This document shows positions 1-64,000 of a DNA stretch of 64,000 nt, in pieces. Numbering within the stretch: position 1 is the first letter of the stretch; each line of letters opens with the position of its first letter. This DNA comes from Flavobacteriia bacterium (GTDB taxonomy: Bacteria > Bacteroidota > Bacteroidia > Flavobacteriales > Flavobacteriaceae), in NCBI GenBank assembly GCA_004293165.1, contig RDYL01000002.1, forward strand, positions 62,001-126,000, in the 5' to 3' direction. The notes beneath the pieces are model-generated. The model was given only the letters and a program-made list of their open reading frames with translations. It had not been told where the DNA came from and ran no database searches. The translations under genes were made by a program, and so were the position numbers.

Positions 1-1662
1 ATCTCTACGAACTAAAGCATTATCTAATAAAGTATAATAAGTTGAAACATCCACTTTTAAACTTTTTCCGAACATCTTCGCTACATTCAAATCTACATTA
101 TAGGCATATTCTGCCTCTAAATTAGGATTTGGTATAACAACCGAACCCGGTTCAGAATCAAACACTTTTCCCACATCATCCACATTGGGCGAACGAAAAG
201 CCGTTGCTGCATTTGAACTAATAACCCATTTATCTGTTGGACGAAAAACAATTCCAGCACTTCCTGTTAAAGAACCATTATCAATATTGGCTTCTGTAAA
301 TGGAAAGGGATAAAATGTAGTATCAAAATCGGCTTTCAAAATAAACTGATTATATCGTAAGCCTGCTTGAAGCAATGTCTTTTCAGAAATTTTATATTGG
401 TCGTTCATATAAATACCAATCGATTGCCAAGTAGCTTGTGGATATCTTGCCGGACCCACCGTGCTTGATCCTACTACAATGTCTTCATTAATTCCGGTTG
501 AATTAACATCGTTTAAAACATATTCAAATCCGTAGAAAACTTTGTTACTGGCACCGGTAGCTTTCGTAAAATCGGTATTCAATGAATAAGCGTTTACTTT
601 TTCAATTCTAATTTCTCTATTTGCATTATTAATGCCTCTACTCACACGACTTTCTTCAAAAAACTGATGTGCTAATCGCAATGACATTTCATCAAATAAC
701 TTAGATTTTGATTGATGCGTGATATTCAAATTATTCATAATCCATTTTTGCGGACCATAATAAAATTCGCCATAACGAGGCAAACCAGCACTATTATAAC
801 GAATATGTCTGTCGTAGCGCGAGTAACTTGAGGTTTCCGAAAAATGAAAACCGTATTGAAAATCCCAATTTTCATTAGGCTGAAAACGTACTTTTTGCAT
901 CAAATTAATTTGCGAATAAGCAGTTGGTTTTTGAACCAATGGGTTGTCATTAGTAACCACTACGTCTACCCCATTTTGTCGTTGCACATAAAAAGGTCGT
1001 AAATATTCTTCAGGTCCGTGTGAACCCATTCGTAAATCACCAAAATCATTTGAACTGATGCTGGTAACCGAAGCCCATTTTTTCCAACCGACATTCACAT
1101 CAAAATGTCCTGTTTTTTCATTATTCGCAGAAGAATATCGCGTTACTGCGCTACCAGAAACAACTGTTTTTTCTTCGTTTGAAAATTGAGGTGTTAAAGT
1201 TTGAAAACTCATCACTCCACCAATAGCATCACTTCCGTACATTACAGAACCCGGACCAAATAACACTTCTGTCCGTTCCGTTGCAAACGGATCTAATGAA
1301 ATTACATTTTGAATATTTCCACCTCTAAAAATAGCGGTATTCATTCTTATTCCGTCTATCGCATACAATAATCTATTGGTGGCAAAACCACGAATCATTG
1401 GACTTCCGCCACCTTGCTGACTTTTTTGCATAAACACTTTACCAGAAACGGTTAGTAAATCAGCAGCAGTTTGCGGATTTTGCAAGACAACTTTATTTGC
1501 TGTAATCACCGAAATTTTCTGAGGAATTGATTTAGAATTTTGTTTCCATCGATTTGCTGAAACAACTATTTCTTCTAATTCAGTTGCAACTGTATCTTTT
1601 ACTGTTTGTGAAAATCCTATAAAAGGCAATAGCACAACAGCATAAAAAATAATTTTTCTCAT
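1..1662 (-). CDS. TonB-dependent outer-membrane receptor, haem/haemoglobin type (C-terminus cut by window)
   Basis: The frame is open from an ATG at 1662 to the window edge (554 codons, no stop). It begins with a signal peptide ending near GFSQ, then a TonB-box-like EEIVVSANR and a plug domain with QGGGSPMIRGF and YAIDGIRMN, typical of the TonB-dependent haemoglobin/transferrin/lactoferrin receptor family. Near the window start, FRSP (coded at 187-198) and NPNL (about 118-130) recall the FRAP/NPNL box of haem receptors, but no histidine lies between them, so the haem assignment is inferred from family resemblance. The protein would import a ligand through the outer membrane using TonB energy. 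It follows the small gene at 1736-2272 with a 73-nt gap and is probably cotranscribed with it. Family confidence is high; substrate confidence is moderate. Confidence 0.85.
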   Translation of the reverse strand, partial: MRKIIFYAVVLLPFIGFSQTVKDTVATELEEIVVSANRWKQNSKSIPQKISVITANKVVLQNPQTAADLLTVSGKVFMQKSQQGGGSPMIRGFATNRLLYAIDGIRMNTAIFRGGNIQNVISLDPFATERTEVLFGPGSVMYGSDAIGGVMSFQTLTPQFSNEEKTVVSGSAVTRYSSANNEKTGHFDVNVGWKKWASVTSISSNDFGDLRMGSHGPEEYLRPFYVQRQNGVDVVVTNDNPLVQKPTAYSQINLMQKVRFQPNENWDFQYGFHFSETSSYSRYDRHIRYNSAGLPRYGEFYYGPQKWIMNNLNITHQSKSKLFDEMSLRLAHQFFEESRVSRGINNANREIRIEKVNAYSLNTDFTKATGASNKVFYGFEYVLNDVNSTGINEDIVVGSSTVGPARYPQATWQSIGIYMNDQYKISEKTLLQAGLRYNQFILKADFDTTFYPFPFTEANIDNGSLTGSAGIVFRPTDKWVISSNAATAFRSPNVDDVGKVFDSEPGSVVIPNPNLEAEYAYNVDLNVAKMFGKSLKVDVSTYYTLLDNALVRRD

Positions 1663-1735
1663 TTTTTAAGAATATATTTATTAATTCTAATTTATTTAAT
1701 GGTTTCAATACTCTTACTAAATATTGAAAAAATCT

Positions 1736-2272
1736 TTAAGAAAAACTATTGGGAGGAGGGGTATCTAATTTTATGAATAAATAATGGTAAAAATTATTTA
1801 TACAGCTATTATTATAAAAACTACGAATAGCTAAAAATGGTTGCCATGCAACAACTTGCTCAAAAAACAAAGATTTATAAAACTGAATTATTTGAGATTG
1901 TTTCTCCTTAGTAGGTATATCGTTTTGGTAAACATTAACTAATAATTTACTCAATTGCTGATTCAGTTTAGTTTCTTCAAAATCCCACCAACACCAATAT
2001 TTAACAGAGTCTTTTGTAGTAATTTTATCTACGATATCATACATTTGATTGTTGAATTCAAACTCTTTGGAATGTTTCCACTTTAACTCCGTAGTAGTTT
2101 CAGTTTTTGAAAATTTTAAAAGTACCAATTCACATTTATCAATACCCGCAATCATTTTCCATTTTACTTCTTTTTTAACAACACGTTTTCTGTGTTGTAT
2201 CCAAGTATAGGTTACAACTGCAGGTGCTATTAATAAAAATAACAGAAAAATACTGGCGATTTTTTTTCTCAA
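1736..2272 (-). CDS. Small membrane-anchored protein upstream of the TonB receptor, unknown function
   Basis: 178 residues with one N-terminal hydrophobic segment (about residues 5-23) and then a soluble, probably periplasmic domain. Cysteines lie in GIDKCELVLL and KYWCWWDFEE, the latter unusually rich in tryptophan, and the tail ends in a PPP run. The start used is TTG at 2270-2272, since no ATG precedes the hydrophobic segment; a TATATTTG box lies about 17 nt upstream. I do not recognise a named domain. Its position directly before the receptor suggests an accessory role in the same uptake function, but that is inference from context only. Confidence 0.6.
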   Translation of the reverse strand: MRKKIASIFLLFLLIAPAVVTYTWIQHRKRVVKKEVKWKMIAGIDKCELVLLKFSKTETTTELKWKHSKEFEFNNQMYDIVDKITTKDSVKYWCWWDFEETKLNQQLSKLLVNVYQNDIPTKEKQSQIIQFYKSLFFEQVVAWQPFLAIRSFYNNSCINNFYHYLFIKLDTPPPNSFS

Positions 2273-2289
2273 TATTAAATAATAATCCC

Positions 2290-2297
2290 CAAATATA
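2290..2297 (-). promoter_or_regulatory. Candidate -7 box for the 178-aa gene and receptor
   Basis: TATATTTG on the minus strand matches the Bacteroidota TAnnTTTG element and lies just upstream of the TTG start at 2272. No good -33 TTTG is present at the usual distance, so this is a weak call. Confidence 0.35.
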
Positions 2298-2305
2298 CCA
2301 AAAAG

Positions 2306-3556
2306 TTACATGCCACTTCTAATAGCTTCCACTGGATCTAATTTAGAAGCAGAAATAGCCGGAATAATTCCAGAAATTAGTCCAATAAAAGCAGCCAATC
2401 CTGAACCTAACAACATGTTTGCTGCGCTTAATACAAATTCAAAATCCAATGCCGATGAAAGAATTAAAGCGATAATCCAAACTAAAAACATTCCTACCAT
2501 TCCACCTATTAAAGATAAAATAACGGCTTCAAACAAGAATTGAAACAAAATGAATTTATTTTTAGCACCAAGCGCTTTTTGTATTCCGATTAAGTTAGTA
2601 CGTTCTTTTACTGATACAAACATGATGTTTGCAATACCAAATCCGCCTACTAGTAAGGAAAAGGCACTGATAATCCATCCTATCATGTTCATTTGTCCAA
2701 TGATATTATCAATAAAATCTGTAAAACCAGATAATACATTCATGAAAAAGTTATCAATTTCACCTGTTTTCACGCCTCTATGTGTACGAAGTTTTTGAGC
2801 TAATTCGGCTTTAAATTCTTCCACATCAATACCCTTTACAGGTTTTATTAAAATAGCAGGCGTTAACGTTTTATTATTATCACCATAGAGTCTTCTTAAA
2901 AAATTAACTGGAAAAAATACCGCAACATCATTACTGTCACCAAAAGTACTTTGTCCTTGCTTTTTTAGCACACCAATAACCGTAAATTTCTGACCATACA
3001 AACGTACTTTTTTACCGATAGGGTCGCTATTTTCGAACAAACCAGTGGCTACTTCACTTCCAATAACAATTACTGGACTTCCAGAATTAGATTCCGATTC
3101 GTTAAACAAACGACCTTTGTCGATTTTAATAGGTTCTATCTCAAAAAAATCTTCGGTTGACGGTTTAACACGAATAGAATTTACTGTTTTAGACTCGTAT
3201 TTAATGTTTTCGTTTCGGGTAAATAAATTGAAAGAGATTTTATCGATTCCATTAACATTACGTTTTATGTGTTCAAATTCATCATAAGTAACATCTGGAA
3301 ATTGCTCTCGTTTCCATTTAGGAATTTCAGAAGGACCGAATGAAAAACGCATTAAATACACTGTATTCATGTCCATATCACTCAAATCTTCCTTAATTTT
3401 TTTATCCATAGAATCTACCGCAGCCAACACCGCAATAATGGAAAAAATACCAATGGTAACGCCTAACAACGACAAAAGTGTACGCAATTTATTGTTGCGC
3501 AACGCGTTAATGGCAAAACTGAAACTCTCTGAAAGTAATCGTAAATATAAAAGCAT
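2306..3556 (-). CDS. MacB-like ABC transporter permease
   Basis: 416 residues with the MacB/FtsX architecture: one N-terminal membrane helix (about 28-48, after LRNNKLRTLLSLLGVTIG), a large periplasmic MacB_PCD domain (about 55-270), then three C-terminal helices ending in PAISASKLDPVEAIRSGM, the usual FtsX-type ending. Family members work with an ABC ATPase, and often a membrane fusion protein, in efflux or lipoprotein-type transport. No ATPase gene adjoins it here, so the partner must be elsewhere. It is read away from the divergent gene at 3647. Permease family confidence is high; substrate unknown. Confidence 0.9.
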   Translation of the reverse strand: MLLYLRLLSESFSFAINALRNNKLRTLLSLLGVTIGIFSIIAVLAAVDSMDKKIKEDLSDMDMNTVYLMRFSFGPSEIPKWKREQFPDVTYDEFEHIKRNVNGIDKISFNLFTRNENIKYESKTVNSIRVKPSTEDFFEIEPIKIDKGRLFNESESNSGSPVIVIGSEVATGLFENSDPIGKKVRLYGQKFTVIGVLKKQGQSTFGDSNDVAVFFPVNFLRRLYGDNNKTLTPAILIKPVKGIDVEEFKAELAQKLRTHRGVKTGEIDNFFMNVLSGFTDFIDNIIGQMNMIGWIISAFSLLVGGFGIANIMFVSVKERTNLIGIQKALGAKNKFILFQFLFEAVILSLIGGMVGMFLVWIIALILSSALDFEFVLSAANMLLGSGLAAFIGLISGIIPAISASKLDPVEAIRSGM

Positions 3557-3646
3557 AATACTGAGCTATTACTATAAGTAGAGTTATGTATGAAAATGTT
3601 ACAATTGGAGGGAATTTATTTATATTTGGAAACCAAAATCAAGCAA

Positions 3647-4327
3647 ATGAAAAAAATATTTTCATCAATAGTTTTAGTTATTTTAATTACTATCAGTTTA
3701 TTATTTTACAGATTTAATACCATAAATACAATTCAAAATGAGAAAAAAGAAATATTATATGAATTTGAGAATTTCTGTATAGAAAACGGAATTCCTGATT
3801 CAAAAAAAGAATTTGAAAATTTTGTTATCTATGCAAATCAAATAAATACAGTTAAATATAAAAGTTTTGAGAACGAATATTCTTTTGAAAGAAAAAAAGA
3901 CAGCGTCACAGTTTCAGTTAAAAATATTCTTAATTTCAATGAAAAAAAATTTAATATAATTGAAACAAAAATTGATACCTCAAAAATTTGTGATGAAGAT
4001 AGATTATTAAAATATTTAAGTTTTAACCAATATTCATCCGATAGTAATTATTTGATATTTAATAAAAAATTAGAATCTTTTACAAGTAAAAACTATGACA
4101 CAATAAGTGCTAACAAATACAATGTAATAGATTTCAAAGAAAAACTTAGATTTAAAAAGTTACTTTTTACATTTAAAAACAATAAAATTGCATGCAAATG
4201 TAATGACAACTTAAATGAAAAATTGACTGAAAAAATCAAAACCGATTTAAACTCATTTTTCAACAAGAATCCTGATTTAAAAAACAATAAATACAATAAA
4301 AATTTTGGTTTTATTTTACATGAGTAA
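3647..4327 (+). CDS. Orphan AT-rich protein with N-terminal membrane anchor
   Basis: I place the start at the ATG at 3647 (226 residues) rather than the longer frame from 3590, because the protein then opens with MKKIFSSIVLVILI, a good signal anchor, and a TATATTTG box lies at 3621-3628. The remainder is very rich in lysine, asparagine and isoleucine, with CKCND near residue 192. No recognisable domain. The base composition is more AT-rich than the flanking core genes, which fits an acquired or fast-evolving gene. Its 3' end lies 2 nt before the first 43-bp direct repeat, so it was probably the original upstream neighbour of purH before the island at 4373-5629 appeared. Confidence 0.6.
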   Translation: MKKIFSSIVLVILITISLLFYRFNTINTIQNEKKEILYEFENFCIENGIPDSKKEFENFVIYANQINTVKYKSFENEYSFERKKDSVTVSVKNILNFNEKKFNIIETKIDTSKICDEDRLLKYLSFNQYSSDSNYLIFNKKLESFTSKNYDTISANKYNVIDFKEKLRFKKLLFTFKNNKIACKCNDNLNEKLTEKIKTDLNSFFNKNPDLKNNKYNKNFGFILHE

Positions 4328-4329
4328 GT

Positions 4330-4372
4330 AAAATATAAAACAATAAAGTTTGACTATTTTAAGAAGTATAAC
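4330..4372 (+). repeat. 43-bp direct repeat, left copy
   Basis: Identical over 43 nt to 5587-5629. It carries the TTTG (4349-4352) that serves as the -33 element in the right copy, but here the matching -7 box is missing because REP1 sequence follows. It is thus an orphaned half promoter. Confidence 0.9.
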
Positions 4373-4374
4373 CC

Positions 4375-4405
4375 ACGCTAGCGCGAGCGTCACGCTCGTG
4401 CCCAC
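4375..4405 (-). repeat. REP1 palindromic element
   Basis: 31 nt, 30 of which match REP2 (4979-5009) in inverse orientation. The core CGAGCGT-C-ACGCTCG is a 7-bp perfect hairpin. Read on the minus strand it starts with GTGG, a candidate guide tetranucleotide next to the hairpin as in other REP/RAYT pairs. It sits 21 nt before the RAYT start codon. It is GC-rich in an AT-rich setting. Confidence 0.85.
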
Positions 4406-4426
4406 AAAGAAATTAAAAACAACCCT

Positions 4427-4975
4427 ATGAGCAGAAAATACAAATTTGCAGAAAAAGACGGAGCTTATTTCGTTTCATTTGCTACTGTATATTGGATAGA
4501 TGTTTTTACAAGAATTGATTATTTTGACACCATAATCGAATCCTTAGATTATTGCAGAAAAAACAAAGGAATGGAAATTTATGGTTATTGTATTATGCCA
4601 AGTCACATTCATTTAATTTTTCGTTCATCCTTAGGCGATCCATCAGGATTAATGAGAGATTTTAAAGGTTTCACATCTAGAAAAATGTTAAAGGCAATTG
4701 CAGAAAATCCTCAAGAAAGCAGAAAAGATTGGTTACTTTGGATGTTTGAAAAAGCGGGTAAGAAAAATAGTAATGTTGAAAAAAGTCAATTTTGGCAACA
4801 AAATAACCAACCTATTGAAATTTGGTCTTTAAAAGTATTTGAACAAAAATTAAATTACATTCATAATAATCCTGTAGAAACTGGTTTTGTTACTGACCCA
4901 ATTGATTGGAAATACAGTAGTGCAAGAAATTATGGTAATAACGACCAAACTGTTATAGAAATTGACTTGAATTAG
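4427..4975 (+). CDS. REP-associated tyrosine transposase (RAYT, Y1 HUH, IS200-like)
   Basis: 182 residues, of normal family length. The HUH motif is H60-I-H62 in MPSHIHLIFR and the catalytic tyrosine is probably Y144 in KLNYIHNNPVE, both standard for the IS200/RAYT superfamily of single-strand DNA nucleases. The C-terminus carries the usual DWKYSSARNY. RAYTs cut and join REP sequences; here REP1 and REP2 flank the gene as an inverted pair, with their GTGG feet pointing to the gene. All motifs are present and the frame is intact, so the enzyme could be active. Unlike true IS200 elements, RAYT genes are usually single copy and vertically kept; whether this one moves cannot be seen here. Confidence 0.92.
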   Translation: MSRKYKFAEKDGAYFVSFATVYWIDVFTRIDYFDTIIESLDYCRKNKGMEIYGYCIMPSHIHLIFRSSLGDPSGLMRDFKGFTSRKMLKAIAENPQESRKDWLLWMFEKAGKKNSNVEKSQFWQQNNQPIEIWSLKVFEQKLNYIHNNPVETGFVTDPIDWKYSSARNYGNNDQTVIEIDLN

Positions 4976-4978
4976 ATT

Positions 4979-5009
4979 GTGGGCACGAGCGTGACGCTCG
5001 CGCTAGCGA
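4979..5009 (+). repeat. REP2 palindromic element, inverted relative to REP1
   Basis: Begins GTGGGCACGAGCGTGACGC and ends in GCTAGCGA. It is the reverse complement of REP1 with one mismatch, and begins 3 nt after the RAYT stop. REP1 and REP2 form a BIME-like inverted pair around the transposase gene. Confidence 0.85.
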
Positions 5010-5050
5010 CGAAAAAATATAATTATAGAACCTGATCAATAAAATTAAAA

Positions 5051-5539
5051 ATGACAAAAATATTTTATCTTTTTTTAAGTTTTTACTTAGCCCAAAGCGA
5101 TTCATTCATAGAAAAAACAACAGCCGATTTTAATTCAAATAGCAATTTTTTAGTTTTAGACATTAAAGCAAAAAATTACAACGGGCTTGCAATTATTGAA
5201 AATGATGATTTATTTACATTTTATCAAATCACACAAAATAAAAACAAACAAGAGTATAAATTATTAGCTCAAGAAATTCTTACTAAAAAGAATCATATAG
5301 AAATAAAGGAAGATTCCATTGAAAAATGGGGATTTGTAAAAGTAAAAGAATCTAATAAAATCAAAAGTAAATTTAAAAAAGGGTTAAAAAGTTTCATTAA
5401 AATTTATTTCAATGACGACTTGGTTGAAAAAGGAATTACAAATGAAGAAGAAAGGGCATTTATTATAAAAATTTTATTTGAAAACAAAATATCAAGTTAT
5501 ATTGATGACGAAACTGGCCTGTTAATTTTAAATAAATAA
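5051..5539 (+). CDS. Orphan small protein carried between REP2 and REP3, unknown function
   Basis: 162 residues; ATG start with a short hydrophobic N-terminus (IFYLFLSFYLAQS) that looks like a signal peptide. The mature part is lysine/glutamate/isoleucine-rich without recognisable motifs; a segment KFKKGLKSFIKIYF is strongly basic. It lies wholly inside the REP-bounded island with REP2 42 nt upstream and REP3 12 nt downstream, so it may be a passenger. Its lack of resemblance to the RAYT gene and its AT-rich composition argue for separate origin. It could also be a non-functional frame, but the good start, signal-like N-terminus and length favour a gene. Confidence 0.5.
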   Translation: MTKIFYLFLSFYLAQSDSFIEKTTADFNSNSNFLVLDIKAKNYNGLAIIENDDLFTFYQITQNKNKQEYKLLAQEILTKKNHIEIKEDSIEKWGFVKVKESNKIKSKFKKGLKSFIKIYFNDDLVEKGITNEEERAFIIKILFENKISSYIDDETGLLILNK

Positions 5540-5551
5540 CAATATAACTCA

Positions 5552-5580
5552 ATGCTAGCGCGCGTCACGCTCGTGCCCAC
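5552..5580 (-). repeat. REP3 palindromic element with a 2-nt deletion in the hairpin
   Basis: Same orientation as REP1. It matches REP1 from GCTAGCGCG to GTGCCCAC except that two nucleotides (AG) are missing in one arm, which damages the 7-bp stem. Probably a degenerate REP, no longer a good RAYT substrate. Confidence 0.75.
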
Positions 5581-5586
5581 TAAGAA

Positions 5587-5629
5587 AAAATATAAAACAA
5601 TAAAGTTTGACTATTTTAAGAAGTATAAC
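5587..5629 (+). repeat. 43-bp direct repeat, right copy, containing the purH -33 region
   Basis: Identical to 4330-4372. TTTG at 5606-5609 is spaced 20 nt from TACTTTTG at 5630-5637, giving a complete promoter only in this copy. Confidence 0.9.
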
Positions 5630-5637
5630 TACTTTTG
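5606..5637 (+). promoter_or_regulatory. purH promoter (Bacteroidota type)
   Basis: TTTG (5606-5609), 20-nt spacer, TACTTTTG (5630-5637). It fits the TTTG-N19-TAnnTTTG consensus within one base of spacing. The -7 box lies 57 nt before the purH ATG. The left half is inside the 43-bp direct repeat and the right half outside it. Confidence 0.75.
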
Positions 5638-5694
5638 CACCACGAAAACAACAACATATATCTGAGACCTATTCAGATACAACAACACAACACC

Positions 5695-7227
5695 ATGAAC
5701 ACAACAAAAAAAATTGCTTCGGCATTGATTTCTGTATTTGACAAAAACGGTTTAGAACCTATTGTTAAAGCGCTTCACCAAAACAATGTAACCATTTATT
5801 CTACGGGCGGAACTGAAACTTTTATTAAAGATTTAGGCATTCCAGTAGTTGCTGTAGAAGATATTACGGCTTTTCCAGAAATTTTAGGAGGAAGAGTAAA
5901 AACGTTGCATCCAAAAATCTTCGGTGGTATTTTAAACCGTCAAGACCATGCGGGTGATGTGGAGCAAATGAAAGAATTCAACATTCCGCAAATCGATTTA
6001 GTGATTGTGGATTTGTATCCGTTTGAAAAAACGGTTGCTTCAGGTGCTGGAGAACAAGATATTATCGAGAAAATTGATATCGGTGGAATTTCGTTAATTA
6101 GAGCTGCTGCAAAAAATTTCAAAGACACAGTAATTGTTCCTTCTGTTGAGCAATATGCGCCATTTTTGAATTTCTATACTGAAAATAACGGTGCTACTAC
6201 TTTAGAAAATAGAAAATTATTAGCTTCAAGAGCTTTTAATGTTTCTTCACATTATGATTCGGCTATTTTTAACTACTTCAATCAAGTTTTTGAAGAACCA
6301 GTTTTAAAAATCAGCGAGCAAAACGGAAACGTATTGCGTTATGGTGAAAATCCACATCAAAAAGGATTTTTCTATGGCGATTTCGATAAAATGTTTACCA
6401 AAGTGCACGGAAAAGAATTATCATACAACAATTTATTAGACGTTGATGCTGCCGTAAATTTAATGAACGAATTCAAAAATGACAATCCAACTTTTGCAAT
6501 TTTAAAACACAATAACGCTTGTGGTTTAGCAACAAGAAATACGATGAAAGATGCGTATTTAGATGCTTTAGCAGGTGATCCAACTTCAGCTTTTGGCGGT
6601 GTTTTAATTGCGAATGGAAAAATTGATGTCGCTACAGCAAATGAAATCAACCAATTGTTCTGCGAAGTGGTAATTGCTCCGGCTTACGACCAAGTAGCAA
6701 TTGATATTTTAGAAGAAAAGAAAAACAGAATTATCTTAATCCAAAACGAAGTGAAATTACCACAAAAAACCGTTCGTACTTGTTTAAACGGTGTTTTAGT
6801 GCAAGATAAAGACAATGTTACCGATTCAAAAGACCATTTAAAAACGGTTACAACGGCAGTTCCAACCGAAGAAGAAATTGAAGATTTATTATTTGCTTCG
6901 AAAATTTGTAAACACACTAAATCAAATACGATTGTATTTGCAAAAAACAAACAATTGTGTGCTTCTGGAACAGGACAAACTTCAAGAGTAGATGCTTTAC
7001 GCCATGCAATTGAAAAAGCAACTTCATTTGAATTTGATTTAACCGGGGCTGTGATGGCAAGTGATGCATTTTTCCCTTTCCCAGATTGTGTAGAAATCGC
7101 AAATAAAGCAGGAATTACAGCGGTGATTCAACCAGGAGGTTCTATAAAAGATGAGTTAAGTATTTCTTATTGTAACGATAATAATATGGCAATGGTATTC
7201 ACTGGAATCCGTCATTTCAAACACTAA
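5695..7227 (+). CDS. purH: Bifunctional AICAR formyltransferase / IMP cyclohydrolase
   Basis: 510 residues from the ATG at 5695. A longer frame begins at a TTG at 5635, but that codon is part of the promoter -7 box, so it cannot be the start. PurH catalyses the last two steps of purine synthesis, AICAR to FAICAR and FAICAR to IMP, in the cytoplasm. The N-terminal MGS-like cyclohydrolase domain (about 1-150) shows STGGTE, ILGGRVKTLHP and LYPFEKTV; the C-terminal transformylase shows LRYGENPHQ, LKHNNACGLA, DPTSAFGGV and DAFFPFPD, with the PGGS end. It is intact and near the usual length. It is monocistronic, ended by the hairpin at 7252-7288. Its promoter has been touched by the REP/RAYT island. 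Confidence 0.98.
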   Translation: MNTTKKIASALISVFDKNGLEPIVKALHQNNVTIYSTGGTETFIKDLGIPVVAVEDITAFPEILGGRVKTLHPKIFGGILNRQDHAGDVEQMKEFNIPQIDLVIVDLYPFEKTVASGAGEQDIIEKIDIGGISLIRAAAKNFKDTVIVPSVEQYAPFLNFYTENNGATTLENRKLLASRAFNVSSHYDSAIFNYFNQVFEEPVLKISEQNGNVLRYGENPHQKGFFYGDFDKMFTKVHGKELSYNNLLDVDAAVNLMNEFKNDNPTFAILKHNNACGLATRNTMKDAYLDALAGDPTSAFGGVLIANGKIDVATANEINQLFCEVVIAPAYDQVAIDILEEKKNRIILIQNEVKLPQKTVRTCLNGVLVQDKDNVTDSKDHLKTVTTAVPTEEEIEDLLFASKICKHTKSNTIVFAKNKQLCASGTGQTSRVDALRHAIEKATSFEFDLTGAVMASDAFFPFPDCVEIANKAGITAVIQPGGSIKDELSISYCNDNNMAMVFTGIRHFKH

Positions 7228-7251
7228 TATTTACTTAAATTAACATAATTT

Positions 7252-7288
7252 AAAAGCGTATTAAAAAATAATATTTTAATACGCTTTT
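7252..7288 (+). terminator. Intrinsic terminator after purH
   Basis: Perfect 15-bp stem: 7252-7266 (AAAAGCGTATTAAAA) pairs with 7274-7288, with a 7-nt loop and a T-rich tail. It lies 24 nt after the purH stop. Confidence 0.85.
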
Positions 7289-7290
7289 AT

Positions 7291-7323
7291 TTTGAATTAT
7301 TCCAGATTATTTTTATAATTTTG
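7291..7323 (+). promoter_or_regulatory. Candidate promoter of the mreBCD-mrdA-rodA operon
   Basis: TTTG at 7291-7294 and TAATTTTG at 7316-7323, with a 21-nt spacer, slightly longer than the 19-nt ideal. It leaves a leader of about 40 nt before the mreB ATG at 7371. Confidence 0.55.
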
Positions 7324-7370
7324 CGAGTTGAATACTATCATTCATAAAACTCTAAATACTACTCAAACTT

Positions 7371-8399
7371 ATGGGATTTTTTGATTTCATGACCGAGGAC
7401 ATCGCTATCGACCTTGGTACCGCAAACACCCTAATCATTCACAATGATAAAGTTGTGATTGATAGTCCATCTATTGTAGCCAGAGACCGTATTACAGGAA
7501 AAATTATTGCTGTAGGTAAGGAAGCAAATATGATGCAAGGTAAAACTCATGAAAACATAAAAACCATTCGCCCATTAAAAGATGGAGTTATCGCTGACTT
7601 TGATGCCTCAGAGCAGATGATTAAAATGTTTATTAAAAGTATTCCTGCATTAAAGAAGAAATTATTTACGCCAGCGCTTCGTATGGTGATTTGTATTCCT
7701 TCTGGAATTACAGAAGTGGAAATGCGTGCGGTAAAAGAATCGGCTGAACGTGTAAACGGAAAAGAAGTATACTTAATTCATGAACCTATGGCGGCTGCAA
7801 TTGGTATCGGTTTAGATATTATGCAACCTAAAGGGAATATGATTGTAGATATAGGTGGAGGAACAACAGAAATTGCTGTTATAGCATTAGGCGGAATTGT
7901 TTGTGATAAATCGGTTAAAATTGCCGGAGACGTTTTTACAAATGACATCATTTATTACATGAGAACGCAACACAATTTATTTGTTGGAGAAACTACTGCT
8001 GAAAAAGTAAAAATTCAAATTGGTGCGGCTATGGAAGATTTAGACAGCCCACCAGAAGATATGGCAGTTGACGGTAGAGATTTATTAACAGGTAAACCAA
8101 AACGTGTTGATGTATCGTACCGAGAAATCGCAAAAGCACTAGATAAATCGATTCAACGTATTGAAGATGCGGTTATGGAAACCTTATCACAAACACCACC
8201 CGAATTATCTGCCGATATTTATAACACCGGTATTTACTTAGCAGGTGGAGGTTCAATGCTAAGAGGATTAGACAAACGAATATCTATGAAAACAGATTTA
8301 CCTGTTTACATTGCAGAAGACCCTTTAAGAGCCGTTGTAAGAGGAACGGGAATGACCTTAAAGAACATCAACAAATACAAAGGAATCCTGATTAAATAA
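7371..8399 (+). CDS. mreB: Rod shape-determining actin homologue MreB
   Basis: 342 residues, the normal length. Actin-fold nucleotide-binding motifs are visible: phosphate 1 EDIAIDLGTANTLI near the N-terminus, phosphate 2 MIVDIGGGTTEIAV in the middle and the adenosine motif IYLAGGGSMLRGLD near the C-terminus. MreB polymerises under the inner membrane and guides the lateral cell-wall elongation machine (MreC, MreD, PBP2, RodA), all encoded directly downstream. It is the first gene of a tight five-gene operon; mreC begins 10 nt after its stop. Confidence 0.98.
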   Translation: MGFFDFMTEDIAIDLGTANTLIIHNDKVVIDSPSIVARDRITGKIIAVGKEANMMQGKTHENIKTIRPLKDGVIADFDASEQMIKMFIKSIPALKKKLFTPALRMVICIPSGITEVEMRAVKESAERVNGKEVYLIHEPMAAAIGIGLDIMQPKGNMIVDIGGGTTEIAVIALGGIVCDKSVKIAGDVFTNDIIYYMRTQHNLFVGETTAEKVKIQIGAAMEDLDSPPEDMAVDGRDLLTGKPKRVDVSYREIAKALDKSIQRIEDAVMETLSQTPPELSADIYNTGIYLAGGGSMLRGLDKRISMKTDLPVYIAEDPLRAVVRGTGMTLKNINKYKGILIK

Positions 8400-8408
8400 A
8401 AATAATCC

Positions 8409-9239
8409 ATGCAGCAAATAATTAATTTTATCATAAAAAACAGCCATAGATTGCTGTTTTTGCTGCTTTTGGGCTTCTCATTTTCATTGGTAGTAAAATC
8501 GCATTCTTACCACCGTAGCGAATATGTTAATTCGGCTAACGCGGTAACGGGTGCCTATTACGAAAAGGTAAATGAAGTAAATGAATATTTTAGTTTAAAA
8601 CAAAAAAACAAAGACTTAGCTTCAGAAAATGCTTTATTAAAAAAATTACTTTTTAATAAAAAAGATACCATTTTAACAACAAAAACTCTTTTTAGAAACG
8701 ACCTTAATAATTACAATGTGGTGGTTTCAAAAGTTGTAAAAAACTCTTTTAACTCGCGTGAAAACTATATTACTATCAATACTGGAAAAAATGCTGGCAT
8801 TGAAGTTGACATGGGTGTTGTAAATGATAAAGGAATTGTTGGCTTAATTGAAAAAACATCTCCTGACTTTGCTACAATTCAAAGTGTTTTAAATACTAAA
8901 TCTAAAATCAATGCTAAAATTAAAAATTCAAATCACTTTGGATCTTTAATTTGGGACGGTAGAAATGTAGGTTTTGCGCAATTAATTGATGTGCCAAGAT
9001 TAGCTTCTCTAAAACACGGAGATTCAATTGTAACTGGTGGAAATTCCGATATTTTTCCAGAGAATATTCCTATTGGAAAAATTGATAAAATTTATATTGA
9101 CAAAAAAACGAATTACTATACCATCAATATTCGTTTATTCAACGACATGACATCGCTTGGCTATGTTTATGTGATTGAAAACAAAAGAAAAAAAGAAAAA
9201 AAACAATTAGAATTAGAAACCACAGCACCTAAAAAATAG
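8409..9239 (+). CDS. mreC: Rod shape-determining protein MreC
   Basis: 276 residues: a cytoplasmic N-terminus, a membrane helix (about 13-30, LLFLLLLGFSFSLV), a coiled-coil stretch (about 50-80) and the beta-rich MreC periplasmic domain with NTGKNAGIEVDMGVVNDKGIVG and the later GDSIVTGGNSDIFPENIPIG. MreC links MreB/MreD to PBP2 and activates wall elongation. The C-terminus is a lysine-rich tail. The stop overlaps the mreD start by one base. Confidence 0.96.
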   Translation: MQQIINFIIKNSHRLLFLLLLGFSFSLVVKSHSYHRSEYVNSANAVTGAYYEKVNEVNEYFSLKQKNKDLASENALLKKLLFNKKDTILTTKTLFRNDLNNYNVVVSKVVKNSFNSRENYITINTGKNAGIEVDMGVVNDKGIVGLIEKTSPDFATIQSVLNTKSKINAKIKNSNHFGSLIWDGRNVGFAQLIDVPRLASLKHGDSIVTGGNSDIFPENIPIGKIDKIYIDKKTNYYTINIRLFNDMTSLGYVYVIENKRKKEKKQLELETTAPKK

Positions 9240-9745
9240 TGAATAACAACATTTTAAATAGCATCCGATTTGTAGTTTTTTTACTGCTTCAGATTTTAAT
9301 ATTTAACAATATTAATCTGTTTGGGTATTTAAACCCATATCCGTATGTGTTATTTATTTTGCTTTTCCCAGTAAATAGCAACAAAAGTGTTTTGCTATTG
9401 AGTAGTTTTTGCATGGGAATTCTATTAGATATGTTTTGCAATTCGGGAGGCATTCACACCATAGCATCTTTAATTTTAGCTTACATAAGACCATCGCTTT
9501 TTAAATTTGCATTTGGATTGAGTTACGAATATCAAACCGTAAAAATTGCCGATAAAATTTCGCCAGAGCGTATTACATTGTTATTATTAGCTATTTTTAT
9601 ACATCATTTTATCTTATTCTTTTTTGAATATTTTAGATTCGATTTATTACTTACAATATTATCTAGAACCTTGGCTAGTACTTTATTTACGTTTATTATA
9701 TGTTTGCTAACCATTTATTTAATTAAGCCAAGCAATAGACGATGA
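9239..9745 (+). CDS. mreD: Rod shape-determining membrane protein MreD
   Basis: 168 residues with about five membrane segments (FVVFLLLQILIF, YVLFILLFPVN, VLLLSSFCMGILLDMF and two C-terminal). The start is GTG at 9239-9241, sharing a base with the mreC stop, and the stop overlaps the mrdA start as ATGA. Sequence is weakly conserved in MreD, but the GILLDMFCNSGGIHT region and operon position make the call safe. It is part of the inner-membrane elongasome. Confidence 0.93.
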   Translation: MNNNILNSIRFVVFLLLQILIFNNINLFGYLNPYPYVLFILLFPVNSNKSVLLLSSFCMGILLDMFCNSGGIHTIASLILAYIRPSLFKFAFGLSYEYQTVKIADKISPERITLLLLAIFIHHFILFFFEYFRFDLLLTILSRTLASTLFTFIICLLTIYLIKPSNRR

Positions 9746-11670
9746 GAAAAGCCGTTTTACCAGCCGTAATCATTATTACTTCCATTCTTCTGATTGTACG
9801 AATTTTCTATCTTCAAGTAATTGATGAAAATTTAAAACTGCAATCAGAAAATAATGCAATTAAAAAAGTATTTGATTTTCCCGAAAGAGGTTATATCTAT
9901 GACCGAAATGGTAAACTTTTAGTTGCCAATCAGCCGTCGTATGATATCATGGTAGTGCCCAGAGAAATCAAAGATATAGACACAACCGAATTTTGTAATT
10001 TACTTCACATAACAAAAGAGTTCTTTATTAAAAAAATTGAAAAAGCTAACGTTTATAGTCCAATATTACCCTCTGTTTTCTTATCACAGTTAAACAAAGC
10101 AGAATATGCGGCCTTTCAAGAAAAAGAAAGAAAATTTGAAGGTTTTTACACCCAAAAACGTTCGTTGCGAGATTATCAAGTAAAAGAAGGAGCTAATATT
10201 TTTGGTTTTATTACACAGGTTAACGAAGCTATTTTAAACAAAAAAAAATACTACAATAGTGGAGATTTAATAGGAAAACAAGGTGTTGAACAACAATACG
10301 AAGAAATATTAAGAGGCGTAAAAGGCGTAAAATACTTACTTCGCGACAAGCACAATAAAATTATTGGTCCTTACAAAAAAGGTCAATTTGACACCATTGC
10401 ACAACAAGGAAAAGACTTAACTCTAACCATTGACCATACACTACAAAAATACGGTACCGAGTTAATGATTAATAAAAGAGGTGGAATTGTTGCCATTGAG
10501 CCTAAAACAGGGGAAATTTTGGCATTAGTTTCTGCACCAACTTTTGACCCATCCTTGTTAGTGGGGAGGCAACGTTCAAAAAACTATACCGCTTTATACA
10601 ACGATTCTATTGCAAAACCATTGTATGATAGAGGCTTACAAGCTACCTATCCACCTGGGTCGCCATTTAAAATTGTAACAGGATTAATTGGATTACAAGA
10701 AGAAGTAATTGATGAACAAAGCACTTTTTACTGTAATCACGGTGCTAATTTTGGAAGATTTATGGGATGTCATTGTGGTTTACACACGCTTCAATTGAAT
10801 AATGGCATTTATAAATCTTGTAATAGCTACTTTGGAAATACTTATAAAAAAACCATTGAAAAATATAAAAACTCATATTATAGTATTGATAATTGGGCAA
10901 ATCATGTAAAAAGTTTTGGACTAGGTCAATTTTTAGGAACGGATATGCCGATTGGAAGTAAAGGATTAGTTCCTAATTCAAATCTATATAGAAAAATGTA
11001 CAATGGTGCAAAGATTAGAAGTTCATATATTATTTCTAATGCTATTGGACAAGGCGAGATACTAACATCTCCAATACAACTTGCAAATATGATGGCTGCG
11101 GTTGCAAATCGGGGTTATTATTACACTCCTCATATTGTAAAAAGCATTAAAGATCAAAAGCTCGACAAAAAATTTACAACAAAACACTATACGACTATTG
11201 ATAAACAATATTATGAACCTATTATTCAGGGCTTGGAAGATGTTTACAATTTCGGAACTGCTTCTGGCTTTAGGGTTGAAGGTTTGAAAATTTGCGGTAA
11301 AACTGGTACAGCAGAAAATAAAATAAGGATAGCTGGAAAAACCTTCCAATTAAAAGACCATTCTATTTTCGTTGCCTTTGCACCTAGAGAAAATCCAAAA
11401 ATTGCTTTGGCTGTTTTTATCGAAAATTCAGGTTATGGTGCAACTTGGGCAGGACCAATTGCTACTTTAATGATAGAAAAATATATTAATGGAAAAATAT
11501 CAAGAAAAGATTTAGAAACCAGAATGTTAACTGGTAGTCTTCAAGCGGAATACCAAAAAATTGAAAATATTATTTTTCAGAGAAAAGTGGATGCAACTAA
11601 AGTTCAAGATTCTTTAAACAAAGTAAAAGTTGAAATTAGCGAAGCCAAAAAAGAAGAGGAAGAAAACTAA
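9742..11670 (+). CDS. mrdA: Penicillin-binding protein 2, elongation transpeptidase
   Basis: 642 residues. An N-terminal membrane anchor (about 4-24) is followed by the PBP dimerisation domain (with FPERGYIYDRNGKLL) and the transpeptidase domain. Active-site motifs: S307-P-F-K (nucleophile serine), S359-C-N and K520-T-G-T. The enzyme cross-links peptidoglycan during lateral growth and is the target of mecillinam-type beta-lactams. The C-terminal 40 residues are a charged extension (ends in a run of glutamates). It starts inside the mreD stop and is followed at once by rodA, its glycosyltransferase partner. Confidence 0.97.
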   Translation: MRKAVLPAVIIITSILLIVRIFYLQVIDENLKLQSENNAIKKVFDFPERGYIYDRNGKLLVANQPSYDIMVVPREIKDIDTTEFCNLLHITKEFFIKKIEKANVYSPILPSVFLSQLNKAEYAAFQEKERKFEGFYTQKRSLRDYQVKEGANIFGFITQVNEAILNKKKYYNSGDLIGKQGVEQQYEEILRGVKGVKYLLRDKHNKIIGPYKKGQFDTIAQQGKDLTLTIDHTLQKYGTELMINKRGGIVAIEPKTGEILALVSAPTFDPSLLVGRQRSKNYTALYNDSIAKPLYDRGLQATYPPGSPFKIVTGLIGLQEEVIDEQSTFYCNHGANFGRFMGCHCGLHTLQLNNGIYKSCNSYFGNTYKKTIEKYKNSYYSIDNWANHVKSFGLGQFLGTDMPIGSKGLVPNSNLYRKMYNGAKIRSSYIISNAIGQGEILTSPIQLANMMAAVANRGYYYTPHIVKSIKDQKLDKKFTTKHYTTIDKQYYEPIIQGLEDVYNFGTASGFRVEGLKICGKTGTAENKIRIAGKTFQLKDHSIFVAFAPRENPKIALAVFIENSGYGATWAGPIATLMIEKYINGKISRKDLETRMLTGSLQAEYQKIENIIFQRKVDATKVQDSLNKVKVEISEAKKEEEEN

Positions 11671-12927
11671 ATGAAAAATCAAAGCGTAGGAAATAGAATC
11701 GACTTTATCAGCATATTACTTTACGTTGTTTTAGTAATTATGGGCTGGATGACTATTTATTCTGCCTCTTTACCTTTAGAAGAAACTTCCATTTTTGATA
11801 TTTCTCAAATATTTGGAAGACAAATGCTGTTTATTGGCTTAACCATTCCCCTTATCTTTATAATATTATTTACTGATGCTAAAATATTTGAACGTCTCTC
11901 GTTTGTTTTTTACAGTTTAGGAATTATACTATTACTTGGATTATTTGTTTTTGGTGTTACCAAAAAAGGACAAACCAACTGGTATCAATTTGGAGGTTTT
12001 GGTTTTCAACCTTCAGAATTTGTTAAAACCGCAACAGCTCTTTTACTTGCTAAATATTTAAGTTATTCGCAAATTAATTTAAAATTAACCAAACATCAAA
12101 TCATAGGATTAGCAATTGTTGGACTGCCAATTCTTCTAATATTAATGCAACCCGATGCTGGTAGTGCCATGATATTTGTTTCTTTGATATTTGTATTAAA
12201 TAGAGAAGGATTGCCAAGCTGGTATTTCTTTGCTGGAATAATAGCAATTGCCTTATTCTTTTTATCCTTGGTAATACAGCCTATGTACTTAATTTCTGTT
12301 ATATTGGTAATCATGATTATTCATTATATTTTTAACAGAAAAATATCTAGAAACCCAATTGTCTATGGATTACTTTACTTAGTAATGGCAGGATTTTCAT
12401 ATTCTGTAAGCTATGTTTATGATAGTGTTTTAGAACCTCATCAAAAAGATCGTATAAACGTTTTAATTGGTGATGATGTAGACATGAAACGCGAAGGTTA
12501 CAACTTAAACCAATCTATGATAGCCATTGGGTCTGGAGGGTTACTAGGTAAAGGCTATTTAGAGGGAACGCAAACTAAAGGTGGTTTTGTTCCTGAACAA
12601 CATACCGATTATATTTTTACTACAGTAGGTGAAGAATGGGGTTTTATTGGAAGTATAACGGTAATTCTATTGTTTGTTGCCTTATTTTTAAGAATCATCT
12701 ATTTAGCCGAGAATCAGAAAACCAAATTTAGTAGGGTTTATGGTTATTGTGTAGCAACCTATTTGTTTACACATTTCTTTGTAAATATCGCCATGTTAAT
12801 TAAGTTATTCCCAACTATTGGAGTTCCACTACCCTTTTTCTCATATGGTGGTTCGAGTTTGTGGGCGTTTACAATTTTGCTTTTTATCTTCATTAAATTA
12901 GATGCTAATAAAGTAAATGAGTGGTAA
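11671..12927 (+). CDS. rodA: Rod shape-determining peptidoglycan glycosyltransferase RodA
   Basis: 418 residues, SEDS family, about ten membrane helices. Family marks include FGFQPSEFVKTATALLLA, the MLILMQPDAGSAM-like loop (LMQPDAGSAMIFV), GSGGLLGKGYLEGTQT, FVPEQHTDYIFTTVGEEWG and the final LPFFSYGGSSLW. SEDS proteins polymerise lipid II into glycan strands together with the class B PBP encoded directly upstream. The start abuts the mrdA stop with no gap. The stop at 12925-12927 touches the end of the convergent pseudogene. Confidence 0.97.
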   Translation: MKNQSVGNRIDFISILLYVVLVIMGWMTIYSASLPLEETSIFDISQIFGRQMLFIGLTIPLIFIILFTDAKIFERLSFVFYSLGIILLLGLFVFGVTKKGQTNWYQFGGFGFQPSEFVKTATALLLAKYLSYSQINLKLTKHQIIGLAIVGLPILLILMQPDAGSAMIFVSLIFVLNREGLPSWYFFAGIIAIALFFLSLVIQPMYLISVILVIMIIHYIFNRKISRNPIVYGLLYLVMAGFSYSVSYVYDSVLEPHQKDRINVLIGDDVDMKREGYNLNQSMIAIGSGGLLGKGYLEGTQTKGGFVPEQHTDYIFTTVGEEWGFIGSITVILLFVALFLRIIYLAENQKTKFSRVYGYCVATYLFTHFFVNIAMLIKLFPTIGVPLPFFSYGGSSLWAFTILLFIFIKLDANKVNEW

Positions 12928-13692
12928 TTAAAAACTCCATTTTTTATATCAGACTGAGATTCAAGTTGATTTTCAATTTCGTCAGACAAATTAGGATAAA
13001 AATCAATTCCAGTCATTTTTTCTATTTCATCAACAGAAAGCACAAATTCATACAAAGGTTTATTTGAATTTTCATGGGGCACTAAAAACCAATCATTTGA
13101 GTACCATCTTTTGATAAAAGTACTTTATAAAATAATTAGGAACTGAAACCTTCTCTTTTCCTATAGTTTTCAAATCATCTGTTAAAACACCTCCTGAAAC
13201 AATATACAAACCTTCCTTTGTAGCAGCCCAATAGCGAATTTATCTTCCAATCGATTCCAAACCCCTAAATTAAATTCATGTTCTTGTGGACTAATATTTG
13301 ACGTAAAAAAAAAGTTTCTTGAAATGACTTATAGGATTCTTTTCTGTCTCCAGCGGGACATAAATGTCCTTTATCATAATCCGAATTTTTGTAGTTTCTC
13401 CAATCAGCGGAAGTGTATTTAACTAAAGAATCTTGTGTGAAAATGGTCTATCAAAGTGGGTTGAATTTATATCATCAACATCTAAATAATAAGCAACCCA
13501 CTCACTTTGCTCATGTGCTTCAGAATAAGAAAAAACATAAGCAGAGCGGTGATAAATAGCATTTGTAATAGAAGTTGGTAAAAAATCAAAATCAGTTGCA
13601 ACATTAGCTTCATTTGAAGTAAAATCATCCGTTTCATTTACTAATTCATTACTCTCTTTACAAGAAGAAAAGATTAACACTAAAATAAACAA
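12928..13692 (-). pseudogene. Broken DNA/RNA non-specific endonuclease (NUC1 family) lipoprotein gene
   Basis: Minus-strand fragments in changing frames rebuild one NUC1 endonuclease: lipoprotein-like FILVLIFSSCKES, then HEQSEWVAYYLDVDD, the catalytic-type YDKGHLCPAGDRK, SNISPQEHEFNLGVWNRLED, GLYIVSGGVL, VPHENSNKPLYEF, DEIEKMTGIDFYP and a final KKWSF stop. At least six one-base losses break it, near 13440-13443, 13305-13313, 13239-13241, 13129-13132, 13084-13088 and 12940-12945; each lies in a run of A or T. No ATG is found at the expected start. Intact relatives are secreted or lipoprotein nucleases that degrade DNA and RNA outside the cytoplasm. A sequencing artefact is possible but unlikely, as none of the neighbouring genes is broken. 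Confidence 0.88.
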
Positions 13693-13734
13693 ACCAAATT
13701 TAATAATACTACCTTGTTATAATTCAAAAACTAA

Positions 13735-13758
13735 AAAGTCCCTAATTAAAGGGACTTT
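13735..13758 (-). terminator. Intrinsic terminator after the tail-specific protease gene
   Basis: AAAGTCCCT (13735-13743) pairs with AGGGACTTT (13750-13758) across a 6-nt loop. On the minus strand it is followed by a T-run, 6 nt after the protease stop. Confidence 0.8.
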
Positions 13759-13763
13759 ATAAA

Positions 13764-15893
13764 TTAATTCATGCTCAATTTTTGGGTAAAACTTTTACCT
13801 TTTGTGAGTAATTTTATATCTGAAATAACATTTAAAGTTTCCTCAATATAAATATCTTTTTGCATTTCTTCATGCCAACGCTCTCTTTTTTGCTTTAATA
13901 AAGTATCTTTTTCAAACAAAGCCACTTCATCTGGCAATGAAACAAATTTAAACTTATTATTGTAATCCGAAATTGCTTTAAACTTTTTAATTTTAGCATC
14001 GGTAGCATTAATTTCGTTATTAAAATCATTTAAATTTAAACTAAAAACATTCTCGTCTTTACGTTCAAAAATCCATTTTGCATTTTCGTCAATTAAATTA
14101 AATACTGGATTAGCAGCAATTCTTTTCTTGCTATTAGCAATAACATTATCATAATTAATTTGTAAAGGCTCATATTTTGCTGGTGCTATCTTATCCCAAG
14201 GTAAAGCACTTTCCTCATCACGTTCGCCCATATCTAAATAAGCAAATCGATCAGGAAAAACGATATCACTTTTTACTCCTTCTCTTTGGGTTGAACCACC
14301 ATTTATTCTATAAAACTTTTGAATTGTAGTCTTTAAAGCTCCTAAATCACCAAAAGAATTACCTCTAATAAATTGATTTAAATCGATAACATTTTGAACT
14401 GTTCCTTTACCATAAGAATGGCTACTTCCAACCACAATACCTCTTTTATAATCTTGAATAGCTGCTGCAAAAATTTCAGAAGCTGAAGCTGAAAAATTAT
14501 TAATCATTACTACTAATGGTCCATCATATTGTACTTTTTTATCAGGGTCTGGTAAAATTTCAGGACTTCTGCCAGGTGCTTTAACTTGTACAACTGGTCC
14601 TTCTGGAATAAATAATCCAACCATTTTAACTACCGTTTCTAAAGAACCTCCTCCATTGTCTCTCAAGTCCATAATAAGACCATCAATATTTTGGGCTTTC
14701 AGTTTTTCGATTTCTAAAGCAACATCCTTAAAGGCATCTCGATTGAGTTTGTTTTCAAAACTAATATAAAATTTTGGCAAATAAATAATTCCGTATTTTT
14801 TACCATCTTTCATTACAATACTAGATTTTGCAAAAGTTTCTTCAGTTTCAACTTCGTCTCTAATAATTGAAATTACCTTAATAGTTCCATCAACTTTTTT
14901 AACTGTTAAGCGAACTTCCGTCCCTTTAGGTCCTTTAATCTTTTTAACTACGTCGTCTAAACGCATTCCAGCAATATCAAGAGGTTCCTCCTTTCCTTGA
15001 GCGACTTTTAAAATTAAATCACCCGCTTCTAACTCTTTCCCACGCCAAGCTGGACCACCAGAAATTAATTCAGAAATTTCAACTCCACTTTCTTTTTTTT
15101 GTAAACGAGCACCAATTCCTTGAAAGGTTCCACTCATACTTACATCAAATTTTTCTTTATCTTCAGGTGAAAAATAAAACGTATGTGGATCATATCGTTC
15201 TACAATAGAATTTAAGAAAATGGCATACCAATCATCTCTATTTAATTCCTTTTCAATAAAGTCAAAATATTCGTTTAAAGATTTTAAAGAATTTTCTCTA
15301 ACCTCTTTTTCAATTACATCAAAACTTTTTACTTGATATTTAGCATCGTCTTTCTTTTTATCTTCTTCTAGCTTTTGTTTATCTGAAATGGTAGAAAGAG
15401 CAGATAATTTTAATTGTTTTCTCCATCTGTCCATCAACTCTGTCTTGTTTTTACTATAAGGCAGTTTATCATAATCAACATTGATGGTTTCTTGCAAGGT
15501 GAAATCGAATGGTTTACTCAAAACTTCTTCATAAATAGCTCTTGACTCTTTCATTCTTTGTAACAAACGTTCATTTGTTAAATTAAAAAATGAAATGTCT
15601 TTATTCTTAATCATATCATCGATAGAAGTTTCATATTTACTGAACTCATTTATATCGCTTTGTAGAAAAAAGCGTCTTGTAGGATCAAGATTATCTAAAT
15701 ATTTTTTATATACTTTTTTAGAAAAATCATCATTTAACTCCACAGGACTATAATGCCCTTTTTCTAAAACAAAGGCCAACAACTCCAATAAAAGTTTATC
15801 TTTTTCAGGATCTTCTTTTTTCTCACTTGGGATAAAACTCCACAGTATTGCAGATAAAGCAGTTACCAACAATATAACCTTATAATTTCTTTT
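13764..15893 (-). CDS. prc: Tail-specific carboxy-terminal processing protease (S41)
   Basis: I choose the ATG at 15893 (709 residues), so that the protein opens with MKRNYKVILLVTALSAILW, a signal anchor; ATGs at 15917 and 15959 are also in frame. Tsp/Prc-type order: N-terminal Tsp domain with HYSPVELNDDFSKKVYKKYL and LDPTRRFFLQSDI, a PDZ domain with GTFQGIGARLQ and GGPAWRGKELEAGD, then the peptidase domain with DLRDNGGGSLET, the nucleophile in NFSASASEIFAA and the general-base lysine in SYGKGTVQ, and a C-terminal DUF3340-like helical region. It degrades or trims periplasmic proteins at their C-termini. It is divergent from surE. Confidence 0.95.
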   Translation of the reverse strand, partial: KRNYKVILLVTALSAILWSFIPSEKKEDPEKDKLLLELLAFVLEKGHYSPVELNDDFSKKVYKKYLDNLDPTRRFFLQSDINEFSKYETSIDDMIKNKDISFFNLTNERLLQRMKESRAIYEEVLSKPFDFTLQETINVDYDKLPYSKNKTELMDRWRKQLKLSALSTISDKQKLEEDKKKDDAKYQVKSFDVIEKEVRENSLKSLNEYFDFIEKELNRDDWYAIFLNSIVERYDPHTFYFSPEDKEKFDVSMSGTFQGIGARLQKKESGVEISELISGGPAWRGKELEAGDLILKVAQGKEEPLDIAGMRLDDVVKKIKGPKGTEVRLTVKKVDGTIKVISIIRDEVETEETFAKSSIVMKDGKKYGIIYLPKFYISFENKLNRDAFKDVALEIEKLKAQNIDGLIMDLRDNGGGSLETVVKMVGLFIPEGPVVQVKAPGRSPEILPDPDKKVQYDGPLVVMINNFSASASEIFAAAIQDYKRGIVVGSSHSYGKGTVQNVIDLNQFIRGNSFGDLGALKTTIQKFYRINGGSTQREGVKSDIVFPDRFAYLDMGERDEESALPWDKIAPAKYEPLQINYDNVIANSKKRIAANPVFNLIDENAKWIFERKDENVFSLNLNDFNNEINATDAKIKKFKAISDYNNKFKFVSLPDEVALFEKDTLLKQKRERWHEEMQKDIYIEETLNVISDIKLLTKGKSFTQKLSMN

Positions 15894-15994
15894 CATAAAT
15901 TCAACTATTCGTTTCATTGAAAAATTTTCAACTAAATTACACAAAAAATCATGCCACAAGTGTGCAAATTACTATAATTTTTTGTTAAACCAAT

Positions 15995-16022
15995 AAAAAA
16001 AAGGATTCAAAAAAAAGGATTC
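15995..16022. repeat. Two perfect 14-bp tandem copies upstream of surE
   Basis: AAAAAAAAGGATTC occurs twice in direct succession (15995-16008 and 16009-16022), in the gap between the divergent protease and surE genes. It may reflect slippage and sits where promoter elements are expected. Confidence 0.85.
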
Positions 16023-16057
16023 GGCATAAATTATTTAATTTAGCAAAAAATGTAAAA

Positions 16058-16825
16058 ATGGCAAGACCTCTAATACTGGTAACAAACGATGATGGCATTG
16101 TTGCTCCTGGAATTCGAACTTTAATTGAAGTAATGAAAGAACTTGGAGATGTAGTTGTAGTTGCTCCAAATAGCCCACAAAGCGCAATGGGTCATGCTAT
16201 TACCATAAACAATACACTAAAATTAGAAAAAGTAACACTAGATAAAGATCTTTCACAAGAATACAGTTGCAGTGGCACCCCAGTAGATTGTGTAAAAATT
16301 GCCGTTAATGAAATTTTAAATAGAAAACCCGATTTGTGTGTATCTGGTATTAATCATGGTTCAAATTCTTCCATTAATGTAATTTATTCAGGTACAATGA
16401 GCGCTGCAGTGGAAGCTGGAATCGAAGGAATTCCCGCTATCGGATTTTCGTTATTAGATTATAGTTGGGATGCTAATTTTGAACCTATAAAAAGTTATGT
16501 AAAACAAATTGCGCAAGGTGTTTTAGAAAAAGGATTACCTGAGGGCGTGATACTAAACGTAAATTTTCCGAAATTAAGTAAAGAAGATATCAAAGGCATT
16601 AAAATTTGTCGCCAAGCAAAAGCTATGTGGCAAGAAGAGTTTGACAAAAGAACCAATCCGCAAGGGAAAGAATATTATTGGCTAACGGGTAAATTTGTTA
16701 ATCAAGACAAAGGAACCGATACCGATGAATGGGCTTTAGAAAACGGCTATATTTCTATTGTTCCAGTACAATTTGATTTAACAGCACATCATGCCATTCA
16801 GCAATTGAATTCGTGGGAATTATAA
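16058..16825 (+). CDS. surE: 5'/3'-nucleotidase SurE
   Basis: 255 residues, the usual length. The metal-binding N-terminal LVTNDDGIVAPGI is present, as are APNSPQSAMGHAIT, CSGTPVDCVKIA and VSGINHGSNSSINVIYSGT with the conserved asparagine for metal binding. SurE removes phosphate from nucleoside monophosphates in the cytoplasm and is linked to survival in stationary phase. It is followed after 9 nt by lpxB, an arrangement common in Bacteroidota. Confidence 0.97.
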   Translation: MARPLILVTNDDGIVAPGIRTLIEVMKELGDVVVVAPNSPQSAMGHAITINNTLKLEKVTLDKDLSQEYSCSGTPVDCVKIAVNEILNRKPDLCVSGINHGSNSSINVIYSGTMSAAVEAGIEGIPAIGFSLLDYSWDANFEPIKSYVKQIAQGVLEKGLPEGVILNVNFPKLSKEDIKGIKICRQAKAMWQEEFDKRTNPQGKEYYWLTGKFVNQDKGTDTDEWALENGYISIVPVQFDLTAHHAIQQLNSWEL

Positions 16826-16834
16826 AGAAAATAT

Positions 16835-17950
16835 ATGAAATATTATATCATAGCAGGAGAAGCTTCGGGCGATTTACACGGCTCTAACTTAATGAAAGCG
16901 TTGATTGAAAAAGATCCAACGGCTGAAATTCGTTTTTGGGGTGGCGATTTAATGCAAAATGTAGGTGGAACTTTAGTAAAACACTATCGTGAATTAGCAT
17001 TTATGGGTTTTATTGAAGTTATTTTGAACCTAAAAACGATTTTGAATAACATCAAAATTTGCAAAAAAGATATTGAAGCATTTCAACCCGATGCTATTAT
17101 TTTTATAGATTATCCTGGTTTTAACATGCGCATTGCTACTTGGGCAAAAGAGCGAAATATTCCAACACATTATTACATTTCACCTCAAATTTGGGCTTGG
17201 AAAGAAAATCGCATTAAGGCAATTAAGCGCGATGTAGATTATATGTACGTGATTCTTCCATTTGAGAAAGATTTTTACGAGAAAAAACATAATTTTCCTG
17301 TACATTTTGTTGGACATCCGTTAATTGATGCCATAGCGAACCGAACTGAAATTTCAGACGAAAAATTTAGAAAAGAAAATAATTTATCAAACAAGCCTAT
17401 CATTGCATTGTTACCAGGAAGTAGAAAGCAAGAAATTTCTAAAATGCTTTCTATTATGTTATCGGTAGTAAAATATTTTCCTGATTATCAATTTGTTATT
17501 GCAGGCGCTCCAAGTCAGGAATATGAATTTTACAAAACATTTTTAACCAACGAAAATGTGAAATTTATTTCCAATAAAACCTATGATTTATTGAGTCATT
17601 CGTATGCCGCTTTAGTAACTTCTGGAACTGCAACTTTAGAAACTGCATTGTTTAATGTTCCTGAAGTGGTTTGTTATAAAGGAAGTTACATTTCGTATCA
17701 AATTGCTAAACGCATTATTACTTTAAAATACATATCATTAGTCAATTTGATTATGGATAAAGAAGTGGTAAAAGAGTTAATTCAGGAAGAATTGAATACG
17801 AAAAATTTAAAAATTGAATTGGAAAAAATTCTAAATTCTGAAAACCGCACCATTTTATTACAAAATTACGCCGAGTTGAAACAAAATTTAGGAGGACATG
17901 GTGCTAGTCAAAAAACGGCAGAATTGATTGTGAATAGTTTACGGAAATAA
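16835..17950 (+). CDS. lpxB: Lipid-A-disaccharide synthase
   Basis: 371 residues, a GT19 enzyme. Recognised by YYIIAGEASGDLHGSNLMKAL at the N-terminus, FIDYPGFNMRIA, YYISPQIWAWKENRI, FVGHPLID and LLPGSRKQEI. It joins UDP-2,3-diacylglucosamine and lipid X to form the lipid A disaccharide on the inner membrane's cytoplasmic face. Second gene of surE-lpxB-comEC; comEC begins 12 nt downstream. Confidence 0.98.
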   Translation: MKYYIIAGEASGDLHGSNLMKALIEKDPTAEIRFWGGDLMQNVGGTLVKHYRELAFMGFIEVILNLKTILNNIKICKKDIEAFQPDAIIFIDYPGFNMRIATWAKERNIPTHYYISPQIWAWKENRIKAIKRDVDYMYVILPFEKDFYEKKHNFPVHFVGHPLIDAIANRTEISDEKFRKENNLSNKPIIALLPGSRKQEISKMLSIMLSVVKYFPDYQFVIAGAPSQEYEFYKTFLTNENVKFISNKTYDLLSHSYAALVTSGTATLETALFNVPEVVCYKGSYISYQIAKRIITLKYISLVNLIMDKEVVKELIQEELNTKNLKIELEKILNSENRTILLQNYAELKQNLGGHGASQKTAELIVNSLRK

Positions 17951-17962
17951 TCAGATTAAGCG

Positions 17963-19975
17963 TTGAAAGTATTAAAGTTTCCTTTACTCACCATTACCAT
18001 TAGTTTTGCAATTGGAATTATTGCAGAATATTATTTTGAATGGACATTTTCTAAGCTTATAACTTTACTTATTTTTTGCTTTGGTGCTTTTTGCTTTCTG
18101 TTTTGGAAAAGTAAAAAAGTGTTACTTCAAAATATAAGTTTTGGAATCACTACTTACCTACTTGCTTTTTCATTAGGAATGCTGAGCTTTTATGTGCATT
18201 CTGATACAAACAATGCGAATCATTACACAAAAAATACAATTGAAGAAACCAATTCTATTCGGGCAATTGTAACTAGTGTTTTAAAACCTAATGTAAAATA
18301 TAATAAATATTTCATCTCTCTTTCGCATTTTAATGATTCTGTCACTTCAGGAAAAATATTGCTTTATGTTCCGAAAATCAATACCACAAAATTAAGCACT
18401 GGTGATGAAATTTGGTTGAAAAATTCGGTTTATCCAATTCCAAAAGCCTTTAATCCGTACCAATTTGATTATGCAAACTATTTGGAAAAACAAAACGTTT
18501 ATCATCAAATTTATACTCGTGAAAACCAAATTAAAATCATACAAACTCATAAAACGATTGATTTTTATATTGAAAATTTAAGAAATAATCTTAATAGAAG
18601 TTTCGATATTCATTATTTTGAACCCAAAACCAAAGCCATTATTGACGCTTTAATTTTAGGCCAACGACTAGAACTAGACAAAGAAACCATTGCCGATTAT
18701 TCCAATGCGGGTGTAATTCACATTTTAGCAATATCTGGACTTCATATTTCAATTATTTACTTCTTTATTGTTTTCTTATTAAAACCTTTAAAAAGAGTCC
18801 GATTTGGAGCCGAAATTCAATTACTTATTGTTTTAGTTATCTTATGGCTATTTGCATTTCTAACAGGCTTACCTGCTTCAGTTACAAGAGCAGTGACTTT
18901 ATTTAGTTTTATTAGCATTGGAAACTATTTTAACCAACCCAAAGCTATTTATAATGCATTAGCCATTTCAGCTTTTCTTATTTTATTGGTAAATCCCAAC
19001 GCAATTTTTGATGTAGGTTTCCAATTGAGTTATGCAGCGGTTTTATCCATTGTTTTATTTCAACCGTTTTATAAAAAGTTTTATTTTACAGAAAACAAAA
19101 TTGGCATCTACTTTATTGATACTATTTTGGTTTCATTAGCGGCACAAATAGGTGTTTTACCTTTGAGTTTATATTATTTCAATCAATTGCCTTTGTTATT
19201 TTTATTTGCCAATTTGATCATTATTCCACTATCTAGTTTAGTATTAATTGTCGGAATTGTGATTTTACCTTTAAACTATGTTTTTCCATCGATAGCAGTA
19301 TTCTTGGGGCATATTTTAGAATATAGCATTCAATTCATGAACAATTATATTCATTGGATTGCCCAATTTAAAAGTGGAATTATAACGAATATCTCTTTTT
19401 CAGGTTGGCTAACATTTTCAATGTATTTGGTTATTATAGCTTTAATTTATGGTTTATATCATGCGAAAGCAAAAAACGTGAAATATATTTTACTATCCAT
19501 TTTAATTTTTCAATGCAGTTATATTACAGTTAAATGGAATGAAAACCACAGAAGTGAATTGGTAATTTTTAACGAAAAAGCAACATTAATTGGTATTAAA
19601 AATCAAAAAAATGTGATTGCTTTTAGTGATGCCCCAGAACATCATTACGCCACTTTAAATCACTATAAAAGAGGAACCTTTTCAGATTCACTAGAGGTTT
19701 TTTCATTGAAAAACACCATATCGTTTAAAAATAAAAGAATTTTAGTAGTAGATAGTTTAGGAATTTATAAAACCTCGATTCGTCCTGACATTATAGTATT
19801 GACTCAAAATCCAAAAATAAATTTATTGCGATTAATCCAAGATGTTTCGCCCAAAGTAATTATAGCAGATAAAAGTAATTACAAAAACAGCATCAAGCGT
19901 TGGGAAACTACTTGCAGAAAAGAAAAAATCCCTTTCCATGCCATAGCCGAAAAGGGATTTTATAAACTAGAATAA
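17963..19975 (+). CDS. comEC: ComEC/Rec2-type DNA uptake channel
   Basis: 670 residues from a TTG start at 17963; no ATG gives a better N-terminus. Order: two or three N-terminal helices, an OB-like DUF4131 domain (about 100-180, with PKAFNPYQFDYANYLE), and the Competence domain with many helices, including IIDALILGQR, NAGVIHILAISGLHISIIY and LTGLPASVTRA. The C-terminus has about 170 residues with no metallo-hydrolase HxHxDH motif, so it lacks the nuclease domain found in the Bacillus protein; a short C-terminus is common in this phylum. It carries single-stranded DNA through the inner membrane in transformation. Last gene of the surE-lpxB-comEC run. Confidence 0.9.
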   Translation: MKVLKFPLLTITISFAIGIIAEYYFEWTFSKLITLLIFCFGAFCFLFWKSKKVLLQNISFGITTYLLAFSLGMLSFYVHSDTNNANHYTKNTIEETNSIRAIVTSVLKPNVKYNKYFISLSHFNDSVTSGKILLYVPKINTTKLSTGDEIWLKNSVYPIPKAFNPYQFDYANYLEKQNVYHQIYTRENQIKIIQTHKTIDFYIENLRNNLNRSFDIHYFEPKTKAIIDALILGQRLELDKETIADYSNAGVIHILAISGLHISIIYFFIVFLLKPLKRVRFGAEIQLLIVLVILWLFAFLTGLPASVTRAVTLFSFISIGNYFNQPKAIYNALAISAFLILLVNPNAIFDVGFQLSYAAVLSIVLFQPFYKKFYFTENKIGIYFIDTILVSLAAQIGVLPLSLYYFNQLPLLFLFANLIIIPLSSLVLIVGIVILPLNYVFPSIAVFLGHILEYSIQFMNNYIHWIAQFKSGIITNISFSGWLTFSMYLVIIALIYGLYHAKAKNVKYILLSILIFQCSYITVKWNENHRSELVIFNEKATLIGIKNQKNVIAFSDAPEHHYATLNHYKRGTFSDSLEVFSLKNTISFKNKRILVVDSLGIYKTSIRPDIIVLTQNPKINLLRLIQDVSPKVIIADKSNYKNSIKRWETTCRKEKIPFHAIAEKGFYKLE

Positions 19976-19980
19976 AATAT

Positions 19981-20448
19981 TTATTTTTTCTTAATGATTT
20001 GATTTGCACTACTTAGCCAAGCTTGTGGGCCACCAGCCACATAACCTGTACTTCCTAAGGCATTCAAATTCACTTTAGCATCAGCTGTTTTCGTAGCCTC
20101 AACAAACCAAACTGTTGGATAACCTCTAACTTGAAGTTGTTGTTGTAATTGTGCATTTTGAGTTTTAACAGCCTCCGTTTGATTATTTTTTCTTGGAAAA
20201 TCTAACTCAACCAAAACAACACTTTCTTTAGCCCATTTAATAAATTCTGGGGTTTTGAATACTTCTTTCTGCAAACGAATACACCAACCACACCAATCTG
20301 AACCGGTAAAAAACAAAAACATTGGTTTGTTTTCTTTAATTGAAATATCCGTTGCTTTTGACATATCTGTATGCCAAGTTAATTCTTCCTGCGCTTGCAT
20401 TGACATGCTTGTCAATGTTAAAAACGCTATTACTAAAATCTTCTTCAT
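19981..20448 (-). CDS. Secreted thioredoxin-like protein
   Basis: 155 residues with an N-terminal signal peptide (cleavage probably after SMQAQ) and a thioredoxin-like domain (Thioredoxin_7 type). The redox motif is W-C-G-W-C in FTGSDWCGWCIRLQKEVF, followed by KPMFLFF upstream and the cis-proline-like GYPTVWFVE. It probably acts in the periplasm as a disulfide reductase or isomerase; the partner is unknown. It lies 53 nt after the POT gene at 20502-21974, in the same direction, and converges with comEC with 5 nt between the stops. Confidence 0.9.
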   Translation of the reverse strand: MKKILVIAFLTLTSMSMQAQEELTWHTDMSKATDISIKENKPMFLFFTGSDWCGWCIRLQKEVFKTPEFIKWAKESVVLVELDFPRKNNQTEAVKTQNAQLQQQLQVRGYPTVWFVEATKTADAKVNLNALGSTGYVAGGPQAWLSSANQIIKKK

Positions 20449-20501
20449 ATATATAATTTAATAAAACAAAAATAATCAAATTGAATGCCAAAAAACATCC
20501 T

Positions 20502-21974
20502 TTACTTAACTTCTTGCATTAATTTTTTAACTAATGGTGAAATTACAATTAAAACAACACCAGCAATTAATGCATAAATAGCTAATTGTTGATATCCATC
20601 GGTATAAGTAATTAATTTTTCAGCCTTAGTAGCATTTTCGTTGGCACTTGACATACCAGCCCCCAAAATTCCAGCAACATATTGACCATAAGCACTTGCT
20701 AAAAACCACATCCCCATCATAACACCTTGAAGCTTTAAAGGAGAAAGTTTAGTCATAATAGAAAGTCCAATTGGAGACAAACAAAGTTCACCAAATGTTA
20801 TTATGAAGTAAGCCAATGTAAACATTTCTAATGAAGTCATGCCGTTAAAATTTGCGAAAAAACGTGTAAAATAGAACGTATAAAAAGCTAATGCTAAAAA
20901 CAAAAAACCCAAACCAAATTTAACAACAGTATTAGGTTCTGCTTTTCTTGAATTTAACCAAACCCAAACTAGACCTAAAAGTGGTGCAAATATGATAACA
21001 AATAAAGAATTTGCAGCATTATTTACTCCGTTTGGATCTAAATTAACGCCAAAAAAATCATTGTCTAAATTATTAGCTGCAAATAAACTCAATGAACCTC
21101 CACTTTGTTCGAAAAAAGCCCAAAAGAAAATTGAAAAAACAATGAAAACCATAGCAGCAATCAATTTTTTATTTTCTTGTAAAGAAAAATTTCGCATTTC
21201 ATATACTAAATACAGCAATGTAACTGGACCAATGGTGTACATAAAATAATCCGTATATTGAGGATTAGAAACCATTGTCATAATTAAAGGAATTGCCACT
21301 ATTGTTCCAATATATGTAGCATATTCATATAATTTTCTTTTAGAATCTTTCAAATGTAATAAAGGAGAAAGACCTATAGTAGCTAGACTTTTTTGAGTAA
21401 ATAGAAAAGTAACCAAACTAATTGTCATTACAATTCCGGCTAAACCGAAAGCTAAATTCCATGAATAATTTTTACCTAAATAAATACAAGCGTAACCTCC
21501 TAAAAGTGCGCCAATATTAATTCCTGAATAAAATAATGAAAATCCGGCGTCTCTTCTGGCATCATTTGCTTTGTATAATGTTCCAACCATAGTTGAAATG
21601 TTTGGTTTAAAAAATCCAGTTCCAATTACAGTAAAAGCAATACCAAGGAAAAAAAATTGTTTGGGATCGAAGGCTAAAATAGCACTTCCAATAATCATCA
21701 TAATTCCGCCCCAAAAAAGCGATTTTCTATATCCTAAAATTTTATCAGCAAATAATCCCCCAACAAATGTAAAAGCATAAACGAAGGCTTGTGTTGCTCC
21801 GTATTGTAAATTAGCTACATCTTCTTTCATGAACAATTCGTGAACCATGAAAAAAGTTAACATACCGCGCATTCCGTAGAAGCAGAAACGCTCCCACATT
21901 TCGCTAAAGAATAAATACCAAAGTTGTTTTGGATATTTTCCTTTAAAATCCTGAATTTGTTCTATTGTTTGCAT
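20502..21974 (-). CDS. POT/PTR-family proton-dependent peptide transporter (copy 1)
   Basis: 490 residues, about 14 membrane helices. POT marks: EMWERFCFYGMRG (the ExxERFxYY motif for proton coupling), GTGFFKPNISTMVG, and the PTR2 signature FYSGINIGALLGG. It imports di- and tripeptides with protons through the inner membrane. Its ATG shares one base with the TAA of the nuclease gene upstream, so the two are translated from one mRNA. It is one of three paralogues within 6 kb; the DPP IV-type peptidase at 26232-28403 would supply dipeptides. Confidence 0.94.
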   Translation of the reverse strand: MQTIEQIQDFKGKYPKQLWYLFFSEMWERFCFYGMRGMLTFFMVHELFMKEDVANLQYGATQAFVYAFTFVGGLFADKILGYRKSLFWGGIMMIIGSAILAFDPKQFFFLGIAFTVIGTGFFKPNISTMVGTLYKANDARRDAGFSLFYSGINIGALLGGYACIYLGKNYSWNLAFGLAGIVMTISLVTFLFTQKSLATIGLSPLLHLKDSKRKLYEYATYIGTIVAIPLIMTMVSNPQYTDYFMYTIGPVTLLYLVYEMRNFSLQENKKLIAAMVFIVFSIFFWAFFEQSGGSLSLFAANNLDNDFFGVNLDPNGVNNAANSLFVIIFAPLLGLVWVWLNSRKAEPNTVVKFGLGFLFLALAFYTFYFTRFFANFNGMTSLEMFTLAYFIITFGELCLSPIGLSIMTKLSPLKLQGVMMGMWFLASAYGQYVAGILGAGMSSANENATKAEKLITYTDGYQQLAIYALIAGVVLIVISPLVKKLMQEVK

Positions 21975-22957
21975 TAATTATTTTTATTTAACTCGTATAT
22001 AATTCTATCTTGATCTATTATTTGTTTTAAATCTTCTTCTTTAGGCATATAAAGCATGTATTGACTTGCAAAAAGCGTATTATTATCGCTTAGTACGGAA
22101 TATTTTACAATAGTTTCGTCTTTTTCTGTGCAAAGCAAAATTCCAATTGTTGGATTATCGCCTTCGTTTCTTTTTAAATCATCATACATTCTCACATACA
22201 TATCAATTTGACCAATATCTTGATGGGAAAGTTTATCCGTTTTTAAATCGATAATCACAAAACATTTTAAAATATAATTATAAAAAACCAAATCAATATA
22301 AAAATCGGAAGTATCTGTAATTATATGTTGTTGTCTTGCTACAAAAGCAAATCCTTTTCCAAATTCCAATAAAAATTTTTGAATATGATTTATGATAGCT
22401 GTTTCAATTTGAAACTCGGTATTTTTAGCATCATTTGAAAGTCCTAAAAATTCAAAAATATAAGGATCTTTTAATACTGAATGTATTGAAAGATTTTGCT
22501 CTTTTGAAATTGGATTTAAAGTTCTTTCAAAACTTAACGATTTAATTTGTCGTTCTAATTGCCTTGAATTCCAAGAATTTTCTGCCGCTTCATTCAAATA
22601 GAACGTTCTTTTTTCTTCTGAATCTATTTTTGATAATATTCTATAATGTGTCCAACTCAATTCTTGACGCAATGCGTCAAGAATTGGAAATGAAAAATAG
22701 AATTTTCTCATATTAGTTAAATTGGTATAATCAAAACCCTTCCCAAATTCCAAAGTCAATTCTTTAGAAAGGTTTTTTAATAAATTAGAACCGTAAACAG
22801 CTCGACTTTCACCCTGTTGTTCTTCTTCAACTATAAGTTTACCAATATTCCAATACGTTTCTAATAAAACAAAATTAATCGAACGATACACTTTTTGACG
22901 AGAAATTAAAATTACTTCTCGAATGGTATTAAAAAATATTTCGTTAGTCAAACTCAT
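21974..22957 (-). CDS. DUF1016/YhcG-type PD-(D/E)XK nuclease domain protein
   Basis: 327 residues. The N-terminal DUF1016_N helical domain shows YWNIGKLIVEEEQQG, LTNMRKFYFSFP and LSWTHYRIL; the C-terminal nuclease domain shows FYIDLVFYN and CFVIIDLKTDKL, fitting the PD-(D/E)XK core (D...D-x-K), followed by IGQIDMYVRMYD and NPTIGILLC. YhcG proteins are found in accessory regions, often near restriction systems; the role is not settled. Here the ATG follows the TAA of the POT gene directly and the stop overlaps the next POT gene by one base, an odd place for a nuclease. A perfect 29-nt palindrome lies within its N-terminal half (22658-22686). Confidence 0.9.
   Translation of the reverse strand: MSLTNEIFFNTIREVILISRQKVYRSINFVLLETYWNIGKLIVEEEQQGESRAVYGSNLLKNLSKELTLEFGKGFDYTNLTNMRKFYFSFPILDALRQELSWTHYRILSKIDSEEKRTFYLNEAAENSWNSRQLERQIKSLSFERTLNPISKEQNLSIHSVLKDPYIFEFLGLSNDAKNTEFQIETAIINHIQKFLLEFGKGFAFVARQQHIITDTSDFYIDLVFYNYILKCFVIIDLKTDKLSHQDIGQIDMYVRMYDDLKRNEGDNPTIGILLCTEKDETIVKYSVLSDNNTLFASQYMLYMPKEEDLKQIIDQDRIIYELNKNN
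22658..22686. repeat. Perfect 13-bp inverted repeat inside the DUF1016 coding region
   Basis: CAATTCTTGACGC (22658-22670), AAT, then its exact reverse complement GCGTCAAGAATTG (22674-22686). In frame it encodes about PILDALRQEL, just before the conserved LSWTHYR. It has no T-run and is not at a gene end, so it is not an ordinary terminator. Confidence 0.9.
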
Positions 22958-24616
22958 TTAGTGTATTCCTTTTTCTTGCATTACTTTGTTTAGTTGTTTT
23001 AACAAAATAAACATCAACATTGTAGCAAATAGTAATAATCCGAAGTTAATCCAAAAGAAATCTTGTTTGTTGTCATACGTATCCCAAAGACTTGCTAACA
23101 CACCACTTAATTTATTTCCGATTGAAGTGGATAAAAACCAACCACCCATCATTAATGAAGTAATATTGGTTGGACTCAATTTTGAAACTACTGATAATCC
23201 CATCGGACTTAAGAATAACTCTCCGATAGTGATAACTCCGTAATTAGCCACTAACCACCAAACACTTACCTTTTCAGAACCGTTTGCTCCCATATTTACA
23301 GCAGCAATCATTACTAATACTGATAAAGCTGAAATCAATAATCCGAAAGCGATTTTTGTTGGAGTTGATGGTTCTTTCTTTCTACTTCTTAAAAACGTAA
23401 AGAAAGCCACTACTAAAGGTGTTAAAATAATTACCCAACCTGGATTGATAGACTGACTTAAATTGGTTGCCCAAAGCGAAACTGTTGCTCCTTCTTTAGG
23501 TAATTTTTCTTTCGCAACGTTTCTGAAATAAACGGGATAATCTACAGTTTTTTGAACTTCTCCATCTACTTTTTGAATACGGAAACTGGCATCGTATAAT
23601 TCAACAGTATCTTTTTTATATTCTACTTCTTTGGCTAATTTTAATCCGTTGAAAACCGTTTGAGTAGTTCCAGTAATTTCTCTATCGGTATAACGATCTG
23701 CCCAAGTATTAAGTGCTGAACCGTTTAATTTGAATACTCCCCAAAATAAAATAACTACTGCGAAAATGGTTAATAAAGCCCCAATTGGTCTTTTATCTTC
23801 GACCTTAGCTTTGAAATACAAACTTCCAAAGAAGAAAATTACTGGAATACACGCAAAAATAAAAGCATCAGTACTATCCGAACCAAAGATATATCCGTTT
23901 GGATTAGCTTCAGAAGTTACTCCTTTTAGTAACCAACCAATTACTCCAAAAACAGCCGAAGGTAATAAGATAAAAAGTACAATTTTATAAAAAGGCATGT
24001 CGCCAGGCTGTACTCCTTTTTTCTCCGTTTGATTTCCATAGTGTTTGGTTCCTAATAAGAAAACTATCACTCCGATAAACATACCAATACCAGCCGCCAT
24101 AAAAGCATATTGCCAGCCTAATAAAATCTGCAAGGCAGCTCCAAAGAAGTTACAAATAAAAGCTCCCACATTAATTCCCATGTAGAAAATATTGTAGCCT
24201 TCGTCTTTCTTATCTTTAAATTTATCTTCTGAATAAAAATTACCTAAAAGTGTTGAAATATTTGGCTTGAAGAAACCATTACCAATAATCACTAATGTCA
24301 TAGCAATGTAAAGCATGGTAATATCATGAATTCCCATCATGAAATAACCGGCTCCCATCATTAAACCACCAATTACGATGGATTTTTTATAGCCCCAATA
24401 TCTATCCGCAACTAAACCGCCAATGAAAGGCGTTAAAAACACCAAAGCAATAAAAGTTCCGTATAAATCAGACGCTTCTTTCTCGGTCATAGCGAATCCA
24501 GCTTCAACATCTTTAAGATATAAGGTAAAAATACCAATCATTAAATAATAACCGAAACGCTCCCACATTTCAGATAAAAACAAGTAAGGCAATGCTTTAG
24601 GATGACTTTTCCACAT
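22958..24616 (-). CDS. POT/PTR-family peptide transporter (copy 2, with long loop insertion)
   Basis: 552 residues, some 50-60 longer than its two paralogues. Motifs: EMWERFGYYLMIG, GNGFFKPNISTLLGNFY and FYMGINVGAFICNFFG. The extra length is a hydrophilic stretch of about 90 residues around 285-385, between two helices, carrying ADRYTDREI and EVEYKKDTVELYD; it is probably a periplasmic loop domain. Function is proton-coupled oligopeptide import. Upstream is an intrinsic terminator that separates it from copy 3; downstream its TAA directly touches the ATG of the nuclease gene. The long loop makes a different substrate range or partner possible. Confidence 0.93.
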   Translation of the reverse strand: MWKSHPKALPYLFLSEMWERFGYYLMIGIFTLYLKDVEAGFAMTEKEASDLYGTFIALVFLTPFIGGLVADRYWGYKKSIVIGGLMMGAGYFMMGIHDITMLYIAMTLVIIGNGFFKPNISTLLGNFYSEDKFKDKKDEGYNIFYMGINVGAFICNFFGAALQILLGWQYAFMAAGIGMFIGVIVFLLGTKHYGNQTEKKGVQPGDMPFYKIVLFILLPSAVFGVIGWLLKGVTSEANPNGYIFGSDSTDAFIFACIPVIFFFGSLYFKAKVEDKRPIGALLTIFAVVILFWGVFKLNGSALNTWADRYTDREITGTTQTVFNGLKLAKEVEYKKDTVELYDASFRIQKVDGEVQKTVDYPVYFRNVAKEKLPKEGATVSLWATNLSQSINPGWVIILTPLVVAFFTFLRSRKKEPSTPTKIAFGLLISALSVLVMIAAVNMGANGSEKVSVWWLVANYGVITIGELFLSPMGLSVVSKLSPTNITSLMMGGWFLSTSIGNKLSGVLASLWDTYDNKQDFFWINFGLLLFATMLMFILLKQLNKVMQEKGIH

Positions 24617-24636
24617 AATATATTGTATTAAAAAAA

Positions 24637-24665
24637 CAAACCTACAAGGGTTTCTTGTAGGTTTG
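24637..24665 (-). terminator. Intrinsic terminator between POT copy 3 and POT copy 2
   Basis: CAAACCTACAAG (24637-24648) pairs perfectly with 24654-24665 across a 5-nt loop. On the minus strand it is followed by GTTTTTTT. It should stop or reduce read-through from the DPP IV/POT genes into POT copy 2. Confidence 0.88.
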
Positions 24666-24698
24666 AAAGATATAAAAAATATTTTTAAAATATATTAT

Positions 24699-26207
24699 CT
24701 ATTCGGTTTTACCTTCAATGTGGTCGTTGTGCATTCTTTTTTCTAACCAAGAACTCAGTACGAAAAGAATTGCCGCTGCCGCTCCAGACATGATGATAAA
24801 CAAAATGAAAAATTCATATAAATTAGTAATTTGAAAACCTAAAAATGAAGTTGCTCCACCTGTTCCGTCTTCTCCACCAGGAATCAAAGCACTTAATGTT
24901 CCAGCAAATTTATTAGCTGCAGCATTGGCTAAAAACCAAGTCCCCATCATTAATGAAGACAAACGTAATGGTGCTAATTTAGAAACCATCGATAAACCAA
25001 TTGGCGATAAACATAATTCTCCAATTGTATGAATTACATATAATCCAATTAACCACCACATAGAGACTTTTTCACCTAATCCTAAACCTTTAACAGCAAT
25101 TGCAATAACTACATATCCTAGAGCCACTAATCCAAGACCTATTGCCATTTTTTTAGGTGATGATGGTTCTAATTTTCTAGCATATAAAAAGCCCCATATA
25201 ATTGTCATAATTGGCGCTAATGATATTACCGCTAATGGATTTACAGATTGAAAATATGATGCTGGCATTTCCCATCCAAAAATAGTTCTTTCAGTTTGTC
25301 TATCGGCAAATAATGTTAGTGAAGCTCCTGCTTGTTCAAAAGCACCCCAAAAGAAAATCACGAAAAACGCTAAAAGGAAAATTACAGTTATTCTTTGTGT
25401 TTCTATTTTTGACAAACTTTTATCACTAAAAATTAATATTGGCATAGCCACCATTGCGCCATAAATAAAATAACTAATAATATCTACATCACTTTTAAAC
25501 ATTTGTTTAAAATTCAACATAAAGAAAATTATAGCTATTGAACCTATTATCATTCCAATACTTTTTACATCTAATTTTTTTACTGGAAGTCCAATTTCAT
25601 TTCCTTCTTCAGAAATTAAATATTTTTTTTGACCTAATATAAAAGCGACTAACCCAAGCAACATTCCTATACCAGCCGCTAAGAAACCCCATTTAAAATC
25701 CATTGAACCACAAACTAAAGGAGAAAAGAAGGCTCCTAAGTTGATTCCCATGTAAAAAATAGTAAATGCGCTATCTATTCTTCTGTCGTTGGCAGGATAT
25801 AATTGTCCTACCATAGTTGAAATATTCGGTTTAAAGAAACCATTACCAATAATAATTGCAGTTAATCCCATCCACATTAATGAAACACCACCATTTGCAC
25901 CAACTGAAGCACTAAAAAACATAAAGAATTGACCTATTGCCATTAATAAACCACCAATAACAATGCTTCGTCTATTTCCTAAAAATTTATCACATAAATA
26001 ACCTCCTAAAAGTGGCGTTAAATATACTAAACCTGTATAGCTTCCATAAATTTCTGAAGCATCAGCATCTTTCATTAATAAAACTTTTGTCATAAATAGA
26101 ATGAAAATTGCTCTCATTCCATAATAACTAAATCGTTCCCACATTTCAGTGAAGAATAAAAAGTACAACCCTTTTGGATGTCCTGTTTTCACTACAGTTT
26201 TGTTCAT
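24699..26207 (-). CDS. POT/PTR-family peptide transporter (copy 3, paired with DPP IV)
   Basis: 502 residues, about 14 helices. Motifs: EMWERFSYYGMRAIF, GNGFFKPNISTMVGQLYP and FYMGINLGAFFSPL. Proton-driven di/tripeptide importer. It begins 24 nt after the stop of the DPP IV-type peptidase and is ended by its own terminator, so peptidase and transporter form one unit: the exopeptidase releases dipeptides in the periplasm and this carrier takes them in. That coupling is inferred from gene order and family functions. Confidence 0.94.
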   Translation of the reverse strand: MNKTVVKTGHPKGLYFLFFTEMWERFSYYGMRAIFILFMTKVLLMKDADASEIYGSYTGLVYLTPLLGGYLCDKFLGNRRSIVIGGLLMAIGQFFMFFSASVGANGGVSLMWMGLTAIIIGNGFFKPNISTMVGQLYPANDRRIDSAFTIFYMGINLGAFFSPLVCGSMDFKWGFLAAGIGMLLGLVAFILGQKKYLISEEGNEIGLPVKKLDVKSIGMIIGSIAIIFFMLNFKQMFKSDVDIISYFIYGAMVAMPILIFSDKSLSKIETQRITVIFLLAFFVIFFWGAFEQAGASLTLFADRQTERTIFGWEMPASYFQSVNPLAVISLAPIMTIIWGFLYARKLEPSSPKKMAIGLGLVALGYVVIAIAVKGLGLGEKVSMWWLIGLYVIHTIGELCLSPIGLSMVSKLAPLRLSSLMMGTWFLANAAANKFAGTLSALIPGGEDGTGGATSFLGFQITNLYEFFILFIIMSGAAAAILFVLSSWLEKRMHNDHIEGKTE

Positions 26208-26231
26208 ATTAAATAGTTTTAGTTTGGTTTG

Positions 26232-28403
26232 TTATAATTTTTCTTTAATAAAATTCGTCATTTTTGTGTACAATTGCAGACGCGTTTTCCCGCCGTAAAT
26301 TCCATGGTTTTTATCGGGATAAATTGCCCAATCAAATTGCTTGTTAGCTTGTACTAATGCTTCCACCATTTTCATAGTATTTTGAACATGAACATTATCA
26401 TCAGCTGTTCCATGAATTAATAAGAAATTCCCTTTTAATTTACTTACGTGATTGATTGGTGAGTTATTATCGTAACCACTAGCGTTTTCTTGTGGAGTTT
26501 GCATATAACGTTCGGTATAAATACTGTCGTAATATCTCCAAGAAGTAACCGGAGCTACAGCTATTGCCATTTTGAATACATCAGCACCTTGGAACAAACA
26601 GTTTGACGACATAAAACCACCATAACTCCAACCAAAAATTCCAATTCTAGTAGCATCCACATAATTGTATTTACCAATTACTTTAGCCGCATCAATTTGG
26701 TCTTCTACTTCATATTTACCTAATTCTTTTTGCGTACATTTTTTGAAAGCCGCCCCTTTAAAACCAGTTCCTCTTCCATCCACACAAGCCACAATGTAAC
26801 CTTGTTGTGCTAATAGCATAAACCAATAATCATTCGCTCCATTCCAAGTATTTGCTACTTGTTGAGAACCTGGTCCTGAATATTGAAACATAAAAACTGG
26901 ATATTTCTTAGTAGCATCAAAGTTTTTTGGTTTAATCATCCAAGCATTTAATTGTTGTCCTTTTTCAGTAGTTAATACAAAGAACTCTTTTGGAGTTACA
27001 TCATATTTTGCTAATTTTTGCTCTACCGCTTCATTAGAAACAATAGTTTTAACAACCGCTCCCGTTTTTGAATCGTTTAAAGTATACATTGGTGCCGAAG
27101 TTGCACTTGAATATGTATTAATAAAGAATTGGAAATTTGGACTAAATGTTGCTGAATTAGTTCCTGTTTTTGAAGACAATCTTACTTTTGATTTTCCATC
27201 TACTTTAATAGCATAAACATCTCTATTGATAGAACCATTTTCAACAGACTGGTAATACACCATACCCGATTTTTCATCAAAACCATAATAACTAGTTACT
27301 TCCCATTTTCCTGAAGTAATTTGTTTTTTTAACTTACCTGAACGATCATAATGATAAATATGATTATAACCATCTTTTTCCGATGTCCAAATAAAACTAT
27401 TATCTTTTAGAAACGTTAAATTATCGGTAACATCAACATAAGCGTTATCTTTTTCATTTAACACAATTTTTGCGATACCTGTATTAGCCTCAACAAAATG
27501 TAAGTCCAAATTATTTTGATGACGGTTCATAACTTGAACACTCAAAATAGCAGCATCATTGGTCCATTTGATTCTTGGGATATAAAAATCTTTATAATTC
27601 CCCAAGTTTATCTTTTTGGTTGTTCCTGATTTTAAATCGAAAATATGTAACGATACTAAAGCATTTTTCTCACCCGCTTTTGGATATTTGAAAACGGTTT
27701 GTGTAGGATATAATCCTTCATTATACATATCCATTGAAAATTCAGGCACCTCGGTTTCATCAAATTTAATATATGCAATTTTATTTCCTGTAACATTCCA
27801 ATCATACGCTTTTACAAAAGCAAATTCTTCCTCATATACCCAATCGGTAATACCATTAATAATTTTATTTTTTTGCCCATCATTTGTAATTTGAATTTTT
27901 ACACCTGAACTTAAATCATGAACATGTAAATTATTGTCAAAAGCATATGCGATTTTTGTTCCATCAGCACTAAAAGTAGGCTCTTGAATAGCATTTGCAG
28001 TAAAACTATTTAAAGTTTTTGAAGGCATATCATACACATAATATTGTGCGGTAAAAGAATGACGAAAAATTGGAGTTGAATTTGTAGCAATCAAAATCTT
28101 TTTTTCATTTTTGTCAAATGAATAACTATCAATTTCTTTAATTTCGGGATGATTTTTGGTATCAAAAAGAGTGCTAACTTTTTCTAAAGTTGCAAAATCA
28201 TATAAATCAATTTGATAACTTTTTGTTGCTCTATCAAAATTTAACACTGTGTACTGATTGGTGTTCTTCATGGCACTCAAAGCATCCATTCCTTTGGTTC
28301 TAAAGGCGCCACCCCAAATTTCTTCTAAAGTGATTTTTTGTTGTGCAAGTATTGATACTGAGCTCAATACAAAAAACAATACGGCTAATCTTATTTTTTT
28401 CAT
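26232..28403 (-). CDS. Dipeptidyl peptidase IV-type S9 serine peptidase
   Basis: 723 residues. Signal peptide (to about SILAQ), DPP IV N-terminal beta-propeller (about 90-440; with DWVYEEEFAF, which holds the Glu-Glu substrate-amine anchor of DPP IV) and a C-terminal alpha/beta-hydrolase domain. Catalytic triad: Ser in GIFGWSYGGFMSS, Asp in HGTADDNVHVQN, His in DKNHGIYGG. It removes X-Pro or X-Ala dipeptides from peptide N-termini, probably in the periplasm. Head gene of the peptide-uptake block. Related S9B enzymes of Bacteroidota support peptide-based growth. Confidence 0.95.
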   Translation of the reverse strand: MKKIRLAVLFFVLSSVSILAQQKITLEEIWGGAFRTKGMDALSAMKNTNQYTVLNFDRATKSYQIDLYDFATLEKVSTLFDTKNHPEIKEIDSYSFDKNEKKILIATNSTPIFRHSFTAQYYVYDMPSKTLNSFTANAIQEPTFSADGTKIAYAFDNNLHVHDLSSGVKIQITNDGQKNKIINGITDWVYEEEFAFVKAYDWNVTGNKIAYIKFDETEVPEFSMDMYNEGLYPTQTVFKYPKAGEKNALVSLHIFDLKSGTTKKINLGNYKDFYIPRIKWTNDAAILSVQVMNRHQNNLDLHFVEANTGIAKIVLNEKDNAYVDVTDNLTFLKDNSFIWTSEKDGYNHIYHYDRSGKLKKQITSGKWEVTSYYGFDEKSGMVYYQSVENGSINRDVYAIKVDGKSKVRLSSKTGTNSATFSPNFQFFINTYSSATSAPMYTLNDSKTGAVVKTIVSNEAVEQKLAKYDVTPKEFFVLTTEKGQQLNAWMIKPKNFDATKKYPVFMFQYSGPGSQQVANTWNGANDYWFMLLAQQGYIVACVDGRGTGFKGAAFKKCTQKELGKYEVEDQIDAAKVIGKYNYVDATRIGIFGWSYGGFMSSNCLFQGADVFKMAIAVAPVTSWRYYDSIYTERYMQTPQENASGYDNNSPINHVSKLKGNFLLIHGTADDNVHVQNTMKMVEALVQANKQFDWAIYPDKNHGIYGGKTRLQLYTKMTNFIKEKL

Positions 28404-28500
28404 TTTATATATTCTTAAAAGACCCCAATTTTAGTGAAAATATATGAATTAACCATAATTTTAACTGCATTTATTAAAAACGCAATAAAATCAAATTTGC

Positions 28501-28508
28501 TATCTTTG
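28501..28508 (+). promoter_or_regulatory. -7 box upstream of HMG-CoA reductase
   Basis: TATCTTTG fits TAnnTTTG exactly and lies 18 nt before the ATG at 28527. No clear TTTG lies about 19 nt upstream, so the -33 half is weak. Confidence 0.5.
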
Positions 28509-28526
28509 TTTTTTATTGAATAAATT

Positions 28527-29843
28527 ATGAGTCAAAATATAAAAGGATTTTCAAAACTTTCTAAAGAAGAAAAAATAGATTGGATAGCAAATGCTTATTT
28601 TTTAAATCCTACCGAAGCAAAGGAAAGTCTAATTAAATATTGGAATGCAGATGATAATTTGCAAAAATTGCACGACGAATTCATTGAAAACACTTTAACA
28701 AATTTCTACTTACCCTATGGTGTAGCTCCTAATTTTATTATCAACGGAAAAGGTTATACTATTCCCATGGCGATTGAGGAAAGCTCAGTAGTTGCTGCAG
28801 CATCAAAAGCCGCTAAATTTTGGGGCGAACGTGGTGGTTTTAAAACTACAATTATCAACACAGAAAAAATTGGTCAGGTACATTTTCTCTTTAATGGATC
28901 GGTCGAAAAATTAACTGCTTTTTTCAACCAAACAAAGCCACATTTTTTTTCAGACACTCATGAAATTACCAAAAACATGCAAAAGCGTGGTGGCGGTATT
29001 TTAGATATTGAATTAAGAGACAAAACTTCGGAAATTGCAAATTACTTTCAACTACATGCTACTTTTAACACTAAAGATAGTATGGGTGCCAATTTCATCA
29101 ACACCTGTTTAGAACAATTTGCCAAAACATTGGAAGCAAAAGCCAATGACTATGACGGATTTACTCCTGAAGAAAAAAATGTGCAAATTATTATGAGTAT
29201 TTTGAGTAATTATGTGCCAAATTGTGTGGTTAGAGCTGAAGTTTCATGTCCAGTGGAACAACTTTCAGAATCGGCAACCATTGATGCTAATGAATTTGCT
29301 CAAAAATTTGCAACAGCGGTTAAAATAGCAGAAGTTGAACCTTACCGTGCGGTTACTCACAACAAAGGCATCATGAACGGCATTGATGCTGTGGTTTTAG
29401 CTACTGGAAACGATTTTAGAGCCGTAGAAGCGGGAATTCATGCTTACGCAAGTAAATCCGGACACTATTCAAGTTTATCGCATGTTAAAATAGAAAACGG
29501 CATTTTTACTTTTTGGATGGACGTTCCTTTAGCACTAGGAACAGTCGGAGGATTAACCTCATTACATCCGTTAGTAAAATTTTCTATGGAATTATTAGGA
29601 AAACCTTCGGCTGAAGAACTAATGCAAATTGTTGCTACTGCTGGTTTAGCACAAAATTTCGCTGCTTTGCGTTCGTTAACTACAACTGGAATTCAGCAAG
29701 GCCACATGAAAATGCATTTGATGAATATTTTAAACCAACATCAGGCAACTAAGGAAGAAAAACAAAAAGTAGTAGCCTATTTTAAAGACACTACCGTAAC
29801 ACATAGTTTAGTAATTGATTATTTAGAGAAATTAAGAAATTAA
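28527..29843 (+). CDS. mvaA: Class II hydroxymethylglutaryl-CoA reductase
   Basis: 438 residues, the class II length. Motifs: the catalytic-glutamate region PMAIEESSVVAAASKAAKFW, the dinucleotide motif DSMGANFINT, THNKGIMNGIDAVVLATGND and the glycine-rich LGTVGGLTSLHPLV. It interconverts HMG-CoA and mevalonate; together with the kinase gene it overlaps and the decarboxylase and kinase at 50-52 kb this points to biosynthetic use, making isoprenoids. The stop shares a base with the next ATG (TAATG), so the two genes are coupled. Confidence 0.96.
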   Translation: MSQNIKGFSKLSKEEKIDWIANAYFLNPTEAKESLIKYWNADDNLQKLHDEFIENTLTNFYLPYGVAPNFIINGKGYTIPMAIEESSVVAAASKAAKFWGERGGFKTTIINTEKIGQVHFLFNGSVEKLTAFFNQTKPHFFSDTHEITKNMQKRGGGILDIELRDKTSEIANYFQLHATFNTKDSMGANFINTCLEQFAKTLEAKANDYDGFTPEEKNVQIIMSILSNYVPNCVVRAEVSCPVEQLSESATIDANEFAQKFATAVKIAEVEPYRAVTHNKGIMNGIDAVVLATGNDFRAVEAGIHAYASKSGHYSSLSHVKIENGIFTFWMDVPLALGTVGGLTSLHPLVKFSMELLGKPSAEELMQIVATAGLAQNFAALRSLTTTGIQQGHMKMHLMNILNQHQATKEEKQKVVAYFKDTTVTHSLVIDYLEKLRN

Positions 29844-30757
29844 TGGAAACTCAAACGTTTTACAGCAACGGAAAACTATTACTCACAGGCGAATATGTTG
29901 TACTAGATGGTGCAAAAGCATTAGCCGTTCCTACTCGTTTTGGACAAAATTTAATTGTAAAAAAAGGAAATAATCAACAAATAAAATGGACAAGTTTTGA
30001 TGTTGATAAAAGTATTTGGTTTGAAGAAATTATTACTTTCGAAGCTATAACAAGCAAATTATTGAGTAAAAATAGTGAGGGTATAAAAAACACATTAATT
30101 GAAATTTTACATCAATCCTATATTCAAAATCCTAATTTTTTAAACAAAGAAGGCTATGAAATTGAAACGCATTTAACATTTCCTCGCATTTGGGGGTTAG
30201 GAACTTCTTCCACTTTGATTAATAATATTGGACAATGGCTACAAATTGACGCCTTTGAATTATTAACCAAAAGTTTTGGCGGCAGCGGTTATGATGTAGC
30301 ATGTGCACAAACAAATACGCCCATCATCTATCAATTAGAAAACGAAATTCCTCATTTTAAAGGCGTTCATTTTAATCCGCAATTTAAAGAAAACATACAT
30401 TTTGTTTATTTGAATCAAAAACAAAGCAGCAAATCAGCAATTTCAAACTACATGACGCAACGTCATAAAACAGGGAAAATAATTCCAAAAATAAATATAA
30501 TTACTTATCAAGCCATTGATTGTAAAGACGGAAAAGATTTTGCTAAATTAATGGAACTTCACGAAATTATGATGAGCGATGTTTTGGAAACAAAAACCGT
30601 TAAAGAAAAATTATTTCCCGATTTTAAAGGTGTCATAAAAAGTTTAGGTGCTTGGGGAGGCGATTTTATAATGGTACTTTCTAAAGATAATCCAAAAGCA
30701 TATTTTACAGAAAAAGGCTATCCTACTGTTTTAGCCTACGAAGAAATGGTACTATAA
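29843..30757 (+). CDS. GHMP kinase of the GYDIA type, candidate phosphomevalonate kinase
   Basis: 304 residues. N-terminal YSNGKLLLTGEYVVLDGAKA is the GHMP start motif, followed by the ATP-binding FPRIWGLGTSSTLINN and a FGGSGYDVACAQ motif, which gives the family name (GYDIA, here GYDVA), and a C-terminal GAWGGDFIMVLS. It is translationally coupled to HMG-CoA reductase. The window also has mevalonate kinase and diphosphomevalonate decarboxylase but no ordinary phosphomevalonate kinase, so this enzyme may supply that step. The exact substrate is inference; the kinase family is clear. Confidence 0.88.
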   Translation: METQTFYSNGKLLLTGEYVVLDGAKALAVPTRFGQNLIVKKGNNQQIKWTSFDVDKSIWFEEIITFEAITSKLLSKNSEGIKNTLIEILHQSYIQNPNFLNKEGYEIETHLTFPRIWGLGTSSTLINNIGQWLQIDAFELLTKSFGGSGYDVACAQTNTPIIYQLENEIPHFKGVHFNPQFKENIHFVYLNQKQSSKSAISNYMTQRHKTGKIIPKINIITYQAIDCKDGKDFAKLMELHEIMMSDVLETKTVKEKLFPDFKGVIKSLGAWGGDFIMVLSKDNPKAYFTEKGYPTVLAYEEMVL

Positions 30758-30784
30758 CCCTTTTTAAAACGTATTAAAAACAAA

Positions 30785-30808
30785 AAATCCCAACAATTGT
30801 TGGGATTT
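30785..30808 (-). terminator. Perfect palindromic terminator of tRNA-Phe, probably bidirectional
   Basis: AAATCCCAACAA (30785-30796) directly followed by its reverse complement to 30808. On the minus strand it is followed by TTTTGTTTTT, so it ends the tRNA transcript 3 nt after the tRNA; it may also stop the GHMP kinase mRNA from the other side. Confidence 0.85.
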
Positions 30809-30811
30809 AAG

Positions 30812-30884
30812 TGGTACCTCCAGGGATCGAACCAGGGACACATGGATTTTCAGTCCATTGCTCTACCATCTGAGCTAAGGTACC
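30812..30884 (-). tRNA. tRNA-Phe (anticodon GAA)
   Basis: 73 nt on the minus strand. The acceptor GGTACCT pairs with AGGTACC; D arm GCTCAGATGGTAGAGC; anticodon stem ATGGA/TCCAT with loop CTGAAAA, anticodon GAA; T arm CCTGG-TTCGATC-CCTGG. CCA is not encoded. It is a single tRNA with its own promoter and terminator. Confidence 0.97.
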
Positions 30885-30923
30885 TTTACAATTTCAAGCT
30901 GTACTGCTTGTTGATTGCGGGTG

Positions 30924-30954
30924 CAAATATATAACGATTTTTATATTTTCCAAA
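30924..30954 (-). promoter_or_regulatory. tRNA-Phe promoter (Bacteroidota type)
   Basis: On the minus strand TTTG (30951-30954), exactly 19 nt, then TATATTTG (30924-30931). A textbook match, placed 40 nt upstream of the mature tRNA 5' end. Confidence 0.88.
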
Positions 30955-30979
30955 ACAATTAATAAAAAAAATCAATTTG

Positions 30980-30987
30980 TATATTTG
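30980..30987 (+). promoter_or_regulatory. -7 box of the coaX cluster
   Basis: TATATTTG, 20 nt before the coaX ATG at 31007. It rules out the TTG at 30977 as start because that codon overlaps the box. The -33 half is not clear. Confidence 0.55.
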
Positions 30988-31006
30988 CAACCTCAAAAAA
31001 CAAATC

Positions 31007-31738
31007 ATGCTTTTAACAATAGATGTTGGGAATTCAAGAATTAAAGTTGCTGTATTTGAACACAATAAGCAACTCGACTTTTATGTTTTTGAAATTGAAA
31101 AGGCATTAAAAAATTTTCAAAAAATTTTTGAAAAACATTCAAATCTTGAAAAAATCATACTTTCTTCGGTAGGAAAACTTGATGTCGAAGTATTAAATTT
31201 CATCAAAAAAAGTTTCAACACGGAGATTATTAATCATGACTCGAAATTCCCATTTACTAATTTGTATACCACTCCTAAAACTTTAGGAATAGATCGAATG
31301 GTTTTAGCAGCCGGAGCTTCACTCCTATATCCTAATGAAAACAAATTAGTAATTGACGCAGGAACTTGTATTACTTATGATTTTGTTGATGATAAAAACA
31401 ATTATTTAGGTGGAGCAATTTCTCCAGGAATAAAAGTACGCTATCTTAGTTTAAACAATTATACTGCAAATTTACCGTTGTTAGACAAAAAAGAGGTCGA
31501 CTTTTTTATTGGCGACTCAACAGAAAATGCTATTCATAGCGGAATAATTAATGGGGTTTGTCATGAAATTGACGGCTTTATTTCCCAATATTCTCTTAAA
31601 AATCAAGATTTAACAATAATTTTAACAGGAGGCGATGCAGATTTTTTGGCTAAAAGATTAAAAAGCACCATATTTGCCAATTCAAATTTCTTATTAGAAA
31701 GTTTGAACTTATTATCACTATACATACATCAAAAATGA
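31007..31738 (+). CDS. coaX: Type III pantothenate kinase
   Basis: 243 residues from the ATG at 31007. Type III motifs: LLTIDVGNSRIKVAVFE (phosphate 1), GIDRMVLAAGA, VIDAGTCITYDFVD (phosphate 2) and ILTGGDADFLA near the C-terminus. It phosphorylates pantothenate, the first step of coenzyme A synthesis, in the cytoplasm. It heads a long envelope gene cluster and overlaps the next gene by ATGA. Confidence 0.96.
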   Translation: MLLTIDVGNSRIKVAVFEHNKQLDFYVFEIEKALKNFQKIFEKHSNLEKIILSSVGKLDVEVLNFIKKSFNTEIINHDSKFPFTNLYTTPKTLGIDRMVLAAGASLLYPNENKLVIDAGTCITYDFVDDKNNYLGGAISPGIKVRYLSLNNYTANLPLLDKKEVDFFIGDSTENAIHSGIINGVCHEIDGFISQYSLKNQDLTIILTGGDADFLAKRLKSTIFANSNFLLESLNLLSLYIHQK

Positions 31739-32991
31739 TTAAAAAACTTATAGTATTTGCTAGTATTTTTGTTTCCATAACTACTTGGGGTCAAGACAAC
31801 ACCGCGTCACCTTATTCTTATTATGGATTAGGGGAAGTAAAATTCAAAGGAACACAAGATACTAGATCGATGGGAGGATTAGCAATAACTGGAGATAGTA
31901 TTCAGTTAAGTTTAATGAATCCAGCTTCTTATTCTAAATTAAAACTTACAACTTTTGCGGTTGGAGCAACAAATTCATCAGCAAAATTTAGCACTGACGC
32001 AGAAAAAGAAAAAGCACAAAGAACTAGTTTTGATTATTTAGCAATTGGACTACCTTTAGGAAAATTTGGAGTAGCATTTGGCTTAATGCCTTATTCTGCT
32101 GTTGGATATAAAAACGAAAGTACTATTGTAGATACAGACGATACTAGATATTTTAAATCCCAAGGAAATGGATACATCAACAAAGTTTTCTTTGGAACTT
32201 CTTATGCTTTTAATGAAAAATTTAGTTTTGGAATAGATATAAATTATCATTTTGGAGACATTACTAATGAATTTACAGAAAGAATCCTAGAACCTAATTT
32301 TTCTCAATATTTAACTAGAGAAAGAAATATTACTCAACTAAATGGTATTTCATATAATTTAGGAATGCTATACAATACTAAAATAAATAGCAAACTAACT
32401 TTACATTCAAGCTTAACCTATAGCCCAGAAAGTAAATTAAGCACTGACAACTCAAGAAACATCGCCACTGTTATATACACTACATCTGGAACAGAATTAT
32501 CTAGTGATGATGTAAACATAACCGTTCCAAACAAAAATTTAATTATTCCAAGTAAACTAAGTTTAGGCTTAGGTTTAGGCGAAAACAAAAAATGGTTAAT
32601 TGGTTCTGAAATTACTTTTACTCAAAATAAAAATTTAGTAAATAGATTTTCTGACAACACAAATGTTTCATTTGAAAACGCTACTAGGTTTGCACTAGGC
32701 GGATACTATATTCCAAAGTATGATTCATTTTCAAGTTACCTTGAAAGAATTGTTTACAGAGCTGGTTTTAAATACGAAAACACAGGTTTAATATTAAATA
32801 ATGAAAGTATTAAAGATTATGGCATGAATTTTGGTCTAGGAATACCACTAGGCTTTTCAAAAGTTGACTTAGGCTTTGAATTTGGAAAAAGAGGAACAAC
32901 AACGAACAACCTAATTGAAGAAAACTATTTTAACATAAGCATTGGGTTAAACCTAAGCGCAAAATGGTTTGAAAGAAGAAAAATTGATTAA
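31735..32991 (+). CDS. FadL-like outer-membrane beta-barrel protein of the coaX cluster
   Basis: 418 residues with a signal peptide (to about TTWGQ). The mature start DNTASPYSYYGLGEVKF and MGGLAITGDSIQLSLMNPASY resembles the FadL/OmpP1-type opening with its conserved NPA; alternating beta strands run to an aromatic-rich C-terminus (NISIGLNLSAKWF). Ligand unknown. The gene order coaX, this barrel, a TPR protein and lptC recurs widely in Flavobacteriia, which suggests a conserved envelope role, not tested here. Starts within the coaX stop. Confidence 0.85.
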   Translation: MIKKLIVFASIFVSITTWGQDNTASPYSYYGLGEVKFKGTQDTRSMGGLAITGDSIQLSLMNPASYSKLKLTTFAVGATNSSAKFSTDAEKEKAQRTSFDYLAIGLPLGKFGVAFGLMPYSAVGYKNESTIVDTDDTRYFKSQGNGYINKVFFGTSYAFNEKFSFGIDINYHFGDITNEFTERILEPNFSQYLTRERNITQLNGISYNLGMLYNTKINSKLTLHSSLTYSPESKLSTDNSRNIATVIYTTSGTELSSDDVNITVPNKNLIIPSKLSLGLGLGENKKWLIGSEITFTQNKNLVNRFSDNTNVSFENATRFALGGYYIPKYDSFSSYLERIVYRAGFKYENTGLILNNESIKDYGMNFGLGIPLGFSKVDLGFEFGKRGTTTNNLIEENYFNISIGLNLSAKWFERRKID

Positions 32992-33012
32992 TAATTATTT
33001 ATAAGCAGAAAA

Positions 33013-34374
33013 ATGAAAACAAAATTAACTTTGCTATTTATAGCCGCGGCTAGTTTTTTTGTTCAAGCTCAAAACACAGAGGCTTGTACTGAAACATTAA
33101 GTTTAATGGCAACTTCAGTTAAATCCAAAGATGCGTCAGCTTACGACCATTTAACAACTTTAAGAAAAGACTGCCCTTCTTTTCACAAAAGCATCTACTC
33201 GCAAGGTGAATTTGCGATTAAATTGAAAATTGAAAAAGCGGCTAATCCTGCGGAAAAAGAAAAATACGTTCGTGATTTATTAAAATTATACGATGAACAT
33301 GACCAGTATTTCCCTAACAATGGAGCTGGAAACAAAATGAAAAAAGGACTGGCTTTATTTGAAAATAAAGTTGGAACATCGGATGAAGTTTTTCAATTAT
33401 TAGATGTTGCTTTTAAAACAGATTATGCAAACTTTAAATATGCAAAGGCAATCTATGTGTATTTTGAAATCTTAGTAAACAACCATAAAGCAAACAAAGG
33501 AATTGAATTACAACAAGTATTTGATAAATATGATGATTTGACTAAGAAATTAGATGAAGAGGAAGAAGAATTGTCTAATGAAAAAGATGTTTTATTAAAT
33601 AAAGAAGAAGCTGGTCAAGCATTAACTGATAAGGAAAACGCTAGAAAAGCTAGACTTGAAAACAACTTAGATATTTTTGAAAACGTTAGAAACGATATGG
33701 ATAACGTTATTTTAGAATTATCTACTTGCACAAAATTAATTCCTTTCTATCAAAAAGGTTTTGAACAAAACAAAACTAACGAAGAATGGTTAAAAAGAGC
33801 AACTAATCGTTTAGAAGCTAAGGAGTGTGATTCTGACCCGTTGTTCTCTAAAATGTCTGAAGCGCTTTATAAACTAAACCCAAGTGCTGAAGCTGCAGAA
33901 AAATTAGGCGTTGTTGAGTATCAAAGAAAGAACATGACAAAAGCTATGGAATATTTTAACCAAGCTGCTAATTTACACACAGATAATACTAAAAAAGCTA
34001 ATATTTATTATAAGATAGCAAGTTTATATAGCAAATCTAACAAGGTACAATCTCGTAACTACGCAAGAAAAGCGCTTCAAGTAAAACCATCATATGGTAA
34101 AGCTTACTTATTAATTGCTTCATTATATGGAAGTAGCATAAACGAATGTGGAAACGATCAATTTGAAAAAAGAGCAATGTATTGGTTAGCTGCTCAATAT
34201 TGTAATAAAGCGGCGGCTGTTGATTCAACTATTAAAGCCAAAGCAAACAATGATGCTGCAAAATATAGAGCTGCTGCACCTTCAAAAACAGAAATTTTTC
34301 AATCTGGAAAAGCAGGACAAAGAATTGCATTTAACTGTTGGGTTGGAGAAAGTATTGTAGTTCCTAACTTATAA
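33013..34374 (+). CDS. Secreted tetratricopeptide-repeat protein
   Basis: 453 residues with a signal peptide ending at FFVQAQ. The middle is helical with a strongly charged coiled coil (about 175-230, rich in E and K). TPR-like units follow (AAEKLGVVEYQRKNMTKAMEYFNQAA and then NIYYKIASLYSKSNKVQSRNYARKALQ are two adjacent units, in pieces). The C-terminus has two cysteines (ECGND, YCNKAA). Probably a periplasmic scaffold. It is 21 nt downstream of the barrel gene and 1 nt upstream of lptC. Confidence 0.85.
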   Translation: MKTKLTLLFIAAASFFVQAQNTEACTETLSLMATSVKSKDASAYDHLTTLRKDCPSFHKSIYSQGEFAIKLKIEKAANPAEKEKYVRDLLKLYDEHDQYFPNNGAGNKMKKGLALFENKVGTSDEVFQLLDVAFKTDYANFKYAKAIYVYFEILVNNHKANKGIELQQVFDKYDDLTKKLDEEEEELSNEKDVLLNKEEAGQALTDKENARKARLENNLDIFENVRNDMDNVILELSTCTKLIPFYQKGFEQNKTNEEWLKRATNRLEAKECDSDPLFSKMSEALYKLNPSAEAAEKLGVVEYQRKNMTKAMEYFNQAANLHTDNTKKANIYYKIASLYSKSNKVQSRNYARKALQVKPSYGKAYLLIASLYGSSINECGNDQFEKRAMYWLAAQYCNKAAAVDSTIKAKANNDAAKYRAAAPSKTEIFQSGKAGQRIAFNCWVGESIVVPNL

Positions 34375-34375
34375 G

Positions 34376-34936
34376 ATGAAATTCTTTAGTAAAAATACAA
34401 TTTTAAACATGGTCACGATTTTCATCGTGACTATGTTTTTTTCATGCGAAAGCGACATCAAAAAAGTTCAACAACTTAATGAAACAAACTTTTTGCCAAC
34501 GGGTGAAGCAGACACTATCAATCTAAAATATACTGATTCAGGACAAATTAAATCTATTTTAAAGAGTCCGAAAATGCTTGATTATAGCAGCATACTTAAT
34601 CCTTTTACAGAATTCCCAAAAGGAATACACGTTACCCTTTTTGACAACAAAGGAAACACCACAACTATTGTTTCAGATTATGCCATTTCTTATAAAAAAA
34701 CAAGTATTATTGACCTACAAGGCAATGTTACGATAAGCTCTCAAAACGGCAAAAAACTAGAAACCTCACAATTGTATTTTGACCAAAAAAACGAATGGTT
34801 TTTTACCGAAAAACAATTTAAATATACCGACGAAAATGGCGGTTATTTAGAAGGCCCTGGAGTTGATTTTAGCAAAGACTTCAAAATCTTCAACATGCAA
34901 CAAAGTAGTGGCGAAGTAAACACATCCGACAAATAA
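34376..34936 (+). CDS. lptC: LPS export periplasmic component LptC
   Basis: 186 residues. Lipoprotein-like N-terminus with MFFSCESD (cysteine near residue 24) and then a beta-jellyroll with GEADTINLKYTDSGQIKS, FPKGIHVTLFDNKGN, LQGNVTISSQNGKKLETSQL, the LptC/OstA-like repeat pattern. LptC takes LPS from LptB2FG and passes it to LptA in the periplasmic bridge. The preceding gene stops 1 nt upstream. A lipobox instead of a plain membrane helix is usual for this phylum's LptC. Confidence 0.88.
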   Translation: MKFFSKNTILNMVTIFIVTMFFSCESDIKKVQQLNETNFLPTGEADTINLKYTDSGQIKSILKSPKMLDYSSILNPFTEFPKGIHVTLFDNKGNTTTIVSDYAISYKKTSIIDLQGNVTISSQNGKKLETSQLYFDQKNEWFFTEKQFKYTDENGGYLEGPGVDFSKDFKIFNMQQSSGEVNTSDK

Positions 34937-34983
34937 TTGTTTTGCATTTTCCTTTTTATTACATTTGAAAAAATTAATACATC

Positions 34984-35172
34984 ATGTCTTATTTAAAATT
35001 TATTCAATATATCTATTTAATTTTTTCAGGTTTCTTTTTATATGATGCTTTTAAAAAATACCAAGAAGGCAAAGAACTTAATGACATACTCTTAAGTATT
35101 GTAATTGCTGCTGTTGCCCTTGGAATGTTTTTCTTTAGAAGACATTTTCACAACAAATACCAAAAAAAGTAA
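34984..35172 (+). CDS. Small two-helix membrane protein of the coaX cluster
   Basis: 62 residues. Two hydrophobic segments (about 7-20 and 34-52) separated by a charged YQEGKELND loop, and a basic C-terminus RRHFHNKYQKK. No known function. It lies between lptC and the CBS-domain transporter gene with 7 nt to the latter, so it is likely translated from the cluster mRNA. Confidence 0.7.
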   Translation: MSYLKFIQYIYLIFSGFFLYDAFKKYQEGKELNDILLSIVIAAVALGMFFFRRHFHNKYQKK

Positions 35173-35179
35173 ATCATAA

Positions 35180-36445
35180 ATGGAATTGACCATTATTGTA
35201 ATTTGTTTGTTGCTTTCGGCTTTCTTTTCAGGAATGGAAATTGCTTATGTTTCTTCTAATAAAGTATACTTATCTATAGAAAAAAGGCAGCAAAACTTTA
35301 ATGCTTCAATTCTTAACAAACTTACCGAAAAACCTTCTCAATTTATTACTGCAATGCTTGTGGGTAATAACGCTGTTTTAGTAGTTTATGGTATTTACTC
35401 TGGAGATCTAATCATAAATTGGCTTGAAGGCTATTTTAATCTTACAGCATTTTTAGGCTTGTTGCTACAAACCTTAATTTCTACAGCAATTATATTAGTA
35501 ACCGCTGAATTTCTTCCAAAAGTATTTTTCCAAATTTATGCAAATTCATTCATTAAATTTTTTGCAGTTCCAACCTATTTTTTTTACCAATTGTTTTTCT
35601 GGCCAACCAAATTTATTATTTGGATTTCAGATATTATTCTAAGAAAATTCTTTAAAACATCAGGAGATCAAATACAAGATTATTTCAGTAAAGTAGAATT
35701 AGGCAACTACATCACTGAACAAATGAACAATGTTTCTCAAGAGAATGAAATTGATTCTGAAATTCAAATTTTTCAAAATGCACTTGAGTTTTCAAATTTA
35801 AAAGCGAGAGACATTATGACGCCTCGAACTGAAATAAGTGGCGTAGAAATTTTAGACTCAATAGCAGAACTTAAAAATACCTTTATAAAAACAGGTTATT
35901 CAAAATTACTGATTTATCAAAATTCTGTTGATGATATCTTAGGTTATGTACATTCATTTGAACTTTTTAACAAACCTAAGACAATCAAAAACATAATGAT
36001 ACCTGTTGAATATATCCCAGAAACAATTTTTATTAAAGATGCGCTTGATTTACTTACAAAAAAAAGAAAAAGCATTGCAGTTGTTTTAGATGAATATGGC
36101 GGAACATCTGGCATTATCACTATAGAAGATATTATTGAACAACTTTTTGGAGAAATTGAAGACGAGCATGATTTGGAGGAAACTTTAATTGACGAAAAAC
36201 TAGAAGAAAACACTTATTTATTTTCTGCTAGATTAGATGTAGAATTTCTTAATGAAAAATACAATTTACAAATTCCAGAATCTGATTCTTATTCTACATT
36301 AGGAGGGTTTGTCGTAAATTACACGAAAGAAATACCTTCAAATGAAGAAAAAATTAGGATTGAAAATTTTGAAATCATCATACATTCCGCAAGCAATAAA
36401 AAAATTGAATTGGTTCGTTTTTCTGTAAAAGAAGAAAAAAAATAA
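35180..36445 (+). CDS. CNNM/CorC-type membrane protein (DUF21, CBS pair, CorC_HlyC)
   Basis: 421 residues: DUF21 membrane domain with four helices (about 1-180; with SAFFSGMEIAYVSSNKV and VGNNAVLVVYG), two CBS domains (about 205-325; with LKARDIMTPRTEI and VVLDEYGGTSGIITIEDI), and a C-terminal CorC_HlyC domain ending with IRIENFEIIIHSAS. The family includes magnesium/cobalt exporters and the gliding-associated GldE. It sits between lptC and ppiD in the conserved cluster. The often-used name hemolysin is historical only. Confidence 0.92.
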   Translation: MELTIIVICLLLSAFFSGMEIAYVSSNKVYLSIEKRQQNFNASILNKLTEKPSQFITAMLVGNNAVLVVYGIYSGDLIINWLEGYFNLTAFLGLLLQTLISTAIILVTAEFLPKVFFQIYANSFIKFFAVPTYFFYQLFFWPTKFIIWISDIILRKFFKTSGDQIQDYFSKVELGNYITEQMNNVSQENEIDSEIQIFQNALEFSNLKARDIMTPRTEISGVEILDSIAELKNTFIKTGYSKLLIYQNSVDDILGYVHSFELFNKPKTIKNIMIPVEYIPETIFIKDALDLLTKKRKSIAVVLDEYGGTSGIITIEDIIEQLFGEIEDEHDLEETLIDEKLEENTYLFSARLDVEFLNEKYNLQIPESDSYSTLGGFVVNYTKEIPSNEEKIRIENFEIIIHSASNKKIELVRFSVKEEKK

Positions 36446-36535
36446 AAAAATAAAGCAAAATATGAGTTTACTATTTTATTATTAAATAGATAATTGTATT
36501 TTCGCCTTCTGAAAAAAAATTAAACACAAATAAAA

Positions 36536-38593
36536 ATGGCAGTTTTATCTAAAATTAGACAGCGTTCATTCTTCCTAATTATCATTATTGCATTAGCTTT
36601 GTTTTCATTTGTTTTGGCAGATGTTATTCAAAGTGGTACATTTAGCGCAGGTGCTAACGATGTAGGATCTGTTAACGGAACCGATATTGAAGCACAACAA
36701 TTTATGCAAAGTGTTGCAAATATTGAAAAACAAGGTCAAGGGATCAGCTCTACACAAGCAATGAATAGCGCTTGGGAACAAGAAGTTAGACGAATTATCC
36801 TTACAGAAGAATTTGATAAATTAGGATTAAAAGTTGGTAACGAACAATTAATCAACGTAATTAAACAAAATCCAAGTTTATCTCAAAATCCTCAATTTTT
36901 GAATGCTGCAGGTCAGTTTGACGAAAATAAATTTAAAGAATCTTTAAAAGGAATCAAAAACGCTCCTGACCAAACACAATGGTTACAATGGAAAGAATTT
37001 GAAAAAAATATTGAAATTTATGCTGTTGAACAAATGTATAACACGATGATTAAATCGGGTGTTTACACTACTAAAGCAGAAGGTAAATTTCAATACAAAT
37101 TAGAAAATGATAAAGCAGATTTTGAGTATGTAACGGTATCTTTTTCGACTATCAATGACGACCAAGTGAAAGTTTCTGATGCCGAAATTATCGATTTCAT
37201 GAAAAAATCACCAAAAAAATACAAATCAGACAATACAACTAGTGTTGATTTTGTTTTAGTAGAAAACAAACCATCTAAAGAAGACGAACAAGCTATGTTG
37301 ACTTCTATTGGTGATGTAAAAGTTAAATTTGATTCTGTTGCAAATGTTGGAGAGTTTGTAAACGCAAACTCTGATATTAAATTTGACTCTACGTATGTTG
37401 CTAAAAAAGATTTACCAATTGAGCATCAAGAAGCATTGTTCAACTTACCTGTTGGTGCAGTTTATGGACCATATGTTGCTAACGGAAGCCAATGCATTTC
37501 TAGAATGATTGCTAGAAAAGGAAATTCAAGTGCAAAAGCTAGTCATATTTTATTAGCGTATAAAGGCGCTCCTCAATCAGCAGCAACTAGAACTAAAGAA
37601 GAAGCTCAAGCTTTAGCAAACAGCTTATTAGCACAAGCAAAAGCTAATCCAGGAAACTTTGCTATGTTAGCAATGACCAACTCTGATGATCCAGGATCAA
37701 AAAATAACGGTGGTGTATATGACAATATTACTCCTGGACAAATGGTACCAAAATTTAATGATTTTGTTTTTAACAACACGGTTGGAACAATGGGAGTTGT
37801 TGAAACTGATTATGGATTCCATGTAATTCAAGTATTAGATAAATATGAGGCTGTTTTAATGGGAACTGTAGCTCAAAAAATTCAACCTTCTGAAGCAACT
37901 ATTGATGCTATTTACACAAAAGCAAGTAAGTTAGAAGCAGATGCTAATGAAAATTCTGATTTTGCTGCTTTGGCTAAAAAAGCAGGTTTAGAAGTAATTC
38001 CAGCAACTAACTTGAAAGGATTTGACGAATATGTTCAAGGTGTAGGTTCTCAAAGAGAAATTGTTAGATGGTCATTTAACGAAGATACAGAAATAGGTGA
38101 TGTAAGACGTTTTGAAGTTCCTCAAGGATTTGTAATTGCAAAATTAAAAGATAAAAACACTAGTGGTTTATTACCAATTGATGTGGCAAAACAAACTGTT
38201 GAACCAATCTTAAAAAACCAGAAAAGAGCAGAAATTATCAAGAAAAAAATGAGTGGTGCTTCTTTAGAAGCAGTTGCTCAAAAGTCTGGCGCTACTGTTC
38301 AACCTGCTATTGGCGTTTCAATGAAATCACCAGTACTTCCAAATATTGGTAATGAACCAAAAGTTGTAGGTAAAGCATTTGGTTTAGCAGCTGGTAAAAC
38401 TTCTGAAATTATTGAAGGTAATTCTGGAATGTTTATGGTAAGAGCTAAAGCAGTAACTAAAGCTCCAGAAGTTCCAAGTTATGCAACTTACATTACACAA
38501 GATAGAACACAAAATCAATCTTATGCAACTTCTAAAGCATACACTGCTTTAAAAGACAAAGCAGAAATTAAAGATAATAGAGCAAATTTCTAA
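36536..38593 (+). CDS. ppiD: PpiD/SurA-type peptidyl-prolyl isomerase
   Basis: 685 residues. One N-terminal membrane helix (about 13-31, FFLIIIIALALFSFVLADV), the SurA_N-like helical chaperone region (to about 200), and a parvulin domain (about 335-445) with KASHILLAYKG, AMTNSDDPGSKNNGG and TDYGFHVIQVL. A second, degenerate parvulin-like part follows. It is anchored in the inner membrane and helps outer-membrane proteins fold in the periplasm. Last gene of the cluster; the shared terminator follows. Confidence 0.92.
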   Translation: MAVLSKIRQRSFFLIIIIALALFSFVLADVIQSGTFSAGANDVGSVNGTDIEAQQFMQSVANIEKQGQGISSTQAMNSAWEQEVRRIILTEEFDKLGLKVGNEQLINVIKQNPSLSQNPQFLNAAGQFDENKFKESLKGIKNAPDQTQWLQWKEFEKNIEIYAVEQMYNTMIKSGVYTTKAEGKFQYKLENDKADFEYVTVSFSTINDDQVKVSDAEIIDFMKKSPKKYKSDNTTSVDFVLVENKPSKEDEQAMLTSIGDVKVKFDSVANVGEFVNANSDIKFDSTYVAKKDLPIEHQEALFNLPVGAVYGPYVANGSQCISRMIARKGNSSAKASHILLAYKGAPQSAATRTKEEAQALANSLLAQAKANPGNFAMLAMTNSDDPGSKNNGGVYDNITPGQMVPKFNDFVFNNTVGTMGVVETDYGFHVIQVLDKYEAVLMGTVAQKIQPSEATIDAIYTKASKLEADANENSDFAALAKKAGLEVIPATNLKGFDEYVQGVGSQREIVRWSFNEDTEIGDVRRFEVPQGFVIAKLKDKNTSGLLPIDVAKQTVEPILKNQKRAEIIKKKMSGASLEAVAQKSGATVQPAIGVSMKSPVLPNIGNEPKVVGKAFGLAAGKTSEIIEGNSGMFMVRAKAVTKAPEVPSYATYITQDRTQNQSYATSKAYTALKDKAEIKDNRANF

Positions 38594-38611
38594 TATATCA
38601 ATGTTCACACT

Positions 38612-38649
38612 AAAAAAAGAGACTGATTTCGCAATCAGTCTCTTTTTTT
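38612..38649. terminator. Bidirectional terminator between ppiD and umuD
   Basis: 17-bp perfect stem: 38612-38628 pairs with 38633-38649, loop TCGC. A-run on the left and T-run on the right serve both converging genes. Confidence 0.92.
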
Positions 38650-39086
38650 TATTTCATTTGTTTTATGGCGTAGGTTACAATTCCCCAAATAACCAATTCG
38701 TTTTCAGGTTCCATTTTTATGGGTTTATAGTTTGGATTTTCAGGCATTAAAAATACTTCCTCGTTTGCTTTTTTTATCCTTTTCACTGTAAATTCACCAT
38801 CTATAAAACAAATTGCGATAGCATTATTTCGAGGTTCTAAACTTCTATCGATAACTAAAATATCGCCATCGTCAATACCCGCTCCTATCATAGAAGTTCC
38901 ACTGGCTTTGGCATAAAATGTTGCTTCTTTATTTTTAATTAGCAAATGATCTAAACTTAGTTTCAACTCTTCAAAATCGGCAGCTGGCGATGGAAAACCT
39001 GCTTTAATTCCTTCTGAAATAAAAGAAATTGGAATTGGAGTATCTAAATTAGGAATGAAAAATGTTATTTTAGGTTTTACTTGCAT
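38649..39086 (-). CDS. umuD: UmuD-like S24 self-cleaving protein
   Basis: 145 residues, typical UmuD length. The cleavage site is the Ala-Gly in GIKAGFPSPAADF; the catalytic serine is in ASGTSMIGAGI and the lysine in GEFTVKRIKK. UmuD cleaved to UmuD' joins UmuC to form translesion polymerase V in the SOS response. Its ATG at 39086 lies inside the umuC reading frame (10-nt overlap), so here umuD follows umuC, opposite to the E. coli order. Confidence 0.95.
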   Translation of the reverse strand: MQVKPKITFFIPNLDTPIPISFISEGIKAGFPSPAADFEELKLSLDHLLIKNKEATFYAKASGTSMIGAGIDDGDILVIDRSLEPRNNAIAICFIDGEFTVKRIKKANEEVFLMPENPNYKPIKMEPENELVIWGIVTYAIKQMK

Positions 39087-40342
39087 CGCACTTCTAGTAA
39101 TTCATTAAAGTTAGTAGTATATCGTTTTGATAAATAATTCTGTTTCATCTTCCAAGTACGTTTCAAATCTTGAGAGGCAAGCTTAATTTTACGTTCACCT
39201 ACTTTCTCGTGATAAGCATCCATCACTTCCATTAGTTTTTGAAACTTTGGATTTTCATCATCAAATAAATGAAACTGTTTTTGATTGGCTGGGATGATTT
39301 CGGTAACAATTACACCTGCCTTTTTATAAATAGCTCCGTGCTCATATACTTCTTTCAGCATTTTTACCGCTAAATCACTAATCGAAAATACCGAATTACT
39401 TGGAAAAGCCAATGTTTGTAAACGATAAAAGCTATATTTTGCGCCATTTGCACGAAATCTATCTTTACTCAAATATAAAATTACACCATAACAGCAAGAA
39501 TTTTGTTTTCGCAATTTTTCAGAACAAACACTTGCAAAAGTTACTACACGTTCCTTGAGCGCATCAAAGTCGGTGATGTCTTTTTCAAAACTACGCGTCA
39601 CTGCAATATTTTTTTTGCTCTTTGGCACCTCCATCTCCAAGACAGACTTACCCTCTAATTCGTATTTTAAACGCATTCCTACCACTCCCATTTCTTTTCG
39701 AACAAACCATTCGTTGTGAGGCAAAATAAAGTCGTATGCGGTTAGAATTCCTTTCGCCTGCATTTTCTTCGTTAAACGAAAACCTATTCCCCAAACATCT
39801 TCAATTTTAGTCCATTTCAAAGCCTTAATTCGTTTCTCATCGGAATCGATTACATAAACACCTTGTGTGCGTTCATGAAATTTTTTAGCAATACGATTTG
39901 CTATTTTAGACAATGCTTTGGTAGGTGCCACTCCAATCCCTGTTGGAATACTTAACCATTTCATAATTCGCTTACGGATTTGCAAACCATACGCATGATA
40001 ATCAGGAATATCTTGACCTGAAAAATTCAAAAAAGCTTCATCAATGCTATATACCTCAACATTAGGAGCAAAGCGTTCGAGCGTTTTCATAACGCGATGA
40101 CTCAAATCACCATACAGTGCATAATTAGAAGAAAAGACATATATGTTGTGTTGCTTAATTAAGTCGCGAACTTTAAATTCAGGTGCACCCATGGGAATTC
40201 CTGCCATTTTAGCTTCATTACTGCGTGAAATTACGCAACCATCATTATTAGACAACACCACAACAGGTTTATCGTTTAAATGAGGCTGAAAAACACGTTC
40301 ACACGAAACGTAAAAGTTATTACAATCGACTAAAGCATACAT
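39077..40342 (-). CDS. umuC: Y-family DNA polymerase V catalytic subunit UmuC
   Basis: 421 residues, full length. Y-family motifs: MYALVDCNNFYVSCERVF (first metal-binding Asp; steric-gate region), VVVLSNNDGCVISRS, VYSIDEAFLNFSG (catalytic Asp-Glu), and SIPTGIGVAPTKALSKIANRIAK, then the thumb helix-hairpin-helix and the DUF4113-type C-terminal end. It copies past DNA lesions with low fidelity. It is the first gene of a umuC-umuD pair; upstream is a short dyad that could be an SOS operator. Confidence 0.96.
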   Translation of the reverse strand: MYALVDCNNFYVSCERVFQPHLNDKPVVVLSNNDGCVISRSNEAKMAGIPMGAPEFKVRDLIKQHNIYVFSSNYALYGDLSHRVMKTLERFAPNVEVYSIDEAFLNFSGQDIPDYHAYGLQIRKRIMKWLSIPTGIGVAPTKALSKIANRIAKKFHERTQGVYVIDSDEKRIKALKWTKIEDVWGIGFRLTKKMQAKGILTAYDFILPHNEWFVRKEMGVVGMRLKYELEGKSVLEMEVPKSKKNIAVTRSFEKDITDFDALKERVVTFASVCSEKLRKQNSCCYGVILYLSKDRFRANGAKYSFYRLQTLAFPSNSVFSISDLAVKMLKEVYEHGAIYKKAGVIVTEIIPANQKQFHLFDDENPKFQKLMEVMDAYHEKVGERKIKLASQDLKRTWKMKQNYLSKRYTTNFNELLEVRCK

Positions 40343-40359
40343 CTTGTAAAAATACTTTA

Positions 40360-40374
40360 ACTTTTACAAAAAGT
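40360..40374. promoter_or_regulatory. Candidate operator dyad upstream of umuC
   Basis: ACTTTT-ACA-AAAAGT is a perfect 6-bp dyad with a 3-nt centre, 17 nt upstream of the umuC ATG. Placement fits a damage-responsive repressor site, but the LexA box of this phylum is not well defined and AT-rich dyads arise by chance. Confidence 0.3.
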
Positions 40375-40402
40375 AAATTGGTCAATTGTTAATGTTAATA
40401 AG

Positions 40403-43400
40403 TTATCGGATTAAAGAAAAATGAGCTTTAAAAATTTGTTTGTCAGTACTATTTTGAGGTAAATATTCTACGGTAAACCAATAATCAGTAGCTGGCAATT
40501 TTTCACCATTATACATTCCATTCCAACCAGAACTTGCAGGAGACATTTGTTTTAAAAACTTACCATAGCGATCAAAAATAGAAATAACAGCATCTGGTTG
40601 ATGGCTTAAATCCCAAATATTCCAATTTTCATTTACCCCATCATCATTTGGCGTGAAGTAATTTGGATAATTGATAATATAAATTGGTCCAATTCGTGTT
40701 GGGCTACATCCTCCTAAAATATCGTAAATATTTATATAATATTCACCAGTAGGGAAATTTGAAAACACATTACTCGATTGATATTCCGTTACATTTCCAT
40801 TAGGATAAACTAATTGATAAAGATAATCACCATATCCGCCCGTTAAATCAACTGTAATAAAAGTATTGTTTTCAAACGGAGTACTAACTGTAAAATCTGC
40901 AACAGCAGGTCCTGATTGCACTATAGTTACGGTTGTAGTATTGTAATTACAATTCGTACCAACATCTGGAGTTAATTTAATAAATTCAACAGTATAGACA
41001 CCTGCTTGCGAAGCTGTATAATTTGGTCCGCTGCCCATTAAAGCTCCATTTAAATACCAATTCACAGTAAAAAAGAGTGGATTTAGACCTGAACGCATTG
41101 TAAATGTTCTTAACACATCACCTGTTTCAGAATCAACACAAATAATTCCTCCAGCAATAGTAATATCTAGCAAAGGATGAACGGTAAAAGTAAATGAAAT
41201 TTCATCATTACAATTTAGGTTTCCAATAGCTGAAGCATATACATAATACGTATAAGTTCCAGGAATGGTTATATTTAAATTGGTAATCAAATCGGCCGGA
41301 TTTCCACCAGATTGAGAATAATAACCAATATTATAAGTTGTTGCTGGTAAAGTTGGTAAAATATAATTTCCACATTCTTCGTTATCAAAAACCAATCCTA
41401 AAGTAGCCAAATTTGGCGTTTCTGAAACTATAATATCAAAAGTATCCTCTTGTGTACAAATAATTCTATCTCCATTTACTGCATACACATAAATAGTTGT
41501 AGTCGTATTTGGTGTATTGAACACGGTTCCTGGCAGAACAGGATTTAATCCATTTGGATCATAAAAATAACCTATCGTGTAATTAAAAGGTGTTGGTGCT
41601 ACATGTGTTAATACTGGCAATTGATAATTTTCAAATTCACACACATTCACATTTGGATAATCTGGCAAATTAATTCCATTATAAGTAATGGTAAATGGAA
41701 GATTGATTTCACAACCCGTAGAAGAATTAATATTATATAAATAGAACGTTTCCGTGTAATCAAATACATCCGAAGCAGAAACCAAGACTCCAGTACCCGA
41801 AGGGCCTCCTGTTTCAGTATAAACAGCTCCATTAACTGGTGCCGGAATTGAATATGGCAAACATTTAGTTTCACTTAGAACTCCATCAACAAGAGGGAAC
41901 GGATTTAAAGTTATAGTAAAACTAGACTCATTAAAGCAACCATTTACATCCAAACCATTATAAATATAATAGGTTCCAGGTGCCAAACGGACTCCTGTTA
42001 AATCAATAATATCTCCTGGATTCAATTGAGTTTGCCCTATAACTGTTGGTCCACCGGATAATGTATAATAAGTTCCATTCGTAAGAACTGGTAAAACAAA
42101 CTCGCCACAATAAACATCACTTGTTATTGAATCTACAAGTGGTAACGAATGAATTGTGATATTGTAATTCAAATTAGAAGTACAATTGGGCTGCGTAGTA
42201 GTATTTGCATAATAATAAACTACTTGTGAAGATGTAATATTCAAAGCTGTAATTGGAGTACCTCCACCATTTGGCGCAGTAAAATAACCCCCAAACGGAA
42301 CCGCTGGTAGCGAATAAACACCACAATCTGAAACCGATGTAAACACTGTTGTATCAACTAAGTCTACTTGAAATGGATTTTCTAAAGAACAATTACCTGA
42401 TATTCCCGCACTGGTAGTATGAGCTAACTGGTTGTAAACATAGTAAGTTCCTGGGAAATTAGGACCATTGACACTTATAACATCTCCAGCAAATAATGAA
42501 ACTCCTGTACCACCCGATTGTGAGAAATAATTTCCATTTACCAAAGCAGGTAAAACATAACTATCACAAGTAACAACATCTGCAGGATCATCAATTAATG
42601 GTAATGGATGTATAAAAAATATAAATTGTTCATCTCTACAAAAAAGACCGTCAACTTCAGCGTAATAGTACAAGGTTTCTGTAAAACTAACTGCAGAAGT
42701 ATTTACATATTCAGTTCCTGAAGGCACAACAACTCCAGTACCCATAGGACCACCCGGTTGTGTATAAAAATTCCCTATATTAAATGGTGATGAAGGCACT
42801 CTAAATGTTCCACAATGATCTAAATTAGGCTCATATTCATCTATAAAATAAGCATTAAAGGAACTTTCGTTTGTACATCCATTTACATCTGGACCTGCAA
42901 AAATATAGTACGTTCCGCTTGAATCGATAATATCTCCGGCGGTTAATTGCACTTGTCCAGGAGTTGTTGGTCCTCCCGGTAAAACATAATATGTTCCATT
43001 AACAATAGCCGGCAAAGTAAATTGACTACACTCTAAAGGATCTGGAATATCATCAACTATTGGCAACGGATTAACTGTAATTGTTACAGAAGTAACAGCA
43101 AAACAATTAGGATTTGAAACATCTTGCATGCGGATACCCACTGTTATTGTTGTGGTTCCATTAGGTATGGAAACTGAAGTTATTGGATTAGCTCCACTAG
43201 TAGCTTCAGCGATTGAATTATAATATGTGATACTATAATTACTTGCAGATTGTCCGTTTAAAACTTCACTATTTGTTGAAGCTACAAATGCATAGTTTGT
43301 AGTTAATTGACCCTCACAAACTGAAATTGGATTAGGCTGTGTTACTATCACAGGACTCGTTACTACTAAATCAAATGGATACACTGCATCACAAAAATTA

Positions 43401-44662
43401 TTAGTAATAGTGTTAAATATTTTAACGTAGATAGTTTGACTTCCAGGACTTGGAAAAGTAGTTAAAGTTCCATTTGGAATTGGATTATTCGCTGTAATAT
43501 CAGCAGGAGATTCATAATAAAACACATCATAAATCGTTGAATCTATCCCTAAAGCAACTTCATCGTTAGTAGTCAAATTGAAATTATAAGAAGCTGTACC
43601 AGTATTACAAGTCAGTAAATCCTGAGGATTATTCACTAATAAGTCTGTAAAAACAATAGTATCTGTAATCAAACAAGTTCCCTTAACAGCTTCAACTGAA
43701 TACGTACCTGCATGAGTTACCGTATAAGCAGAATTTGTTTCACCAGGGATTGGACTGCCATTTTCGAACCAAGTATATGTAAATGTATTGTCTAAACTTG
43801 TATTTAATTGAACCGTATCCCCAGTACAAATAATCTGATCTGAGCCCAAATCCAATGTAGTTGTAAAACTTCCTGCTGCAATAAAAACAGCGGAATCAAA
43901 ACCTGAATTTGCATAATCACCAATTGCTAATCGAATTCTATAAGGTGTATTTGGCACAACTGCAGAAGAGGCATTTATAACCACCGTTTGACCTCGCATA
44001 TTTAATGCCGAAGCAGGATTACCAACATTATATGTACCAAAAAAACTAGGATTTATAGAAGCACAATTATTATTTGGACTTAAAGGATCGTTATTACTAC
44101 TATTCCTAATTGTAGCAACAGAAACAGGAGTACTTGACCCCGGAATAACAGCTAAATTATTTGAAACACCCGAAGACAAATCAGTTAATACAAAAGCGAA
44201 AACATCACTAAATTCACATTGATAAAAACCATATTCGTTTGAAGCAAATAAGAAATTAAAACTAAAACTATTCGAAAGTGGAATAAAGTCAAATTCTAAA
44301 TACTCCACATTAACAATTGGGCTTGAACCGCCATTATTGTCACTCAAATTTTGCAAAAAAGCATCTCCTGAATTGGTTACAGAACTACTCAAATTAGCAC
44401 CAGTATATTGACCTTGTGTAAAAGTTGCTACTCCATTTCTTATAATTATTCCTTCCGAAATAGGAAAAGTAGAACCATTTTGATTAAAATAAGCAACAGA
44501 CTGTGTGGAAGAAACCGATATATTAGAGACTTCAACACATGAATTTCCTAGTAACAAATCAACTAACTGAGCAGGCGAATTTGTAGCATTATCAACTGTT
44601 ATAGCTTGTGAAAACAAACAATTTGAATATATAAAGGCGAATATTATTAGTAGGTATTTCAA
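40403..44662 (-). CDS. Large secreted repeat protein: choice-of-anchor L domain and T9SS type B sorting signal
   Basis: 1419 residues. Signal peptide (to about NCLFSQ), then a choice-of-anchor L domain (about 20-270, with AITVDNATNSPAQLVDLLLG and FLFASNEYGFYQCEFSDVFAF in it), Ig-like parts, and about six or seven repeats of roughly 85 residues (about 545-1000) that each hold a C..(Y/F).LP..NG.Y...GG core. The C-terminus has YFTPNDDGVNENWNI and ISIFDRYGKFLKQ, the gliding-motility-type (T9SS type B) signal. It would be exported by the type IX system and shown on the surface or released, probably as an adhesin. Its single-gene unit lies after the lepA terminator. Confidence 0.93.
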   Translation of the reverse strand: MKYLLIIFAFIYSNCLFSQAITVDNATNSPAQLVDLLLGNSCVEVSNISVSSTQSVAYFNQNGSTFPISEGIIIRNGVATFTQGQYTGANLSSSVTNSGDAFLQNLSDNNGGSSPIVNVEYLEFDFIPLSNSFSFNFLFASNEYGFYQCEFSDVFAFVLTDLSSGVSNNLAVIPGSSTPVSVATIRNSSNNDPLSPNNNCASINPSFFGTYNVGNPASALNMRGQTVVINASSAVVPNTPYRIRLAIGDYANSGFDSAVFIAAGSFTTTLDLGSDQIICTGDTVQLNTSLDNTFTYTWFENGSPIPGETNSAYTVTHAGTYSVEAVKGTCLITDTIVFTDLLVNNPQDLLTCNTGTASYNFNLTTNDEVALGIDSTIYDVFYYESPADITANNPIPNGTLTTFPSPGSQTIYVKIFNTITNNFCDAVYPFDLVVTSPVIVTQPNPISVCEGQLTTNYAFVASTNSEVLNGQSASNYSITYYNSIAEATSGANPITSVSIPNGTTTITVGIRMQDVSNPNCFAVTSVTITVNPLPIVDDIPDPLECSQFTLPAIVNGTYYVLPGGPTTPGQVQLTAGDIIDSSGTYYIFAGPDVNGCTNESSFNAYFIDEYEPNLDHCGTFRVPSSPFNIGNFYTQPGGPMGTGVVVPSGTEYVNTSAVSFTETLYYYAEVDGLFCRDEQFIFFIHPLPLIDDPADVVTCDSYVLPALVNGNYFSQSGGTGVSLFAGDVISVNGPNFPGTYYVYNQLAHTTSAGISGNCSLENPFQVDLVDTTVFTSVSDCGVYSLPAVPFGGYFTAPNGGGTPITALNITSSQVVYYYANTTTQPNCTSNLNYNITIHSLPLVDSITSDVYCGEFVLPVLTNGTYYTLSGGPTVIGQTQLNPGDIIDLTGVRLAPGTYYIYNGLDVNGCFNESSFTITLNPFPLVDGVLSETKCLPYSIPAPVNGAVYTETGGPSGTGVLVSASDVFDYTETFYLYNINSSTGCEINLPFTITYNGINLPDYPNVNVCEFENYQLPVLTHVAPTPFNYTIGYFYDPNGLNPVLPGTVFNTPNTTTTIYVYAVNGDRIICTQEDTFDIIVSETPNLATLGLVFDNEECGNYILPTLPATTYNIGYYSQSGGNPADLITNLNITIPGTYTYYVYASAIGNLNCNDEISFTFTVHPLLDITIAGGIICVDSETGDVLRTFTMRSGLNPLFFTVNWYLNGALMGSGPNYTASQAGVYTVEFIKLTPDVGTNCNYNTTTVTIVQSGPAVADFTVSTPFENNTFITVDLTGGYGDYLYQLVYPNGNVTEYQSSNVFSNFPTGEYYINIYDILGGCSPTRIGPIYIINYPNYFTPNDDGVNENWNIWDLSHQPDAVISIFDRYGKFLKQMSPASSGWNGMYNGEKLPATDYWFTVEYLPQNSTDKQIFKAHFSLIR

Positions 44663-44731
44663 GATTCGATTGGATTATAAATCATTGATATAAATGTAAT
44701 AAAAAAAGATAAAAGCAGAATATTTTTAATT

Positions 44732-44769
44732 AAAAAAGTTTGAACATAATAAAATATTCAAACTTTTTT
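44732..44769 (-). terminator. Intrinsic terminator after lepA
   Basis: AAAAAAGTTTGAA (44732-44744) pairs with TTCAAACTTTTTT (44757-44769), 12-nt loop, 13-bp stem with A/T flanks, 19 nt after the lepA stop. Confidence 0.8.
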
Positions 44770-44788
44770 ACAATATATTAACTATTTC

Positions 44789-46585
44789 TTAATCGTTCAG
44801 TTTCAAAACCGCCATAAATGCTTCTTGAGGAATTTCTACGTTTCCAACCTGACGCATACGTTTTTTACCTTTTTTCTGTTTTTCCAATAATTTACGTTTA
44901 CGCGAAATATCTCCACCATAACATTTTGCAGTTACGTCTTTACGTAATGCTTTAATAGTTTCACGAGCAATTACTTTTGCACCAATAGCTGCTTGAATTG
45001 GAATATCAAACTGTTGTCTTGGGATTAATTCTTTTAATTTCTCACACATTTTTTTACCAATATGATAAGCATTACTTTCGTGAATTAACGCCGAAAGAGC
45101 ATCAACAGGTTGTGCATTTAGCAAGACATCTAAACGAACTAATTTTGATTCACGCATTCCTATTGGGTGATAATCAAAAGAAGCATATCCTTTAGAAACT
45201 GTTTTTAAACGATCATAAAAATCAAACACAATTTCCGCTAACGGCATATCGAAATTTAATTCTACACGTTCTGTTGTTAAATACGTTTGATTGGTAATTA
45301 AACCACGTTTTTCAATACACAAACTCATAACATTACCAACAAAATCAGATTTTGTGATGATAGTTGCTTTGATATATGGTTCTTCTACTCTATCTAACTT
45401 TGATGGCTCAGGTAAATCAGAAGGATTATTTACAATTAAAATAGTATCCGGTTCTTTTTTAGTGTAGGCATGATACGAAACGTTAGGAACAGTAGTAATT
45501 ACGGTCATATCAAACTCACGTTCTAAACGCTCTTGGATAATTTCCATGTGTAACATTCCTAAGAATCCACAACGGAAACCAAATCCTAATGCCGCCGAAC
45601 TCTCCGCAGCAAACACTAAAGAAGCATCATTTAGCTGAAGTTTTTCCATTGAAGCGCGTAAATCTTCATAATCTTCTGTATCAACAGGGTAGATTCCGGC
45701 AAATACCATTGGTTTTACATCTTCAAAACCAGTAATCATATTGGTAGTTGGCGTTTTTGCATCTGTAATAGTATCCCCTACTTTTACCTCTTTTGCTTCT
45801 TTTATTCCAGAAACTAAATACCCAACATCTCCTGTAGAAATAACACTTTTCGGCACTTGATTTAATTTCAATGTACCTACTTCATCCGCAAAGTATTCAT
45901 TACCAGTAGCCATGAATTTAATCTTTTGCCCTTTTCTAATTTCTCCATTAATAACACGGAAAATAACTTCTATCCCTCTAAACGGATTATAATGTGAATC
46001 AAAAATCAAAGCTTGTAATGGCTCATCTTTATCGCCTTTAGGAGCAGGAATTTTTTCGATAATAGCTGCTAAAATATTTTCTACACCAAAACCTGTTTTC
46101 CCAGAAGCATGAATAATATCTTCTAATTTACAACCAAGTAAATCAATAATATCATCACTAACTTCTTCTGGATTTGCACTAGGTAAATCAACTTTATTTA
46201 AAACAGGAATAATTTCCAAATCATTTTCTAAAGCCAAATACAAATTAGAAATTGTTTGTGCCTGAATACTCTGAGCTGCATCAACAATTAATAATGCCCC
46301 TTCACAAGCTGCAATTGAACGCGAAACTTCGTAAGAAAAATCCACGTGACCTGGAGTGTCAATTAAATTTAAAATATAATCTTCCCCTTTATAAGTGTAC
46401 TCCATTTGGATTGCGTGACTTTTAATGGTAATACCACGTTCACGTTCCAAATCCATATTATCTAGTAATTGTGCTTTTTCTTCACGAGCTGTAACCGTTT
46501 GCGTAGCACCTAATAAACGATCCGCCAAAGTACTCTTACCATGGTCAATGTGCGCAATAATGCAAAAATTTCTTATTTTCTTCAT
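44789..46585 (-). CDS. lepA: Elongation factor 4 (LepA)
   Basis: 598 residues, family length. G-domain motifs: [16 protein letters not shown] (P-loop), RGITIK (switch 1), [18 protein letters not shown] and the LepA-specific C-terminus with [44 protein letters not shown] in several parts. EF4 is a ribosome-bound GTPase that can promote back-translocation and aids translation under ionic stress. Divergent from dusB; the shared gap is 145 nt. Confidence 0.98.
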
Positions 46586-46631
46586 CTTCTAATGCTATCA
46601 ATTTCTGTGAAATACCAACGTATTTAATCTG

Positions 46632-46639
46632 CAAATATA
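46632..46639 (-). promoter_or_regulatory. -7 box of lepA
   Basis: TATATTTG on the minus strand, 46 nt upstream of the lepA ATG; matches TAnnTTTG. No clear -33 element. Confidence 0.45.
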
Positions 46640-46730
46640 ATTGAAAGTTTTGACTTAAAAAGAACTAAAACATAAAGCGGAAAGCGGAAATCAAAAAAAG
46701 TAGTATTTTTGCAAAAAATTTTATAAAATC

Positions 46731-47726
46731 ATGCCCAAAATAGGCAACATCATTTTACCCGACTTTCCTCTATTATTAGCTCCCATGGAAGACGTGAGTG
46801 ATCCACCATTTCGTCGTTTATGCAAATTACATGGCGCTGATTTAATGTATTCTGAATTTATTTCTTCAGAAGGATTAATTCGTGATGCTATAAAAAGTAA
46901 GCAAAAACTAGATATTTTTGATTACGAACGCCCCGTAGGAATTCAAATTTTTGGCGGCGACGAAGAAGCTATGGAAATGTCGTCAAGAATTGTGGATGCT
47001 GTTCAACCTGATTTGGTAGACATCAATTTTGGTTGTCCTGTAAAAAAAGTGGTTTGTAAAGGTGCTGGAGCAGGCGTTTTAAAAGATGTAGATTTAATGG
47101 TGCGATTAACAAAAGCGGTTATTAAAGGTACTAGTTTGCCTGTTACCGTGAAAACGCGCTTAGGTTGGGATGAAAACTCTATAAATATTGATGAAGTTGC
47201 CGAACGTTTGCAAGACATTGGCGTGCAAGCCTTAACCGTTCATGCTAGAACACGTGCTCAAATGTACAAAGGTCATTCCGACTGGAGTCATATTCAAAGA
47301 ATTAAAGAAAACCCTAGAATTACGATGCCGATTTTTGGAAATGGCGATATCGATTCACCTGAAAAAGCATTGGAATACAAAAATAAATACGGTTTAGACG
47401 GCATGATGATTGGTCGCGCTGCGATTGGCTATCCGTGGATTTTTAACGAAATTAAACATTATTTCGCCACAGGAGAAAAATTAGCTCCACCAAGTATGAA
47501 TGACCGAATTGAAGCGGCAAGAAATCACTTAATTTGGAGTATCGAATGGAAAGGCGAACGTTTAGGCATCAACGAAATGCGTCGTCATTACACCAATTAT
47601 TTCAAAGGCATTCACGGTTTTAAAGAATACAAACAAAAATTGGTAACCACAGATGGCATCAATCAATTATTGGATGTGTTTACTGAGATTGAGCAAGTGT
47701 ATGCGGATTATGTTTTTGAGGGGTAA
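46731..47726 (+). CDS. dusB: tRNA-dihydrouridine synthase (DusB type)
   Basis: 331 residues. TIM-barrel flavoenzyme motifs: LLAPMEDVSDPPFRRLC, VDINFGCPVKKVVCKGAGAG (with the catalytic cysteine), VKTRLGWDE, LTVHARTRAQMYKG, IFGNGDI and GMMIGRAAIGYPW. It reduces uridines in the tRNA D-loop using FMN and NADPH. Single-gene unit with an apparent TATTTTTG box 24 nt upstream. It converges with the NTF2-like gene, 4 nt between ends. Confidence 0.96.
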   Translation: MPKIGNIILPDFPLLLAPMEDVSDPPFRRLCKLHGADLMYSEFISSEGLIRDAIKSKQKLDIFDYERPVGIQIFGGDEEAMEMSSRIVDAVQPDLVDINFGCPVKKVVCKGAGAGVLKDVDLMVRLTKAVIKGTSLPVTVKTRLGWDENSINIDEVAERLQDIGVQALTVHARTRAQMYKGHSDWSHIQRIKENPRITMPIFGNGDIDSPEKALEYKNKYGLDGMMIGRAAIGYPWIFNEIKHYFATGEKLAPPSMNDRIEAARNHLIWSIEWKGERLGINEMRRHYTNYFKGIHGFKEYKQKLVTTDGINQLLDVFTEIEQVYADYVFEG

Positions 47727-47730
47727 TTAT

Positions 47731-48090
47731 CTACCCATGATAAACCCTAGAAAACACAATCTTCCCTTCTTTAATTTCCAAAACCTCAGCCACTAACATA
47801 TCAGCTTCACCTGCTACTTGACGTGTGTATTCCATAAAAACTCTGTCGGTGTTGGCGGTTAATGAAGTTACTTTGTAATGTAAGGTTGGTAATCTATCAA
47901 AAGCATCTTGCCACCAAACGCGCATCGCTTCTTTTCCTATGATTAAACCATTAGTTTCAGGCTGACGAATTTTTAATTTCGGACTGAAATGTTGGGCTTC
48001 GTCGTCGTATAATTCTAGCAACTTCTCTAAGTTTTTCGTATTAAAAGCATCAAACCATTTAATGGCGATTTGTTGTAGTTGATTTGGCAT
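47731..48090 (-). CDS. NTF2-like / SnoaL-like small protein
   Basis: 119 residues, a single NTF2-fold domain: N-terminal IAIKWFDAFNTKNLEKLLELYDDEA, central IIGKEAMRVWWQDAF and the C-terminal VAEVLEIKEGKIVFSRVYHG are typical of nuclear transport factor 2 family proteins. No signal peptide. The fold serves many small-molecule enzymes and binding proteins; no substrate can be inferred. Confidence 0.88.
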   Translation of the reverse strand: MPNQLQQIAIKWFDAFNTKNLEKLLELYDDEAQHFSPKLKIRQPETNGLIIGKEAMRVWWQDAFDRLPTLHYKVTSLTANTDRVFMEYTRQVAGEADMLVAEVLEIKEGKIVFSRVYHG

Positions 48091-48101
48091 AAAGTTTTAG
48101 T

Positions 48102-48146
48102 TAAACGCAAAGAGCGCTAAGTTTTTCGCAAAGTTCGCAAAAGGTT
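48102..48146. repeat. Intergenic CGCAAAG-type repeat
   Basis: Short degenerate units CGCAAAGAGCGCTAAG, TTCGCAAAG and TTCGCAAAAGG follow each other. On the minus strand this reads as CTTTGCGAACTTTGCG-type sequence. I recall similar strings as a dispersed intergenic repeat in flavobacterial genomes; copy number cannot be checked here. Confidence 0.6.
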
Positions 48147-48159
48147 ATTAAATAAAAAA

Positions 48160-48185
48160 AGACACAAAGAATAATCTATGTGTCT
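48160..48185 (-). terminator. Intrinsic terminator after the pseudouridine synthase gene
   Basis: AGACACA (48160-48166) pairs with TGTGTCT (48179-48185). On the minus strand the stem is followed by TTTTTTTATT, 20 nt after the stop codon. Confidence 0.75.
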
Positions 48186-48205
48186 ATATGTTTTAAAAAA
48201 TACAA

Positions 48206-49099
48206 TTAAGCATTTTTAAGGTTGATGATTTCTTGATCCGTTAAGAATCTCCAATCACCTCTTGGTAAGTTTTTCTTAGTTAAACCAGCAAAAGTTACGC
48301 GGTCTACTTTTAAAACATCGTATTTTAGATGTTCGAAAATTTTACGAACTACTTTTACATTAGATGTTTTCATTTTGATTCCGATTTCACTTTTCGGTTG
48401 ATCTTCGATATAAGTAATTTCTTCAACAAATACTTTGTGATCGTCAATCATTAATCCTTTTTGGATTTTTTCTAAATCTTCAAATTTTAAATTTTTATCT
48501 AACGAAACTTGATAAACTTTAGACGAACGCTGATTAGGAACTGTAAATTTTTGAACGATTTCAGTATCATTGGTAAACAACAACAAACCGGTCGTAGTCT
48601 TATCCATTCTTCCTACAGGCATTAAATTAGCTTTAGTTGCGTTTCGGACTAAATCCAACACATTTGCAGAACCTTGAGAGTCATCGCCAGCAGTTGAGAA
48701 ATTTTTAGGTTTGTTTAATAAGATATATTCTTTCTTTTCTGGTGTAATATTTACTCCATCAAACTGAACCACATCGGTTAATTTAACACGGTGACCCATT
48801 TCGGTAATAACCTCACCATTTACTTTTACATTACCACTTTGAATGTAAATATCCGCATCTCTACGACTACACATTCCCGAATTAGAAATATAACGATTTA
48901 GACGAATTTCATCTGGATTAGAAGGTCTTTTTGGTGATTTTGGAGCTTTAGGAGCTTCTGGTTTGGCCGCTTCTGGTTTGGTTGCAAATTTAGAAGGTGC
49001 TTTACGAATTGGAGCATTTCCTCTTGAATTGCTATCTTTCTTGTAGCCTCCTTGTCTTGCTGAACCCGGACGGCTTTTATCATTCCCTTGACGTGACAT
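48206..49099 (-). CDS. rluB: rRNA pseudouridine synthase, RluB/RsuA family
   Basis: 297 residues from the ATG at 49099. An upstream in-frame start at 49111 overlaps nothing useful and is less likely. The first 65 residues are a low-complexity basic tail with repeated KPEA/PKAPK; then an S4 RNA-binding domain (IRLNRYISNSGMCSRRDADI) and the synthase domain with the catalytic aspartate in PVGRMDKTTTGLLLFTND. Members convert uridine to pseudouridine in rRNA. The basic, disordered extension is frequent in Bacteroidota homologues and probably binds RNA. Confidence 0.93.
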   Translation of the reverse strand: MSRQGNDKSRPGSARQGGYKKDSNSRGNAPIRKAPSKFATKPEAAKPEAPKAPKSPKRPSNPDEIRLNRYISNSGMCSRRDADIYIQSGNVKVNGEVITEMGHRVKLTDVVQFDGVNITPEKKEYILLNKPKNFSTAGDDSQGSANVLDLVRNATKANLMPVGRMDKTTTGLLLFTNDTEIVQKFTVPNQRSSKVYQVSLDKNLKFEDLEKIQKGLMIDDHKVFVEEITYIEDQPKSEIGIKMKTSNVKVVRKIFEHLKYDVLKVDRVTFAGLTKKNLPRGDWRFLTDQEIINLKNA

Positions 49100-49118
49100 A
49101 ATTATAAACAAATTTTTG

Positions 49119-49126
49119 CAAAGATA
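49119..49126 (-). promoter_or_regulatory. -7 box of the pseudouridine synthase gene
   Basis: TATCTTTG on the minus strand, 19 nt upstream of the ATG at 49099, which supports that start and not the one at 49111. The -33 match is partial (TTTC). Confidence 0.5.
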
Positions 49127-49199
49127 TAACTAATATGTTGAAACGCCTACTTTAGTTTTTTAATTACAAAAGCTGCACGAACCACTAACAAACAGACAA

Positions 49200-50120
49200 T
49201 TAAGGCGTTAAAATTAATTTTTTTCCATGAATCAAAACCGAAGGCTCAATTAAAACAATACAAAATACACCCGCAACTATGATAAATTTCAATAAAAAAT
49301 GAAGTTTTAAATATGCTGATTTTGAAGATACATTCCATAATTGGATAACAAAAAACAATAATGTTATTAAACTTAAATAAAAATATATATCCATGTAACC
49401 TACGTCGTAGATTTCAACAAGAAAATAAATAGGAATTAAAGTTGAAATTGCTAAAATTGAGATGATTGATTTTGCCATTTTATCACCAAAAACAACAGGA
49501 ATTGTTTTATAATCTGTAATTAAATCGCCTTCAATATTTTCTAAATCTTTAATCAATTCTCGAATTAAAATCAATAAAAACAAAAACGTTGCATGCGCAA
49601 AAATGACTTCGTAAAAGTTTTTGTAATACATTAAAATTCCAAAGAATGGCAAAACTGCTAATACTGAAGCAGTAAAGTTTCCAATCAAAAACATTTTTTT
49701 CAACTTATGTGAATAAAACCAAATGAGAAAAATATAAGCCGAGAAAAATAAAACTGCCCTCCATGAAATGAAAAACATCAACAGAGCAACTATGAAATTA
49801 ATTCCGAAATAGACTTTCAACTTGGTTTCTTGACTCACCAATCGTTCAATCATAGCTTTTTTAGGGCGATTAATTAAATCCTTTTTAGCATCGTAAAAAT
49901 TATTGATGATATAACCCGAGGCAATTGTTAAAGTTGACGCAAGCACTATCAAAAATAAACGCCAATCAAGAATGATATCCAAAGCTCTCTTTTCAGGAGC
50001 CAAAATAAAAATAGCAGAAAGATATTGCGCTAGTGCAATCACCCAAATATTGTATCCTCTAATCACAGAAAAGAAGCTGAAAATTTTAGAAAGGACTAAT
50101 TTGGATTTACGGGTAAGCAT
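49200..50120 (-). CDS. UbiA-family prenyltransferase linked to the mevalonate genes
   Basis: 306 residues, about eight or nine helices. The first Asp-rich motif is NNFYDAKKDLINRPKK and the second is DLENIEGDLITDYKT, the two Mg-diphosphate sites of UbiA enzymes. It would join a prenyl diphosphate to an acceptor at the membrane. Family resemblance is to geranylgeranylglycerol-phosphate geranylgeranyltransferases, and the gene lies 50 nt after mevalonate kinase on the same strand, but the acceptor is not proven. Quinone or other lipid products are also possible. Confidence 0.88.
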   Translation of the reverse strand: MLTRKSKLVLSKIFSFFSVIRGYNIWVIALAQYLSAIFILAPEKRALDIILDWRLFLIVLASTLTIASGYIINNFYDAKKDLINRPKKAMIERLVSQETKLKVYFGINFIVALLMFFISWRAVLFFSAYIFLIWFYSHKLKKMFLIGNFTASVLAVLPFFGILMYYKNFYEVIFAHATFLFLLILIRELIKDLENIEGDLITDYKTIPVVFGDKMAKSIISILAISTLIPIYFLVEIYDVGYMDIYFYLSLITLLFFVIQLWNVSSKSAYLKLHFLLKFIIVAGVFCIVLIEPSVLIHGKKLILTP

Positions 50121-50170
50121 GAATTTTTGTTCAAAGTTTATAGTTCAAAGTTTCCTTCTAACTAAAAACA

Positions 50171-51109
50171 TTAAAAATTATAAACTACTTCTAATTTATA
50201 GTCTTTTAAAGATTCCTTTGCTTTGTCTAAATCTTGGGTAAAACCTAGAATATATCCACCACCGCCTGAACCACATAATTTTAAATAATAGTCGTTCGTA
50301 TCGATTCCTTTTTGCCACACTTGGTGAAATTCTTCTGGAATCATTGGTTTAAAGTTATTCAACACTACTTTTGACAATTGTTTGGTGTTTTCTAACAACA
50401 ATTTTACATCGCCATGTAAGAAGTTTTCCACACAAGCATCGGTGTATTTTATGAATTGTGATTTTAACATCGTACGGAAACCGTTATCTTTTAAGTTTTC
50501 CATGAAAATAGAAACCATTGGAGCAGTTTCGCCCACTATTCCTGAATCAATTAAGAAAACCGCCCCTTTTCCTTGCGTGCTTTGTGTTGGTATTCCAGTT
50601 GCTTCAATATTATCTTTCGAATTGATTAGAATTGGAATACTCAAATAACTATTCAACGGATCTAAGCCTGAACTTTTTCCGTGGAAAAATGATTCCATTT
50701 GAGAAAAAATCGTTTTTAATTGCAATAATTTTTCACGCGTTAAATTTTCTAACACTGTAATTTTATCATTTGCATATTTATCGTAAATAGCCGCTACTAA
50801 AGCACCGCTACTTCCTACTCCATATCCTTGAGGAATACTTGAATCAAAATACATTCCACTGTTTACATCTTGTTGTAATACTTCCAAATTGAAAGTCACT
50901 AATTCAGGTTGTTCGGCTTGCAGCTGTTCTAAATAAACAACAAACTTTTTTAAACTTTCATTAGATTTAATAGCACTTTCCGAAGGATTTTCATCTTTCT
51001 TTAATGCACCATTATAGAAATTATATGGAATTGAAAGTCCTTTCGAATCTTGGATAATTCCGTATTCTCCGAAAAGTAATATTTTTGAGTAAAAAAGTGG
51101 TCCTTTCAT
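50171..51109 (-). CDS. mvk: Mevalonate kinase (GHMP family)
   Basis: 312 residues. Motifs: FYSKILLFGEYGIIQDSKG at the N-terminus, ATP-binding PQGYGVGSSGALVAAIYD, the catalytic-region FFHGKSSGLDPLNSYLS and a C-terminal KLCGSGGGGYILGF. It phosphorylates mevalonate with ATP. It lies in the run diphosphomevalonate decarboxylase, this kinase, UbiA prenyltransferase, all on the minus strand with gaps of 46 and 50 nt. The role is supported by this company; the family alone would leave the substrate open. Confidence 0.92.
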   Translation of the reverse strand: MKGPLFYSKILLFGEYGIIQDSKGLSIPYNFYNGALKKDENPSESAIKSNESLKKFVVYLEQLQAEQPELVTFNLEVLQQDVNSGMYFDSSIPQGYGVGSSGALVAAIYDKYANDKITVLENLTREKLLQLKTIFSQMESFFHGKSSGLDPLNSYLSIPILINSKDNIEATGIPTQSTQGKGAVFLIDSGIVGETAPMVSIFMENLKDNGFRTMLKSQFIKYTDACVENFLHGDVKLLLENTKQLSKVVLNNFKPMIPEEFHQVWQKGIDTNDYYLKLCGSGGGGYILGFTQDLDKAKESLKDYKLEVVYNF

Positions 51110-51155
51110 AAATTTCAGTTTTCTTTTTCAGTAAACAATGAGTAAATATACAAAA

Positions 51156-52232
51156 TTAATTTGATTTAGCACCAATTCCAATTTGATCGCAAATATACTG
51201 ACCATTTTGACAATAGCCAACTAATTCATCTTTAATAAATTGTAATGCTTTTTCGCTAACGTTTTCGGGATACAAAACATGTACATTCGCACCAGCATCT
51301 AATGTAAAACATACCGGAATTTGAGTCTCATTTCTGAATTTCCAAATTTTATTAATGATTTCCAAAGTGTTTGGTTTCATTAAAATAAAATAAGGCATTG
51401 AAGTCATCATCATAGCATGTAAAGTCAAGGCTTCGCTTTCTACAATTTTAATAAATTCTGCTATATTTCCTGTAGATAAAATTGCTTTTATACTTGATAA
51501 ATTTTCGTGCGCTTGAGCAAAACGTCTTTCGGCATAAGGATGGTGGTGCATTAAATCGTGCCCAACCGTACTCGAAACTTGTTTTTCACCTTTATCAACT
51601 AATAAAATCGTGTCTTGATAGTTTTTAAAGTTAGAATGTATTTCTGAAAATTCTACTCCAAACAAATCAGAACTTCCGTTAATCTCTGCATGATTTCCCC
51701 AAACCACTACTCCTCCCTGTACACTTCTACAAGCACTTCCACTTCCTAATCTTGCCAAAAATGAAGCTTTTGAATAAAAATAGTCATCAGTAATAGTTGG
51801 ATTAATAGCTTTTTCCAAACTCATAATGTTCATTGCTAAAGCTGCCATTCCAGATGCCGAAGACGCAATTCCTGAACTATGAGGAAACGTATTTTGAGTA
51901 TCAATTTTAAAATGATATTCTTTCAAGAAAGGACAATATTTTTCAATTCTTTCAAAGAATTTTTGAATTTTTGGTTTAAAATCTTCTTTCGGCTTTCCTT
52001 CAAAAAGCAAATCGAAGGAAAAAGAATTATTTTCCAATTTTTTTACTACATCTAGCTTCGTAATTGTTTTACAATTGTTTAACGTAAAACTAATTGATGG
52101 ATTCGCTGGAATTTGATTTTCTTTTTTGCCCCAATATTTCACTAAGGCAATATTACTAGGCGCGCTCCATTCGAAATTAGCGGACTCGATGGAACTATAT
52201 GAGGTTGCAATAAAATCTTTTTCAGTAAGCAT
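51156..52232 (-). CDS. mvaD: Diphosphomevalonate decarboxylase
   Basis: 358 residues. Family motifs: SNIALVKYWGKKENQIPANP, SISFTLNNC, the ATP loop PHSSGIASSASGMAALAMN and SGSACRSVQGGVVVWG. ATP-dependent decarboxylation of mevalonate diphosphate gives isopentenyl diphosphate. First gene of the mvaD-mvk-UbiA operon; divergent from the TspO gene. Confidence 0.97.
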   Translation of the reverse strand: MLTEKDFIATSYSSIESANFEWSAPSNIALVKYWGKKENQIPANPSISFTLNNCKTITKLDVVKKLENNSFSFDLLFEGKPKEDFKPKIQKFFERIEKYCPFLKEYHFKIDTQNTFPHSSGIASSASGMAALAMNIMSLEKAINPTITDDYFYSKASFLARLGSGSACRSVQGGVVVWGNHAEINGSSDLFGVEFSEIHSNFKNYQDTILLVDKGEKQVSSTVGHDLMHHHPYAERRFAQAHENLSSIKAILSTGNIAEFIKIVESEALTLHAMMMTSMPYFILMKPNTLEIINKIWKFRNETQIPVCFTLDAGANVHVLYPENVSEKALQFIKDELVGYCQNGQYICDQIGIGAKSN

Positions 52233-52314
52233 AGCTTAAAATTTTGACAAAAATACCGATTTTGATTGATTTGTTGTCTTGATATTTCGTTAATTTGCGT
52301 ATAAATTTGAAAAC

Positions 52315-52791
52315 ATGAATAAATATCTTAAAATAATATATTGCGTTGCCATTTGTTTAGCGGTTGGTTATTTATCGAGCAACGTAACGCAGTCAAGCAT
52401 TACCACTTGGTATCCCGAAATTAAAAAACCGAGTTTTAATCCGCCTAACTGGGTTTTTGCGCCAGTTTGGACAATGCTTTTCATTCTAATGGGAATCTCC
52501 GCTGGAATGGTTTGGAACAAATTAGAAACCAATAAAGAATTGGTTAAAAAAGGTTTATTATTCTTCACAGTTCAATTGCTTTTAAATGCTTTGTGGTCGT
52601 ATTTATTTTTTGGATTGAACAATATTTTATTAGCTTTAATCGAAATTATTTTGCTTTGGTTAATTATTTATGAAACCTATCATGTTTTCAAACAAATTGA
52701 CAAAAGAGCTTCATATTTATTGATTCCTTATTTAGCTTGGGTTGGATTTGCTACGATTTTAACGGGTAGTATTTTTTGGCTGAATAGATAA
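52315..52791 (+). CDS. tspO: TspO/MBR-family tryptophan-rich membrane protein
   Basis: 158 residues, five helices. TspO marks: TTWYPEIKKPSFNPPNWVFAP at the first loop (in two parts), VWTMLFILMGISAGMVW, LLFFTVQLLLNALWSYLFFG and a tryptophan-rich C-terminus (YLAWVGFATILTGSIFWLN). TspO proteins bind porphyrins and other tetrapyrroles and act in stress or pigment signalling. Single-gene unit ended by the hairpin at 52792-52825. Confidence 0.95.
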   Translation: MNKYLKIIYCVAICLAVGYLSSNVTQSSITTWYPEIKKPSFNPPNWVFAPVWTMLFILMGISAGMVWNKLETNKELVKKGLLFFTVQLLLNALWSYLFFGLNNILLALIEIILLWLIIYETYHVFKQIDKRASYLLIPYLAWVGFATILTGSIFWLNR

Positions 52792-52825
52792 AAAAAGGCG
52801 ACTTCAAAATTGAAATCGCCTTTTT
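52792..52825. terminator. Bidirectional terminator between tspO and the LPP20-like gene
   Basis: AAAAAGGCGACTTCAA (52792-52807) pairs with 52810-52825 with one mismatch; A-run and T-run at the two ends serve both converging genes. Confidence 0.85.
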
Positions 52826-52840
52826 CATAAGGTGAAAGGT

Positions 52841-53407
52841 TTATTTATTTCCCATTTCTTGCATTTCTTTATAAAACGTTTCTTTAAATTTTTCGTAGTT
52901 ATAATCTACTTTTAAACGATCATCATTAGAAATTCTATTGTTTAATGTGTTTAACAATGCTGAATTATTTAATTCAATTGCAATATAAGTTTTGTATTTT
53001 CCTGTTGCAGTTTTTGTTAACTCTTCACAAATTGTTTTTGTTCCTGAAATAGACTGATTGATTACCTCACGACTTAATCCTTCATACTTAGCAATGTATT
53101 CTTGTTTCCCGCCTGAATTTACATCGTTAAAATAGTTATCAATGACCGCTTTTAATGTTACTTCAATTTGCCCCGCTAATTCTAAACGTGCATTACTCAA
53201 TGCCATTCTTTTGGAGTTTGCTTGATCTGGACTTTCACCAACACTATTTGCTCTGAAAAAATCTTTATCAGTGAAGTATTTTGGTCCACTACATAAAACT
53301 TCTACTTTAACTTCTCCTTTTGGAGCATCTACTGGTTTTTCTTCTTTTTTACTTTTACAAGAAGCCGCACCAAGCATTAATAAACCTACTAAAATTGTAT
53401 TTCTCAT
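52841..53407 (-). CDS. LPP20-like lipoprotein
   Basis: 188 residues from the ATG at 53407; the longer frame from 53449 lacks a signal at its start. Signal with lipobox LGAASCKSK. After a charged linker the domain VLCSGPKYFTDKDFFRANSVG and QANSKRMALSNARLELAGQI has the LPP20 pattern: a Y/F-GxG-like start followed by a helix of many alanines. It ends with KTYIAIELNNSALLN. LPP20-type lipoproteins of other phyla are outer-membrane lipoproteins, some serving flagellar rings. It is divergent from the next two lipoprotein genes. Confidence 0.8.
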   Translation of the reverse strand: MRNTILVGLLMLGAASCKSKKEEKPVDAPKGEVKVEVLCSGPKYFTDKDFFRANSVGESPDQANSKRMALSNARLELAGQIEVTLKAVIDNYFNDVNSGGKQEYIAKYEGLSREVINQSISGTKTICEELTKTATGKYKTYIAIELNNSALLNTLNNRISNDDRLKVDYNYEKFKETFYKEMQEMGNK

Positions 53408-53582
53408 GTTTGTAATTTTTCTCATTATTGCATAATTATAGTTAAACACTTATTTTTGGTATCAAATTTGAAAGATTTGTCAATATTAACAAAAAAAACA
53501 ACTCAAAAAAAACGTTTGTTTGTTATTTTTGTTTTAAAATTGTAATGAAACAATATTTTTTTTACAAAATACGTGCCAATTT

Positions 53583-55217
53583 ATGAAATTTAACTTTACA
53601 ACAAACCATTTAATACCCATATTGTTTTTATTCCTGTTTTCCTGCAGTGTAAAAAACTCGACTTTAAAAAAGGGAGCAGAAATGGAAAAATTAGGCAACT
53701 TCAAACAAGCCTCAGAACTTTATTTAGGGGTTTTGTATAGAAAAACGAATCTCCCTGAAATTGAAAATGCTTTAAGAAGAAGTGCACAATTGCATATTTC
53801 TGAAACTGCTTTTGCTATTGCTACAAAAAATGAAAAAGAAGACAAAGAGGGCGTTGTAAATGAATATTATAATCTAAATACTTTTGTTAACCAAGTAAAC
53901 ACTTTTACAAAAAATTTGGATATCGACCAGCAAACTAAAGCCATTTATAATAAAAATTTAGATCAATATTTAATTGATCAGTATGAAATAGGAATAAAAT
54001 ATCTATCAGAACAAAAATTCATGGAAGCGGAAAGTATTTTTAATGATATTTCCCGTTTTAATCCTAATTACAAAGACACTCCTAAACAACTTAGCATAGC
54101 AGTAAACGAGCCTGTTTATTTAAGTGGTGTTCAACTTTTTGGAGAGAAAAAATATATGCCAGCTTACGAAAAATGGAATCAAATTTACTTACGTGAAACT
54201 AATTATAAAGACGTAAAAAACAAATTACAACTAGCTTTAAATGAACGCTACAAAGAAGGAAGTTATTATTTAATGCAAGAAAACTTTAAAGAAGCTGAAT
54301 TGGCTTTTGAGCAAGTAAAAAACATTAATAATAACTATTTAGATGTAAAAAACCTATATAGAGAAGCTGCGAGCGAACCTTTTTATCGCAAAGCAGTTAA
54401 AGATTTGAAAAAAGGAAAATGCAGAACGGCTTGTATAGGCTTGGATGAAATTATTCAAAGATTTGATGGTTACAAAAATACTGACGAATTAAAATCTGAT
54501 GCTTTAGTATGTGCTGAATATCCAATTATTGTGGAATCGTATAGAGTAAGAAATTCAAATGGGTTTGAAAGTAATATTCAAAATGCAGTTATTGAAGATA
54601 TTTTAGCAAGTAAAAATCCGTTTGTAAAAATCATCAAAGGTAGTAATGATGTTTCTTCTCCTTACTATAATATTTCAGAAACTAGTAAAAACAATTCTCA
54701 ATTAAAGCTTTACATAGAAAATTCGTATACAAGAACAAATGCTAAAGCCATTTTAACCATTCATATTAATCAATATCAATTACAAGATGAACCTGTAAGA
54801 AGTTATGATGTTAATGGGTTAGAAGTAACAAAACTAAAAACACGTAATGGTGCTGATTCGCTTGTTGAAAAATCAGTAGTGTATAAAGAATATGAAAAAA
54901 GAACCTCACTACAATCAAATATTACCTATCGATTAGTTGAAATTGCAACCGGCAAAATTTTGATGCAAAAAACCATCCAAAAAAGAGATGAAAAACAAAT
55001 TAGATATGCTAGAAACAATAATTCGAATTATAAATTAATCTACCCTACTCGCACAATTGCCAACCAAATTATAATAGACGAATCAAACTATAAAAACTTA
55101 CAAGCACTTTTTCAAACTAGCGATCAAATTAATAGTCAATCATTAGCTGACAATATTTTAACCGATTTTAGAAAACGAATTGTTTCTGAAATTTTGCTTT
55201 TTAATCCAGAAGAATAA
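53583..55217 (+). CDS. Repeat-containing outer-envelope lipoprotein, unknown function
   Basis: 544 residues. Lipobox FLFSCSVKN (Cys near residue 21). Residues about 30-280 are helical TPR-like units with repeated EKLGNFKQASELYLGVLY and FGEKKYMPAYEKWNQIYL and KEGSYYLMQENFKEAELAFEQ in parts. The C-terminal half (about 300-544) is beta/alpha with AILTIHINQYQLQDEP and TYRLVEIATGKILMQ, recalling lipoproteins with a CsgG-like or FlgO-like stress of strands, but no family is certain. The stop shares a base with the ATG of the next gene, so the two are coupled. Confidence 0.75.
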   Translation: MKFNFTTNHLIPILFLFLFSCSVKNSTLKKGAEMEKLGNFKQASELYLGVLYRKTNLPEIENALRRSAQLHISETAFAIATKNEKEDKEGVVNEYYNLNTFVNQVNTFTKNLDIDQQTKAIYNKNLDQYLIDQYEIGIKYLSEQKFMEAESIFNDISRFNPNYKDTPKQLSIAVNEPVYLSGVQLFGEKKYMPAYEKWNQIYLRETNYKDVKNKLQLALNERYKEGSYYLMQENFKEAELAFEQVKNINNNYLDVKNLYREAASEPFYRKAVKDLKKGKCRTACIGLDEIIQRFDGYKNTDELKSDALVCAEYPIIVESYRVRNSNGFESNIQNAVIEDILASKNPFVKIIKGSNDVSSPYYNISETSKNNSQLKLYIENSYTRTNAKAILTIHINQYQLQDEPVRSYDVNGLEVTKLKTRNGADSLVEKSVVYKEYEKRTSLQSNITYRLVEIATGKILMQKTIQKRDEKQIRYARNNNSNYKLIYPTRTIANQIIIDESNYKNLQALFQTSDQINSQSLADNILTDFRKRIVSEILLFNPEE

Positions 55218-56575
55218 TGCTTAAATATATCGTTTTACTTACTAGTTTTATTATTTTTTTCTCATGCGGAAGTTCTAAAAACAAGGCCGTAATTCCTGAA
55301 AATGCTCCAGAATGGGTATCTAAAACACCTCTAAGCAATTTCAATTATATAGGAATTGGAATGGCTCCAAAATCGTCAACTGATTACCGAGAAAAAGCAC
55401 AAAAAATGGCGCTAACTGAAATTTCAAACAGTATTTCAGTTACCGTTACTAGTAATAATTCATTGAACGTTTTTCAATACGATGATACTTTTAATGAATT
55501 TTATCGAATGAATAGCATGGTTTCAAGTGCTACTTACTTGGAAGGCTATGATATTGTTGATGTTTTTGAAACCGAAAACTATTTCTATACCTATTTGACC
55601 TTATCAAAACAAAAACACCAACAATTAAGAAAAGCTAGAATAAACAAAGCATTAGAGACTTCTATTTTTAAGTTTGATTATGCAAAAAAATTGAACAATG
55701 AAAAAGATTTTTCTGAAGCAATTAAACAACAAATTTTAGCATTAGAAGATATCAGCGAGTTTTTAAATGAAGATTTACGTTACAACGATAATCAGATGGA
55801 AAAACCATACGTTAGCTTTTTAATGAATACTATTTTTACTAATTTGAACCAAATCGAAATATCGTTCCCCATAAAACAACTGAACATCAAACATGCCTCA
55901 GATGCAAAAGAAATTCGGATTCAACCTATTATGATTCAATCACATAATAAAACTTTGAGCAACATCCCAGTTTCTGTTTTATATTCATGGCTACCAGGAC
56001 AAAGTTTGAATTTAGTTTCAGAAAGCAATGGCACTATTTCTTTAGTAATTCCTAGAAATTGCAGCAAAAACAATTCAGAGAAAATTACTGCTGTTTTAGA
56101 CACCTATTCATTAGTAAAAAACTTAAGCCAAAATCGTGTAGTCCAAAAAATATTTGAAAATTATCAATCCAAAAAATTCGAAATAGCCATTTCAAAACAA
56201 TTACCTACAATTGAATTTGATATTTATTTGATGGAGGACACTAAGAAAAATTTAAATGCGTTAGAAGATGAATTATTTCAGATTTTTTCTGCCGACTATT
56301 TCTCTTTAGCTTCAAAAAAAGCAAAAAAAGATTACACTATTACTATTGAAAGTAAAAAGATTGAGAACTTACAAGTAAATGGTAAAATTTCTACGAAACT
56401 TGAAAGTCGAATTAAAATTACCAACACCAATAATCATATTGTTTATCAAGAAACACTTCACAACATCATTGGAATTGGTTCAAGCACTGAACTTGCTGAA
56501 CAAGATGCTTTACAATCGTTAGTAGATAAAATCAAGATAGTAACTTACAGCGCTATGATTCAAGCAATGTTATAG
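55217..56575 (+). CDS. LPP20-family lipoprotein
   Basis: 452 residues. Lipobox FIIFFSCGSS (Cys near residue 17). The LPP20-like domain (about 28-150) starts APEWVSKTPLSNFNYIGIGMA, continues with a long alanine/lysine helix (REKAQKMALTEISNSISV) and ends with FYTYLTLSKQKHQQL. Then come a helical linker, an Ig/DUF4384-like middle, and a C-terminal domain with GIGSSTELAEQDALQSLVDKI. It is translationally coupled to the TPR lipoprotein. Its last 23 nt overlap the convergent flavoprotein gene. Confidence 0.8.
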   Translation: MLKYIVLLTSFIIFFSCGSSKNKAVIPENAPEWVSKTPLSNFNYIGIGMAPKSSTDYREKAQKMALTEISNSISVTVTSNNSLNVFQYDDTFNEFYRMNSMVSSATYLEGYDIVDVFETENYFYTYLTLSKQKHQQLRKARINKALETSIFKFDYAKKLNNEKDFSEAIKQQILALEDISEFLNEDLRYNDNQMEKPYVSFLMNTIFTNLNQIEISFPIKQLNIKHASDAKEIRIQPIMIQSHNKTLSNIPVSVLYSWLPGQSLNLVSESNGTISLVIPRNCSKNNSEKITAVLDTYSLVKNLSQNRVVQKIFENYQSKKFEIAISKQLPTIEFDIYLMEDTKKNLNALEDELFQIFSADYFSLASKKAKKDYTITIESKKIENLQVNGKISTKLESRIKITNTNNHIVYQETLHNIIGIGSSTELAEQDALQSLVDKIKIVTYSAMIQAML

Positions 56576-57776
56576 AATTAGCCACAATAAATCCGCCTGT
56601 CCATGCATTTTGGAAGTTGAATCCACCTGTTATAGCATCTATGTTTAAAATTTCACCTGCAAAATAAATATTTGGTAAAATTTTGCTTTCCATAGTTTTG
56701 AAATTCACTTCTTTTAAGTCAATTCCACCTGCGGTTACAAATTCTTCTTTGAAAGTGCTTTTTCCATTTACGTGAAATTCGCCATTTGTAAGTTGTTCAA
56801 TGAACGAATGGAGTTGTTTTTTGTTTAGATCGGCCCATTTTAGTTCGTCTGAAATTCCAGCTGCTTTTACCAAATTTTCCCAAAGGCGTTTTGGTAATTC
56901 GAAATGTGCATATTTTGAAACTAATTTTTTGGCGTTTTCTTCTTTGATATCTTTCAACAAATCTAACGCTTCTTCAAAAGTTGTTTCGTTTAACCAATTG
57001 ACTTGAATGGCAAACTGGTATTTTTTTTCAGCTAATTCTCTTGCTCCCCAGGCAGAAAGTCTTAAAATTCCAGGTCCGCTCATGCCCCAATGCGTAATTA
57101 ACAAAGGTCCAGACGCTTCTAGTTTGGATTTCTTAACCTTTACGGAAGCAACTGCAGAAAGTCCCATTAAATCTTTAATTCGTGGGTCTTTAATGTTAAA
57201 AGTAAACAACGAAGGAACTGGTTCAATAATCGAGTGACCCAAATTTTGTAGTAATTCCCACATTTTCGGATTACTTCCTGAAGCCATTACAATTTTATCA
57301 CAGGTAAAAACTTCTTGTGTTGTGGTTACTTTCCAATGCGAATCCGTTTTGTACAATTCCTGAACACTATGATTAGTTAAAACATCAATTTTCAGCTTTT
57401 TTACCGCTTCTTGAAAACAATCAATTATCGTTTGTGACGAATTTGAAACAGGAAACATTCGTCCGTCTTCTTCAATTTTAAGTTCTACACCATGTTTTTC
57501 AAACCAATCTATAGTATCGCCAGAACAAAATTGATTAAATGGTCCTTTTAACTCGCGCTCGCCACGCGGATAAAATTTTACTAAATCATTTGGCACAAAA
57601 CACGCATGTGTAACATTGCATCGCCCACCACCAGAAATTCGAACTTTTTCTAAAACACTTTTTCCTCTTTCAAGTATGGCTACTTTTAGGTTTGAATTCT
57701 TCTCTACAATGTTAATTGCAGTAAAAAACCCGGCAGCGCCTCCGCCAATAATAATGATGTCGTATTTTGAGTTCAA
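56553..57776 (-). CDS. HI0933/BaiN-type FAD-dependent oxidoreductase
   Basis: 407 residues. FAD-binding Rossmann IIIGGGAAGFFTAINI at the N-terminus, RISGGGRCNVTHA typical of the HI0933 family, and the final GEILNIDAITGGFNFQNAWTGGFIVA. Members are soluble flavoproteins with no settled substrate. The 3' end overlaps the convergent lipoprotein gene by 23 nt. Confidence 0.92.
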   Translation of the reverse strand: MNSKYDIIIIGGGAAGFFTAINIVEKNSNLKVAILERGKSVLEKVRISGGGRCNVTHACFVPNDLVKFYPRGERELKGPFNQFCSGDTIDWFEKHGVELKIEEDGRMFPVSNSSQTIIDCFQEAVKKLKIDVLTNHSVQELYKTDSHWKVTTTQEVFTCDKIVMASGSNPKMWELLQNLGHSIIEPVPSLFTFNIKDPRIKDLMGLSAVASVKVKKSKLEASGPLLITHWGMSGPGILRLSAWGARELAEKKYQFAIQVNWLNETTFEEALDLLKDIKEENAKKLVSKYAHFELPKRLWENLVKAAGISDELKWADLNKKQLHSFIEQLTNGEFHVNGKSTFKEEFVTAGGIDLKEVNFKTMESKILPNIYFAGEILNIDAITGGFNFQNAWTGGFIVANSITLLES

Positions 57777-57823
57777 TGGATTTGTTTTTGCAAATATCGG
57801 AGTTAATTTTCAATTCAAACAAA

Positions 57824-57852
57824 AAGTCCCGTTATTTAAAACAACAGGACTT
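57824..57852 (-). terminator. Intrinsic terminator after the starch operon
   Basis: AAGTCC (57824-57829), one mismatch, GTT pairs with AAC, mismatch, GGACTT (57847-57852). On the minus strand a TTTTTG tail follows, 20 nt after the GH13 lipoprotein stop. Confidence 0.7.
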
Positions 57853-57871
57853 CTAAAAAAACAAATCAACT

Positions 57872-59305
57872 TTAATTTAAAATGTAATATTGCCAAGGTT
57901 GCAATTGTGTATTTAACTTGGCATCAAATATAATTTTCTTACCTGTTATAAAATCCACAAATTCTCCATTAATTGGCAAACTTGTACTTATTGTTTTATC
58001 TGATAAATTAGCTATATAAATAATTTTCTCGCCGTTTTTTTTACGCTCAAATGCTAAAATTTCTGTATCATTAGATGTTTTAATTTTTTTATAGGAGGCT
58101 GATTTTTTTCCACCATTTAAAGCGCTATTTTCGGTCTTTAATTTTCCTAATTTTCTTCTGAGTTCCCATGCTGCGCCTTTAGTTTTAGGTATTGAATCTT
58201 TTTCGAAGAATTTCAAACTATGATTCAAACTATATTCGTTTCCACTATATATTAAAGGCATTCCAGGCATCACATAGGACAATGCAGTCATTGCCTCTTC
58301 TGCTTTTGCAAGTCTACTTTTTGTAGTGCCATTCCAAGAATTTTCATCGTGATTATCAACAAAATTCATTAAAATATCATTAGTGTTATATTTTTTTTGA
58401 TTGTCTAAAATAAGTTTATCCCAATCTTTCACCGAATTTTTTCCTTGAGCAATTCTATTCATTGTATGATGCGCTTCCCAACCATACGCCATATCAAACA
58501 AACCATCTTTTAATAATTCTGGCTCCCAAGCTTCCGCTAACATAAAGATATTTTTCTCTTTTCTTAATTGCGGAATTGCTTGCTGCCAATAATCTAAAGG
58601 CACATTACTTGCCACATCACAACGAAAACCATCAATATTTTCATTTTTAATCCAATGCAACATATCGGCTGTCATTTCTTTTCGCAAACCTTGATTGTCG
58701 TAATTTAAGTCGGCAACATCTGACCAACCCCAAGATTTTCCAGTTTCAGGATTGATCGGGTCTATGATTTCTCCTTTAGCATTTTTAGTGTAATATTCTG
58801 GATGATTTTTAATCCAAACATGATCCCAACCAGTGTGATTTGGCACCCAATCTAAAATTACATAAATACCATTATCGTGAGCTGTTTTTACTAAATTTCT
58901 GAAATCTTCAATTGTTCCAAACTCCGGATTTACTTTTTTGAAATCAGAAACGGCATAATAACTTCCTAAATATTTGTGTTGCTCCGCTGCCGGCATTTCT
59001 GAAGCAAATTTACTATCATCGCCTCCAGTTGCTTTTCTTTTCGTTTGTGAGATTGGAAAAATAGGCATTACCCAAATAATTTTTACACCTAATTCTTTCA
59101 ATTGCGGAATGTCTTTTGTAAATGCATTAAAAGTTCCTTCAGGGGAATACTGACGGATGTTTACTTCATAAATAACTGCATTTTCCTCTACATCTGGAGA
59201 AAAATTTGCAATTTCAGTTTTTGAATTTTCTGCTGATTTTTCAGTTTCATTTTTACAACTGAATAAAGTTAAAACTGCTAATGCAGTAATGATAGTCTTT
59301 TTCAT
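57872..59305 (-). CDS. Lipoprotein alpha-amylase (GH13)
   Basis: 477 residues. Lipoprotein signal with LFSCKNE, so it is membrane-anchored, then a GH13 barrel: VIWVMPIFPIS, VILDWVPNHTG (region I), DGFRCDVASNV (nucleophile Asp), FMLAEAWE (acid Glu) and FVDNHDENSW (third Asp). A C-terminal beta domain ends with LQPWQYYILN. It cuts alpha-1,4 glucans or their short oligomers. Last of four genes read from beyond the window end, 3 nt after the esterase gene. Confidence 0.93.
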   Translation of the reverse strand: MKKTIITALAVLTLFSCKNETEKSAENSKTEIANFSPDVEENAVIYEVNIRQYSPEGTFNAFTKDIPQLKELGVKIIWVMPIFPISQTKRKATGGDDSKFASEMPAAEQHKYLGSYYAVSDFKKVNPEFGTIEDFRNLVKTAHDNGIYVILDWVPNHTGWDHVWIKNHPEYYTKNAKGEIIDPINPETGKSWGWSDVADLNYDNQGLRKEMTADMLHWIKNENIDGFRCDVASNVPLDYWQQAIPQLRKEKNIFMLAEAWEPELLKDGLFDMAYGWEAHHTMNRIAQGKNSVKDWDKLILDNQKKYNTNDILMNFVDNHDENSWNGTTKSRLAKAEEAMTALSYVMPGMPLIYSGNEYSLNHSLKFFEKDSIPKTKGAAWELRRKLGKLKTENSALNGGKKSASYKKIKTSNDTEILAFERKKNGEKIIYIANLSDKTISTSLPINGEFVDFITGKKIIFDAKLNTQLQPWQYYILN

Positions 59306-59308
59306 TAT

Positions 59309-60256
59309 TTATTTTATTAATTTTCCAAACATAAATTCTAATGGAATATTGATTCTTTTTTGCCAAGAAGCTTCCGAATGATTTTCGTCTTCAAATTTTA
59401 AATTTCGAGAATCCGCAGTTGAATAACCTTTTGATTTTAAAATTTCATCCACTCGATATTCATATTTTAAATAGTACGCATCTAATGTTTGGGTTCCGTA
59501 ATCAAAATATATTTTGTGGTTCTTAGCTTCGGGTAATTTCTTTTCCATGTAAGCAAAAAAGGATTCCGGTATTGGATTGTTTTCAAATTCTCTAAATCCA
59601 ATCCAATGCGTTGATAAACAAGCGGCTTTCCCAAAAATTGTTGGATACTCACACAAGGCATACATCGAAATTAATCCGCCCATACTTGAACCCATAATGG
59701 CTGTGTGATTTGCCGTTGTAAAAACAGAATACTTTTTATCAATGTAAGGTTTCAATTCTTCTACAATGAACTTCAAATAGTTGTCGGAATTGATTTTACT
59801 GTCATCAAATGGAAATTGTGATTTTTTAGCTTCGATTTGAATTTTCTCTTTTAACTCTTTTGAAAGTGATTCGTAAGGTTTTTTTGGATACAAATCCATG
59901 TGGCGTAAGTTGGGAATATTCCAAATAGCAACCACAATAAATTCCTTCACCTTATTTTCTCTCATTAATTGCGAGGTAACTTCATCAACTTTCCATTCTT
60001 GTTTATTCCAAGTTTTAGTTGAATCAAACAGCATTTGGCCATCGTGCATATACAAAACATTGTATTTTTTTGATTTGGAATATTCCTTTGGCAACCAAAC
60101 ATCAACTGTTCGTGGTACAATATATTTAGAAGGAAAGCTATCCACTCTTTCAATATTCCCCTCAAAATTTCCTGAATTTTCAAGAGCATAGGATTTTATC
60201 TTACTTTGAGAAAAAGCAAAACAAGAGAATAATATAAAGAATAATACTTGTTTCAT
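59309..60256 (-). CDS. Secreted alpha/beta-hydrolase (esterase-like) of the starch operon
   Basis: 315 residues; signal peptide (to about CFAFSQ). Alpha/beta-hydrolase fold with the nucleophile elbow GSSMGGLISMYAL; TVDVWLPKEYSKSKKYNVLYMHDGQMLF resembles esterase-D-like / enterochelin-esterase-type proteins. The acid and the histidine (near DENHSEASW) fit the triad. It directly follows the SusA-like gene with no gap and precedes a GH13, so it probably acts on esters found on or with the polysaccharide; the substrate is not known. Confidence 0.87.
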   Translation of the reverse strand: MKQVLFFILFSCFAFSQSKIKSYALENSGNFEGNIERVDSFPSKYIVPRTVDVWLPKEYSKSKKYNVLYMHDGQMLFDSTKTWNKQEWKVDEVTSQLMRENKVKEFIVVAIWNIPNLRHMDLYPKKPYESLSKELKEKIQIEAKKSQFPFDDSKINSDNYLKFIVEELKPYIDKKYSVFTTANHTAIMGSSMGGLISMYALCEYPTIFGKAACLSTHWIGFREFENNPIPESFFAYMEKKLPEAKNHKIYFDYGTQTLDAYYLKYEYRVDEILKSKGYSTADSRNLKFEDENHSEASWQKRINIPLEFMFGKLIK

Positions 60257-62092
60257 TTATTTCAATTCTAAAATCATGGAAGTTTTTCCTTCAATCGATA
60301 ATTCACTTTTCAAATCGATTGTTTTTCCTGAAAGAATATCATTTCCAGAAGTAAACAATTTGATATTTTCTTGAAAACGTTCTAGACTAAATTTTTGTAC
60401 ATCGGGAGCGTTATTAATTACTACCATAACCGTTTCCTTATCATTGTGACGGAAATACACATACACATTATTCTCAGGAATATAGTGCGTTAATTTTCCG
60501 TTGTGAATTACGGCTTTATCTTTTCTCCAGTTCAATACTTTTTTTGAAAAATCGAAAAATTTGGCTTGTTCAGGAGTTCTTCCACTAGTTAAAAAAGCAT
60601 TATTTGTATCGCCTTTCCAACCGCCAGGAAAATCTTGGCGAATGTCAGCATCTCCTTTTCCTTTGTCACCCGCCATTCCAATTTCAGAACCATAATATAA
60701 TTGAGGAATTCCTCTCATGGTTGCCATTATGGTCATTCCCAATTGATATTTTTTGAAATCATTTTGATAAATTTGATTGAAACGACTTGTATCGTGATTC
60801 TCTAAGAAAATCAATAGATTATTTGGGTCGGCATACAAGAAATCATTTACGAAATTCTCGTAAAATTTAATCATACCATTGCTCCAATCGGCTCTGTCTT
60901 CATAAAAAACGTTTCCAAAAACATCGTGCAACGTAAAATCCATTACACTTGGTAAATACGAATTATAACTTTGAATTTTCGCAATTGGACTATCCTTTTG
61001 CCAATACGAAATTTGGGCTTGATCGTGCATCCAAACTTCTCCTACAATATTGAAATAAGGGTATTCATCAGTAATCGCTTTTGTCCATTTTGCGATTCCT
61101 TCTTTATCGTTGTACGAATAAGTATCGACACGGAACCCATCTAAATCAGCATACTCAATCCACCAAATCGCATTTTGAACTAAATAATTCAACACCAAAG
61201 GATTTGATTGGTTTAAATCGGGCATGCTTGGCACAAACCAACCGTCCATACATAATTTAGCATCTATTTTTGAACCATTTGTATCGTATTGCGTAGTCAT
61301 GCGATAGTTACTTTGTTTGTAACCTGGAAATTGATGAAACCAATCGTAGGTTGGCATGTCTTTAAACATCCAATGTTCGGCACCCCAATGATTGGTAACA
61401 TAATCTTTGATTAATTTCATATCACGTTTGTGCATTTCATCGGCTAACTTTTTGTATTCTTCATTGGTTCCGTAACGTGAATCAATTTTATACACATCAG
61501 ATTGTCCGTAAGTATGATACGAATAGCCTTTGTCATTATCTTCACACATTGGCGTACTCCAAATTGCCGTTGCCCCTAATTCTTTGATATAATCCAAATT
61601 ATTGATGATACCTTGAATATCGCCACCATGTCTTCCGCCTGGTAAACTTCTGTTGGCTTTTTCTTGTAATTCTGAGGATGAATCGTTGTTTGGATTTCCA
61701 TTTGCAAAACGGTCTGGCATTAACAAATACATTACATCAGAAGCATCAAAACTTTTACGAAGTGCCGAATTCGGTCTTCTCTTTTTAATTTCGAAATTTC
61801 TTTTGAATGATTTTTTACCATTGGTAAACGTAAATTGTAGTTCTTGTGCTTTCACACTTTTAGTATCAATTGTAACGAAAAGGTAATTTGGATTTTCTGT
61901 TTTAGTTACATTCGTAATTACCAGATTGTTTGAAACAGTTACCGAATTCTGAGCAATATTTTTTCCGTAAAACAATACTTGAACTTCGGATTTATTCATG
62001 CCTTCGTACCAAAAGGGTGGTTCCATTCGGTCAATTTGTGCCGATAGCGAAAGTGTGAATAGAGCGACAAATGAGAAAATTATTTTTTTCAT
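60257..62092 (-). CDS. susA: SusA-like neopullulanase / cyclomaltodextrinase (GH13)
   Basis: 611 residues. Signal peptide (to about SLSAQ), N-terminal Ig-like cyclomaltodextrinase domain (about 20-105, with RMEPPFWYEGMNKSEVQVLFYG as its start), then the GH13 barrel with YLLMPDRFANG, LIKDYVTNHWG, DGFRVDTYSYN (nucleophile), FNIVGEVWM (acid) and FLENHDTSRF. Such enzymes split maltodextrins, pullulan or cyclodextrins in the periplasm. Its start lies 8 nt after the GH97 gene stop. It differs from the other GH13 in the window in carrying the N-terminal domain and no lipobox. Confidence 0.93.
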   Translation of the reverse strand: MKKIIFSFVALFTLSLSAQIDRMEPPFWYEGMNKSEVQVLFYGKNIAQNSVTVSNNLVITNVTKTENPNYLFVTIDTKSVKAQELQFTFTNGKKSFKRNFEIKKRRPNSALRKSFDASDVMYLLMPDRFANGNPNNDSSSELQEKANRSLPGGRHGGDIQGIINNLDYIKELGATAIWSTPMCEDNDKGYSYHTYGQSDVYKIDSRYGTNEEYKKLADEMHKRDMKLIKDYVTNHWGAEHWMFKDMPTYDWFHQFPGYKQSNYRMTTQYDTNGSKIDAKLCMDGWFVPSMPDLNQSNPLVLNYLVQNAIWWIEYADLDGFRVDTYSYNDKEGIAKWTKAITDEYPYFNIVGEVWMHDQAQISYWQKDSPIAKIQSYNSYLPSVMDFTLHDVFGNVFYEDRADWSNGMIKFYENFVNDFLYADPNNLLIFLENHDTSRFNQIYQNDFKKYQLGMTIMATMRGIPQLYYGSEIGMAGDKGKGDADIRQDFPGGWKGDTNNAFLTSGRTPEQAKFFDFSKKVLNWRKDKAVIHNGKLTHYIPENNVYVYFRHNDKETVMVVINNAPDVQKFSLERFQENIKLFTSGNDILSGKTIDLKSELSIEGKTSMILELK

Positions 62093-62100
62093 AGCTTTTA

Positions 62101-64000
<1,900 letters not shown>

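What the first reader, a model, noticed from the sequence alone, without database searches (positions are those of the whole stretch)
4330..5637. REP/RAYT island bracketed by a 43-bp perfect direct repeat that splits and rebuilds the purH promoter
The two 43-bp copies (4330-4372 and 5587-5629) are identical. The right copy holds the -33 TTTG of a full Bacteroidota promoter whose -7 box starts at the very next base; the left copy has the same TTTG but runs into REP1. Deleting one copy plus the 1.2 kb between would restore a simple gene-promoter-purH order. IS200/RAYT enzymes leave no target duplication, so an unusually long duplication around a RAYT island is unexpected. It may mark insertion of a REP/RAYT/passenger unit by another route, for example repair at a REP-induced break.
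Basis: partly seen in the sequence, partly recalled or inferred. Interest (0 to 1): 0.72.

Follow-up and report, generated by a model that had tools for sequence, protein, structure and literature searches.

The report
Stacked alleles at purH gene-swap hotspot
In a Flavobacterium genome a 43-base piece of the predicted purH promoter occurs twice, likely because two versions of a gene-swapping hotspot were joined end to end at a palindromic REP repeat, and probably not because a jumping element inserted there.

Summary
In detail: two identical 43-bp copies (4330-4372, 5587-5629) bracket REP1-RAYT-REP2-orf162-REP3, and only the right copy is followed by a TAnnTTTG -7 box. "Insertion with a long duplication" is not the best reading. 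In 20 relatives the macB-purH interval is a hotspot of changing small genes. A same-species genome (G138) with about 99% identical flanks has another gene there, no RAYT or REP, and one partial copy. The 43 bp is the hotspot's purH-side border: fully invariant columns begin at its first base. L042 has the island architecture REP1-RAYT-REP2-gene-REP3-border without a left copy (its RAYT frame is interrupted), and REP or REP-remnant|border junctions occur in L041 and L048 too. The left copy is best read as a second border, kept when an orf225-border allele was joined to a REP1...REP3-border allele at REP1's outer edge. L051, and less surely L049, look like further cases. All four REP loci seen in this genome lie in, or at the edge of, segments that differ from G138. 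The joining mechanism and any role of RAYT are inferred.

The parts
2306..3556 (-). macB-like ABC transporter permease, left flank of the hotspot
   Evidence: Pfam MacB_PCD and FtsX; beside the interval in 19 of the 20 relatives (58 bp of it in L086; L042's contig ends before it); not found in the more distant L052
3593..3628 (+). left border of the hotspot (36 bp)
   Evidence: found at 72% or more identity in 15 of the 19 loci, identical in the window, L039, L040, L047; repeated across a REP in L051
3650..4327 (+). orf225, orphan small gene (the ORF could start at 3590, 245 aa)
   Evidence: no strong relative in 397 other Flavobacterium genomes, one weak hit; weak similarity to orf128 of L051
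4330..4372 (+). left 43-bp copy: second right border, promoter fragment without a -7 box
4376..4407 (+). REP1; its outer edge is the seam
   Evidence: DNA hairpin -9.9 kcal/mol, z -3.05; different left neighbours in relatives
4427..4975 (+). RAYT (REP-associated tyrosine transposase), 182 aa
   Evidence: NCBIfam NF047646 94.8 bits, cut-off 80; Pfam Y1_Tnp
4977..5008 (-). REP2, inverted relative to REP1
   Evidence: identical to the reverse complement of REP1 over 32 nt; immediate right neighbours differ among alleles; fold no better than shuffles (z -0.74)
5051..5539 (+). orf162 cargo gene
   Evidence: relatives in L047 (89% nt) and L049 (92% nt) at the same locus without RAYT
5555..5580 (+). 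REP3, degenerate REP abutting the right border
   Evidence: REP or REP-remnant|border also in L041, L042, L048; fold no better than shuffles
5587..5629 (+). right 43-bp copy: right border with the predicted purH -33 element (TTTG 5606-5609)
5630..5637 (+). predicted -7 box TACTTTTG of purH
   Evidence: sequence; consensus TAnnTTTG in PMC9723704
5695..7227 (+). purH, right flank
   Evidence: Pfam AICARFT_IMPCHas and MGS

Best explanation
The 43-bp repeat is the purH-side border of a variable-gene hotspot present twice, likely because two alleles of the hotspot were stacked end to end by a recombination that joined the border of one allele (orf225-border) to the outer edge of REP1 of another (REP1-RAYT-REP2-orf162-REP3-border-purH). 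Shown: the hotspot, the modularity, the coincidence of the repeat with the border, and the REP at the seam. Inferred: one end of the transferred DNA paired with homologous flank (purH, or equally macB from the other side) and the other end was joined with little homology (2 bp, AC, if the other parent resembled L042/L091). This is homology-facilitated illegitimate recombination. The left copy is then a promoter fragment cut off from its -7 box, while purH keeps a complete predicted promoter on the right. Why the join falls at a REP (hairpin end or nick by RAYT) is untested.
For: (1) In 12 aligned border copies from 10 genomes (11 complete plus the L049 remnant), fully invariant columns begin at the first base of the repeat; one A before it is shared by all but the left copy, and further upstream the sequence differs by allele. 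Of 10 relatives with this border type 7 carry the exact 43-mer and 3 differ at one base. (2) L042 has REP1-RAYT-REP2-gene-REP3-border with no left copy; REP or REP-remnant|border junctions also occur in L041 and L048. (3) L049 reads gene-border remnant-REP-tail-border, and both presumed parents are seen as natural alleles: gene-border (208 of 230 aligned bases match L043, 204 of 230 L047) and REP-tail-border (52 of 61 match L091). (4) L051 repeats the left border across a REP; that match and the window's second right border are each reached by 0 of 200 shuffles. (5) Same-species G138 has flanks 98.9-99.1% identical but another gene (orf338) and 32 of the 43 bp once, so the interval is swapped within a species. 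(6) The 7 REPs found in this genome (6 exact CGAGC-5nt-GCTCG cores plus REP3) lie at 4 loci, all in or at the edge of segments that differ from G138; at C10 the alignment stops at the last base of the REP pair. Apart from macB-purH, 2 other segments break the window's alignment with G138 in 64 kb.
Against: No allele with orf225-border-purH was found, so one parent is unseen. The L049 remnant is not significant by score (62 of 200 shuffles reach it) and rests on context. RAYT loci outside purH also carry host-sequence direct repeats (3 of 27 strong, 2 of 27 weak), which a REP/RAYT insertion with duplication would also give. REPs might ride in variable segments for other reasons, so point 6 is association. 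Natural competence was not tested; PMC7965970 (abstract in listing) reports Flavobacterium johnsoniae as not competent under the conditions used.
Confidence: 0.6

Rival explanations
1. The block REP1...REP3 inserted as a unit into orf225-border-purH, with a 43-bp duplication made by repair of a long staggered or REP-induced break.
For: Both inner edges of the repeat abut REPs. Host-sequence direct repeats also flank RAYT in 3 of 27 fetched RAYT loci elsewhere at E below 1e-17 (L110, L013, L123; the last two look like one locus) and weakly in 2 more (L112, L121), against 0 of 107 control positions at that strength and 1 of 107 weak; matches containing REP-like motifs were dropped first, and L114 had no right flank.
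Against: The left end of the repeat coincides with the native border start; REP|border junctions exist without a left copy; the unit is modular. IS200/IS605 members are reported not to make larger target duplications (PMC2817692, passage seen).
Confidence: 0.17
2. A circle holding REP1...REP3 plus one border integrated by a single crossover in the resident 43-bp border.
For: It would give exactly the observed order and an exact repeat (inference; no call tests it).
Against: 43 bp is little homology; no trace of a circle was seen in the sequences examined, but none was searched for.
Confidence: 0.08
3. The border was first duplicated by slippage or unequal exchange and the REP block arrived later between the copies.
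For: Short direct repeats flank 10-18% of small variable segments in the four alignments of PMC2884548 (passages).
Against: No examined relative has two border copies without a REP: of the 13 islands without an exact REP core, the best second-border match is still reached by 11 of 200 shuffles (L045).
Confidence: 0.1

Closest known systems
Homology-facilitated illegitimate recombination; stacked immunity-gene arrays of Vibrio cholerae T6SS clusters (PMC5361080)
   Same: One end anchored in a conserved flank, the other joined without homology, so that an old module is kept beside a new one (section 13 read).
   Different: Here the anchor would be a housekeeping gene and its promoter, the kept remnant is a promoter piece, and the seam is at a REP palindrome beside a RAYT gene.
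REPtron / TnpAREP (RAYT), subclass 2.6 of Bacteroidetes (PMC6006769)
   Same: RAYT flanked by inverted REPs; WQ and YIH[QN]NP motifs as in the paper's table (passages and section 25).
   Different: Only 7 REPs at 4 loci found in this genome; [quoted passage not shown]
Small variable segments of bacterial genomes (PMC2884548)
   Same: Short, flank-conserved, content-swapped intervals, some bounded by direct repeats (passages).
   Different: Here REPs lie at the seams and the interval changes between species as well as within one.

Membership tests
RAYT / TnpAREP | Passes a curated REP-associated tyrosine transposase model | tested here: met
   NF047646 94.8 bits, cut-off 80
RAYT / TnpAREP | HUH motif and single catalytic Tyr of subclass 2.6 (NH[LIV]H, WQ, YIH[QN]NP) | tested here: inconclusive
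   Sequence has SHIH (HUH kept, N replaced by S), FWQ and YIHNNP
RAYT / TnpAREP | Gene flanked by inverted REPs | tested here: met
   inverted repeat 4376-4422 / 4962-5008
RAYT / TnpAREP | Cognate REPs in high copy across the genome | tested here: not met
   7 REPs at 4 loci; degenerate copies would be missed
RAYT / TnpAREP | Cleaves and joins REP DNA | not testable with these tools
   needs biochemistry
Insertion with target-site duplication | Relatives with a single target copy | tested here: met
   no second right border in the 20 relatives examined, apart from the L049 remnant; the border of L050 is divergent
Insertion with target-site duplication | Element-target junctions occur only in the duplicated state | tested here: not met
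   REP or REP-remnant|border junctions in L041, L042, L048 without a left copy
Insertion with target-site duplication | Same unit elsewhere with its own duplication | tested here: not met
   RAYT+orf162 unit not seen elsewhere in the own genome, the relatives or the listed matches of 398 genomes (the list is cut); other RAYT blocks with host repeats exist
Homology-facilitated illegitimate recombination | One junction with no or very short homology | tested here: met
   DR1|REP1 seam shares only AC with L042/L091 (read); assumes an L042/L091-like parent
Homology-facilitated illegitimate recombination | Both parental structures identifiable | tested here: inconclusive
   L042-like parent seen; orf225-border parent not found; for L049 both are seen
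Homology-facilitated illegitimate recombination | Host takes up DNA | not tested
   competence genes not searched
Small-gene exchange hotspot | Conserved flanks, changing content, also within a species | tested here: met
   20 relatives including same-species G138

The most novel reading that the evidence does not exclude
REPs and their RAYT act as a low-copy cassette-joining system: the outer edges of REPs are the breakpoints at which single-gene cassettes are added, swapped or stacked beside housekeeping genes, a single-stranded-hairpin analogue of integron cassette joining without an integron integrase.
Probability: 0.15. Interest if true: 0.85.

Novelty: new variant of a known kind. Interest (0 to 1): 0.5.

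Why it matters
It turns a puzzling long duplication into a readable record of allele stacking and points to REPs, usually seen as passive high-copy repeats, as recurrent seams of gene exchange in a genome where only seven were found. Some exchanged genes look like defence genes (TIR at L137; GmrSD_N with HEPN at L149; perhaps HSDR_N orf338, which has no PADLOC match), so the loci could be used to watch small accessory genes turn over within a species.

Tried and rejected
Target-site duplication by IS200/RAYT transposition: rejected as first choice because the repeat starts at the native border and REP|border junctions exist without the left copy. Dispersed repeat family: rejected. The orf225-border parent: not found. 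L110 (97-bp, 93% repeat around a RAYT) as independent proof: 60 genomes gave no orthologous empty site, so left open. Sub-threshold border matches inside coding regions (L042 orf122, 1 of 200; L039 orf109, 3 of 200) were taken as chance. One search used 27 fetched RAYT loci; one search listed more that were not fetched. Rows left out of the 20 relatives: L052 (no macB hit), L135 and seven more distant loci with a macB hit upstream of purH (L053, L054, L056, L066, L067, L081, L095); the rest of L055-L099 was not examined upstream of purH. Paper searches for RAYT with hotspot, and for Flavobacterium REP cassettes, gave nothing on this locus; nothing wider is claimed about the literature. Papers were seen as passages or single sections, never whole: PMC6006769, PMC5361080, PMC2884548, PMC3733652, PMC2817692, PMC8266576, PMC9723704; PMC7965970 only as a listed abstract.

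Full report
What is there. The exact 43-bp repeat is present as described and far beyond chance (about 1.5e-16 expected pairs). The order is macB (minus strand), left border, orf225, 43 bp, REP1, RAYT, REP2 (inverted), orf162, REP3, 43 bp, -7 box, purH. The 182-aa protein is a RAYT by a curated model (94.8 bits, cut-off 80).

The locus in relatives. purH loci were fetched from public genomes and from unnamed Flavobacterium genomes. In 20 relatives (L038-L051, L086, L091, L094, L097, L126, L130; L042 lacks the left part and L086 most of macB) the macB-purH interval runs from 167 bp, with no gene (L038, L046), to 2.75 kb (L045). The contents differ: a 338-aa protein with an HSDR_N domain, a DUF4738 protein, a weak DUF922 match, small ORFs, a 452-aa ORF on the other strand (L050), RAYT. 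RAYT with both REPs occurs in L039, L042, L051, L091 (in L042 the frame is interrupted); orf162 occurs in L047 and L049 without RAYT. The RAYT of L051 is 95.4% identical to the window's while macB is 86.0% and purH 89.5%, which suggests transfer between species.

A same-species comparison. G138, labelled same species, matches the window at 98.9% up to position 3620 and at 99.1% from 5598 on, and in between has the 338-aa gene instead. It keeps 32 of the 43 bp once. It has no exact GAGCGTNACGCTC core; it does hold one REP pair with a sister core, at the locus matching C10, and a degenerate REP beside carB. So the whole macB-purH interval is swapped within a species.

What the 43 bp is. Of the 21 loci including the window, 11 share one border type, 9 share only its purH-proximal part, and L050 is divergent. 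Aligning 12 border copies from 10 genomes, fully invariant columns begin at the first base of the repeat; one further A is shared by all but the left copy, and before that the sequence differs by allele. The repeat thus runs from the native start of the hotspot's right border to the point where the left copy meets REP1. The identity of the two copies needs no recent duplication, since 7 of 10 relatives of this type carry the same 43-mer and 3 differ at one base.

Why stacking rather than insertion. L042 has REP1-RAYT-REP2-orf122-REP3-border and no left copy; its roughly 65 bp left of REP1 match the orf55 end of L091. REP or REP-remnant|border junctions also precede the border in L041 and L048. 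L049 has the small gene of L043/L047 followed by a short border remnant, then a REP, a tail like that of L091, and a full border; both presumed parents are natural alleles. L051 shows the mirror case: the left border twice with a REP between. Scanning 19 islands for a second border, only the window (right border) and L051 (left border) are reached by 0 of 200 shuffles, and both hold exact REP cores, as do 6 of the 19. Among the 13 without exact cores the best match is reached by 11 of 200. Two weak matches, in L042 (1 of 200) and L039 (3 of 200), lie inside coding sequence, and L049's remnant is not significant by score (62 of 200).

REP edges as seams. In the five alleles with RAYT and both REPs (window, L039, L042, L051, L091), the sequences after REP2's palindrome differ almost at once (three begin with the same G; L039 joins the tail of L091 about 30 bp further on), and REP1's left neighbours are of four kinds, a fifth being the L049 case. 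The other three REP loci of this genome fit. A TIR-domain gene next to carB is replaced in G138 by a DUF4238 gene, with the breakpoint inside the REP. A 458-bp stretch holding a REP and a 94-aa ORF is replaced by GmrSD_N and HEPN genes, where one flank is only 89% identical. At C10 a REP pair is kept in both genomes, and the alignment (97%) stops at its last base, beyond which about 550 bp differ before 97.4% identity resumes. By contrast the window has only two other segments that break its alignment with G138 in 64 kb. Because REPs could ride in variable segments for other reasons, this is association, not proof of a role.

Results against this reading. Of 27 fetched RAYT loci elsewhere in the genus, 3 are flanked by strong direct repeats of host sequence (L110 97 bp at 93%, L013 107 bp at 84%, L123 71 bp at 87%; L013 and L123 look like one locus) and 2 by weak ones (L112, L121), against 0 strong and 1 weak of 107 control positions; L114 had no right flank to test. 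These could be stacked alleles too (in L110 the two copies are followed by different terminator-like hairpins, by eye), but insertion with duplication is not excluded, and a search for orthologous empty sites was uninformative. One presumed parent of the window allele was never seen. REP2 and REP3 do not fold better than shuffles as DNA.

Mechanism. Most likely, DNA carrying one allele paired with the recipient through a conserved flank, and its other end was joined with about 2 bp of shared sequence at the outer edge of REP1; which side was donor cannot be told. This is homology-facilitated illegitimate recombination, proposed for stacked immunity genes in Vibrio cholerae (PMC5361080, section 13 read). 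TnpAREP enzymes can cut and join at CT 5' or 3' of a REP in vitro (PMC8266576, passages), so a RAYT contribution is possible but untested here. The left copy has no -7 box and is predicted to be inactive; the predicted purH promoter on the right is complete.

Verdict. A real and informative feature, best explained as a stacked pair of hotspot alleles with a REP at the seam. It is a new variant of known processes, not a new kind of transposition.

Noticed in passing
L137:2456-3430 (own genome C7 about 59455-60430): TIR-domain gene followed by a REP next to carB; in same-species G138 replaced by a DUF4238 gene with the breakpoint inside the REP.
   Followed up: partly
L138:3126-3583 and L149:1547-3272: A REP and a 94-aa ORF in this genome replaced in G138 by a GmrSD_N protein (PADLOC NsnA and PD-T4-2_A matches) and a HEPN protein.
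   Followed up: partly
L139:501-1107 (own genome C10) and L189:1999-2582: A REP pair with a sister core (TCC loop) is kept in both same-species genomes, and the DNA beyond its last base differs for about 550 bp.
   Followed up: partly
L110:1303-2232; L013:577-2237; L123:1298-2265: RAYT blocks elsewhere flanked by 71-107 bp direct repeats of neighbouring host sequence, with REPs close to the inner edge of at least one copy.
   Followed up: partly
L049:5787-5820: A REP that looks like the outer half of REP1 fused to the outer half of REP2, as if RAYT had been deleted between them.
   Followed up: no
L039, L045, L049, L051, L086, L091: purH leader: About 39 bp (GAACCCGAGGCG...GCGGAATA) is present in the purH 5' leader of these six loci and absent from the window and the other loci printed.
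   Followed up: no
L041, L086, L094, L097, L126: The same 338-aa HSDR_N-domain gene occupies the hotspot in five genomes at 85-91% nt identity; it may be a solitary defence-type gene, though the L094 copy has no PADLOC match.
   Followed up: partly
window 24690-25725: A transporter-like gene differs strongly between this genome and same-species G138 while the flanks are 97.6-98.8% identical (the POT-transporter label is recalled, from no call).
   Followed up: no
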